From: a virus
Strand: one strand, 5' to 3'
DNA: 37,303 bases
Virus record (IMG/VR): IMGVR_UViG_3300010885_017373
Coordinates: 1-37,303 of that record
In this document: positions 1 to 37,303 of the stretch, piece by piece
Layout of the letters: each line of letters begins with the position of its first letter
Numbering within the stretch: position 1 is the first letter of the stretch
Notes under the pieces: model-generated
What the model saw: the letters and a program-made list of their open reading frames with translations, nothing else
What the model was told of the DNA's origin: nothing
Database searches by the model: none
Translations under genes and position numbers: made by a program

Positions 1-87
1 ATCAAGTCGATGAGTACGTCTGAATGGATTGCTGCGGAACGTCTGCGGCAAATCAAGAAGATGGAAGCATCAAACAAGTTCCGCTAA
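1..87 (+). CDS. 3' end of a gene cut by the window edge, in the scaffold position
   Basis: An open frame runs from the first base to TAA at 85-87 and gives 28 residues ending RQIKKMEASNKFR. The tail is short, basic and probably helical. In P22-like phages the gene directly before the coat gene encodes the scaffolding protein, whose C-terminal basic helix binds coat protein, so position and charge fit a scaffold. There are only 19 bases to the coat gene start. Too little is present for a family match; the scaffold call is inference from gene order. Confidence 0.55.
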   Translation: MKSMSTSEWIAAERLRQIKKMEASNKFR

Positions 88-106
88 CTTCTAAGGAAAT
101 TTCTCC

Positions 107-1321
107 ATGAGTAATTCGATTCTTACAATCGACATGATCACGCGCAAGGCGCTTGAGATTCTCGAAAACAACCTTGTCCTGACCCGTAACGTCAACCGCC
201 AGTACGACGACTCGTTCGCCGTCGAAGGCGCGAAGATCGGTTCAACCCTGCGTATCCGTTTGCCAGACCGCGCTCTGGTGACTGACGGTGCTGCCTTGCA
301 AGTGCAGGACGACAACGAACAGTTCACCACCCTGACTGTTGCTTCGCAAAAGCACATCGGCGTCAACTTCACCTCTGCTGAACTCACGATGCAGTTGGAT
401 GACTTTGCAGACCGTGTTCTGAAACCTCGTATCAGCCAGTTGGCATCGTCCATCGACGCTGACGTTGCGAACGCCTACAAGTCGATCTATTCGGCTGTTG
501 GTTCCCCCGGCACGACCCCAGGCACTTCGCTGGTCATGCTGCAAGCCCAGCAAAAACTCAACGAGTTTGCTGCTCCAATGAACGAGCGTTTCTTGACCTG
601 CAACCCTGCCGCTAACGCAGCGTTGGTTGAAGGCATGAAGGGTTTCTTCAACCCAACGTCCACGATCAGCAAGCAGTTTGCATCCGGCATGATGGGCACG
701 GGCGTTCTGGGCTACGACGAAGTGAATATGTCGCAGTCAATTTTGAACCACACCACCGGCAGTCGTTCAACGACCGACACCATCCTTGTCAACGGCGCGA
801 TCAGCACGCAGGGCGCGACCACCATCGCTCTTGACGGCGGTACGACTTCAGCCACCATCAAGCAGGGTGACATCTTCACCATCGCCGGGGTGTACTCGGT
901 TAACCCACAGACTCGTCAGTCCACCGGCTCTTTGCAGCAATTTGTTGCTACCGCCGACGCTACTGCTTCGTCTGGTGCTTGGTCATCGGTCAGCATCTCG
1001 CCGCCGATTTACACCTCGATCAATGCTCTGGCGACTGTGGATTCGTTCCCTGCCGATAACGCTGCGGTCACCTTCCTTGGTGCTGCATCTACCTCTTACG
1101 CGCAGAATCTGGTCTATCAGAAGAACGCTATCACGTTTGCAACTGCTGACCTGTTGCTGCCACAGGGTGTGGACATGGCTTCGCGCCAAGTTCATAACGG
1201 TATCTCGATGCGTATTGTTCGTCAGTACGACATCAACAACGACCGTATGCCTTGCCGTATCGACGTTTTGTATGGCTACAGCGTCATCCGCGCACCAATG
1301 GCCGTGCGGATGTGGGGCTAA
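107..1321 (+). CDS. Major coat protein, P22 coat (gp5)-like
   Basis: The 404-residue protein forms the icosahedral shell. The N-terminus (MSNSILTIDMITRKALEILE, followed by LVLTRNVNRQYDDSFA) and the block with GSTLRIRLPD and GVNFTSAELTMQLDDFADR match the P22-type coat protein family, whose members have the HK97 fold. P22 gp5 is about 430 residues, so this is full length. The C-terminal third (IDVLYGYSVIRAPMAVRMWG) is the usual family ending. An AAGGAA ribosome site lies about nine bases before ATG. It follows the scaffold-position gene and is followed by a good terminator, so it is probably the end of a strongly expressed unit. Confidence 0.93.
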   Translation: MSNSILTIDMITRKALEILENNLVLTRNVNRQYDDSFAVEGAKIGSTLRIRLPDRALVTDGAALQVQDDNEQFTTLTVASQKHIGVNFTSAELTMQLDDFADRVLKPRISQLASSIDADVANAYKSIYSAVGSPGTTPGTSLVMLQAQQKLNEFAAPMNERFLTCNPAANAALVEGMKGFFNPTSTISKQFASGMMGTGVLGYDEVNMSQSILNHTTGSRSTTDTILVNGAISTQGATTIALDGGTTSATIKQGDIFTIAGVYSVNPQTRQSTGSLQQFVATADATASSGAWSSVSISPPIYTSINALATVDSFPADNAAVTFLGAASTSYAQNLVYQKNAITFATADLLLPQGVDMASRQVHNGISMRIVRQYDINNDRMPCRIDVLYGYSVIRAPMAVRMWG

Positions 1322-1325
1322 ATTG

Positions 1326-1349
1326 AGTGGGGCTTTGGCCCCACTTTTT
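1326..1349 (+). terminator. Rho-independent terminator after the coat gene
   Basis: A perfect 7-bp GC-rich stem (GTGGGGC at 1327-1333, GCCCCAC at 1338-1344) with loop TTTG is followed by five T, and a second T6 run lies a few bases on. It sits just after the coat stop codon, so it probably limits read-through and raises coat expression over downstream tail genes. Confidence 0.85.
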
Positions 1350-1372
1350 GTACTTTTTTCAAGGAAATTATC

Positions 1373-1795
1373 ATGGCACTCCCAAGTATCGGTGGCGGTC
1401 AGCAAATTGGCGACGGCAACCTTAACGAACTTATTCTCGATTTTCTTGCGGCTCCACAGACCGCGACTGCAACTGCAACTCTGACTGTCCCGCAAATCAC
1501 GGGCGGCATCTTGGTCGGTAACCCTTCCACTAGCGCCGCAAGTTACACCCTGCCAACCGCAGCATTGATTGACGCTACGCTCACCAATGCCAAGGTCGGC
1601 AGCACGTTTGAATTGACCATCGTTAACTTGGGCACTTCATCGGGCCTAATTACGGTGGTGGTTGGTACTGGCATTACGGCTGTTGGAAACTTGGTTATCG
1701 CCATTACCGGCAGCGCGGCTGGCGTTGGCGGCGCGGCGCAATTCCGCTTCCGCAAGACCGGCGACGCTGCGTACACGGTGTACCGCATCTCCTGA
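1373..1795 (+). CDS. Small structural protein, possible head decoration or fibre
   Basis: The 140-residue protein is rich in Ala, Thr, Gly and Val, with an N-terminus MALPSIGGGQQIGDGNLNEL and a C-terminal half that alternates hydrophobic and small residues like a beta-sandwich (TIVNLGTSSGLITVVVGTG, then QFRFRKTGDAAYTVYRIS). AAGGAA lies eight bases before ATG. It sits directly after coat, where many podophages place a decoration or head-fibre protein. I do not recognise a named family; the virion role is inferred from position and composition. Confidence 0.7.
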   Translation: MALPSIGGGQQIGDGNLNELILDFLAAPQTATATATLTVPQITGGILVGNPSTSAASYTLPTAALIDATLTNAKVGSTFELTIVNLGTSSGLITVVVGTGITAVGNLVIAITGSAAGVGGAAQFRFRKTGDAAYTVYRIS

Positions 1796-1800
1796 TGGAC

Positions 1801-1818
1801 GGGGGGCCACGGCCCCCC
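1801..1818 (+). terminator. Strong GC hairpin, weak terminator or attenuator
   Basis: GGGGGGCC and GGCCCCCC flank AC and can form a six-to-eight-pair stem directly after the stop at 1795. The bases after it (ATTCTCAATT) are only modestly T-rich, so termination may be partial. It lies ten bases before the next start codon and could also hide that start. Confidence 0.45.
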
Positions 1819-1828
1819 ATTCTCAATT

Positions 1829-1981
1829 ATGGTCATTTATCTGCGTCACGATAAACACGGCACAAAGGTCGCTATATGCGAGGCCGAGGCTGTTGCGGAT
1901 GAAGAAAACGGTTGGGTGCGATACACTCCGGGGGAGGTAACACCCCCACCCGTGAACCGTCTTAGAAGGCGAAAACAATGA
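1829..1981 (+). CDS. 50-residue conserved phage protein between coat and gp4-like gene
   Basis: ATG at 1829 opens a 50-residue frame beginning MVIYLRHDKHGTKVAICEAE and ending with a basic LRRRKQ tail. I recall similar short proteins (YLRH..HGTKVA...E...NGW.RY) beside P22-like coat genes in many phages; no function is known to me. Its TGA overlaps the ATG of the gp4-like gene (ATGA at 1978-1981), a sign of translational coupling. No ribosome site is visible and a strong hairpin lies just upstream, so expression may be low. Confidence 0.72.
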   Translation: MVIYLRHDKHGTKVAICEAEAVADEENGWVRYTPGEVTPPPVNRLRRRKQ

Positions 1982-2688
1982 CGACTGCTGCGGATCAGAT
2001 CAACGGCGCGCTTCGTCTGATCGGCCAACTGGCCGAGGGTGAGATCGCCTCAGTAGAGACATACCAAGACGCCTTGAACGCTTTGAATCAGATGATTGAT
2101 TCATGGAACACAGAACGCTTGACGGTGTTCACAACGATAGACCAAGTGTTGACTTGGCCTGCCAATGCCGCCAGCAGGACTCTTGGGCCGACCGGCAATT
2201 TGGTGGGTGAGCGACCTGTATTGCTGGACGATTCAACGTACTTTGTAGATTCGTCGAGTGGCATCAGTTTTGGCATAAAAATGATCAACCAGCAGCAGTA
2301 CAACGGTATTGCTGTCAAGACGGTGACCAGCACCTATCCGCAAGTCATGTTCGTCAACATGACCTACCCAGACATTGAAATGACCGTTTATCCTGTGCCA
2401 AGCAAGGCGTTGGAATGGCACTTCATTTCGGTTGAACAATTGACCCAGCCCGCGCTGTTGTCCACCACGCTGGCGTTCCCACCAGGCTACTTGCGGTGTT
2501 TCAAGTACAACCTAGCGGTTGAGATTGCGGCTGAGTTTGGTATCGAACCGCCGCCTACTGTGTCGCGGATCGCCATGTCCAGCAAGCGCAATCTCAAGCG
2601 CATCAACAACCCTGACGACATCATGAGCCTGCCGTACAGCATCGTGGCGACTCGCCAGCGGTTCAACATCTTTGCCGGGAATTACTGA
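1978..2688 (+). CDS. Head-tail adaptor, P22 gp4-like tail accessory factor
   Basis: The 236-residue protein matches the P22 gp4 family: an N-terminal helical part (QINGALRLIGQLAEGE, then ALNALNQMIDSWNTERL) and a C-terminal part with EWHFISVEQLT, PPGYLRCFKYNLAVEIAAEFG and ISSKRNLKRIN-like sequence. P22 gp4 is about 166 residues; longer versions are usual in environmental relatives. Family members dock below the portal and extend the DNA channel after packaging. It overlaps its neighbour on each side by one to four bases, forming a tail-plug cluster with the gp10-like gene. Confidence 0.85.
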   Translation: MTTAADQINGALRLIGQLAEGEIASVETYQDALNALNQMIDSWNTERLTVFTTIDQVLTWPANAASRTLGPTGNLVGERPVLLDDSTYFVDSSSGISFGIKMINQQQYNGIAVKTVTSTYPQVMFVNMTYPDIEMTVYPVPSKALEWHFISVEQLTQPALLSTTLAFPPGYLRCFKYNLAVEIAAEFGIEPPPTVSRIAMSSKRNLKRINNPDDIMSLPYSIVATRQRFNIFAGNY

Positions 2689-5210
2689 TGAAGTCGCCGA
2701 TCTTAGGCGGCTCATATGTAGCACGGTCAACCAATGCGGCCGACGCGCGGCTGGTAAACCTATACGCCGAGGCCACGCCAGAAGGCGGCAAAGAGGCAGC
2801 ATTTCTGACTCGCTGCCCCGGCTTGCGTCTGCTGGGCACGGTTGGGTCTGGGCCGATTCGCGGGATGTGGACGTTCGGCGCGTACTTCTATGTCGTGTCG
2901 GGCCTAGAACTGTATCGGGTAAGCGCGAACTACAACAACTCACTTCTCGGCGCGGTGACCGGCACGGGGCCGGTGTCCATGAGCGACAACGGCACGCAAC
3001 TGTTCGTTGCCTGCAATGGCCCGGGTTTTATCTACAGTTCCAGCACAGGCGTTTTTGGGGCTATCAACGACCCTGACTTTGCGGGCGCTGTCAGCGTGGG
3101 GTTCATCGACGGGTACTTTGTTTTTACCCAGCCAAACAGCCAAGTGTTCTGGGTGACCACCCTTTACGGGACGGGCATCGATCCGTTGGACTTTGCCAGC
3201 GCAGAAGGATCGCCTGACGGTCTTGTGAGCATGATCGTGGATCACCGCGAGGTCTGGCTGTTCGGAACCAACTCGGTTGAAGTCTGGTACGACGCAGGCA
3301 ACACCGACTTCCCGCTGGCGCGGATTCAAGGCGCGTTCAACGAGATTGGCTGCGCTGCCGCATATTCTGTCGCCAAGTTGGACAACGGCATTTTCTGGCT
3401 AGGGTCAGATGCCCGAGGCAACGGCATTGTCTACCGCTCACAAGGCTATACCGGCGTGCGTGTCTCGACCAATGCCGTTGAGTTTGCGATCCAGAACTAC
3501 GCGGTCATCTCGGATGCGGTGGCCTACACCTACCAGCAAGAAGGCCACACTTTTTACGTCCTGACGTTCCCGTCAGCGGATGCAACTTGGGTGTACGACG
3601 CCTCGACTGACCTGTGGCATGAGCGTGCTGGCTGGGGGCCAAACGGCTTTATGCGCCATCGCTCTAACTGCCAAGTAAATTTCAACAACGAGATTATCGT
3701 TGGCGACTACGAAAACAGCAACATCTACGCGCTCGACCTCAACGAGTACACCGACAACGGCGAGATTCAGAAGTGGCTGCGCTCATGGCGGGCGATCCCT
3801 CCCCGTCAGAATGATCTGAAGCGCACGGCCCAGCACTCGCTGCAACTGGACATGGAGGTCGGCGCGTTCAACACGCTGACTGAGCAAGTACCAACAAGCG
3901 AAACCGCTGAGTTAGCCATTACGTTAGAAGACATCTCTGTTGCTATTACCGCGCAAGGCGGCGGCGACATCTTGTACGCACCGTTTAACAGCACGACGAC
4001 AACAACTGACGTTATTTCGCCAGCAATAACGCCAACTGTAACGATACCGGGGACTTCAACTATAACTTTTGACGCAACTAAAGGTACTTTTACAAACGAA
4101 ATTGGGTATTACCCAACTGTGCAATATGGTGCCCAAGGTTCTGCTACATCGACAAAACTCAGTCCCGCAAATTACCCAGCAGAATCAGTTGTGCTTACTG
4201 GGTACATAGATTTGACCAATGTTCCTCTTGGGGGGTCAAGCGCGTCGGACGGCACTAAAGTATTGAGAATGGCTTTTGCCCCAAATCCTTCTGGGTATTC
4301 ATACGCCTTCTGGGGAATGTATGTAGACACAGGCGTTTTGTATTCTTACATACAATCTCCTGTTAATGCTTTATCCGGGCTATTAACCACTATAATGCCA
4401 GGGCCATCTGCGGGCGTCCATAAGTATAGTATTGAATGGCGACCAGATGACACCATAATTTTCAGAATAGATTCCGTGGTGTACCGTGTTACATACGGAG
4501 CCACGCGACCATCATACGGAACATGGGGTATGGAACTAGGTATTGATGCTACAGGTTACAGGTATCCTGCTACTGGTGGCGTTAAAGAACTTACACTAAA
4601 AGACTTTTTGTACCAACATTTACCGTTAACAACACCCTACTGCTGGACAAACGTAGCCGATACCACCGGCGTATTTAGCAATAATTCTAGAACTTTTACT
4701 ATTGGCGGCGCAGTTGCAACTCGAACTAGCGATGCATTGTCAGGTAAGGTTTATTGCGAATTTTCTTGGACTGGCCCATCACCTATTTTGTACATGGCAT
4801 TTGGTGTAACTAACAGCCCCGTCGATATATTTTACAATAGAGGCAACTCTATGTTTTCTCGTGGGGATACTAGTTCATGCTGCGGGTTACCTAACGCGGG
4901 GTATACTGTTAGCGGAGTTGTTACAACCGACACGTTATACAGTTTTGCGCGCGGCGACCGTATCGGCATTGCATTTGATACCACAACCCAAAATGTTTGG
5001 TTTAGTAAAAATGGCATATTTATAAGTGGTAACCCCGCAGCAGGTACTTTACCCACCAGCACTATGGCAGGGTCTGGGCCATTTTACTTTGTGACGTCAA
5101 ATTATAGTTTTGGTACGCCCGCAGGTAGTTACCCTATTACCATGTACCCTAACTCGGCGACAATGTCGTACTCGCCCCCATCAGGCTTTACTCGATACGA
5201 CCCATCATGA
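2688..5210 (+). CDS. gp10-like tail hub protein with two inserted lectin-like domains
   Basis: Residues 1 to about 393 match the P22 gp10-type 'packaged DNA stabilisation' family: N-terminus GGSYVARSTNAADARLVNLY, then repeated beta-propeller-like strands (GYFVFTQPNSQVFWVT, EVWLFGTNSVEVWYDAG, NGIFWLGSDARGNGIVY). After LDMEVGA the family similarity stops. Residues about 440-640 look like a laminin-G/concanavalin fold (HKYSIEWRPDDTIIFRID near 577) and about 650-835 like a SPRY domain (VYCEFSWTG near 687, IGIAFDTTTQNVWFSKNG near 760). The DNA for this second half is visibly more AT-rich. The missing family C-terminus is encoded by the next gene. The protein probably closes the DNA channel and displays the new domains at the tail for receptor binding. 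Confidence 0.85.
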   Translation: MKSPILGGSYVARSTNAADARLVNLYAEATPEGGKEAAFLTRCPGLRLLGTVGSGPIRGMWTFGAYFYVVSGLELYRVSANYNNSLLGAVTGTGPVSMSDNGTQLFVACNGPGFIYSSSTGVFGAINDPDFAGAVSVGFIDGYFVFTQPNSQVFWVTTLYGTGIDPLDFASAEGSPDGLVSMIVDHREVWLFGTNSVEVWYDAGNTDFPLARIQGAFNEIGCAAAYSVAKLDNGIFWLGSDARGNGIVYRSQGYTGVRVSTNAVEFAIQNYAVISDAVAYTYQQEGHTFYVLTFPSADATWVYDASTDLWHERAGWGPNGFMRHRSNCQVNFNNEIIVGDYENSNIYALDLNEYTDNGEIQKWLRSWRAIPPRQNDLKRTAQHSLQLDMEVGAFNTLTEQVPTSETAELAITLEDISVAITAQGGGDILYAPFNSTTTTTDVISPAITPTVTIPGTSTITFDATKGTFTNEIGYYPTVQYGAQGSATSTKLSPANYPAESVVLTGYIDLTNVPLGGSSASDGTKVLRMAFAPNPSGYSYAFWGMYVDTGVLYSYIQSPVNALSGLLTTIMPGPSAGVHKYSIEWRPDDTIIFRIDSVVYRVTYGATRPSYGTWGMELGIDATGYRYPATGGVKELTLKDFLYQHLPLTTPYCWTNVADTTGVFSNNSRTFTIGGAVATRTSDALSGKVYCEFSWTGPSPILYMAFGVTNSPVDIFYNRGNSMFSRGDTSSCCGLPNAGYTVSGVVTTDTLYSFARGDRIGIAFDTTTQNVWFSKNGIFISGNPAAGTLPTSTMAGSGPFYFVTSNYSFGTPAGSYPITMYPNSATMSYSPPSGFTRYDPS

Positions 5211-5452
5211 CCGCAACCGTACCTCGCGCCCCCTTAGTGATGCTCCGCTGGTCTGATGACGGCGGGCACACTTGGTCGAACTACCATGAGAAGTCTTGCG
5301 GCAAGATCGGCGAGACAGGCACTCGCGTGATCTGGCGCAGGCTGGGCATGACGGTTAAACTGCGCGACAGGGTGTACGAGGTCAGCGGCACAGACGCCGT
5401 GAAGATCGCCATCATGGGCGCAGAGATCATCGCATCACCGACAAATGGTTAA
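5207..5452 (+). CDS. Detached C-terminal domain of the gp10-like tail protein
   Basis: The 81 residues contain VMLRWSDDGGHTWS, RVIWRRLGMTVKLRDRVYEV and SGTDAVKIAIMGAEI. As I know the family, this is the normal C-terminus of environmental gp10-like proteins, not a free-standing one. Its ATG overlaps the stop of the gp10-like gene (ATGA at 5207-5210) in a different frame, so it is probably translated by re-initiation and then rejoins the N-terminal part non-covalently. The first dozen residues (MTATVPRAP) appear to be new sequence that supplied a start codon. Confidence 0.82.
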   Translation: MTATVPRAPLVMLRWSDDGGHTWSNYHEKSCGKIGETGTRVIWRRLGMTVKLRDRVYEVSGTDAVKIAIMGAEIIASPTNG

Positions 5453-6104
5453 CCAGACCCAAATCCCATCCGCGCGCGTCCCCCTCACAGAGGGGGAGAA
5501 CAATCTGATCTCGCGCGAATGGTTCCGGTACTTCAACAACATCAACACCCTAGCCGGTGGCGGCGCGGGGTTAATCCCTGTCAGCAGCGGCGGCACGGGT
5601 GTGTCCACAACCCCGTCCAACGGCCAACTGCTGATCGGCAACGGTACAGGCTACACGCTCAACACTCTGAGCGCCGGAACGAACATCGCCGTTGCCAACG
5701 GCGCGGGCAACATCAGCGTGTCGTTCAGCGGCATCCTTTCACCTAGCCAAGGTGGCACAGGCAGTTCAACCGTACCCCCAACAGGCTCGGTTCTGATTGG
5801 TAACGGTACAAACTACACGGTCGGCACGGTTACCGCTGGCCCTGGCCTTAACGTCAACAGCAGCAGCACGGCGATTACGGTTTCGCTGGCGGGCGGCGCT
5901 ATTCCGATGGGGCAAGACGGGCAAGATGCTGATGGAACCGATTTTTATACTTTTGCCGCGCCGCCAATCACAACCCCCGCCGCCGCGTCTGCCACATACG
6001 CAGCAGGGGTGGCGGTTGGTGTGTTTCACCCAGACGATACATACGGCGGCTACACCGTTGGGCAGATCGTTACCGCGCTCAAAGTCTCTGGGCTGTTAAC
6101 ATAA
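5445..6104 (+). CDS. Repeat-containing fibre-like structural protein
   Basis: The 219-residue protein starts MVNQTQIPSARVPLTEGEN and carries two tandem units, about residues 45-97 and 98-150, each with GGTG, then LLIGNGT or VLIGNGT, then AGxxxxV and IxVSxxG. Such GGTG repeats are common in phage tail or head fibres and form trimeric beta-structures. The C-terminus (YGGYTVGQIVTALKVSGLL) resembles ends of short fibre-associated proteins. It overlaps the preceding gene by eight bases. A virion role is likely; receptor binding is not shown. Confidence 0.72.
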   Translation: MVNQTQIPSARVPLTEGENNLISREWFRYFNNINTLAGGGAGLIPVSSGGTGVSTTPSNGQLLIGNGTGYTLNTLSAGTNIAVANGAGNISVSFSGILSPSQGGTGSSTVPPTGSVLIGNGTNYTVGTVTAGPGLNVNSSSTAITVSLAGGAIPMGQDGQDADGTDFYTFAAPPITTPAAASATYAAGVAVGVFHPDDTYGGYTVGQIVTALKVSGLLT

Positions 6105-6111
6105 GAGAACT

Positions 6112-6486
6112 ATGGCTTCCAACAAAATCATCCGTTTTGGCCCCGTTGCGATGTCTGCAACGTACACTACCAACATTGTCAACTGCGCGATCACCTCGCT
6201 GTCAGGGCCGGTGGGGTACACGCAAACGCAACCGTACCTGATCATTCGGCACATCCGCATCGTCAACGTCACCGCAACCGCTGCGACGTTCCGACTGTTT
6301 GTCGGTGCAACTGGTGGCAATGCGGCGGGCACAGAGTTTATGGGCTACAGCACTAGCGTACCCGCCAACAGTTACATCGATTGGTACGGCACGCTGCGGC
6401 TCGACTCAACAGATTTTCTGGTGGGTGGGGCGAGCGCAGGAACCACATTGACGTTCCAGGCTGAAGGTGAAATCGGGATTGCATAA
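6112..6486 (+). CDS. Small beta-rich structural protein
   Basis: The 124 residues are rich in Thr, Ala, Ile and Val (YLIIRHIRIVNVTATAATF, then YIDWYGTLRLDSTDF), with the alternating pattern of a beta-sandwich and no signal peptide or membrane segment. It lies eight bases after the fibre-like gene and sixteen before the ejection protein gene. Similar proteins occur in tail regions of podophages. I do not recognise a named family. Confidence 0.62.
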   Translation: MASNKIIRFGPVAMSATYTTNIVNCAITSLSGPVGYTQTQPYLIIRHIRIVNVTATAATFRLFVGATGGNAAGTEFMGYSTSVPANSYIDWYGTLRLDSTDFLVGGASAGTTLTFQAEGEIGIA

Positions 6487-6501
6487 GTTGGAGAACACAT
6501 T

Positions 6502-7284
6502 ATGGGCTGGCTCAAGAAAAAATTTAAGAAGATAAAGAAGATCGCCAAACGCGCAGGCGCTGCCTACCTCACCGGCGGGGCGTCTGAACTCTTGGGCGGC
6601 AACTCGGGCCAAATACTCAACGCAGGCGCTAATCTGCTGGGCATTGGCTCTGGCTCGGCGCTGAAGAAGGGCAACAAGAACGCAAGCCAAGCAATTGAGG
6701 AAGCCCGCAACAACGCGCTAGGGTCGATAGACGCCGCCTACACAGACCAACAGAACTACCTCAACCCGTACCTCAAACAAGGCGGGGCGGCGTATAGCCG
6801 CATGGGCGATCTGCTAGGTCTGAGCGGCAACACAAGCGCGGCGGGGTACGGCACTTACGGCCCCGGCAGTCAGTACACCATGACCGAGATGGAGCAAGAC
6901 CCAGGCTACAAGTTCCGGTTGGCGCAAGGCCAGCGGGCGCTCGACAACTCTGTTGCGTCGCGCGGCATGAACTTGTCAGGGGCGCAACTCAAAGGTGCGG
7001 CCGACTACAATAGCGGCATGGCATCGCAAGAGTACGGTAACGCATATTCGCGGTACATGGACAGGTACAAAACGCTTAGTGACATGGCCGAAAGCGGGTC
7101 TGGCGCGGCCAACAAACTAGCCAGTTACGCTGGCACTCGCGGCGCAAACAGGGCCGACATCTATACCGGCGCGGGCGATTCCAGAGCAAACCTTGCATCG
7201 CAACGCGGCAAGATCAAGGCCGACATCATAGGCGGCTACGGCGGCGCTATAGAGGAAGCATCCAACAAAGGTTGGTTCAGTTAA
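6502..7284 (+). CDS. Internal virion (ejection) protein, P22 gp7-type
   Basis: The 260-residue protein starts with a strongly basic segment (KKKFKKIKKIAKRAG) and contains the block DPGYKFRLAQGQRALDNS, then ASRGMNLSGAQLKGAADY, then SQEYGNAYSRYMDRY. This is the signature of proteins annotated as DNA transfer/injection proteins in P22-like phages. Such proteins are packed in the head and leave before the DNA to help it cross the cell envelope. P22 gp7 is of similar size. It is first of three consecutive genes in the usual ejection-protein positions. An AGTTGGAG-type ribosome site precedes the start. Confidence 0.8.
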   Translation: MGWLKKKFKKIKKIAKRAGAAYLTGGASELLGGNSGQILNAGANLLGIGSGSALKKGNKNASQAIEEARNNALGSIDAAYTDQQNYLNPYLKQGGAAYSRMGDLLGLSGNTSAAGYGTYGPGSQYTMTEMEQDPGYKFRLAQGQRALDNSVASRGMNLSGAQLKGAADYNSGMASQEYGNAYSRYMDRYKTLSDMAESGSGAANKLASYAGTRGANRADIYTGAGDSRANLASQRGKIKADIIGGYGGAIEEASNKGWFS

Positions 7285-7299
7285 GTAAAGGGGTTAGTC

Positions 7300-8736
7300 A
7301 TGCCACCAGTTGATGCCGGTTACGAGCAAGGTTCTGCCAACTCGTTTGCGAAGTACTACCAAGATAGCGCGTTCAACCGCAACAAGTTGGCGTCGGATGA
7401 GCGCGCCAACAAGTTGGGCGACTTGCAATACCAGCAAGAGGTAGACAAGGAAACTCAGGCCCGCGCGCTTCAGTCGTACATGAAAAACGCCGACCCAAAA
7501 TCCCCGACTTTTAGGGAGGGTCTGCGTATGATCGTCGGCCCGCAGGGGGTGATGGACTACGACACAAAGGAAGCCGCGACTAAAAAAGCACGCATTGATG
7601 CGATGAAAAGTCAAGAAGACTTTCTAGATCAACTCAAGCGCAACATTTCAAGCAATCCATCAGATGAAAATGTAATCTCGTGGGGCCAAGACGCGGTAAT
7701 CAAAGGGTTGTTTACTGAAGACGAAGCGCGCGCAAATACTGAAGAATTGCTGAAATTGCCTAAAGAAGAACGCGCGCGATCGCTGATGCAGTCTGGCGCG
7801 ACTGCGGATCAACGCAAACCTACCACCGTCACAATCAATCAAGGCGCGCAGACTAGTTTAGTCGAACGCGGCGCATTTGGCGGCGCGCCTAAAACGGTTG
7901 GCACTTACGCGCACATTCCAACTGAAAAAGAAAAAGCCGACATGGCGCATCAGCGGGGGATGCTTAAAGTCGCGCAAGACAGGTTAAAAGGGGAGATAGA
8001 TTCAACCGGCGATCTAAGCCCCGAAGCGATAGATATTGCCGCGCAGATATACGTTCAAGGCGGGGCCATTCCTCCGCTTGGTATGGGGCCAAAAGCGGCG
8101 GCAATAAAAACTAAGATTTTGAACCGCGCGGGTCAATTTTTGAAGGGCGACGCGCCGCTTGACCCCGCAGCAGCGGCTACTACCGTAATCGAGAACAAGC
8201 AAAACGTCGCGGGCAACACCGCCGCGCAGCGCACGTTAGGCACTACAGGGGCCAACATAACCGCTGCGGCTATCGAAGCAAACAACATGATACCTATCGC
8301 GCAGTCGTATGCTGTGAAGGTAAACCCAACAGACTACCCAACGCTTAACTCGATTGGGAACTATGTCGCGGCTAAAACTGGCGACCCAAACATCACAGGT
8401 TTGGCGACAGCACTCAACTCACTAGTTAACTCCTACTCCCGCGCAATTAACCCTAAAGGCGCGCCTACGGTTAGCGACAAGAACCACGCGCGTGAGATCA
8501 TCAACACGGCAATGGCCGCTGGGCAGTTGGAAACCGCTTTTGCGGTTATGCAGCAAGAAATGGTGGCCGCGCAAAGCGCGCCAAAAGAAGCGCGTGACGC
8601 GCTGCGTACAAAGCCCAACGAAACAACCCTTCCAGCAAAAGCAGTTGCCGCGCTAAAAGCAGGCCAAGGCACAGACGCGCAGTTTGACGAAATTTTTGGC
8701 GCTGGCGCGGCAAAACGCGCGCGCGGGGGCAAATAA
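7300..8736 (+). CDS. Internal virion protein, second ejection-type gene
   Basis: The 478-residue protein is highly charged and mostly helical, with long Lys/Glu/Ala/Gln stretches (LQYQQEVDKETQARALQSYM; PTEKEKADMAHQRGMLKVA) and no recognisable enzyme motif. It lies between the gp7-type gene and another large helical protein, exactly where P22-like phages keep gp20/gp16-type ejection proteins, so that role is inferred from position and composition. Its stop is directly followed by the GTG start of the next gene. Confidence 0.68.
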   Translation: MPPVDAGYEQGSANSFAKYYQDSAFNRNKLASDERANKLGDLQYQQEVDKETQARALQSYMKNADPKSPTFREGLRMIVGPQGVMDYDTKEAATKKARIDAMKSQEDFLDQLKRNISSNPSDENVISWGQDAVIKGLFTEDEARANTEELLKLPKEERARSLMQSGATADQRKPTTVTINQGAQTSLVERGAFGGAPKTVGTYAHIPTEKEKADMAHQRGMLKVAQDRLKGEIDSTGDLSPEAIDIAAQIYVQGGAIPPLGMGPKAAAIKTKILNRAGQFLKGDAPLDPAAAATTVIENKQNVAGNTAAQRTLGTTGANITAAAIEANNMIPIAQSYAVKVNPTDYPTLNSIGNYVAAKTGDPNITGLATALNSLVNSYSRAINPKGAPTVSDKNHAREIINTAMAAGQLETAFAVMQQEMVAAQSAPKEARDALRTKPNETTLPAKAVAALKAGQGTDAQFDEIFGAGAAKRARGGK

Positions 8737-11307
8737 GTGGCTGACAATCCGTTCTCGCAATACGCCCCAAATCCATTTGCAGCGTATGCTAATCCGGTAA
8801 ATTTGACGCCTGCGTCATACGCAGATCGGGTTGCCAGCATACCTGGTGGGGCCGAAGGAACGACGCCCACCAAAAAAACCCGCGTACAGTCTGTCGCGGA
8901 TTTTTACGGCGGCCTTGCTGAAACACCGCTTGCGCTTTTAAGCGGCGCTGTTGGGGGCGTTGTCGAGCCACTCGCCACCATGTATGGCGAACTAACTAGT
9001 CCTGCGAAGCAAGGCTCTCCCGAAGCAAACGCTGCCGGTCAGCGCGCGGCCCAAGCGGTTAGGCGTGGGCTGTACCAGCCACAGACCGAGACAGGTCAAA
9101 TCATCATGGGTGGTGTTGGTCAAGTGACCAACGCCCTGTTGCCTGCCGTGCCGGTGATGAATACCATACCGCGCGCCATTCCGAACGTGCGCGATGCTGT
9201 CAACTACAACACGCCTGCGCCTATCCGCGCAGCCGCCGAAAACCGTCAGGCCGCAAAAGTCGCGCAAAGTTACGCAAACGCGCCCATGCTGGACGCTACG
9301 CAGACGGCGGTTAAACGCGGCCTTAGTGTCAACCCCGCCGTTACCAACCCTACCGCAGCCAATCGAATTACTGGCGCGGTGGTGGGGGAGGACTTTAACT
9401 CTAAAGCCGCCCCACAAAACGCCGCGCGGGTTACTGATTTGGTTAGAGAAGACCTTGGCGTTGCGCCAACAGAAAAGTTGACGCAGGCGTCCATAGAAAA
9501 AGCGTTGGACAACGCCAGCCAACCATATGAGGTGGTCAAGAATTTGCCCGACATGGTGTTGAATGACACCATTCGTGACCGGCTCAATGGTCTTCGCAAA
9601 TCGGACGTTATTGGGTCAAAGGGTGGTTCGGCAACGGCAAACGGTGTGATCGATCACGCGCTTGCTTTGTTGGAACCAAAGACCAAAGGCACAAGCCTGC
9701 TGACAACTACGGCTCGGGGGCGCAGCAGCGCGCAACTGTTAAAAGACATCCGCGATCTGCGCCGTGATGCACAAGACACATACAAGGCTAGGGCCAAAGG
9801 AGAAAAAATTGATCAAGCGGGTATTGACGCTGCTGACACTCGGTACGCGGTAGCAAAAATTCTGGAAGACTTGATTGACCAGAACGTCAAAGACCCCACG
9901 GTCATTGAAAACCTCAAAGCCGCGCGCACCCGCATGGCGCAGATATACGAGCATGACCGCGCGATCAACTACGCTAACCACACCGTAGACCCGCAGGCTT
10001 ACGCCAAGATGCTCAATGAGGGCAAAGGCGCGATGACCGGCCTTGGCGCAGAGATTGGTCAAGTAGCCGCGCAATTCCCAGACGTAATGCAAACGGTAGC
10101 GCCAAAAGCAAAACTGCCGCCCCGTCTAACTCGGGGCGGGATTGGCGCAACGGTAGGCGCGGGGCTGGGTTATCTTACCGGCGTGCCTGGCGCTGCGTTG
10201 GCGGGCACGGCAGCGGGCGCTGTAGCGGGCGAAATAGGGGGTAGATTAGCCGCGCGGCGCATAGCCTCACCGGAATACCAAGCGCGTAACGCGCTGGCAA
10301 AAGACTACCGTTCTGCGCCAGAACCGCAACTGACGCCCGCCGAGATCAACTACGGCCCGAACCAACTTGTGCCGTTTGATCCTCGTAACGCCGTGACAGG
10401 CGCAGCGCCCCAAGGCCCAAACTTTACGTTTGGTCGGTCAGACCCCAACATCATGCCCGACAGGCCAACCGGCCCGCCACAACTCGGCCTGTCCAGCGCA
10501 GAGGAAGTTTTGAATGGGCTGGCGCAAGAGCGCGCCCGTGCTGCTGCTATGTCGCGCACGCTCGGCCAGCAGGCCGAAGCCGCCGCCGAAGCCGCCGCAA
10601 AATCGCCAGACGCTTTTAACACTATGGTGAGTCAACTCGGCCAGCAAAACATTGGTTCGATACGCGCGCCAAGAAAATCAAGTGAAGCGTTAGTGCTTGA
10701 ACTGGACTCAGCCGGAAACTTGGTTCCCGCCACACCTACGCCAACTGGATCAATCGCGCCGACTTCGCTTCAGTCGGCGGTCGAGAAACTTTCGGGTCAA
10801 GTTGTGCCGGAGACAAGTACGACGTTTAAGACGCAACGCACATCCAAGAAAAACTCGCCTGATTTGCCAACGTATCGAACCGTACCCGAAAGTCAAACGA
10901 CTACCTTTGAGCGCGGCGTATCGCAGGCGTTCAACCTGACCGCCACAGAAAAGATAGCCTGGAACAAAGCCAAGGCTGATTTGGCCGTTGCCGCGCCAGA
11001 GATTAAAGGTATGTCTGACGCCCAGATCGCGGGCAAGATCATGGATCGGGAATGGGTAGACGCGGCGGCTAAAAAAGCAAACGATAAAGTCCAAGCATTT
11101 GACGATATTGCCAAACGCGCAAAAACAGCCAAAGAAAAATTCGACGCTGAAAAGTCCCGCGATGAATTGCTGGACGCATTGACCAGCCTAGAAGAAAATA
11201 TGAGCGCGCCCAGACCTACGCGGTCTGGCGCGCAAGGCCCAAAAACCCGTGCGGCTATTAGTAATAAGATGACCCCCGCGCCAAAAAACCGTTTAATAAT
11301 GGACTGA
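8737..11307 (+). CDS. Large internal virion protein with glycine-zipper segment, third ejection-type gene
   Basis: The 856-residue protein begins at GTG immediately after the previous stop. It is largely helical and Ala/Lys-rich. Residues about 469-505 form a glycine/alanine-rich stretch (IGATVGAGLGYLTG, then ALAGTAAGAVAGEIGG), typical of membrane-inserting glycine zippers. A central helical region (LKDIRDLRRDAQDTYKARAK) is followed by a C-terminal Lys/Glu-rich coiled-coil-like end. No transglycosylase motif was seen. By place and composition it is the gp16-like ejection protein that could help form a channel for DNA through the cell membrane. Confidence 0.68.
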   Translation: MADNPFSQYAPNPFAAYANPVNLTPASYADRVASIPGGAEGTTPTKKTRVQSVADFYGGLAETPLALLSGAVGGVVEPLATMYGELTSPAKQGSPEANAAGQRAAQAVRRGLYQPQTETGQIIMGGVGQVTNALLPAVPVMNTIPRAIPNVRDAVNYNTPAPIRAAAENRQAAKVAQSYANAPMLDATQTAVKRGLSVNPAVTNPTAANRITGAVVGEDFNSKAAPQNAARVTDLVREDLGVAPTEKLTQASIEKALDNASQPYEVVKNLPDMVLNDTIRDRLNGLRKSDVIGSKGGSATANGVIDHALALLEPKTKGTSLLTTTARGRSSAQLLKDIRDLRRDAQDTYKARAKGEKIDQAGIDAADTRYAVAKILEDLIDQNVKDPTVIENLKAARTRMAQIYEHDRAINYANHTVDPQAYAKMLNEGKGAMTGLGAEIGQVAAQFPDVMQTVAPKAKLPPRLTRGGIGATVGAGLGYLTGVPGAALAGTAAGAVAGEIGGRLAARRIASPEYQARNALAKDYRSAPEPQLTPAEINYGPNQLVPFDPRNAVTGAAPQGPNFTFGRSDPNIMPDRPTGPPQLGLSSAEEVLNGLAQERARAAAMSRTLGQQAEAAAEAAAKSPDAFNTMVSQLGQQNIGSIRAPRKSSEALVLELDSAGNLVPATPTPTGSIAPTSLQSAVEKLSGQVVPETSTTFKTQRTSKKNSPDLPTYRTVPESQTTTFERGVSQAFNLTATEKIAWNKAKADLAVAAPEIKGMSDAQIAGKIMDREWVDAAAKKANDKVQAFDDIAKRAKTAKEKFDAEKSRDELLDALTSLEENMSAPRPTRSGAQGPKTRAAISNKMTPAPKNRLIMD

Positions 11308-11308
11308 C

Positions 11309-12151
11309 ATGGCATCATTGACCCCCACCCCTCGGATGCAGTTCTTCACGGCGACCGGCGTGCCGCTGGTTGGCGGCAAACTGTACACCTACACCGCCGG
11401 TACGACCACGCCGCTGGCGACGTATACCGATTCGACCGCCGCTACCGCCAACACCAATCCGATCATCCTTGATGCGCGGGGCGAGTGCAGCCTGTGGGTT
11501 GGATCAGCGCAGTACAAATTTGTTTTGCGTGATTCGTTGGATGTGCTGATCTGGACTGCCGACAACATCAACTCATCCATCTCCACCACGAATCTGACCC
11601 TCACAGGTACGGTGACCGGCGGCAATGCCTCGTTTGTCAACATCGCCTACTCCGGCACGCTCACCGGCACGGGCGCAGTTAGCAGCGGCGCGACCACAGC
11701 AACTTCATTGGTTGTCAGCGGCAACGCTCGGAACGCCTCGCTCGGCGTTGGCACTACGGCCAGCGGCGTGACCGGCGAAATCCGCGCCACCGGCACGATC
11801 ACCGCCAGTTACTCGGATGAGCGTTTGAAAACAGAAATTCAGACAATTCCTGGCGCTCTTGCGCGAGTTCTTATGCTGCGCGGCGTGCGATACCGCGCGA
11901 ATGATGTTGCCAAATCCTATGGGTTTTCGGATGAACGGGTGCAAGTTGGCGTGCTGGCGCAAGACGTAGAGAAATGGTTGGAAGAAGCGGTGGCCCCCGC
12001 TCCTTTTGACATCGGCCAAAAAGAAGACGGCAGCGAATACAGCCTATCAGGCGAGAACTACAAGACGGTTCAGTACGAAAAACTTGTGCCTCTCCTGATC
12101 GAGGCGTACAAGGATTTGCACACCATGATTCAAGAATTGAAAAATGGATAA
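11309..12151 (+). CDS. Short tail fibre/spike with self-cleaving S74 chaperone domain
   Basis: Residues 1 to about 90 (TPRMQFFTATGVPLVGGKLY, then ILDARGECSLWVGSAQYKFV) resemble head-binding N-termini of P22-type tailspikes. Residues about 168-280 are an intramolecular chaperone (peptidase S74): SDERLKTEIQTIPGAL with Ser169 at the expected self-cleavage site, VGVLAQDVEKWLEEAV, and YKTVQYEKLVPLLIEAYKDL. In this family the C-terminal domain trimerises the fibre and is cut off. Only about 75 Gly/Thr/Ser-rich residues lie between, so the mature fibre is very short. No enzymatic receptor-degrading domain is visible. Confidence 0.87.
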   Translation: MASLTPTPRMQFFTATGVPLVGGKLYTYTAGTTTPLATYTDSTAATANTNPIILDARGECSLWVGSAQYKFVLRDSLDVLIWTADNINSSISTTNLTLTGTVTGGNASFVNIAYSGTLTGTGAVSSGATTATSLVVSGNARNASLGVGTTASGVTGEIRATGTITASYSDERLKTEIQTIPGALARVLMLRGVRYRANDVAKSYGFSDERVQVGVLAQDVEKWLEEAVAPAPFDIGQKEDGSEYSLSGENYKTVQYEKLVPLLIEAYKDLHTMIQELKNG

Positions 12152-12377
12152 GCAAGATTTGCTGAACTTGCTATTTGGCGCGGCCTCTGGCGTGTTGGGT
12201 TGGTTTGCCAGAGAACTCTGGACAGCCGTCAAAGAATTGAAAGCCGACCTGTCCAAACTGCGCGAGGAACTGCCTCGTGTATATGTTGTGCGCGATGACT
12301 ACAAAACAGACATCCGCGAGATCAAGGAAATGCTCACCAAACTGTTTGACCGCCTAGACAACAAAGCAGACAAATGA
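12144..12377 (+). CDS. Small membrane-anchored coiled-coil protein at start of lysis cassette
   Basis: The 77 residues have a moderately hydrophobic N-terminal helix (LLNLLFGAASGVLGWFA) and a charged coiled-coil tail (VKELKADLSKLREEL; IREIKEMLTKLFDRLDN). It overlaps the fibre gene by eight bases and the lysozyme gene by four (ATGA). I recall similar proteins just before phage lysozymes in proteobacterial phages. The shape (N-terminal membrane helix, periplasmic coiled coil) would fit an inner-membrane spanin or an antiholin, but neither is proven. Confidence 0.68.
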   Translation: MDKQDLLNLLFGAASGVLGWFARELWTAVKELKADLSKLREELPRVYVVRDDYKTDIREIKEMLTKLFDRLDNKADK

Positions 12378-12793
12378 ACATTGTCGATCAACTGCGCCGC
12401 GATGAGGGCGAGTCAGCGACTTGCTATCTCGACCACATGGGCTATCAAACCATCGGTATTGGCCGGTTGATCGACAAGCGGCGCGGCGGTGGTCTGCGCC
12501 CAGATGAGATCGTTTACCTGTTGAACAACGACATCCAAGACCGGCGCGAGGCGTTGAAGAAGGCGCTGCCGTTTTTTGGCAACCTGTCGTCAGCGCGGCA
12601 GGGCGTTCTAATTAACATGGCCTTTCAATTGGGCACGGCGGGCCTGCTGGAATTCAAGCAGACTTTAAGACTGATCGAAAACGGCGATTGGGCAGGCGCG
12701 GCCAAGGCTATGGTTGACTCAAAGTGGGCGCGTCAAACGCCAGCACGCGCGGCGCGTCTTGCCAAGCAAATGGAGACTGACCTGTGGCAGTAG
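12374..12793 (+). CDS. Endolysin: T4-type lysozyme (GH24 muramidase)
   Basis: The 139-residue enzyme cuts the glycan strands of peptidoglycan at the end of infection. It keeps the T4 lysozyme catalytic triad with the same spacing: Glu11 (RRDEGES), Asp20 (YLDHMGY) and Thr26 (YQTIGIGR). ARQGVLINMAFQLG and the C-terminal SKWARQTPARA helix also fit. There is no signal peptide or N-terminal membrane anchor, so export depends on the holin, encoded by the next gene with a ten-base overlap. Confidence 0.93.
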   Translation: MNIVDQLRRDEGESATCYLDHMGYQTIGIGRLIDKRRGGGLRPDEIVYLLNNDIQDRREALKKALPFFGNLSSARQGVLINMAFQLGTAGLLEFKQTLRLIENGDWAGAAKAMVDSKWARQTPARAARLAKQMETDLWQ

Positions 12794-13167
12794 ACCCGAT
12801 CACGGCTGGGCTGTCGCTGGTTTCGGACGTTGTCAACAAAGTCTGGCCGGACAAGACTGAGCAGGAAAAGGCTCAGATGGCCGCAGCGGTCGCGCTGTTG
12901 CAGGGCCAAATGGAAATCAACAAGGTCGAAGCCGCCAGCCCTAACGTCTTCACATCCGGCTGGCGTCCTGCGATTGGCTGGGTTTGCGGCCTAGCGATGG
13001 CGTACACCTACATCGCCTACCCGATGTTGTTGTGGGCAACCGCTATATGGTGGCCTGGGGTCAAACCGCCTGTGCTGGTGACAGACGGGGTGCTGACTGA
13101 ACTTTTGTGTGCGCTACTTGGGATGAGTTCGCTACGCACCTATGAAAAGACTCGCGGCGTGGCTTAG
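12784..13167 (+). CDS. Holin of the 3TM family
   Basis: The 127-residue protein starts at GTG inside the lysozyme gene. It has a soluble N-terminus (TAGLSLVSDVVNKVWPDKTE, then EKAQMAAAVALLQGQ) and hydrophobic segments around VFTSGWRPAIGWVCGLAMAY, IAYPMLLWATAIWW and LLCALLGMSSLRTYEK. The SGWRPAIGW motif and the LGMSSLRTYEK ending are hallmarks of the 'Holin of 3TMs' family seen in proteobacterial phages and gene transfer agents. It makes the membrane lesions that release the lysozyme. Confidence 0.88.
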   Translation: MAVDPITAGLSLVSDVVNKVWPDKTEQEKAQMAAAVALLQGQMEINKVEAASPNVFTSGWRPAIGWVCGLAMAYTYIAYPMLLWATAIWWPGVKPPVLVTDGVLTELLCALLGMSSLRTYEKTRGVA

Positions 13168-13327
13168 TCTTCTTCTGGCTGGTTGCGCGGCCTCGGTAGA
13201 GGACGATCTTTGGTACTGTCAGCAGCAAGGAGCGTATCTGTATTGCGTTCCAGAACGCTCCATCGATGCCCTGTCTGGCACTCGTACCGCCGGTAGCGTC
13301 CCTCCAAACGAGGGCGAGACTCGATGA
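13142..13327 (+). CDS. Small lipoprotein of the lysis region, possible outer-membrane spanin
   Basis: The 61 residues begin MKRLAAWLSLLLAGCAASVE: two positive charges, a hydrophobic core and a lipobox (LLAG-Cys15), so signal peptidase II should leave a lipidated 47-residue product. Its start overlaps the end of the holin gene by 26 bases, the usual place for lysis proteins. An Rz1-like spanin role is plausible but the tail is not clearly proline-rich. It overlaps the minus-strand zinc-ribbon gene for 164 bases. No clear ribosome site is visible. Confidence 0.65.
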   Translation: MKRLAAWLSLLLAGCAASVEDDLWYCQQQGAYLYCVPERSIDALSGTRTAGSVPPNEGETR

Positions 13328-13364
13328 TCTTGGCGTGGCGTCCACACTCAGGACATTTGGTCAC
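13164..13364 (-). CDS. Zinc-ribbon protein, last gene of the minus-strand unit
   Basis: Starting at GTG (13364), the 66 residues begin MTKCPECGRHAKIIESRPRL and continue to YRRYECQTGHRWSV. Cys4, Cys7, Cys29 and His33 make a zinc site. The pattern (CPxCG...SR...RRYEC...HRW) resembles the N-terminal zinc ribbon of NrdR-like regulators, but there is no ATP-cone domain. The start overlaps the upstream 56-residue gene by 17 bases. The C-terminal 29 residues have no fold signal and lie opposite the lipoprotein signal peptide. A small DNA- or RNA-binding role is likely. Confidence 0.65.
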   Translation of the reverse strand: MTKCPECGRHAKIIESRPRLEGRYRRYECQTGHRWSVLERNTDTLLAADSTKDRPLPRPRNQPEED

Positions 13365-13518
13365 GCCAGGCTTTCAATACAGTCTTCAAGTCTACGCGCA
13401 GCGCGTCAATCTCGGCCTGCTGTTGCTTGATTTTTTCGTTCGCTTCGTTCGCAAACCATACGAGCGACTCATGATCCCAAATTTCAAAGTTGGTCGGTTT
13501 TTCTTCTGTTGGCTTCAT
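13348..13518 (-). CDS. 56-residue helical protein of unknown function
   Basis: ATG at 13518 opens a frame beginning MKPTEEKPTNFEIWDHESLV, with a predicted helix or coiled coil (ANEKIKQQQAEIDALRVDLK) and a stop at 13348. It overlaps the gene before it by 35 bases and the zinc-ribbon gene by 17, which fits a compact phage transcript. No family is recognised. Confidence 0.55.
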   Translation of the reverse strand: MKPTEEKPTNFEIWDHESLVWFANEANEKIKQQQAEIDALRVDLKTVLKAWRDQMS

Positions 13519-13699
13519 GCGCGTAGTTTCGGATGTACAAAGTTAACGAAACAACGTCGCTTTTGACGTTGGCAGGAATCGGCGTCGGCACGGTGTAGCC
13601 AACTGCGGCCAGCGCACCTAGCACGATGCCCTCGGCCTTCTCTGGCGGCGCGTCCTCGGTCATCATAGCCACCAACATGGCACGGCGAAAGATCAGCAT
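13484..13699 (-). CDS. 71-residue protein of unknown function
   Basis: The start chosen is ATG at 13699, which overlaps the end of the 50-residue membrane protein gene by seven bases; the longer frame upstream only mirrors that gene. The sequence (MLIFRRAMLVAMMTEDAPPE, then IVLGALAAVGYTVPTPIP) has no known motif. The ending NRRKTDQL overlaps the next start. Confidence 0.55.
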   Translation of the reverse strand: MLIFRRAMLVAMMTEDAPPEKAEGIVLGALAAVGYTVPTPIPANVKSDVVSLTLYIRNYAHEANRRKTDQL

Positions 13700-13845
13700 A
13701 CCATCAGCCCCACGATCAGGACAACCAGCAAAATCGTAACCACTACGGCCAGCCGAAACATCCACGACTTAGCAGGGTCATCGTCGTAGATGTAGTCGTC
13801 AACATATGGGCCAAAAGCCTCTTGCATTGTTCTCGGGTGTTTCAT
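13693..13845 (-). CDS. 50-residue single-pass membrane protein
   Basis: ATG at 13845 follows a strong AGGAGA ribosome site. The product has an acidic N-terminal half (YVDDYIYDDDPAKSW) and a C-terminal transmembrane helix (RLAVVVTILLVVLIVGLMVC), so it is probably a tail-anchored inner-membrane protein with its acidic part in the cytoplasm. One base separates it from the upstream stop. Function unknown; superinfection exclusion or host modulation are possibilities only. Confidence 0.62.
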   Translation of the reverse strand: MKHPRTMQEAFGPYVDDYIYDDDPAKSWMFRLAVVVTILLVVLIVGLMVC

Positions 13846-13846
13846 T

Positions 13847-14113
13847 TCAGTCTCCTATTCCATGCACTTTTTCAGCGTATCGGATGCCTGCCTCAATCCA
13901 TTCGACTGAAGTGTGGCTAAAGCCATCTGACAAGTCTCGCCAGATTTCTCGGTAGGCCAACTCAATTTCATCCTCCGTCAGCGGCTTGCGCTCAGGCTGC
14001 GCGAGGGCAGCGCGGAGGGCGTCGATGTACTGCCCCGTGTGCGGCGCGTCTTTCCACGCTGGCGTATCCCAACGGTCTACAAGGGCTTGCGCCGCTTTGC
14101 GTAGGTCACTCAT
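13847..14113 (-). CDS. Small conserved phage protein of unknown function
   Basis: The start is set at ATG 14113, which overlaps the upstream stop as ATGA. The 88 residues begin MSDLRKAAQALVDRWDTPAW and include GQYIDALRAALAQPERKPLT and EIELAYREIWRDLSDG. I recall this kind of sequence (AAQ-AL--W-------...I-ALR-AL) as frequent in phages of proteobacteria, usually among small replication-region genes. It is soluble and helical; no function is known. Confidence 0.68.
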   Translation of the reverse strand: MSDLRKAAQALVDRWDTPAWKDAPHTGQYIDALRAALAQPERKPLTEDEIELAYREIWRDLSDGFSHTSVEWIEAGIRYAEKVHGIGD

Positions 14114-14322
14114 GTCTTCCCCCACATGATCTCGCTGTTGTGACCCTTCACCTCTTTACGCGCCGCCCAACGTGCGGCTGTTGCCGCAGACTCAAACGAG
14201 AAAGCGGCCCATGACCAGCACTCGCCGTCCCACCAACGCCATTCGTTGTTCCAACTCGGTGAACGAATTCGCCACGCCGGATACCAGCCTGACTCTGGGG
14301 GGTTGCCCTTATGCCATTTCAT
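14110..14322 (-). CDS. Trp-rich small protein of unknown function
   Basis: The 70-residue protein (MKWHKGNPPESGWYPAWRI, then NNEWRWWDGECWSWAAFSFE) is unusually rich in tryptophan. The W-K-PPESGWYPA start resembles short phage proteins of the 'W..P..G.Y' type found in small-gene clusters. It overlaps both neighbours by four bases (ATGA), showing translational coupling. Confidence 0.66.
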   Translation of the reverse strand: MKWHKGNPPESGWYPAWRIRSPSWNNEWRWWDGECWSWAAFSFESAATAARWAARKEVKGHNSEIMWGKT

Positions 14323-14516
14323 ATCGACCTCGCCGTGCCCAGCAGTTCAATCCTCTCCCGCGACACTCGCAAGGCGTTGTACCTCTGGTGAAGTCTCTGC
14401 AAGAACATCGCCCTGCATCGGTTCTTCTTTTCGTGTTCCAGCATCGCCAGCACCGTCTGCTCGTCGAACGTATTTAGGTGCTGGTTCAACACCCTCCAAT
14501 TTTCTAGTGATTCCAT
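14319..14516 (-). CDS. Small helical phage protein
   Basis: The 65 residues contain TFDEQTVLAMLEHEKKNRCR and MFLQRLHQRYNALRVSRERI, a helical pattern I recall from small phage proteins near replication genes. The ribosome site AAGGA lies six bases before ATG at 14516. It overlaps the 3' part of the 89-residue frame (14347-14616) by 170 bases in another reading frame. Its own ribosome site and sequence pattern favour it as a real gene. Confidence 0.66.
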   Translation of the reverse strand: MESLENWRVLNQHLNTFDEQTVLAMLEHEKKNRCRAMFLQRLHQRYNALRVSRERIELLGTARSI

Positions 14517-14616
14517 CGATTGTCCTTAATACTTTTTCATACCCACGTTGAGCGGCGTTCAACTGCCGCTGCCTGATTTTCAACTCCGCTTTCGCGGCGA
14601 ACAACTTCGCTTTCAT
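14347..14616 (-). CDS. Coiled-coil protein coupled to the helicase gene; 3' extent uncertain
   Basis: ATG at 14616 overlaps the helicase stop (ATGA), so the N-terminus is probably translated: MKAKLFAAKAELKIRQRQLN, then YEKVLRTIDGITRKLEGVE, a basic coiled coil. From about residue 34 the frame shares its DNA with the better-supported 65-residue gene, and its C-terminal half looks low in structure. Either both frames are used or the gene has been extended by a frameshift. No known family. Confidence 0.45.
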   Translation of the reverse strand: MKAKLFAAKAELKIRQRQLNAAQRGYEKVLRTIDGITRKLEGVEPAPKYVRRADGAGDAGTRKEEPMQGDVLAETSPEVQRLASVAGED

Positions 14617-15884
14617 TTCAGCGCCTCCATCGCAATGTCTGAAACAGACCGCTTGTCCCGCAACGCCTGCGCGATCTTTTCGTCCACGGTGTCTCTAGTG
14701 GTAATCCGATAGCACCAGACATCATGGCGCTGACCGCTGCGGTGCAGTCGCCCCACCGTCTGCTCGTACAACTCCAAAGACCACGGCAGCGAGAAGAACA
14801 CGATCTTGCTGCCGCCGTGCTGAAGATTCAGCCCGTGCCCCGCTGACTTGGGGTGGATCAGAAGCAGTTCTATCTTCCCGTCATTCCAATCATCGATAGA
14901 CCCGTCGATGGTTCTGGCCTTCGGATAGCGGCGCTGAAGTTCTTCCAGTTCCGCAGCGAAATTGTAAACAACTATTGTATTGGCGCGTTGATTTTCTTGC
15001 AAAAGATTGTCAAGCGCGTCGAACTTGTGTGGTGAAGTGTGTACCGTCGTTTTGTTTTCGGTGTACACAAACCCTGACGCCAGTTGCTGTAACTTGGCCG
15101 TGACCACAGCGGCGTTGGCGGCGATGGCGCGCTCATTGCCGTAGCGAAGCACCATCTCCTGCTTCATTTCGTTGTAGTCGTCCATGTCCATATCACAATC
15201 AATGTCCACGGTGTGCAGCGGCGGCAACTTGTCGGCGTACTCGCCTGGCTCCAGTACGAACGTGGCGCGTTTGATGCGGTTCATCACCAACTGAAGCGAC
15301 CCAACGCGCGGCTCCCATTGGCCGAACTCTTTGTTGATGAGTACGAAATACTGTTGCTGAAACGCGCCCTTGCTGCGGCCCAGCAGGGACTGATCGATGA
15401 TCTTGCATTGGCCGAATACGTCTTCCAGACCGTTGCTGGTGAACGATCCGGTCAAGCCCCACCTGATCTGGATCGGGTCAATGACTCTCAGCAGCGCCTT
15501 GAACCGCGCGCCGGAGGGGTTCTTCAGCCGCGTGAGTTCGTCAAACACGATCCCGTCGAACGGGCGCATATTGTTCGACAACCATTGCAAGTTGTCGTAG
15601 TTCGTCACCGTGATGTCAGCGTCTTCCATCAGCGCCTTCAGCCGCTGCGCTGGCGTGCCGACGCACACAGCCACCGACAGGTTCGGCGCCCACTTCTTTG
15701 TTTCGGTCGGCCAGACCGACACGGCTACCCGTTTCGGGGCGACGACCAAGAACTTGCGGGCCATGTCGCGCATCGCGGCCAAAGTGATGGCGGTCTTGCC
15801 AGCGCCCACAGGCGCGAGGATCATCGCGCGGTCACGGCTGTACAGGAAGTCAGCCGCAAGGTCTTGGTATGGTCTTAGCCCCAT
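14613..15884 (-). CDS. SNF2-like superfamily 2 DNA helicase/translocase
   Basis: The 423-residue ATPase has Walker A APVGAGKT (Lys30), Walker B VFDELT (Asp115-Glu116), a motif III-like GLTGSF, a motif V-like SAGHGLNLQ and motif VI QTVGRLHRSGQ (375-385). These mark the SNF2 family of DNA translocases. Its neighbours encode a VRR-NUC nuclease and a methylase-like protein, and the divergent unit encodes polymerase and primase. In this common phage set the enzyme is thought to remodel replication or recombination intermediates. No extra DNA-binding domain is visible. Its start overlaps the methylase-like gene by ten bases. Confidence 0.9.
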   Translation of the reverse strand: MGLRPYQDLAADFLYSRDRAMILAPVGAGKTAITLAAMRDMARKFLVVAPKRVAVSVWPTETKKWAPNLSVAVCVGTPAQRLKALMEDADITVTNYDNLQWLSNNMRPFDGIVFDELTRLKNPSGARFKALLRVIDPIQIRWGLTGSFTSNGLEDVFGQCKIIDQSLLGRSKGAFQQQYFVLINKEFGQWEPRVGSLQLVMNRIKRATFVLEPGEYADKLPPLHTVDIDCDMDMDDYNEMKQEMVLRYGNERAIAANAAVVTAKLQQLASGFVYTENKTTVHTSPHKFDALDNLLQENQRANTIVVYNFAAELEELQRRYPKARTIDGSIDDWNDGKIELLLIHPKSAGHGLNLQHGGSKIVFFSLPWSLELYEQTVGRLHRSGQRHDVWCYRITTRDTVDEKIAQALRDKRSVSDIAMEALK

Positions 15885-16513
15885 TGCGCTGCCATCGCGT
15901 CAGCGATGCCTTGAAAGGTTGTACTGCGAAGTTTCCAGCGGTCAGAACTGGGCGGCAAGTAATGCAACCGCTCGCGTTCGTTCTTCGGCAAAGCCAACAT
16001 TTGTGCTTTAACGTCGTTGGTTGGGAGCAAAAGCGGCAAGCCTTCAAGCCACAGGCAAGTCGCCTTTTGTTCTAGATGCCCAAACATCCACGGCTGAATA
16101 ACTTGGCTTTGCGACCGTCCGATGCGCTCTTTAGCGTATTTGTGCTGGATCGGGTTTTCAATGCACTTGCGCGGAATGGGCGCGTCCAACAGCAACTTAA
16201 AAAACGCCGCGCCTTCGTCCAACCGCTCCCAACGTGTAGGGTCGCGGTGCAGCCACGATACGCCGCTGTTCGACAAATAGGTGCATGGTGGGTGGGCGAT
16301 CATCATGTCCCAACCAACATTCAAGAGGTCGCGCACATCCCCCTTGTAGTGACTGCCCCGCGTGTTGTCGTTGGTTCTGATTTCCGTATGGAAGTCATAC
16401 GTCCAATTCGGCCTGTCGGTCGGCAACAGGTCGCAAGAGATTGCTTCATGCCCCCGCGCTACAAAAGCATCCCTGACGATGCCGCTGTACTCACACGCTA
16501 CCAAAACTTTCAT
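15875..16513 (-). CDS. C5-cytosine methylase-like protein, small form
   Basis: The start chosen (ATG 16513) has AAGGAG seven bases upstream; a longer frame exists but lacks this. The 212 residues carry an AdoMet-binding start (MKVLVACEYSGIVRDAF), a catalytic-type Pro-Pro-Cys77 loop (MIAHPPCTYLSNSG) and IENP (119-121), where C5-methylases have ENV. There is little room for a target-recognition domain. It may modify phage DNA against restriction, or act on another pyrimidine substrate. It lies between the VRR-NUC and helicase genes, overlapping both. Confidence 0.8.
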   Translation of the reverse strand: MKVLVACEYSGIVRDAFVARGHEAISCDLLPTDRPNWTYDFHTEIRTNDNTRGSHYKGDVRDLLNVGWDMMIAHPPCTYLSNSGVSWLHRDPTRWERLDEGAAFFKLLLDAPIPRKCIENPIQHKYAKERIGRSQSQVIQPWMFGHLEQKATCLWLEGLPLLLPTNDVKAQMLALPKNERERLHYLPPSSDRWKLRSTTFQGIADAMAAQWG

Positions 16514-16763
16514 CGATCTGCTCCTTGTTCCAGACGACAAGGTATCGCTGGTTCATGCGAATCATATCTTCGGCAAAAACTTTTTGCAAGGCAGACAGCC
16601 GACCGCCTTCGGTCTTGATCTCAACGAACCATGTCTCGCCGTTCGGCAAACACACAATTCTGTCTGCTACACCGGCCCTGCCGGGGCTGACAAACTTGTA
16701 CGCCTTGCCTCGTAACGTCTCAACACGTCTCACTAGGTATCGTTCAATGTCACGTTCCAGCAT
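16491..16763 (-). CDS. VRR-NUC domain nuclease
   Basis: With ATG 16763 as start the product is 90 residues: MLERDIERYLVRRVETLRG, then FVSPGRAGVADRIVCLPNGE with Asp34, FVEIKTEGGRLSALQ with Glu48, Lys50 and Gln60. These are the PD-(D/E)XK residues of stand-alone VRR-NUC proteins, likely structure-specific (junction or flap) nucleases. A GTG at 16820 would add 19 residues but would reach into the divergent promoter. It overlaps the methylase-like gene by 23 bases and heads the minus-strand operon. Confidence 0.88.
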   Translation of the reverse strand: MLERDIERYLVRRVETLRGKAYKFVSPGRAGVADRIVCLPNGETWFVEIKTEGGRLSALQKVFAEDMIRMNQRYLVVWNKEQIDESFGSV

Positions 16764-16773
16764 AAAAAACTTG

Positions 16774-16801
16774 TTGACTTGGGATGCGGTGATGCTAACA
16801 T
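16774..16801 (+). promoter_or_regulatory. Sigma70-type promoter for the replication operon
   Basis: TTGACT (16774-16779) and TAACAT (16796-16801) are separated by 16 bases, close to the bacterial housekeeping consensus. Transcription would start near 16808, about 35 bases before the first replication gene. It lies between divergent operons. No equally good minus-strand promoter was found here. Confidence 0.55.
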
Positions 16802-16808
16802 AGCGTGG

Positions 16809-16823
16809 CGGGTCAGTCACCCG
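16809..16823. promoter_or_regulatory. Operator-like dyad between the divergent operons
   Basis: CGGGT and ACCCG flank CAGTC as a perfect 5-bp inverted repeat. It sits at or just after the predicted start of the rightward transcript and in front of the leftward VRR-NUC gene, so a bound regulator could control both. No regulator was identified in this window. Confidence 0.4.
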
Positions 16824-16841
16824 TAACCACTAAAGGCAAAC

Positions 16842-17003
16842 ATGAAACTCACCATCACTCCCGAAGAAATCAACGACATTTTGCTCACTTGGGCGCAGCG
16901 CCAGTTCCCGCAGGCTGAGTTCAACACGGTCATGATGGAGACGTACACCTACGCTCCGAACGCCACCTTCACCTTCGAGGAAAAGACTGATGAAGCACTC
17001 TAA
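16842..17003 (+). CDS. 53-residue first gene of the replication operon
   Basis: ATG at 16842 follows TAAAGG. The product begins MKLTITPEEINDILLTWAQR and ends TFTFEEKTDEAL. Short proteins starting MKLTIT-E(E/Q)I are common before replication genes in related phages; I know no function. The stop overlaps the Cas4-like gene start by 14 bases, so the two are likely coupled. Confidence 0.68.
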   Translation: MKLTITPEEINDILLTWAQRQFPQAEFNTVMMETYTYAPNATFTFEEKTDEAL

Positions 17004-18120
17004 TATCGTTGGCGGTAGCACCGCCGAGCGCGTCATCAACTGCCCTGGTTCGGTCAAACTGGTGGCGACCATGCCCCCGAAACCGTCCAGCACCTATGCC
17101 GACGAAGGCACTCTGCTGCACGATTGCATCGCTGATCTGCTGGACATGAAGGTCAAGAGCGCGCGCGACATGATCGGTCGCCAGTACAACGATCAGGTGC
17201 TGACCGAGGAACTGGTGGAGGAGAAACTCCTGCCAGCCCTGCGCCTGCTCAACACGATAGACCCAGACAACCAGATGGACTTCGAGGTCGAGCAGAAAGT
17301 CGGCTTCGGCGACTTCTTGCCTGGTGTGTTTGGGCACGTTGACCTGTTGGGTGCGTTGCCCAAAACGGCGGTGATCGTCGATTGGAAGTTCGGCAGCGGC
17401 GTCATGGTCGAGGCCGAGGAGAACTATCAGGGCTTGTTTTACGCTGCCGCCGCGCGGCGTACTGATTCCACCAAATGGGTCTTCAGAGGCGCTGAAAAGG
17501 TCATTATCGCCATCATTCAGCCGCCAGGCATCCGCGTTTGGGAAACTTCGATAGAACGGCTCGACCGTTTCGAGGCGCAGTTGTGCTCTGCAATTACGGA
17601 AGCGAAGTCCGACAACGCGCTGATGGCGGCTGGCAAGTGGTGCAAATGGTGCGCGGCCAAACCTGTCTGCCCCATCATGACCGGCGAGGTGGATCGGGTC
17701 AAGGCGGCGCAGATTGAGGCTTTACCCGCCGCTCAGATTGGTGAATACTTGAAGACCGCTGACGCGCTCGAAGGGTGGATCACCGACCTCCGCGCGCTGG
17801 CGTTTCAAATGCTGGAGTCAGGCGTCGAAGTGCCTGGCTACAAGTTGGTCGCTAAAAGGGCCACACGATCATGGGTGAACGAGGACGCGGCCAAGGCGCT
17901 GCTCCTCGCGCACCTTCCAGAGTCTGAACTGGTAGAGGTCAAGATGTGCAGCCCAGCAGTCGTCGAGAAGAAACTCAAAAAGTTGAAACTCGCGCTGCCG
18001 GAAGGCTCAACCGCCGCTATCAGTTCGGGCGTTACGCTTGCAGACGTGGATGATCCACGCCCGCAAGTTATGCAACTCGGGTCGCAACTCAAGTCGGCCC
18101 TCACTAAACTTCAAGGATAA
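16990..18120 (+). CDS. Cas4-like PD-(D/E)XK exonuclease (DUF2800 family)
   Basis: The 376-residue protein has GHVD (Asp118), VDWKFG (Asp131, Lys133) and a Gln in ENYQGLFYAAA, the metal-binding core of RecB/Cas4-type nucleases. Cys18 (INCPGS), Cys218, Cys221 and Cys227 (WCKWCAAKPVC) have the spacing of an iron-sulphur cluster as in Cas4 and AddB. The DUF2800 family usually lies next to a single-strand-binding protein, polymerase A and VapE-like primase in phages, as here. It probably resects DNA ends for recombination-dependent replication. Confidence 0.88.
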   Translation: MKHSNIVGGSTAERVINCPGSVKLVATMPPKPSSTYADEGTLLHDCIADLLDMKVKSARDMIGRQYNDQVLTEELVEEKLLPALRLLNTIDPDNQMDFEVEQKVGFGDFLPGVFGHVDLLGALPKTAVIVDWKFGSGVMVEAEENYQGLFYAAAARRTDSTKWVFRGAEKVIIAIIQPPGIRVWETSIERLDRFEAQLCSAITEAKSDNALMAAGKWCKWCAAKPVCPIMTGEVDRVKAAQIEALPAAQIGEYLKTADALEGWITDLRALAFQMLESGVEVPGYKLVAKRATRSWVNEDAAKALLLAHLPESELVEVKMCSPAVVEKKLKKLKLALPEGSTAAISSGVTLADVDDPRPQVMQLGSQLKSALTKLQG

Positions 18121-18126
18121 ACAATC

Positions 18127-18753
18127 ATGTTTCCAGTAGTCCAAAACGGCGGTTCAATTTCTACTATCGCCACCGCGCTCCGCACGATGGCCCCCGCCGC
18201 CGCAACCGGCGTCGCCATCTTGAAAATGGATAAGACCGGCCATTGGGTGTTCGGCGCAGACCAGACCGAAGTTGATGCCGGTTCCCTGTGGGCGGTGAAT
18301 CCGTTCTCCTTCGTTCACGGCTACATTGCGTGGGGCGAAGGCGAGGTTCTCGGCGAGAAGATGGTCAGCATCACCACGCCGCTGCCAGAACTCGAAGCCG
18401 CGCCTCCTGGCGCAAAGCGCGGCTGGGAGGAGCAAGTCGGCCTGTCCATGAAGTGCCTGTCAGGCGAGGATGAGGGTCTTGAGGTGCGCTACACGGTCAC
18501 TTCGGTCGGCGGCAAGCGCGCGGTGCAGGCGATGGGGGTGAAGATCGCCGAGCGAGTGGACACTAACCCTGAGTCGCCCGTTCCCGTGGTGTCGCTGGGC
18601 AAAGAACACTACGTTCACAAGTCCTACGGCCGCATTTACACGCCGCTGTTCGATGTGAAGAAGTGGGTGGGCATGGACGGCCCAGCCGAGGAGAAGGTCG
18701 AGGAAGAACCCGCCGCAGCGCCAGCACGCCGTCGTCGGGCGATCACCGAGTAA
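18127..18753 (+). CDS. Probable single-stranded DNA-binding protein
   Basis: The 208-residue protein follows the Cas4-like nuclease gene by six bases, the usual SSB place (DUF2815-type) in this gene set. It has beta-rich segments (GHWVFGADQTEV, LWAVNPFSFVHGYIAWG, LEVRYTVTSVGGKRAV) and an acidic then basic C-terminus (EEKVEEEPAAAPARRRRAI). An acidic tail is common in phage SSBs. I cannot confirm the OB fold by eye, so the function rests mainly on position. Confidence 0.65.
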   Translation: MFPVVQNGGSISTIATALRTMAPAAATGVAILKMDKTGHWVFGADQTEVDAGSLWAVNPFSFVHGYIAWGEGEVLGEKMVSITTPLPELEAAPPGAKRGWEEQVGLSMKCLSGEDEGLEVRYTVTSVGGKRAVQAMGVKIAERVDTNPESPVPVVSLGKEHYVHKSYGRIYTPLFDVKKWVGMDGPAEEKVEEEPAAAPARRRRAITE

Positions 18754-18863
18754 AGGATTCGGGGGCGCTGTTAAGCCAGCGTTCGAGGATGTCGATGCGG
18801 GGGTTTTTCTGGCTTTCCACCCCGCCGCGTGTAAGACCGAATCGAGGCGTCCCCACCTCTATC

Positions 18864-19187
18864 ATGAAACAACTCGGATTAGACCTTGGGTATGCAAAGG
18901 CAGATCAGGCGGCTAATGCTGCGGGCGGCGAGTGGTGCGATCTAGCGTATAGCGCGTTTCACTACCATGCGAAACACAACGCTCAGTTCACAACTGAGCA
19001 AGTACGCAATTGTTCAGATGTTGACACGCCGCGCGATTTGAGGGCGTGGGGTTCGATTGCACGCCGCGCGAAGGAAGAAGGAATGGTGGTGTTCGTCGGA
19101 TGGGCACGCGCCGAAAACCCCCGCGTGCATGGGTCGGTGATCAGCCTTTGGGAATCGAAAATATATGATCCTCTGGATCGACTTTGA
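18864..19187 (+). CDS. Winged-helix-like protein before the polymerase gene
   Basis: From ATG 18864 the product has 107 residues: MKQLGLDLGYAKADQAANAA, AFHYHAKHNAQFTTEQVRNC, DLRAWGSIARRAKEEGMVVF and ARAENPRVHGSVISLWES. This matches a small phage family I know as DNA-binding-like with a winged-helix pattern, often beside replication genes. A start at 18795 has a better ribosome site (GAGG) and would add 23 atypical residues. It overlaps the polymerase gene by 23 bases. The 110 bases before it hold no other gene I can support. Confidence 0.68.
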   Translation: MKQLGLDLGYAKADQAANAAGGEWCDLAYSAFHYHAKHNAQFTTEQVRNCSDVDTPRDLRAWGSIARRAKEEGMVVFVGWARAENPRVHGSVISLWESKIYDPLDRL

Positions 19188-21051
19188 AACCAAAAGCGCC
19201 TGCGACCTAAAAACCGCAGGCGTTTACAACTATGCCCAAGACGCCAGCACCGAGGTGCTGTGTATGTCTTTCGCTTTTGACGATGAACCTGTACAGACAT
19301 GGACACCATTCTGTACAGATGCCGCCGGATGTGTACAGAAAAACCCGTTTCCTGTACAGGTCGCCCAGTTCACCGGCCAGATCAGGGCGCATAACGCGGC
19401 CTTCGAGCGGCTGATCTTCTGGTACGTCCTACAGGTCAATTTCAAACTCGAACAGTTTTACTGCACCGCCACGCAGTCTAGGGCAAACTGCGCGCCTGGT
19501 TCGCTGGAAGATGTGGGAAGATTTTATGGCGCGTCGATGCGGAAGGATCACCGAGGCGCGCATCTAGTCCGGCAATGCTGCATCCCCCCGTACAACACCG
19601 CGCTACTGCCGGAACTTTACCAGTATTGCGAACAAGACGTTCGGGCGATGCGCGCCATAAGTTTAGGTTTGCGTCAACTAACTTCCGAGGAGATAACGGA
19701 CTATCACGTCAACGAACGCATCAACGACCGAGGCGTGCTGGTCGATGTGCCGCTGGCGCGCGGTGCTGTGCGGTACGCCGCGCAAGAGGTCAAGGACATA
19801 CAGGAGATCGTCGTCGAAGTGACGGGCGGCGCTGTGCCGACCGTGCGGTCGCCGAAAATGAGGGATTGGGTTTTCGAGCGTCTGGACGAAGAAGGCCAAG
19901 CCCTGATGATGGTCGAGGGCAAGAAGTCCATCGACAAGACTGTGCGCGCGAACCTGTTGAACACCGACCTCGACTCGGATGTGCGCGAGGTCATCCAATC
20001 AGCCGACGACCTTTGGGCCTCCTCGGTCGCCAAGTTTCAGCGGATGGCCGACTTGGCTGACGTTGAAGACCAGCGCGTGCGCGGCGCGTTTGTCTTCAAT
20101 GGCGGCAGCGCGACGGGCCGCGCGTCATCTTACGGGCTGCAAGTCCACAACTTCGGGCGCAAGTGCCACGCTGACCCAGAGGCTGTGCGCGCGGCCATCG
20201 TTGCCGGTCAGTCGGTCGTCCCCCAGTATGGCGTTCGCACTACGGACGTTCTGAAAACCATGTTGCGCCCCGCTATGCGCGGCCCGTTCACCGTGGCAGA
20301 TTGGTCGGCTATCGAGGCGCGGCTGACGCCTTGGTTGTCCACCGAGGGTGAAGATGTGTTGGACGTATTTCGCGCTGGCGGGGACATCTACGTCAACGAA
20401 GCCCGAAAAATTTTTCATTTGGAAGATATAACGCCTGAGTTGCGCCAGATCGGTAAGGTCGCCATCCTCGCCTGCGGTTTTGGCGGCGGGCACAACGCCT
20501 TCGCGGCGATGGGCCGCGCTTACAACGTCAAGTTGCCCGAAACGGTGTCGCGGAAAATAGTCGATGCGTGGCGCAGGGCGAACCCTTGGGCTGTCAGGTA
20601 CTGGTCGAACCTTGAATGGGCCTACAACGCGGCGATGCGAAACCCAGGCCACCACATCAAAGCCGGTCGCGTGACCTACTGTTACAACGGCGAACACCTA
20701 TGGTACGCGCTACCTTCGGGGCGTATCCTCTGCTACCCCTTCGCAAAAATTGAGGGGGACGGTATCACTTACGCGAAGGCCGCGTGGAAGCCCGCCCAAA
20801 ATGCAAAGGAATGGCCGCGCGCCCGATTGTGGAAGGGTCTGGCCTGCGAGAACATTACCCAAGCAACCGCCAACGATTTGTTGCGCCACGCGCTGCGCCA
20901 GATCGACAACGTGGTGCTGCACGTTCATGACGAAATAGTGGTCGAGGGCGACTGCCCCGACTTAGAGCGAATCATGTGTACCCCGCCCGCGTGGGCGACG
21001 GGTTTGCCTTTGAAGGCTGAAGTCAAAACAATGCAAAGGTATGGGAAATGA
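19165..21051 (+). CDS. DNA polymerase I-type (family A) replicative polymerase
   Basis: The 628-residue enzyme has a 3'-5' exonuclease (Asp6, Glu8 in LWIDFETKSA; AHNAAFER; YCEQDVRAM) and the family A palm: motif A VADWSAIEARL (Asp379), motif B RQIGKVAILACGFGGG (Lys431) and motif C VLHVHDEIVVE (Asp589). The residue aligned with E. coli Pol I Phe762 is Leu435. No 5'-3' nuclease domain is present. It is shorter than T7 polymerase and of the type found with DUF2800 and VapE-like genes. It starts inside the winged-helix gene and overlaps the primase-helicase gene by four bases (ATGA). Confidence 0.93.
   Translation: MILWIDFETKSACDLKTAGVYNYAQDASTEVLCMSFAFDDEPVQTWTPFCTDAAGCVQKNPFPVQVAQFTGQIRAHNAAFERLIFWYVLQVNFKLEQFYCTATQSRANCAPGSLEDVGRFYGASMRKDHRGAHLVRQCCIPPYNTALLPELYQYCEQDVRAMRAISLGLRQLTSEEITDYHVNERINDRGVLVDVPLARGAVRYAAQEVKDIQEIVVEVTGGAVPTVRSPKMRDWVFERLDEEGQALMMVEGKKSIDKTVRANLLNTDLDSDVREVIQSADDLWASSVAKFQRMADLADVEDQRVRGAFVFNGGSATGRASSYGLQVHNFGRKCHADPEAVRAAIVAGQSVVPQYGVRTTDVLKTMLRPAMRGPFTVADWSAIEARLTPWLSTEGEDVLDVFRAGGDIYVNEARKIFHLEDITPELRQIGKVAILACGFGGGHNAFAAMGRAYNVKLPETVSRKIVDAWRRANPWAVRYWSNLEWAYNAAMRNPGHHIKAGRVTYCYNGEHLWYALPSGRILCYPFAKIEGDGITYAKAAWKPAQNAKEWPRARLWKGLACENITQATANDLLRHALRQIDNVVLHVHDEIVVEGDCPDLERIMCTPPAWATGLPLKAEVKTMQRYGK
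19289..19359. repeat. Four helically phased CTGTACAG palindromes inside the polymerase gene
   Basis: CTGTACAG occurs at 19289-19296, 19311-19318 and 19352-19359, and GTGTACAG at 19331-19338. Centre-to-centre spacing is 22, 20 and 21 bp, about two helical turns, so the same DNA face would be presented. The copies use two reading frames, and three need the GTA valine codon, so protein coding alone does not explain them. They look like binding sites for a replication initiator or regulator. Confidence 0.55.
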
Positions 21052-23264
21052 TTGAATATCTGAGTTCACTCGCCACCGAAGGCGAAACTTTCCTGATTGT
21101 CAAGCAAAAGCAAAAGGCCACGGGGTTCACCTATCCGGCTTTTCTGCCCACAAAGTATCAACCAGGCGGTGCTTGGTATGGAAACACCGGCTCTTTCATT
21201 ATCGACCGTTTCCGCGATGGTCATGTCTCGGCGTCGAGCGCGAACATCGAACACGTTCTGTGCATGGTGTTAGATGACGTTGGAACCAAAAGCAAAACGC
21301 CCCCGTTGTCTCCGACTTGGATCATGGAGACAAGCCAAGGAAACTTTCAGTTGGGCTATACCTTCGCCGTGCAGCCGACAAAGCATGAGTTTGCCGCAGC
21401 CATTATCGCCATTGCCGCTGCGGGATATACCGATCCAGGCGCGATCAACCCCGTGCGGAATTTTCGCCTCCCCAATTCTGTTAATCACAAAAATGGTTTT
21501 GAGTCTCGGCTGGTCGAATTCCACCCAGAGCGCGAATACACCTTAGAGGAAATCTGCGAGGCGCTCGAAGTGACGCCCGCTGAATGTGGCAACGGCAGCG
21601 TGGCAAATGTGGCGATAGACGCCGCCCCCGACGATGTTGTCGAGTGGCTGGCCGGTCGCGGTGAGGTGTTGGAACAGGGGAATTCGAGCGGCTGGTGGGG
21701 CGTCAAGTGCCCCAACAGCAACGAACACAGCGACGGCCAGATCGGCGCGCGTTATCTGCCCACCTCGCGCGCGTTTGCGTGTTTTCATGGGCATTGTCAA
21801 GATTTAGGCTCAGAACAGTTCCTCGCATGGGTCGCGGCTGAAGGTGGCCCCAAGCACTCGCATGGGCTGCGGTCTGAACTGATCGCCACCATCATGCAGT
21901 CGGTGACCGAAAAACTGAACCCGACACCAGCCTTCCCCGACGCCGCCGCCAAGCAGATAGCGCAAGTCGAGGCGCGCGAACTAGGCCGCATCGATAAGGC
22001 AGATTGGTGGGATAAGTGGGCGTACATCCAAGACGATGACGCCTATTTCAACATGGATGATCGCCGCGCGATGACGCGCAGCACGTTCAACGCCACCTAC
22101 CGCCACGTCGGCTGTTTGTCTATTCACAACGGAAGAAAGATAGAGGCATCTGTGTCTTATGACGAAAATCGCCAAGCGAAGGGCGCAAAAAGTTTGAGCG
22201 GCATTACATACGCCGCAGGCAGTTCGGTCTTGGTCACCCGCGAGGGGTTGGTTTACGGGAATCGATGGCGCGATCAGCGCCCCCTTCCTGTGCCAGGCGA
22301 CGTTAGCCCTTGGCTGCGCCATGTCGAGCGAATGATCCCTGATGCGGCAGAGCGCAGGCATTTTTTGAGCGTGCTGGCCCATAAGGTTCAGTTCCCCAGC
22401 ATCAAAATCAACCACGCGATTCTGCTGGGCGGCAACCACGGCAGCGGCAAAGACACCCTCATGGCCCCCTTCTTTTGGTCTATCGGCGGCGATACGAAAA
22501 GCAACTGCTCGCTAGTCAAGAATGACGAACTAACCTCCCAATGGGGGTACGCCTTAGAGTGTGAGGTGATGGAAATCGCCGAATTGCGTCAGTCCCAAGC
22601 GCAAGACCGCCGCGCGATTGAGAACACACTAAAGCCCCTGATCGCTGCGCCCCCTGAGTTGCTTCCGGTCAACAGGAAGGGGCTGCACCCCTACCTCGCT
22701 TTGAATCGAATTCTGGTTGTGGCCTTCACGAACGAACGCGGCGCGATCTCGCTGCCCAGCGAAGACCGGCGATGGTTCGTGTTGTGGTGCGATGCCGATA
22801 AGTTGCCCGAGGCCGAGGCCACGGCGCTTTGGACATGGTACACACGCCAAAACGGGTTTGCTCATGTGGCGCATTACCTCGCCACGTTTGACGTTTCGGC
22901 ATGGTCACCCACGGCCCCGCCGCTCATGACCGAGGCCAAAATGATCCTGATCGACGCGGCCATGTCGCCCGCCGAGGCCGCGCTGGTGTCAGCCATCAAG
23001 GGCCGCGTCGGCGACTTCGCCTGCGGCGTTATCGGCTCGCCCTTCCATGCGGTGCTGGATCGCGTAGCGTTCCCCGCCCATGTCAAGACACCGCCCCAAG
23101 CGGCTCTATTTCACGCGCTGAAAGAGGCGGGCTGGCTCGACATGGGGCGGCTGCACTCGCGCGAGTTCAACAGCAAAAAGCACATTTTCTGCGCCCCCGA
23201 CTTGGCCGACGCGGCGAAATCAGAACTCCGCGCGATGGTCGAGCCGAAAAAAAGCCCCGCGTGA
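21048..23264 (+). CDS. Primase-helicase (VapE/DUF5906-like), AEP primase plus SF3 helicase
   Basis: The 738-residue protein has an archaeo-eukaryotic-type primase part (LCMVLDDVG with Asp76-Asp77; FRLPNSVNHK with His147), a zinc site (Cys221, His227, Cys245, Cys250 in KCPNSNEHS and ACFHGHC) and a C-terminal SF3-like helicase with Walker A GGNHGSGKDT (Lys468) and Walker B-like VMEIAEL. The GKDT form is usual in DUF5906-type phage helicases. It should prime and unwind DNA for the polymerase encoded just before it. Its stop codon lies inside the terminator of the convergent minus-strand cluster. Confidence 0.87.
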   Translation: MIEYLSSLATEGETFLIVKQKQKATGFTYPAFLPTKYQPGGAWYGNTGSFIIDRFRDGHVSASSANIEHVLCMVLDDVGTKSKTPPLSPTWIMETSQGNFQLGYTFAVQPTKHEFAAAIIAIAAAGYTDPGAINPVRNFRLPNSVNHKNGFESRLVEFHPEREYTLEEICEALEVTPAECGNGSVANVAIDAAPDDVVEWLAGRGEVLEQGNSSGWWGVKCPNSNEHSDGQIGARYLPTSRAFACFHGHCQDLGSEQFLAWVAAEGGPKHSHGLRSELIATIMQSVTEKLNPTPAFPDAAAKQIAQVEARELGRIDKADWWDKWAYIQDDDAYFNMDDRRAMTRSTFNATYRHVGCLSIHNGRKIEASVSYDENRQAKGAKSLSGITYAAGSSVLVTREGLVYGNRWRDQRPLPVPGDVSPWLRHVERMIPDAAERRHFLSVLAHKVQFPSIKINHAILLGGNHGSGKDTLMAPFFWSIGGDTKSNCSLVKNDELTSQWGYALECEVMEIAELRQSQAQDRRAIENTLKPLIAAPPELLPVNRKGLHPYLALNRILVVAFTNERGAISLPSEDRRWFVLWCDADKLPEAEATALWTWYTRQNGFAHVAHYLATFDVSAWSPTAPPLMTEAKMILIDAAMSPAEAALVSAIKGRVGDFACGVIGSPFHAVLDRVAFPAHVKTPPQAALFHALKEAGWLDMGRLHSREFNSKKHIFCAPDLADAAKSELRAMVEPKKSPA

Positions 23265-23271
23265 GCGGGGC
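23247..23271 (-). terminator. Rho-independent terminator of the accessory cluster
   Basis: Read on the minus strand, GCCCCGC-TCAC-GCGGGGC forms a perfect 7-bp stem and is followed by seven T (23253 to 23247). It overlaps the last codons of the primase-helicase gene. On the plus strand the hairpin lacks a T tail, so it serves mainly leftward transcripts. Confidence 0.85.
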
Positions 23272-23272
23272 A

Positions 23273-23326
23273 TCAAAGACGTAACAGCACGGCGATTATA
23301 GCGGCGAGCATCGCCGCGAAAATCAT
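23273..23326 (-). CDS. Possible 17-residue hydrophobic peptide
   Basis: ATG at 23326 overlaps the stop of the upstream gene (ATGA) and opens MIFAAMLAAIIAVLLRL, ending just before the terminator. The peptide would be a bare membrane helix. Coupling and position are the only support; a second tiny coupled membrane peptide in the cluster (25655-25735) makes it more believable. Confidence 0.35.
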   Translation of the reverse strand: MIFAAMLAAIIAVLLRL

Positions 23327-23694
23327 AAGCACCTGTACCCCTTCCGCAGATGAGCGATGGCGGCATCGTCCTGGCCAGGTGTAAGGTAAAGCGCCTCGAA
23401 CCCCGCCCAGCCGTTGACGCATGACACGGCGGTCAGCCACCAGCCGCCGCTGGTGCGGGTAAGCGTGGCGCGTGTGAGCGCGCGGCTGAATTTGTAGGCG
23501 TTCGGCACGCTGCCCCCGCTGACGCAATGCACCACAGCGCCCGCGCGCTGCGCGGGGGTCAGCCCCAACGCGGCCATCTGCGCCTCCGCGCGGTCAGCCA
23601 CCATGTTGAGGTCGAGCGCGGTGTAGGTGTGCGCTTTAGCGCCCCCGTTCACCGCCGCCAGCGCGTCGGCGCATTTAGTAATCCTGATTTTCAT
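23323..23694 (-). CDS. Accessory protein of unknown function, 123 residues
   Basis: The start is set at ATG 23694 (MKIRITKCADALAAVNGGAK), overlapping the upstream gene by 20 bases. The protein has MVADRAEAQMAALGLTPAQR, a four-Cys scatter and a Trp-rich stretch (SGGWWLTAVSCVNGWAGFEA). It is soluble with no known motif, and is the last sizeable gene of the cluster. Confidence 0.62.
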   Translation of the reverse strand: MKIRITKCADALAAVNGGAKAHTYTALDLNMVADRAEAQMAALGLTPAQRAGAVVHCVSGGSVPNAYKFSRALTRATLTRTSGGWWLTAVSCVNGWAGFEALYLTPGQDDAAIAHLRKGYRCL

Positions 23695-23887
23695 CGCACG
23701 CCCCCATAAAAGAACACCCCGCAACGAACGCCTCTAATTTGTCGATGAAACGCTCGCGCCCTTCCGCGCAAACCAGAATGAACTGCTCATCGTCGAGCAA
23801 AGCCCATTTGTCATTTTCCATCGACACCGACACGCGGCGGTCAGTCATCACCTCAACAGCGCGGCGCGCGTTTTCAATGTGTCTCAT
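23675..23887 (-). CDS. Accessory protein of unknown function, 70 residues
   Basis: MRHIENARRAVEVMTDRRVS is followed by an acidic central part (ENDKWALLDDEQFILVCAEG) and a Cys/Asp-rich tail (GCSFMGACDENQDY). ATG overlaps the upstream stop as ATGA. It is small, soluble and slightly acidic. No family recognised. Confidence 0.6.
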   Translation of the reverse strand: MRHIENARRAVEVMTDRRVSVSMENDKWALLDDEQFILVCAEGRERFIDKLEAFVAGCSFMGACDENQDY

Positions 23888-24399
23888 AGTGCCCCCGCAG
23901 TCAGTTCGGAATAAGCGATAGGCTCGCCCTCGCCCTCATACAGCCCAAGCAAAATCGCGTCGCCCTGCTTGAATTCGTGCGTGCTGCCTGCGCCCCCCTC
24001 GCTGTCGGTCAGCAGAAAATAACGCCCGTCGGTGTGCGGTTTCATCCATGCTGTATTCGTGCCGCCCGTATAGTAGAGCGTGAAACCATAATGCTCGGGC
24101 GACACGGCGAATCGCCCACACTCGCTCATTGTGGGGTTGTGTACGGCGTGGCCGTTGTGTTCAAAATAAACTAACTCGGTTCTGTCGTGCATATCTTTCG
24201 TCGCCTCCATTAAAAAGAAAAAAGGGTCTTGCAGCGTGGCGAAACAACGCGCCACGCCCTCGCGTATGGCGGGCAGTTCGTCCGGCGTGAATACCGGCGC
24301 TCCCGTAAAAAAGTTGACTATCTGCGCGGGGTCATCATCGAAATGAAAAAGCCGCCCCTGTTCCTCTAAATCAAAAATGAACTGGATTGCTTTTTTCAT
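23884..24399 (-). CDS. Accessory protein of unknown function, 171 residues
   Basis: This is the largest product of the cluster and is acidic and aromatic-rich (MKKAIQFIFDLEEQGRLFHF, then DPAQIVNFFTGAPVFTPDEL, then EHYGFTLYYTGGTNTAW). The C-terminal half (FKQGDAILLGLYEGEGEP) looks like a beta-rich domain. ATG overlaps the upstream stop (ATGA). The acidic character would suit a protein that mimics DNA or blocks a host partner, but that is speculation. Confidence 0.62.
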   Translation of the reverse strand: MKKAIQFIFDLEEQGRLFHFDDDPAQIVNFFTGAPVFTPDELPAIREGVARCFATLQDPFFFLMEATKDMHDRTELVYFEHNGHAVHNPTMSECGRFAVSPEHYGFTLYYTGGTNTAWMKPHTDGRYFLLTDSEGGAGSTHEFKQGDAILLGLYEGEGEPIAYSELTAGAL

Positions 24400-24665
24400 G
24401 ATGGAAACGCCGCCTCGAATACCGCCGACGCGATGCCCCTGTATCGCTCATCGTCACGGGAAAACGGGCCGCGAGCGCGGGCCTGATACACCCTCACAAT
24501 GGGCGTTGCCCGCTCGCGGTAAAAAGGCGCGACGCTGTCGCGCGTCCATGGCCCCGCGTCGCGGAAAATTTCCACGGGCGCGTTAACGTCCCAATCTTCG
24601 CGGCGCGCGGCCGCCCAATCTAACGCGGCGAGATAAGCCTCGCGCTCGGTTTCGTAGAATCTCAC
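24396..24665 (-). CDS. Accessory protein of unknown function, 89 residues
   Basis: The sequence starts MRFYETEREAYLAALDWAAA, followed by PVEIFRDAGPWTRDSVAPFY, and ends IASAVFEAAFPS. It is coupled to both neighbours by ATGA overlaps. Soluble, mixed helix and strand, no recognised family. Confidence 0.6.
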   Translation of the reverse strand: MRFYETEREAYLAALDWAAARREDWDVNAPVEIFRDAGPWTRDSVAPFYRERATPIVRVYQARARGPFSRDDERYRGIASAVFEAAFPS

Positions 24666-25093
24666 AGTTGCACCCCTTCCGGTAAATAGTTACGCCTCGC
24701 GGCGAATATGCTCACGCCCTGCTCGCGTGCGATGCTCACACGCTCGCGCACGCTCATCGAAGCCCAATAATCGCAGGCTTCCGAATACTCTAATTCGCTG
24801 AAATGGTCTTCATCCAACACGGGATAATCGGCGAGCCGTTCGGCGATGGCCTGCGCCCGCGCTAGCGTGTCGGTGTCATCCTGATGGATGGCGATCCATT
24901 CCACCCAGCCGACGGCCCAATGACGCTCGCGCACTACAGTCACCGTGTCAGACTCGCCGCCGATTAACTCTAGCCCGCGAATAAAATTCGAGCGTGTGAG
25001 CGCGTCGCTCTCGCGGTGTTGGCCGAGAAAAACGAAAAACTCAGGCCATACTTCGCCCGCGTAATGTTCGGGCATTTTCCAGCGGGTCAGCAT
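24662..25093 (-). CDS. Recurrent phage accessory protein, 143 residues, function unknown
   Basis: The pattern MLTRWKMPEHYAGEVWPEFF, ALTRSNFIRGLELIGGE, ERHWAVGWVEWIAIHQDD, DYPVLDEDHFSELEYSEACD and SVRERVSIAREQGVSIFAAR matches, from memory, a family found in small-gene clusters of many unrelated phages. The HWAVGWVE and DYPVLDE-S---EAC-YW blocks are the most typical. No function is known to me. It overlaps the upstream gene by seven bases. Confidence 0.72.
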   Translation of the reverse strand: MLTRWKMPEHYAGEVWPEFFVFLGQHRESDALTRSNFIRGLELIGGESDTVTVVRERHWAVGWVEWIAIHQDDTDTLARAQAIAERLADYPVLDEDHFSELEYSEACDYWASMSVRERVSIAREQGVSIFAARRNYLPEGVQL

Positions 25094-25401
25094 GACACCC
25101 CCAACACGTTGAGTTTCATTCGCGTTTCAGCGACGGCGTTTTCCACCATGCCGCCGTAATAATTCGACGCTTCGATAAACTGTCGCGGCGAGGCGTAGCA
25201 GCACCGCCCCAAATAATCTGTCCCCAGCAGCACGCCGCTCTTGAACGCCTCGACGCGCGCAACGAACCAGCACAATTCGCCGCTGTTGATGCGGGCGAGC
25301 GTGTCATCGTCAAATTCTGGCGGCTCATCTTCGGGCGCGACGCTGAAGATAATTTCAAACCCCGCGACGCTCTCGCGGTGTACACCTTCCCAATAAGTCA
25401 T
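25087..25401 (-). CDS. Recurrent phage accessory protein, 104 residues, function unknown
   Basis: MTYWEGVHRESVAGFEIIFS, then EDEPPEFDDDTLARINSGEL, then CWFVARVEAFKSGVLLGTDY-LG-CCYAS belongs, as I recall, to a family that travels with the 143-residue neighbour in phage small-gene clusters. The conserved W--VRVEA-K-G--LG-DYLG core is clear. It is acidic at its N-terminus. Function unknown; coupled by ATGA to the gene upstream. Confidence 0.72.
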   Translation of the reverse strand: MTYWEGVHRESVAGFEIIFSVAPEDEPPEFDDDTLARINSGELCWFVARVEAFKSGVLLGTDYLGRCCYASPRQFIEASNYYGGMVENAVAETRMKLNVLGVSC

Positions 25402-25652
25402 ACATCACCCCCATACGCTGAATCGATGGCGCGCCCGCTCTCGGCGCAGATGAGCGGCTCGCCCTCCCAATGGATGAACACCTCGACAGGTGTCCAATCG
25501 CGCGCCTGCGCGCGCCTGATGAGGCGGTAATTTCGACGCGCCGACAGCGAGTCGATTACCTCGCCGTCGGCCATCAGCAGCGCGAGCGGGTAACCGCCTG
25601 GCCAGGCGAAGCCGCCAGAGCGTATGAAATTTTGCAAGTCAGTTGTTTTCAT
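25398..25652 (-). CDS. Recurrent phage accessory protein, 84 residues, apparently without its zinc site
   Basis: GGFAWPGGYPLALLMADGEV, ARRNYRLIRRAQARDW and HWEGEPLICAESGRAIDSAY match a family I recall with (Y/F)AWPGGYP...DGG...C--CA..N...I...W...C--CG--I-SAYG. In those relatives two Cys pairs bind zinc; here only the Cys in ICAESG remains. GAGG lies before ATG 25652. Confidence 0.68.
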   Translation of the reverse strand: MKTTDLQNFIRSGGFAWPGGYPLALLMADGEVIDSLSARRNYRLIRRAQARDWTPVEVFIHWEGEPLICAESGRAIDSAYGGDV

Positions 25653-25654
25653 GT

Positions 25655-25735
25655 TTACCTCAAAACGTCAAAATAGGCGAGCGCCAGCGCGCAAAGCACG
25701 GCCCCGATAACTATGGCGAGCAGGCAATCTTTCAC
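25655..25735 (-). CDS. 26-residue membrane peptide, translationally coupled
   Basis: GTG at 25735 overlaps the stop of the preceding gene (GTGA) and opens MKDCLLAIVIGAVLCALALA followed by YFDVLR. This is one transmembrane helix with short ends. Two bases separate it from the next gene upstream of its ribosome site. Its coupling and compact fit support it as real; function unknown. Confidence 0.5.
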   Translation of the reverse strand: MKDCLLAIVIGAVLCALALAYFDVLR

Positions 25736-25932
25736 AGCGTCGCCCTCCCTGCTAGCGCGTCGCTGATGCGCCCCTCGCGGTGCAGCGCATCGACGAAATC
25801 GACGAACGCCGCGCGTGTGTGCGCGTTGTGGCGGTTCTGCGGAGCCGTCAAAATGCCCGCCTCGCGCGCGCGCTCCGCTAGGATGTAATGCGCGTCCCAA
25901 AACGCCGCGCGTATCTGTTTCTGGTTTGTCAT
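25732..25932 (-). CDS. Conserved small phage protein, 66 residues, function unknown
   Basis: The start is ATG 25932 after a GGGGGAAA ribosome site. MTNQKQIRAAFWDAHYILAE and TRAAFVDFVDALHREGRISD-ALA-R-TL match a short family I recall from many proteobacterial phages (KQIR-AFW-AH ... AF-D(Y/F)VD-L---G-ISEALA-R-TL). It is probably all-helical. No function is known. Confidence 0.74.
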   Translation of the reverse strand: MTNQKQIRAAFWDAHYILAERAREAGILTAPQNRHNAHTRAAFVDFVDALHREGRISDALAGRATL

Positions 25933-25946
25933 CAGTTTCCCCCTAG

Positions 25947-26345
25947 TTAATAGACACACACGCCGCGCGTGTAATAAGACTCGGCGCTTTCGCCTGCTGG
26001 CACGTCGCCCTCGCGTAACAGGTACAGCGTCGCGCCGCGCGGGTCAGTCTGAAGATAGTACGGATGGCGCGCGATGGCGGCGAGGCGCGCCAGAGCGCCG
26101 CGCTCCATGTCGCGCACGGGTGAGCGCCTGCGCGCGCCCGTGCGGAAGCAATAGGTGACCAAATAAGGCCGACCCGTTTTTTCGTCGCGCTCGACTGCGC
26201 CCGCGTCGGTTCCACACTCGCGCTCATACCATGCGCGCAACGCGCGCGAGATACGCGCGAGCGCCTCGCCCTCATCGTAGGTGTAGCCCATGCTCATGAG
26301 CGTTTCTATCTGGCGTAGCCATCGCTGCTGTTCGGTTTTGTTCAT
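25947..26345 (-). CDS. Accessory protein of unknown function, 132 residues
   Basis: MNKTEQQRWLRQIETLMSMG, then EALARISRALRAWYERECGT, then RGALARLAAIARHPYYLQTD and YLLREGDVPAGESAESYYTR. It is basic and helical at its N-terminus, with no known motif. It overlaps the upstream gene by ATGA and is followed by a 14-base gap with a ribosome site. Confidence 0.6.
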   Translation of the reverse strand: MNKTEQQRWLRQIETLMSMGYTYDEGEALARISRALRAWYERECGTDAGAVERDEKTGRPYLVTYCFRTGARRRSPVRDMERGALARLAAIARHPYYLQTDPRGATLYLLREGDVPAGESAESYYTRGVCVY

Positions 26346-26683
26346 GCTGCCTCCCGTTCGGCGACGTCGCCCCAGCAGGCGACGCGGTAGCGGCCGCAGG
26401 CGCGCAGCAGCGTGGGCGTGTAGGTGTCGCCCGTGTTAAGGTAGGTGCAGCGGCTCCCGTCGCGCAGCGGCCCGAAAGACTCGACGCCGCTCGACTCGCC
26501 GAGCGCGTCGAGGCAATGCATCCGAACATCAGCAGTCGATGGCGCGTGATAGCACTCGGCCACACGCGCAGCGCCCGCAGGGAGCGCCTCAAGTTGAGCG
26601 CGGCTCATTTCGAGAATGGCGCGCGCCTCGCGCGCCTTATCGCCGAACACTTGGCGAAGGGTTTTGATCGATGGCAGGTTCAT
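26342..26683 (-). CDS. Accessory protein of unknown function, 113 residues
   Basis: MNLPSIKTLRQVFGDKAREA is followed by a helical stretch (MSRAQLEALPAGAARVAECY), then a Cys-containing C-terminal part (RMHCLDALGESSGVESFGPL; RCTYLNTGDTYTPTLLRACG). No family is certain. ATGA overlaps join it to both neighbours. Confidence 0.6.
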   Translation of the reverse strand: MNLPSIKTLRQVFGDKAREARAILEMSRAQLEALPAGAARVAECYHAPSTADVRMHCLDALGESSGVESFGPLRDGSRCTYLNTGDTYTPTLLRACGRYRVACWGDVAEREAA

Positions 26684-26994
26684 TGTTCGTCGCTCCCGTA
26701 CATTTCCAGCAACTCCGCGCGCAGCGCGTCGGGATCAGCCCCGAACAGCCATTCGGTGCAGTCGAGATAACCCGCCATCGACAGTCGCGCGGCGTGCGCG
26801 TCGGCGAGGCGGCCGAACGTGTCAGCGTCGGCACGGCCGCGCGAACACTCATCGCAGCGCAGCGTGCCCGCCTCCATCGCATCGCGGCGCTCGTTGTGGT
26901 CGAAGGTTGCCCATTCGTGCGAGTAGAGCGTCGCGCCGCAGGCGGCGCACTCGCACGAATAGAGCGCGCCTTTTTGTGTGGTTTCTGGTTTCAT
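26680..26994 (-). CDS. Zinc-ribbon accessory protein, 104 residues
   Basis: Two Cys pairs (Cys16-Ala-Ala-Cys19 in CECAACG and Cys47-Asp-Glu-Cys50 in LRCDECSRG) form a likely zinc ribbon. The C-terminal half ARLSMAGYLDCTEWLFGADP followed by LRAELLEMYGSDE matches a (S-GY-D-T-W) motif I recall from small phage accessory proteins. It may bind nucleic acid or a host protein. ATGA overlaps on both sides. Confidence 0.66.
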   Translation of the reverse strand: MKPETTQKGALYSCECAACGATLYSHEWATFDHNERRDAMEAGTLRCDECSRGRADADTFGRLADAHAARLSMAGYLDCTEWLFGADPDALRAELLEMYGSDEQ

Positions 26995-27158
26995 TTGAGA
27001 CCCTTCGCAGCGCGTTCGATGAGGCCGTACACGTCGGGCGTGTCGGCGTAGCCGAGCGCCGCTGCTGCGGCGCGCACGGCGCTCGCTGGCGCGCTTGGGT
27101 TGATGAGGCGCGCGACGTTCTGAAGCGCGGTTACCGTGTGCAGGCTTTTGGGGATCAT
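26991..27158 (-). CDS. Accessory protein of unknown function, 55 residues
   Basis: The start is set at ATG 27158, which overlaps the upstream stop as ATGA; the longer frame mirrors the upstream gene. The product (MIPKSLHTVTALQNVARLIN, then SAVRAAAAALGYADTPDVYG) is short, helical and basic. No family recognised. Confidence 0.58.
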   Translation of the reverse strand: MIPKSLHTVTALQNVARLINPSAPASAVRAAAAALGYADTPDVYGLIERAAKGLK

Positions 27159-27370
27159 GCTTCGCTCCCGTGAATGAGCGCGCCGTTGCGCCATTGAAAG
27201 TGCGCCATCATGCTCGGCTCGAATTCGTCGCCGCTGCCGTTGATGATCGCCATGATCTCGCGCTGGGTGCGCGCGCTGCTGCTGCGGTGAATCACGGCCA
27301 GCGCGCGCAGATACGCGGTGAAACCCTGCGCGTAAGCGCGGTCGAGTTGTTTTTGATTTTGCTTGGTCAT
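27155..27370 (-). CDS. Accessory protein of unknown function, 71 residues
   Basis: MTKQNQKQLDRAYAQGFTAY, then RTQREIMAIINGSGDEFEPS and MMAHFQWRNGALIHG. The sequence is helical and basic, with a polar C-terminus. Twelve bases separate it from the first gene of the cluster, with AGCAAC but no strong ribosome site before ATG. No family recognised. Confidence 0.6.
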   Translation of the reverse strand: MTKQNQKQLDRAYAQGFTAYLRALAVIHRSSSARTQREIMAIINGSGDEFEPSMMAHFQWRNGALIHGSEA

Positions 27371-27382
27371 GTGTTGCTCCGA

Positions 27383-27808
27383 TTAGAGGGTGACGGCGTC
27401 GGCGGAGATTTCGCCGTCGGCGATAGCACGGGCGAAGGCGTCATCTTCGACGGCCTGACGCGCGGCGCTGCTGGTGTAGCCTGCGCGGATGAGTTCGTAC
27501 ACGCTCGCGCCGTTGATGCAGAGCGTGACAACGCGGCCGCTGCGCTCGCGCATGGTCACGCCATAATCGCGCGCCATCAGCCAGCGCGCGGAGTCTTCAG
27601 CAGCGTGCAGGCGTGCGACGCGCGCATCGAAGGCGGCGAAGGCGTCGGGTTCATGTTGCGCGCTGCGCTCATCATTGAGCGTGTCGCGCACGTTATCGGC
27701 GTGCGAGGCGATGGCGTCGGCGAGCGTGGCGTAGTCATCACGCCAGCAGTCGAAGGCGGCTTCCGCGCTTGACTCGGCGAAGGCGATGCAGTCTTGAAGG
27801 GTCATCAT
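27383..27808 (-). CDS. First gene of the accessory cluster, 141 residues, function unknown
   Basis: ATG at 27808 is chosen; an in-frame TTG at 27820 would add four residues. The protein is acidic and helical (MMTLQDCIAFAESSAEAAFD, then NVRDTLNDERSAQHEPDAFA, then YELIRAGYTSSAARQAVEDD). It opens the minus-strand cluster beside the repeat-rich non-coding hub, so it should be the first translated after promoter activity there. No clear promoter or ribosome site could be assigned. Confidence 0.6.
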   Translation of the reverse strand: MMTLQDCIAFAESSAEAAFDCWRDDYATLADAIASHADNVRDTLNDERSAQHEPDAFAAFDARVARLHAAEDSARWLMARDYGVTMRERSGRVVTLCINGASVYELIRAGYTSSAARQAVEDDAFARAIADGEISADAVTL

Positions 27809-27943
27809 TTTGTGTGTCAATCTAGAGTTAAGGGAGCCTCAACGGTAAGGGGTCATTGAATGTTTTTCACTAGGTGCAAACCCTATGCGTGGGTCTTTTG
27901 ATGGTAAGACGTGGGCATGGGGTTTTGGCGCTCTGCGCTGCTG

Positions 27944-28321
27944 GTGTGTCATGTGTGCCATGTCAGGGTAAGTTTATGGAAAGAACATAGCCAGCAGAGC
28001 ATCAGGGAGGCGCTCGGGGCGCCAGCGAATTTTCGGGCGTGTGGGCATGGCACACCTGACCCACGCGCCCCCAAAAAGCGCGCCGCGCTGCCATGCTGCA
28101 TTGTGTGTGACCCGTGTGGGCATGGCACACATGACACACAAAAAAGTGAGCACTCACCAACCGGGTCAGATACTAATAAGGGTTTTCCCCATACCAATAT
28201 GGTCACGGGTTTACCCTTATTGATAAGGGCAAACCCTTACTAGTATGTAGTATAGGGGTTACTACTTACTGCTGCCTGCCGCGTGCTGCGTGCTGTGTGT
28301 GCCATGACACACATGACCCAC
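27944..28321. repeat. Four copies of a 19-base repeat (CATGGCACACATGACACAC)
   Basis: Copies lie at 27944-27962 (minus orientation, exact), 28046-28064 (plus, two differences), 28121-28139 (plus, exact) and 28303-28321 (plus, two differences). Each contains GTGT/ACAC half-sites. The inverted first copy and uneven spacing do not suit CRISPR. They resemble iterons or multiple operator sites. Confidence 0.75.
28171..28245. promoter_or_regulatory. Nested inverted repeats, AT-rich core of the hub
   Basis: Outer arms TACTAATAAGGGTTT (28171-28185) and AAACCCTTACTAGTA (28231-28245) pair with one mismatch. Inside lies a 30-base palindrome (28207-28236) with 13 of 14 pairs around TG, and a smaller dyad CCATA-CCAA-TATGG (28189-28202). 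The right outer arm shares six bases with the palindrome, so two alternative cruciforms are possible. This could be an origin unwinding region or a multi-site operator. Confidence 0.62.
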
Positions 28322-28337
28322 CCCCCCCCTCCCCCCC
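28321..28337. repeat. C9-T-C7 tract
   Basis: Nine C, one T and seven C follow CCCA directly after the last 19-base repeat. The minus strand reads as long G runs that could form a G-quadruplex, and the length may vary by slippage. It is not inside a supported gene. Confidence 0.6.
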
Positions 28338-28400
28338 GGCCAGGGCCCTAGCATTTCTGCTGCGCGCGCACAGGGATCGCAGACAATTTTTATTTTTTGG

Positions 28401-28406
28401 TATAGT
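28401..28406 (+). promoter_or_regulatory. Possible -10 box before the small terminase gene
   Basis: TATAGT lies in an AT-rich stretch seven bases before the chosen ATG at 28414. The -35 region is weak (GCAGAC at 16 bases). If used, transcription would start at or next to the start codon. Confidence 0.3.
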
Positions 28407-28413
28407 TGCAGCC

Positions 28414-28863
28414 ATGTTTCAATCACTTCCTTACGAACCCCGGCGCGTACAGGCCACAGAGGCGCGGTTGGAACGCATATACGCTGTTGCCAAACGCGGG
28501 CTGAAAGGCGACTCGCTGGCAATAGCCGCAGGGTTGTTGCCGGAGGAATTCAATCAACTCGCGCAACTAGACCCGCTGGTTAACCTGGCCGCGCAGAAGG
28601 GCCGCGCCGACGCTGAGATGGAACTGTCCGAGGTGCTGTACAAAGCGGCAATGGCTGGCGACGTTAAAGCCGCTACAACGATCTTGCAGCACAAGTGCGA
28701 TTGGGTCGCCAAGCAACAGATCGAGGTCAACCAGACAATCTCGATCACCGCCGCGCTTCAAGAAGCACAACAGCGAGTAATTAAATATGCAGACGACGAT
28801 CTACTCGGCGACAGACGAACAAGCCTTAATGGCGAGGTTGTGGACGCCCGCGTTATCGAATGA
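28414..28863 (+). CDS. terS: Terminase small subunit
   Basis: From ATG 28414 the product has 149 residues. An N-terminal helix-turn-helix-like part (YAVAKRGLKGDSLAIAAGLL) is followed by a helical region (AEMELSEVLYKAAMAGDVKA, then TILQHKCDWVAKQQIEVNQT), the usual layout of small terminases that recognise phage DNA and form a ring. The gene lies directly before the large terminase gene. Upstream in-frame codons are Pro-rich repeat sequence and were left out. No ribosome site is visible before this ATG. Confidence 0.83.
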   Translation: MFQSLPYEPRRVQATEARLERIYAVAKRGLKGDSLAIAAGLLPEEFNQLAQLDPLVNLAAQKGRADAEMELSEVLYKAAMAGDVKAATTILQHKCDWVAKQQIEVNQTISITAALQEAQQRVIKYADDDLLGDRRTSLNGEVVDARVIE

Positions 28864-30304
28864 CCCGTTAGCGTTTGTGATGTTCGTGTTCCCGTGGGGC
28901 AGAGCGGGCACGCCGCTGGAACACTTCAGCGGGCCGCGCAAGTGGCAGCGGGAAGTGCTGTCGGCACTTAAAGAACACATCAAGCAGAACAACGGCAAGG
29001 TTGACTTTGACACGCTCAGATTAGCGGTGGCGTCAGGGCGCGGTATCGGCAAGTCGGCCCTAGTCAGTTGGCTGACGATCTGGATGCTGTCCACGCGGAT
29101 CGGTTCGACGACCATCATCTCGGCTAACTCAGAGTCGCAGTTGCGTTCCGTCACTTGGGCCGAGATCACCAAGTGGCTGGCGATGTCGATCAACAGCCAT
29201 TGGTTTGAGGTCAGCGCCACCAGACTGATGCCTGCCAAGTGGCTGACTGAACTGGTCGAGCGTGACCTAAAGAAAGGCACGCGGTACTGGGGCGTCGAGG
29301 GTCGGCTGTGGTCGGCAGAGAATCCTGACGCCTACGCGGGCGTACACAACTACGACGGCGTGATGGTGGTGTTCGACGAAGCCAGCGGCATCGACGACTC
29401 GATCTGGTCGGTGACAAGCGGCTTTTTCACAGAGAACACGCCCAACAGGTTCTGGCTGGCGTTCAGCAACCCGCGCCGCAACACGGGGTACTTCTACGAA
29501 GCCTTCAACAGCAAGCGGGACTTTTGGAGCGGCAAGCAAGTAGACGCGCGCACGGTCGAGGGTACTGACAAACAGGTCTACGAGCAGATCATCGCGGAGT
29601 ACGGGTCGGACTCGTACCAGGCGCACGTTGAGGTGTACGGGTCGTTTCCTAACGCCAGCGACGACCAGTTCATCGGCAGCAGCATAGTGGACGAAGCGAT
29701 GGAGCGGGAGAAGTACAAGGATGCATCAGCGCCCATCATCGTCGGCGTTGACCCAGCCCGCTTCGGCGCTGACTCGACGGTGATCGCCATCCGGCAGGGC
29801 AGGGACATCGTGACGATCAAGCGGTACAAGGGCGACGACACCATGACGGTGGTTGGTCATGTGATCGATGTGATCGAAGAATTTGCGCCAGCCTTGGTCG
29901 TCATCGACGAAGGCGGGCTAGGCGCGGGTATTGTTGACCGCCTAAAGGAGCAGCGGTACAAGATCAAGGGCGTCAACTTCGGCAACAAGTCGAAAAACCC
30001 GATCATGTACGGCAATATGAGGGCGCAGATGTGGGGTGAAATGCGGGAGTGGCTGAAGTCGGCCAGCATACCCAAGGACAAGTTCTTGAAAACTGACCTG
30101 ATTTCGCCTATGATGAAACCGGACTCGCGGGGTACAATCTTTCTGGAAAGCAAGAAAGAGATGAAATCTCGCGGTCTTGCCTCGCCCGACGCAGCAGATG
30201 CGCTGGCCGTGACCTTTGCATTTCCTGTCGCTCATCGTGAGTACAATGAGCCTGTCCGTCGCTCATCATACCAGACGGCGTTAACTTCTTGGATGGGTTC
30301 GTAA
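28787..30304 (+). CDS. terL: Terminase large subunit (packaging ATPase and nuclease)
   Basis: The 505-residue motor has Walker A ASGRGIGKSAL (Lys89), Walker B VMVVFDEAS (Asp197-Glu198) and an RNase H-like nuclease: VGVDPARFGADST (Asp322), VVIDEGGLGAG and SPDAADALAVT. ATG 28787 overlaps the small subunit by 77 bases; ATG 28829 (MARLWTPAL) is an alternative that starts nearer the usual family N-terminus. It drives DNA through the portal and cuts it at the end of packaging. It follows terS and precedes head genes, as in most tailed phages. Confidence 0.95.
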   Translation: MQTTIYSATDEQALMARLWTPALSNDPLAFVMFVFPWGRAGTPLEHFSGPRKWQREVLSALKEHIKQNNGKVDFDTLRLAVASGRGIGKSALVSWLTIWMLSTRIGSTTIISANSESQLRSVTWAEITKWLAMSINSHWFEVSATRLMPAKWLTELVERDLKKGTRYWGVEGRLWSAENPDAYAGVHNYDGVMVVFDEASGIDDSIWSVTSGFFTENTPNRFWLAFSNPRRNTGYFYEAFNSKRDFWSGKQVDARTVEGTDKQVYEQIIAEYGSDSYQAHVEVYGSFPNASDDQFIGSSIVDEAMEREKYKDASAPIIVGVDPARFGADSTVIAIRQGRDIVTIKRYKGDDTMTVVGHVIDVIEEFAPALVVIDEGGLGAGIVDRLKEQRYKIKGVNFGNKSKNPIMYGNMRAQMWGEMREWLKSASIPKDKFLKTDLISPMMKPDSRGTIFLESKKEMKSRGLASPDAADALAVTFAFPVAHREYNEPVRRSSYQTALTSWMGS

Positions 30305-30305
30305 A

Positions 30306-30824
30306 ATGGCTAATACAAAATCAGTCGGCGTTGCGTTTAGCGACCCAGAACTAGTGGCTGGCACGACGATCACGGGCGCTGTTATTGACTCTACGTCAAG
30401 GATTGCGTCCAATATCGCCAGCGGTTTTTCGGAGATGCAGCAAGGCGCGACTATCGCCACCACCGGCAACAGCGATGTGTACATGATTGTTGACGCGGCT
30501 GGTGTGCTTACCGGCGCTCGTTTTTCGGGTACTGATGCGTTGGCTGCGAGTGACACCAACTACATCACGTTCTCGATTACCAACTTGGGTACTGGCGGCG
30601 CTGGTTCAGCCGCTATGTTGGCGGCTACTGATGCCAATACGACCAAAACTACTGGTGGAACCGCGCTGACGGCGAACGCCGCTCGCTCGTTGACGCTCAA
30701 TGGAACCGCAGCCAATCTGGTTGTGGCCGCTGGTGATCGTCTGCGTATCCGCGCAGCCGCAACTGGTACGCTTGCCGGTACGGTGACGTTCCCGGTTTAC
30801 AACCTAATTTTTAGCGTTGCATAA
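30306..30824 (+). CDS. Beta-rich virion protein of unknown role
   Basis: The 172 residues are Ala/Thr/Gly-rich with few charges (MANTKSVGVAFSDPELVAGT, then NYITFSITNLGTGGAGSAAM, then GDRLRIRAAATGTLAG). The alternating pattern suggests a beta-sandwich such as a head decoration or fibre-base protein. It starts one base after the terL stop. Similar proteins occur between terminase and portal in related phages; the function is unknown. Confidence 0.65.
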   Translation: MANTKSVGVAFSDPELVAGTTITGAVIDSTSRIASNIASGFSEMQQGATIATTGNSDVYMIVDAAGVLTGARFSGTDALAASDTNYITFSITNLGTGGAGSAAMLAATDANTTKTTGGTALTANAARSLTLNGTAANLVVAAGDRLRIRAAATGTLAGTVTFPVYNLIFSVA

Positions 30825-30825
30825 C

Positions 30826-31080
30826 GTGAAGAAAAATGTGTCCTTATCTGTTGGGCGCGGCGAAAAGTTGCCGGTCAGCAAGGGTGCAGGGTTGACTGAG
30901 AAAGGCCGCGAGAAGTACAACGCGGCCACCGGCAGCAACTTGAAAGCGCCAGCGCCCAACCCTAAGACTGAGGCAGACAAGGGCCGCAAGGCGTCATTTT
31001 GCGCCCGCATGGGTGGCGTAGCGGCTAAAGCCGAAAACGCTGAACGCGCCAAAGCGGCGCTCAAACGATGGAAGTGCTGA
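30826..31080 (+). CDS. Small DUF6321-like basic protein
   Basis: GTG at 30826 is chosen; a TTG nine bases earlier overlaps the previous gene. The 84 residues begin MKKNVSLSVGRGEKLPVSKG and contain GLTEKGREKYNAATGSNLKA and SFCARMGGV, ending ALKRWKC. The SFCARM and K-KWKC motifs are those of a family common beside phage portals (DUF6321, from memory). It is strongly basic and may bind DNA or RNA. Function unknown. Confidence 0.78.
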   Translation: MKKNVSLSVGRGEKLPVSKGAGLTEKGREKYNAATGSNLKAPAPNPKTEADKGRKASFCARMGGVAAKAENAERAKAALKRWKC

Positions 31081-31081
31081 C

Positions 31082-31234
31082 ATGAAAAAGCCTGGACTCT
31101 ACGCAAACATCAACGCCAAGCAAGAACGCATCAAGGCTGGCTCCGGCGAGAAGATGCGCCCTGTGGGTGCAAAGGGCGCGCCTACTGCCAAGGACTTCAA
31201 AGACTCGGCTAAGACGGCCAAAAAAGGCAAGTAA
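31082..31234 (+). CDS. Small conserved Lys-rich protein
   Basis: ATG at 31082 begins one base after the previous stop. The 50 residues MKKPGLYANINAKQERIKAG, SGEKMRPVGAKGAPTAKDFK and SAKTAKKGK match a short Lys-rich family very common in environmental phages (K-GLYANI-AK--RI-AGSGEKM). It is usually found beside the previous gene and the portal. No function is known. The stop overlaps the next start (TAATG). Confidence 0.78.
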   Translation: MKKPGLYANINAKQERIKAGSGEKMRPVGAKGAPTAKDFKDSAKTAKKGK

Positions 31235-31650
31235 TGCCAAGTGGCGCAGCGGGCGGGTTTGCCCAAGGGGTGTACGGGATCGGGCTTCGGCCTGATCTGC
31301 ACCCCGGCGAAGATGAGTATTTTCGCAAAAACCCGCACGTTGCGGGTATGGCTGCGGAAGACGACCGCATCATAATGAACCCGTACAGCAAGTTGAAAGA
31401 CGCCGAAAAACAGGCTGTCATGCTCAACGAAGCCGCGCGGGTTCATATGCGTCGGGGCACTATGCAGCCGCCTAGATTTGCGTTGACGCCAGAGCAAGAG
31501 TCTGCTTTTGCCAAATACAGCGACAACCCTGTAGACCGCGCGTCTACGATAGCCGCGCGTATTTTGTCTGGTGATCCATCTGCACTAAAACCGACACCGG
31601 AGCAACAAGACTATGTGCAACAATTACGCAAATTCATGGGTGTTCGGTAA
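31234..31650 (+). CDS. Small protein upstream of the portal, unknown role
   Basis: The 138 residues (MPSGAAGGFAQGVYGIGLRP, then AGMAAEDDRIIMNPYSKLKD, then VMLNEAARVHMRRG) end in a helical TPEQQDYVQQLRKFMG segment. I recall similar proteins between terminase and portal in P22-like environmental phages. No domain is recognised. Six bases separate it from the portal gene. Confidence 0.66.
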   Translation: MPSGAAGGFAQGVYGIGLRPDLHPGEDEYFRKNPHVAGMAAEDDRIIMNPYSKLKDAEKQAVMLNEAARVHMRRGTMQPPRFALTPEQESAFAKYSDNPVDRASTIAARILSGDPSALKPTPEQQDYVQQLRKFMGVR

Positions 31651-31656
31651 ACCATA

Positions 31657-33885
31657 ATGGCATACAACGGCGATGTAAAAGCCGCTGGCGCAGTAGCCAG
31701 CGGAGACGGCAAGAAGGAAACTCTTGACGTAATGCGTAGCCGTTTCACTATGGCTATCTCGGCCTACGGTGAGTCGCGCGAAGATGAGTTGGACGATCTG
31801 CGGTTCCTCGCAGCCAGCCCAGACAATCAATGGCAATGGCCCGCTGACGTTTTGGCAACTCGCGGCTCGGTGCAGGGGCAGACGATCAACGCACGCCCGT
31901 GCCTGACGATCAACAAACTGCCGCAACACGTTAAGCAAGTCACCAACGACCAGCGCCAGAACCGGCCATCGGGCAAGGTCATCCCTGCGGATGACAAGGC
32001 CGACGTTGAGGTCGCCGAAATCTATGAAGGCATCGTGCGGCACATCGAGTACATCTCGGATGCCGACGTAGCCTACGACACCGCCTGCGACAACCAAGTT
32101 ACCTACGGTGAAGGGTACATCCGTCTTGCGACGGAGTATTGCCGCGACGACAGTTTCGACCAAGACATCCGCATCTGCCGGATTCGCAATTCGTTCTCGG
32201 TCTACATGGATCCGACGATTGAAGACCCGTGCGGCGCAGACGCTGAGTGGTGCTTCATCACAGAAGACATGACTCGCGAGGAGTACGAGCGCCAGTTTCC
32301 CGGCGCGCAGCCTGTTTCAACGCTGATGTCTCGCGGAATTGGCGATCAGTCGATGTCGCAATGGATCAGCGAGAACACGGTTCGCATTGCTGAGTACTTC
32401 CACGTTGAGCATAAGAAGCAGACGTTGAACTTGTACCAAGGAAACATCTCTGTTTTTGAGAATTCGCCGGAAGATCGCCAGATGAAGATGATGGGTATGG
32501 CCCCCATCAAGTCTCGGCAGGCCGACCGCAAGGTTATCAAGTGGTGCAAGACCAACGGCTTCGAGATGCTCGAAGAACAAGTGTGGCCTGGCAAGTGTAT
32601 TCCGGTCGTTCGGGTGGTCGGCAACGAATTTGAGGTCGATGGGCGTCTGTATGTGAGCGGATTGGTCAGAAATGCCAAGGACGCACAGCGGATGTACAAC
32701 TATTGGGTGTCCCAAGAGGCAGAAATGCTGGCTTTGGCCCCAAAAGCGCCATTTATCGGCTACGGTGGTCAGTTTGAGGGTTACGAAACTCAATGGAAGA
32801 CCGCAAATACGACAAATTGGCCGTATTTAGAGGTAAATCCCGACGTAACTGACGGCCAAGGCGCTACTTTGCCGCTTCCGCAGCGTGCCCAGCCGCCAAT
32901 GGCATCATCTGGGCTGTTGCAAGCCAAGGCAGGCGCGTCAGACGACATCAAAGCCACTACCGGCCAGTACGATTCAAGCCTCGGAGCCACCAGCAACGAG
33001 CGTTCGGGCAAGGCTATTCTGGCTCGACAGAGTCAAGGCGACACAGGGACGTACCACTTTGTTGACAATCTGGCGCGGGCGATCCGGTACGTCACTCGGC
33101 AAGTTATCGACCTGATCCCCAAGATTTACGACACAGAGCGCATCGCCCGCATCATCGGGGTAGACGGCGAAACGGGGATGGCAAAGATCAACCCGAATCA
33201 GCCAGAACCCGTCAAGAAGATTGTTGATCAGAACGGCATTGTGATCGAGAAAATCTACAATCCCGGCGTCGGAACATACGACGTTTGCGTCACGACCGGC
33301 CCATCGTACATGACCAAGCGTCAGGAGTCGATGGAAGCCATGAGCCAACTGTTGCAGGGCAACCCGCAACTGTGGGCGGTTGCAGGCGACTTGTTCATCA
33401 AGAACATGGATTGGCCAGGCGCACAAGAGATGGCGAAACGCTTTGCCAAGACCATTGATCCAAAACTGTTGTCTGACGCTGATGATGATCCGGCACTTGC
33501 CGCTGCCCAACAGCAGATCGAGGCAATGCAGCAGGAGATGGAGCAGATGAACAACGCTCTTATGAGTGTGCAGGACAGCATGGACGCCAAGACCATCAAG
33601 GTCAAGGAATTCGAGGCGACAGTCAAAGCGTTCGACGCTGAAACGAAACGCTTGTCGGCGGTGCAAGCATCCATGTCGCCAGACCAGATTCAAGACATCG
33701 TGATGGGTACGATCCACGGCATGATTACGTCAGGCGACCTGATTAACGAGATGCCTGGGCAGGACGAAGACATAGCCGCTGAGATGCCAGAAGAAGGCAT
33801 GGAGCAGCAGATGCCTATGGAAGACATGGAGCAGATGCCTATGGAACAAGAAATGCCGCCAGAGCAGATGGAGATGCCGCAATGA
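31657..33885 (+). CDS. Portal protein, P22-like
   Basis: The 742-residue protein matches the P22 portal family: RPCLTINKLPQHVKQVTNDQ, RNRPSGKVIPADDKADVEVA-like block, then SDADVAYDTACDNQVTYGEG and NSFSVYMDPTIEDPCGADAE. P22 portal has about 725 residues, so this is full size. A C-terminal coiled coil (AAAQQQIEAMQQEMEQMNNA) is followed by an acidic Met/Gln/Glu-rich tail in the last 45 residues instead of a clear barrel sequence. It forms the ring through which DNA enters and leaves the head. Confidence 0.93.
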   Translation: MAYNGDVKAAGAVASGDGKKETLDVMRSRFTMAISAYGESREDELDDLRFLAASPDNQWQWPADVLATRGSVQGQTINARPCLTINKLPQHVKQVTNDQRQNRPSGKVIPADDKADVEVAEIYEGIVRHIEYISDADVAYDTACDNQVTYGEGYIRLATEYCRDDSFDQDIRICRIRNSFSVYMDPTIEDPCGADAEWCFITEDMTREEYERQFPGAQPVSTLMSRGIGDQSMSQWISENTVRIAEYFHVEHKKQTLNLYQGNISVFENSPEDRQMKMMGMAPIKSRQADRKVIKWCKTNGFEMLEEQVWPGKCIPVVRVVGNEFEVDGRLYVSGLVRNAKDAQRMYNYWVSQEAEMLALAPKAPFIGYGGQFEGYETQWKTANTTNWPYLEVNPDVTDGQGATLPLPQRAQPPMASSGLLQAKAGASDDIKATTGQYDSSLGATSNERSGKAILARQSQGDTGTYHFVDNLARAIRYVTRQVIDLIPKIYDTERIARIIGVDGETGMAKINPNQPEPVKKIVDQNGIVIEKIYNPGVGTYDVCVTTGPSYMTKRQESMEAMSQLLQGNPQLWAVAGDLFIKNMDWPGAQEMAKRFAKTIDPKLLSDADDDPALAAAQQQIEAMQQEMEQMNNALMSVQDSMDAKTIKVKEFEATVKAFDAETKRLSAVQASMSPDQIQDIVMGTIHGMITSGDLINEMPGQDEDIAAEMPEEGMEQQMPMEDMEQMPMEQEMPPEQMEMPQ

Positions 33886-34244
33886 ACGCCTGTCAGTTCG
33901 TTGGCCTGCTGTTTCTTAGCCGAGATGTAGCGCACAGCGTACACCTCAACACCCGCTCGTTCAGCAAGCATATGGCGCTGAACACGTTCTACGATGAGAT
34001 CATTGACCTAGCCGACTCGTTTGCAGAAGCGTACTCCGGCAGGCACGGCTTGCTTGGGCAGATTTGTGTTCCGGCCAACAAAAAAACCGCGAACATTATA
34101 GATTTTCTGCAAGGCCAACTCGATGAGATAGAAAAAAAGCGGTACGAAGTTTGCGACAAATCAGACACCGCGATCCAGAACATCATCGATGAGATCGTTG
34201 CTTTGTACTTGTCCACCCTGTACAAACTGAGGTTCTTGGCATGA
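33882..34244 (+). CDS. DUF5856-like helical protein
   Basis: The 120 residues contain FLSRDVAHSVHLNTRSFSKH, ALNTFYDEIIDLADSFAEAY and SGRHGLLGQ, with His, Asp and Glu residues spaced as in a four-helix bundle. This is the pattern of DUF5856-type phage proteins, which recall Dps/ferritin-like bundles; metal binding is possible but not shown. It overlaps the portal stop and the next gene's start by four bases each. Confidence 0.78.
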   Translation: MNACQFVGLLFLSRDVAHSVHLNTRSFSKHMALNTFYDEIIDLADSFAEAYSGRHGLLGQICVPANKKTANIIDFLQGQLDEIEKKRYEVCDKSDTAIQNIIDEIVALYLSTLYKLRFLA

Positions 34245-34618
34245 CTATTGCACTCAACACTACGCTGCGGAACAACCGCGCAGATCAGATCACCTCTTTT
34301 ACCGGCACAAGCGCCAAACTGCGGATTTACACCGCAGCCTACGCTACCCAACTAGTTGAGTGCATTTGTAGCGCGTCAGCGTTTGCTCCCGCTGCATCTG
34401 GCGGTATTCTTACGTTGAACGCAATTTCGGCGGGAACTGCTACCGCAGCGGGCACAGCCGCAATTGCACGCATCTACAAGTCGGACGGCACAACGCTGGT
34501 CATTAACGGTTTGACGGTTGGAATTACATCCAGCGACATCAACATCACCAACACAACGATTGGTATCAGCGATGCAATTACCGTCACTTCTGCCACGATC
34601 ACAGAGGGCAATGCGTAA
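34241..34618 (+). CDS. Small virion protein found with fibre genes
   Basis: The 125 residues start MTIALNTTLRNNRADQITSF and include LRIYTAAYATQLVECICSAS and IARIYKSDGTTLVINGLTVG. The (LN)T-LRN-R-DQI... L-IYT pattern occurs beside head-fibre genes in many podophages, and the beta-rich composition fits a virion component. The fibre gene starts directly after its stop codon. Confidence 0.7.
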   Translation: MTIALNTTLRNNRADQITSFTGTSAKLRIYTAAYATQLVECICSASAFAPAASGGILTLNAISAGTATAAGTAAIARIYKSDGTTLVINGLTVGITSSDINITNTTIGISDAITVTSATITEGNA

Positions 34619-36544
34619 ATGGCCCTGTACGCAGACCGTGTAAAGGACAGCACCTCACTTACAGGTACTGGTGCGGTCACGCTGAGTGGTACTGCGTCTG
34701 CTGGTTACCAGACATTTGCCACGGCATTTGGTGCTACCCCGCAGACAGTTGCGTACTGTATTGCCGACCAGACCGGCAGCAACTGGGAAGTCGGCACGGG
34801 TGTGTTCAACGGCACAACCGGCCTGACCCGTGTGACCGTGCTGGCATCGAGCAGCGGCGGTTCGTTGGTCAATTTTACCGGCGGCACGCAGGATGTGTTT
34901 TGTACCGCCCCGGCTGCGTATTTGTTATCTCCCGGCGCGAATACACAAGTTGCGTACAACAACGCAGGGTTGCCAGGGGCAAGCGCCAATTTTACCTACA
35001 CCAGCGGGACTAACACGCTGACTACCGGCAACATCACAGGCTCCGCGCTGTCGATGACGATCCAACCAAAAACGCCAACTTTCTTAGAGGCAGCGGGGAC
35101 GCTTGCGTTTGCGGCAAAAAATGCTGTAATAAGTAACGGTAATGGAGGGTCTGTATCTTTTACTTCCGGTAACGGGGATGGTACAGGAAGTGGTGGAAAC
35201 TTAAATTTTAGTTCTGGGTCTGGAGTAGACGGCGGTGGACTTAGTATTTTGGCGGGCAACGGATCACAAAACGGCGGGGCGTTTACCGCCCGCGCAGGCG
35301 ATGGGTACACCGGAGTTGCTGGCGGTTTCACCCTAACGGCTGGGAACAATGAACGATCAGGCGGCGCTGCTGGGACTATTGCTTTAACGTCTGGTATTGC
35401 CGTTGGAGGCGATGGCGGGGATATTTATCTGTCGTTAGGGTTTGGGGGTATAAATAACGGTAGTCTATTAGTCACTACAGACGTTGGTACTGTATTTGAG
35501 GCAACATTAGACTCTGGCACTTTTGCAAACCGGCTAGGCTTTTATGGGGTAACACCTGTCGATCAGCCCGCACCCACAGCATCTGGCACTCAAAACGTAC
35601 TTGATAGCGTTGTATCCAGCCTCATCAACCTTGGTCTTATCCAATCTGGTGGGTTTTCCAATATCACCTCCGTAGCCCCCGCTGGCGCAGACACTCAAAT
35701 TCAGTACAACAATGCTGGGGCGTTAGACGCAAGTGCAAACTTTACATATAACAGCGCCACTAATACAGTAGCACTTGGCCCCAACACGGGTACGGCAACA
35801 TTTACCACCCGCGCGCCGACTGCAACCACCATAGCCCCAACCACCTTGGTAATTGCTGGACAAAACAGCATTAGAACTACTGGAACAACAGGCGTTGGCG
35901 GCGCGGTTACGATACAGGCGGGAAATGGTCGCCCCACAGGAGCGGGTGCTACTGGTGGTGCAGTCAACATAAATGCTGGCACAGGCGTCGGTACAACATC
36001 CGGTATTGGCGGTGCAATAAACATTACCGCAGGTAATAGCACACTTACAACCTCTTTGGGTGGAGCGTTGACATTACGCTCAGGAAACGGTGCGACTACC
36101 AGTATTTTTGGCGGGAACAATTCTGCTGGAGACGGTGGATCGCTTACATTGCAATCGGGTATTGCTAGTGGTGCTACGGGCAATGGGGGTGCTTTCCAAC
36201 TTTTTGGTGGGCAAGCAATCAATGGGAATGGTGGCAATTTTGAGATGCGCGGTGGGTTAAGTAGTAATGGTACGGGGGGGAGTTGCGTTTTTGTTGCGGG
36301 ATATTCATCCACAGGGCAAGATGGTAGTATTGCTTTTAACCTCCCGTTTAGTAGTAGCCCATTTCCGGGCTCTGTTTTTGTTGTTAACGATGCAACCATT
36401 GCCTTTGAAATAACTTCTAACGCCACTACAGGCGCAACTAAGATGGGTTTTTTTGGTGCAACCCCAGTCGAAAAGCCCGCCGCCGTACCCGTCACCGCAG
36501 CGGGTATTCATGCTGCACTTGTTTCTTTAGGACTTATCACATAA
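34619..36544 (+). CDS. Head or tail fibre with internal tandem duplication and glycine-rich stalks
   Basis: The 641-residue protein opens with a known fibre-base region (LYADRVKDSTSLTGTGAV, then DQTGSNWEVGTGVFNGTTGL). Two like-built modules follow: one starts GANTQVAYNNAG near residue 106 and ends GFYGVTPVDQP near 306, and the second starts GADTQIQYNNAG near 357 and ends GFFGATPVEKP near 609. The G-(F/Y)-(F/Y)-G-TPV--P motif is a trimerising fibre end I recall from phage head fibres. Gly/Asn/Ser-rich repeats (GGAVTIQAGNG, GGALTLRSGNG) lie between. Base composition is more AT-rich than in neighbouring head genes. Confidence 0.82.
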   Translation: MALYADRVKDSTSLTGTGAVTLSGTASAGYQTFATAFGATPQTVAYCIADQTGSNWEVGTGVFNGTTGLTRVTVLASSSGGSLVNFTGGTQDVFCTAPAAYLLSPGANTQVAYNNAGLPGASANFTYTSGTNTLTTGNITGSALSMTIQPKTPTFLEAAGTLAFAAKNAVISNGNGGSVSFTSGNGDGTGSGGNLNFSSGSGVDGGGLSILAGNGSQNGGAFTARAGDGYTGVAGGFTLTAGNNERSGGAAGTIALTSGIAVGGDGGDIYLSLGFGGINNGSLLVTTDVGTVFEATLDSGTFANRLGFYGVTPVDQPAPTASGTQNVLDSVVSSLINLGLIQSGGFSNITSVAPAGADTQIQYNNAGALDASANFTYNSATNTVALGPNTGTATFTTRAPTATTIAPTTLVIAGQNSIRTTGTTGVGGAVTIQAGNGRPTGAGATGGAVNINAGTGVGTTSGIGGAINITAGNSTLTTSLGGALTLRSGNGATTSIFGGNNSAGDGGSLTLQSGIASGATGNGGAFQLFGGQAINGNGGNFEMRGGLSSNGTGGSCVFVAGYSSTGQDGSIAFNLPFSSSPFPGSVFVVNDATIAFEITSNATTGATKMGFFGATPVEKPAAVPVTAAGIHAALVSLGLIT

Positions 36545-37179
36545 TGGCAATCACCAAACAACTTACCAACGCCGCTGGTATCGTCTACGAATACCACCGA
36601 ATCAACTCGGTCATCATTGACGCGCAGGACAATCTGTTCGCAACGGTTACGTCTTACCTCAACAAAGACCGCGCCACCGTCAATGATCGGCCTGTTGACC
36701 GCTTCTCCACCCAGATTCATACCAGCATCACCACGGGTCTAGTTGCCACGGCAGAAACGCTGATTGTTGCCGACCCAGAGTGCAAGTTGTTTGGCGGTGT
36801 TGTAACGCCAGACGTCATCGTGTCTGATCTGGACAAGGCCAAGGCCAAGAAAAAGGCTGAGATCGCCTCTGCTCGCAGCGTTGAGATGTACGCCGACAAG
36901 ACCACCAGCCTAGGCGTGTTTGGCAGCACAGAGTCAGACAACAACAAACTGTCCATCGCCATCCAAGTCACGCAGTTGGCGGCAGCAGCAGGCCAGCCCG
37001 CAGAGTGTGGTTACAAGGATGTACAGGGAGCCTACTCGGTCTACACGTTGGCTCAGTTGGAACAAATTGCTTTGGAGATCGCCGCCCAAGTCATTCCAAC
37101 GTATGAGAAGGAAGCCATCCTGACGGTTTCAATTGAAGCGGCAGCAACGGTTGAAGAACTTGAAATGATCGGGTGGTAA
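36544..37179 (+). CDS. Fibre-associated protein with DUF4376-like C-terminus
   Basis: The 211-residue protein starts MAITKQLTNAAGIVYEYHRI and has a beta-rich N-terminal half. The C-terminal part (KKKAEIASARSVEMYADKTT, then NNKLSIAIQVTQLAAAAG, then LAQLEQIALEIAAQVIPTYE) follows the DUF4376 pattern often found in proteins beside phage fibres. It may assist fibre assembly. Its ATG overlaps the fibre stop by one base. Confidence 0.74.
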   Translation: MAITKQLTNAAGIVYEYHRINSVIIDAQDNLFATVTSYLNKDRATVNDRPVDRFSTQIHTSITTGLVATAETLIVADPECKLFGGVVTPDVIVSDLDKAKAKKKAEIASARSVEMYADKTTSLGVFGSTESDNNKLSIAIQVTQLAAAAGQPAECGYKDVQGAYSVYTLAQLEQIALEIAAQVIPTYEKEAILTVSIEAAATVEELEMIGW

Positions 37180-37303
37180 GTGCTTGGGTTTGCGCCCATC
37201 TCGGCGCTACCAATTTCGGCTATAGTTGTGCCGACTCCTACCCCGCCAATAACTGCGGGCGCTCAGACTCTCATTGTCTTGCGTACATTTACAGATAGAA
37301 AGA
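37180..37303 (+). CDS. Start of a gene cut by the window end
   Basis: GTG directly follows the previous stop and the frame stays open to the last base: MLGFAPISALPISAIVVPTP, then TPPITAGAQTLIVLRTFTD. The LGFAPIS-LPIS start is a pattern I recall from small virion proteins next to fibre genes. Only about 41 residues are present, so no function is assigned. Confidence 0.5.
   Translation, partial: MLGFAPISALPISAIVVPTPTPPITAGAQTLIVLRTFTDRK

Follow-up and report, generated by a model that had tools for sequence, protein, structure and literature searches.

How can a tail protein that its relatives make as a single polypeptide be encoded by two genes? The gp10-type hub is a central part of the P22-type tail, where it closes the portal and provides the attachment of needle and tailspike, and it is known as one chain. 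In the viral DNA analysed here (the window, meaning the whole stretch of 37,303 bases) two adjacent genes take its place, the first of them bearing a long extension. No description of a naturally split gp10-type hub was found in the literature searched, which consisted mostly of non-subscription papers.

Two genes of one hub family

The window carries genes for terminase, portal, major head protein, adaptor-like, hub, tail-fibre-like and DNA-ejection proteins, and the hub locus stands where P22-type hubs commonly stand, after an adaptor (Ad3)-like gene and before tail-fibre-like and DNA-ejection genes. Its features are as follows.

1978-2688, plus strand: upstream gene, head-tail adaptor-like (phrog_12985; phrog_637, Ad3, weakly), overlapping ORF1 by one base
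2688-5210, plus strand: ORF1, 840 amino acids, gp10/Hc3-like N-terminal part of the tail hub with C-terminal inserted modules
2697-3872, plus strand: gp10/Hc3 core, ORF1 residues 4-395 on phrog_578 positions 7-400, with the predicted beta-propeller and the opening strand of the C-terminal beta domain (propeller and strand order from the model of intact relative L098)
3873-5207, plus strand: inserted region, C-terminus of ORF1
3987-4631, plus strand: possible laminin-G/GH16-like (concanavalin-type) beta-sandwich, boundaries approximate (weak PF00722 match, ORF1 residues 571-603 only)
4632-5201, plus strand: SPRY-like domain, ORF1 residues 649-838 (PF00622 at 703-776, phrog_10080 at 649-838)
5207-5210, plus strand: ATGA stop-start overlap of ORF1 and ORF2, without a Shine-Dalgarno sequence upstream
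5207-5452, plus strand: ORF2, 81 amino acids, C-terminal strands of a gp10/Hc3 protein as a separate gene
5445-6104, plus strand: following gene, tail-fibre-like (phrog_31660); its start overlaps the end of ORF2

Both genes belong to the P22 gp10-type (Hc3) hub family. In PHROGs profile searches the core of ORF1 matches phrog_578 with an E-value of 1.1e-112, and residues 7-77 of ORF2 align to its positions 403-470 (E 8.7e-13). This profile of 486 positions represents head closure Hc3, the P22 gp10 family, whose Pfam entry is PF11134. As the two matches adjoin on phrog_578, two positions apart and without overlap, they are parts of one family profile. A sequence-only reading of this DNA had taken the first about 393 residues of ORF1 for gp10-like and the 81-residue gene for the displaced C-terminus of the same family, lying in another frame behind an ATGA overlap, and on both points it was right. 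Each half is present once in the window, and the hub proteins of Pan3 and Pam1 are matched by both halves in a phmmer search of the PDB. PF11134 gives no score on the window proteins in the Pfam search but does so on the relative L075, and NCBIfam holds no model for the window proteins.

AlphaFold2 prediction of ORF1 from 15 sequences reached a mean pLDDT of 45 and yielded no usable model; the structural comparison uses a model of the intact relative L098 (mean pLDDT 72). The best structural matches of this model are P22 gp10 structures (Z 36.0, 35.4 and 33.5; 8eap_D has Z 36.0 and 8u10 Z 35.4), 9vyg follows with Z 33.3, non-phage propellers reaching at most Z 22.2, and the intact relative is accordingly predicted to have a beta-propeller hub fold like that of solved gp10. 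In the model the break, or in intact relatives the loop, separates strands 385-390 and 405-411, where the C-terminal beta domain begins; the strands of this domain are modelled with low to moderate confidence (pLDDT ~30-67). A profile built from 42 intact relatives likewise finds the P22 gp10 structures, at E 4.7e-11, as well as the hub proteins of Pan3 and Pam1. By profile, and by the model of an intact relative, the locus falls into one family with P22 gp10, Sf6 gp8 and the hub of Pam1 and Pan3 (Hc3, packaged DNA stabilization protein), but these known members are single chains, whereas in the window the last strands form a separate gene and a module of ~445 residues stands at the break.

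Single-chain relatives and recurrence of the split

Is the two-gene form an error, a ruin or a maintained arrangement? Searches of IMG/VR gave at least 346 loci, a number that includes repeated contigs, and these loci were classified by script. Single-chain relatives joining both parts, on which the sequence-only reading had made its claim depend, proved to be the norm: among the matches listed, 278 of 284 distinct junctions hold both halves in one open frame, where distinct refers to the DNA between the two halves and the count is a sample, not a census. In 16 records of cultured phages a match to the C part follows the N match at a distance of 9 to 132 bases.

The window shares its two-gene form with several relatives. 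One contig (L002) is of the same population, identical at 100% over 6,998 bases. The ATGA junction is also present in L082 and L162, which come from two further metagenomes, and their identity to the window is 95% in the N part and 96% in ORF2, but only 41-43% in the inserts. L083, from a fourth metagenome, is 83% identical in the N part and has the junction TAA ATC ATG, its contig ending inside ORF2; its insert (L083:6177-7097) is a PARCEL/DUF285 repeat (PF03382, E 1.7e-57) unrelated to the window insert. The window, L082, L162 and L083 form a clade with an SH-aLRT support of 100%. A single-base assembly or sequencing error in one contig could by itself make such a frame break. However, the arrangement recurs in contigs from different metagenomes, one of them with an unrelated insert, with different inserts throughout and with two junction types, and in L083 ORF2 follows an in-frame stop with the frame unchanged and has its own ATG as in every other case; the split is therefore not an error, and an artefactual indel is scarcely credible.

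ORF2 might instead be a decaying remnant, the inserted domains having replaced the old hub C-terminus. ORF1 and ORF2 are indeed separate genes, and the ORF2 product is predicted from its gene alone. However, dN/dS between the window and L162/L082 is 0.085-0.093 for ORF2 and 0.074-0.079 for the N part, so that selection constrains ORF2, at ~0.09, about as tightly as the hub core; ORF2 is 96% identical between siblings whose inserts are ~43-45% identical, and it keeps the motifs that are invariant in intact relatives. Decay is thus very unlikely, and the purifying selection on ORF2 indicates that the two-gene form is being maintained. This small group of lake viruses probably builds its tail hub from two pieces.

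A search with clade-specific and ATGA-spaced DNA patterns returned the known clade, a distant locus with the halves close together (L348) and, by chance, L184, L255 and L282. A Betaproteobacteria chromosome (L356) that appeared to hold the N part only was discarded because its assembly contains runs of N and a join to terminase-like sequence.

L282 and L255, two assemblies that are 99.5% identical over 6.5 kb, show a second arrangement, and a third contig (L364) holds its 3' part.

L282:2547-5932, gene order: 426-aa ORF (gp10 N part); 101-aa ORF; 326-aa tail-fibre protein (phrog_4176, full-length); 277-aa protein

In the 277-aa protein residues 6-187 match the tail-fibre family phrog_4950 and the last ~70 residues are the gp10 C part; the last three genes of the locus carry Shine-Dalgarno-like sequences. 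In the window, L082, L162, L083 and L282/L255 the hub is therefore encoded as separate genes and not as one polypeptide. T10 and G6 runs occur where the gp10 N fragment shifts frame into the 101-aa ORF (L282 near 3790-3825, and also in L255); they may reflect transcriptional slippage or a shared homopolymer sequencing error, a question that leaves the separation of the halves by two fibre genes unaffected. In an 87-row tree the freely inferred topology needs two split changes, but a tree with all splits together is equal or better (p-AU 0.55); since monophyly of the splits is not rejected, convergence is not claimed.

The junction loop and the inserted module

What occupies the position of the break across the family? 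Among the listed loci the loop joining the two parts is ~12-310 residues long, with size classes near 14, 45-55, 80-90 and 110-170 residues, and its position, split loci included, holds TESGD-type repeats, dockerin-like (PF00404, weak), PARCEL/DUF285 (in the split L083), SPRY-like, glycine-rich (PF21722 weak; phrog_4474, E 7.8e-22) and other contents. As these contents are unrelated between groups, the loop is a module hot spot. TESGDxLxTE-type repeats fill loops of 40-90 residues in many intact relatives (L087-L156), and a related group (L226, L292, L299, L335) carries dockerin-like or EF-hand-like LGDVNxDGxV modules in its hub loop without loss of frame. PARCEL/DUF285 repeats are known from mycoplasma and other surface proteins. 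They are described as horizontally distributed among microbes (PMC2996958); in L083 they occur within a phage tail-hub gene. One intact relative (L311) keeps an insert of 310 residues in frame and unsplit, so that insertion alone does not force a break. The proposal that a domain acquisition broke an essential protein in two hence holds for the split itself, which is real, but not for simple breakage by insertion, as many modules lie in frame and ORF2 is under purifying selection.

In the window the insert is an in-frame extension of ORF1 by ~445 residues. Its core has a GC content of 44.7% as compared to 57.8% in the N part and 60.1% in ORF2, in agreement with the AT-richer DNA first described. 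Of the two lectin-like domains named for it, SPRY is detectable but borderline: PF00622 scores 26.9 bits on the isolated insert (cut-off 26.3) and 25.3 bits on the whole protein, and in the siblings' inserts 13.5 bits or no match was obtained in Pfam. For the laminin-G label there are weak GH16/concanavalin-type matches only (E 0.003 to 0.09, with PF00722 on the window at E 0.003 to 0.007), plus a laminarinase at E 0.44. As regards a self-splicing intron or intein in the insert, an Rfam search of the full window gave no family above its cut-off, and no intein family is among the Pfam matches of ORF1.

The insert has been replaced while its surroundings stayed. No DNA-level match to window positions 4022-5138 is found in L082 or L162, though the flanks are 87-90% identical, and ORF1 keeps 93-98% amino acid identity to L162 through residue 360 but has 27-63% from residue 421 onwards. 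Synonymous divergence of the insert against L162 is saturated or undefined. The flanking dS is ~0.2-0.7, so that drift alone is insufficient for the divergence of the insert, and replacement by a divergent allele or strong diversification fits. The suggested domain acquisition is thus borne out in so far as the region behaves as an exchangeable module. As a query, the insert matches only its own population and L162 among the matches listed, and cultured phages weakly.

Does the insert bind the host, or does it serve the particle? Its module type, its variability and the analogy with evolved Dit proteins (PMC6669499) suggest a putative adhesin; the sugar or protein binding proposed in the sequence-only reading is likewise putative, and a change of host range through it may be speculated upon. 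The fibre gene at 5445-6104 and a further one at 11309-12151 with a Peptidase_S74 chaperone could, instead of the insert, encode the real receptor-binding proteins. An alternative that accepts one hub in two chains gives the insert a part in particle structure or assembly, perhaps as a platform carrying the downstream fibre. The gene behind the hub is tail-fibre-like, and its C-terminus, longer in L162, differs between L162 and the window as the insert does; in L282 the break holds real tail-fibre genes, one of them fused to the hub C part. However, PARCEL, glycine-rich, dockerin-like and SPRY-like contents in one loop suit variable external binding over a fixed interface, and the insert is the fastest-changing part, so that a structural role appears unlikely, if the least so of the alternatives weighed here. 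Elsewhere in the window, positions 36446-36893, with the end of a 641-aa ORF without family assignment (34619-36544) and the next gene, resemble L162:6110-6557, with the end of the L162 fibre gene and the gene behind it; by this sequence likeness fibre C-termini seem to be reshuffled between two genome places.

Translation, assembly and meaning of a probable two-chain hub

How would the second chain be made? ORF2 is read in the -1 frame. Upstream of ORF2 this frame is open from position 5153 only, ~54 bases before the ATG, and 5207 is the first start codon in it. A programmed -1 frameshift, or readthrough in L083, could in principle fuse some or all hub chains, the product ending at the stop codon being a second form as in some phage tail-tube proteins with Ig-like domains; the open frame ahead of the ATG would allow it, and frameshifted additions to virion proteins are known, such as SPP1 gp17.1* (PMC9022992). 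However, a slippery heptamer X XXY YYZ is absent from the overlap of the window and of L162, L083 has a TAA stop and no frame change, so that one shared mechanism fails to fit all members, and each member has an in-frame ATG of its own for ORF2. Recoding is thus improbable. Ahead of ORF2 no Shine-Dalgarno sequence was detected in the window, in L162 or in L083; most of the window's other genes have one. Termination-reinitiation coupling is established for ATGA pairs (PMC6728339), very short gaps also allow reinitiation, and such pairs often encode subunits of one complex (PMC10666635). From the missing Shine-Dalgarno sequence and heptamer, the ATGA or short gap and the unchanged frame in L083 we infer coupled reinitiation for ORF2.

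The reading that we prefer, with a probability of roughly 0.7, is a gp10-type hub of two polypeptides, completed in trans by ORF2 and carrying a swappable module at the C-terminus of ORF1. ORF1 would form the beta-propeller and begin the C-terminal beta domain with its first strand, and ORF2, made by termination-reinitiation at the ATGA overlap, would add the remaining strands and dock onto ORF1, thereby completing that domain. The module, SPRY-like with a probable concanavalin-type domain, would end ORF1 with its own stop and be displayed on the free C-terminus of each hub subunit, exposed at the surface and presumably binding the host envelope, and would be exchanged or diversified against a conserved hub. 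Since the P22 virion has six gp10 (PMC8402733), six arms would result.

How does such a hub compare to other decorated virion proteins? Evolved Dit and other CBM-decorated siphophage virion proteins also carry carbohydrate-binding modules inside a hub or tail structural protein; they are single-chain Dit, tail or neck proteins, some of them shown to bind (PMC6669499), whereas the window encodes a podovirus gp10-type hub whose first chain terminates in the module, with a putative binding role. Ig-like domains on phage structural proteins (Fraser et al. 2006, cited in PMC9022992) also decorate the surface of essential virion proteins as accessory domains. A programmed frameshift adds some of them, and that of YSD1 is inserted between strands of the core fold. 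They extend or interrupt one chain, so that the core fold is never completed from a second gene, and no frameshift signal was found in the window.

A broader proposal, to which we give somewhat less than even odds, is that the gp10-type hub can assemble from two separately made chains, with one loop as general docking site for exchangeable adhesins, and that the split arose more than once, in L282 with fibre genes between the halves and the last strands of the hub fused to a fibre protein, so that the hub would join the receptor-binding apparatus. A natural split maintained at a module hot spot would show where the gp10-type hub tolerates a break, and ORF1 and ORF2 would give a natural split pair for assembly studies. 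The locus also warns that short 'hypothetical' genes after gp10 may belong to the hub, and it points to an overlooked site where uncultivated freshwater podoviruses appear to diversify their surface modules.
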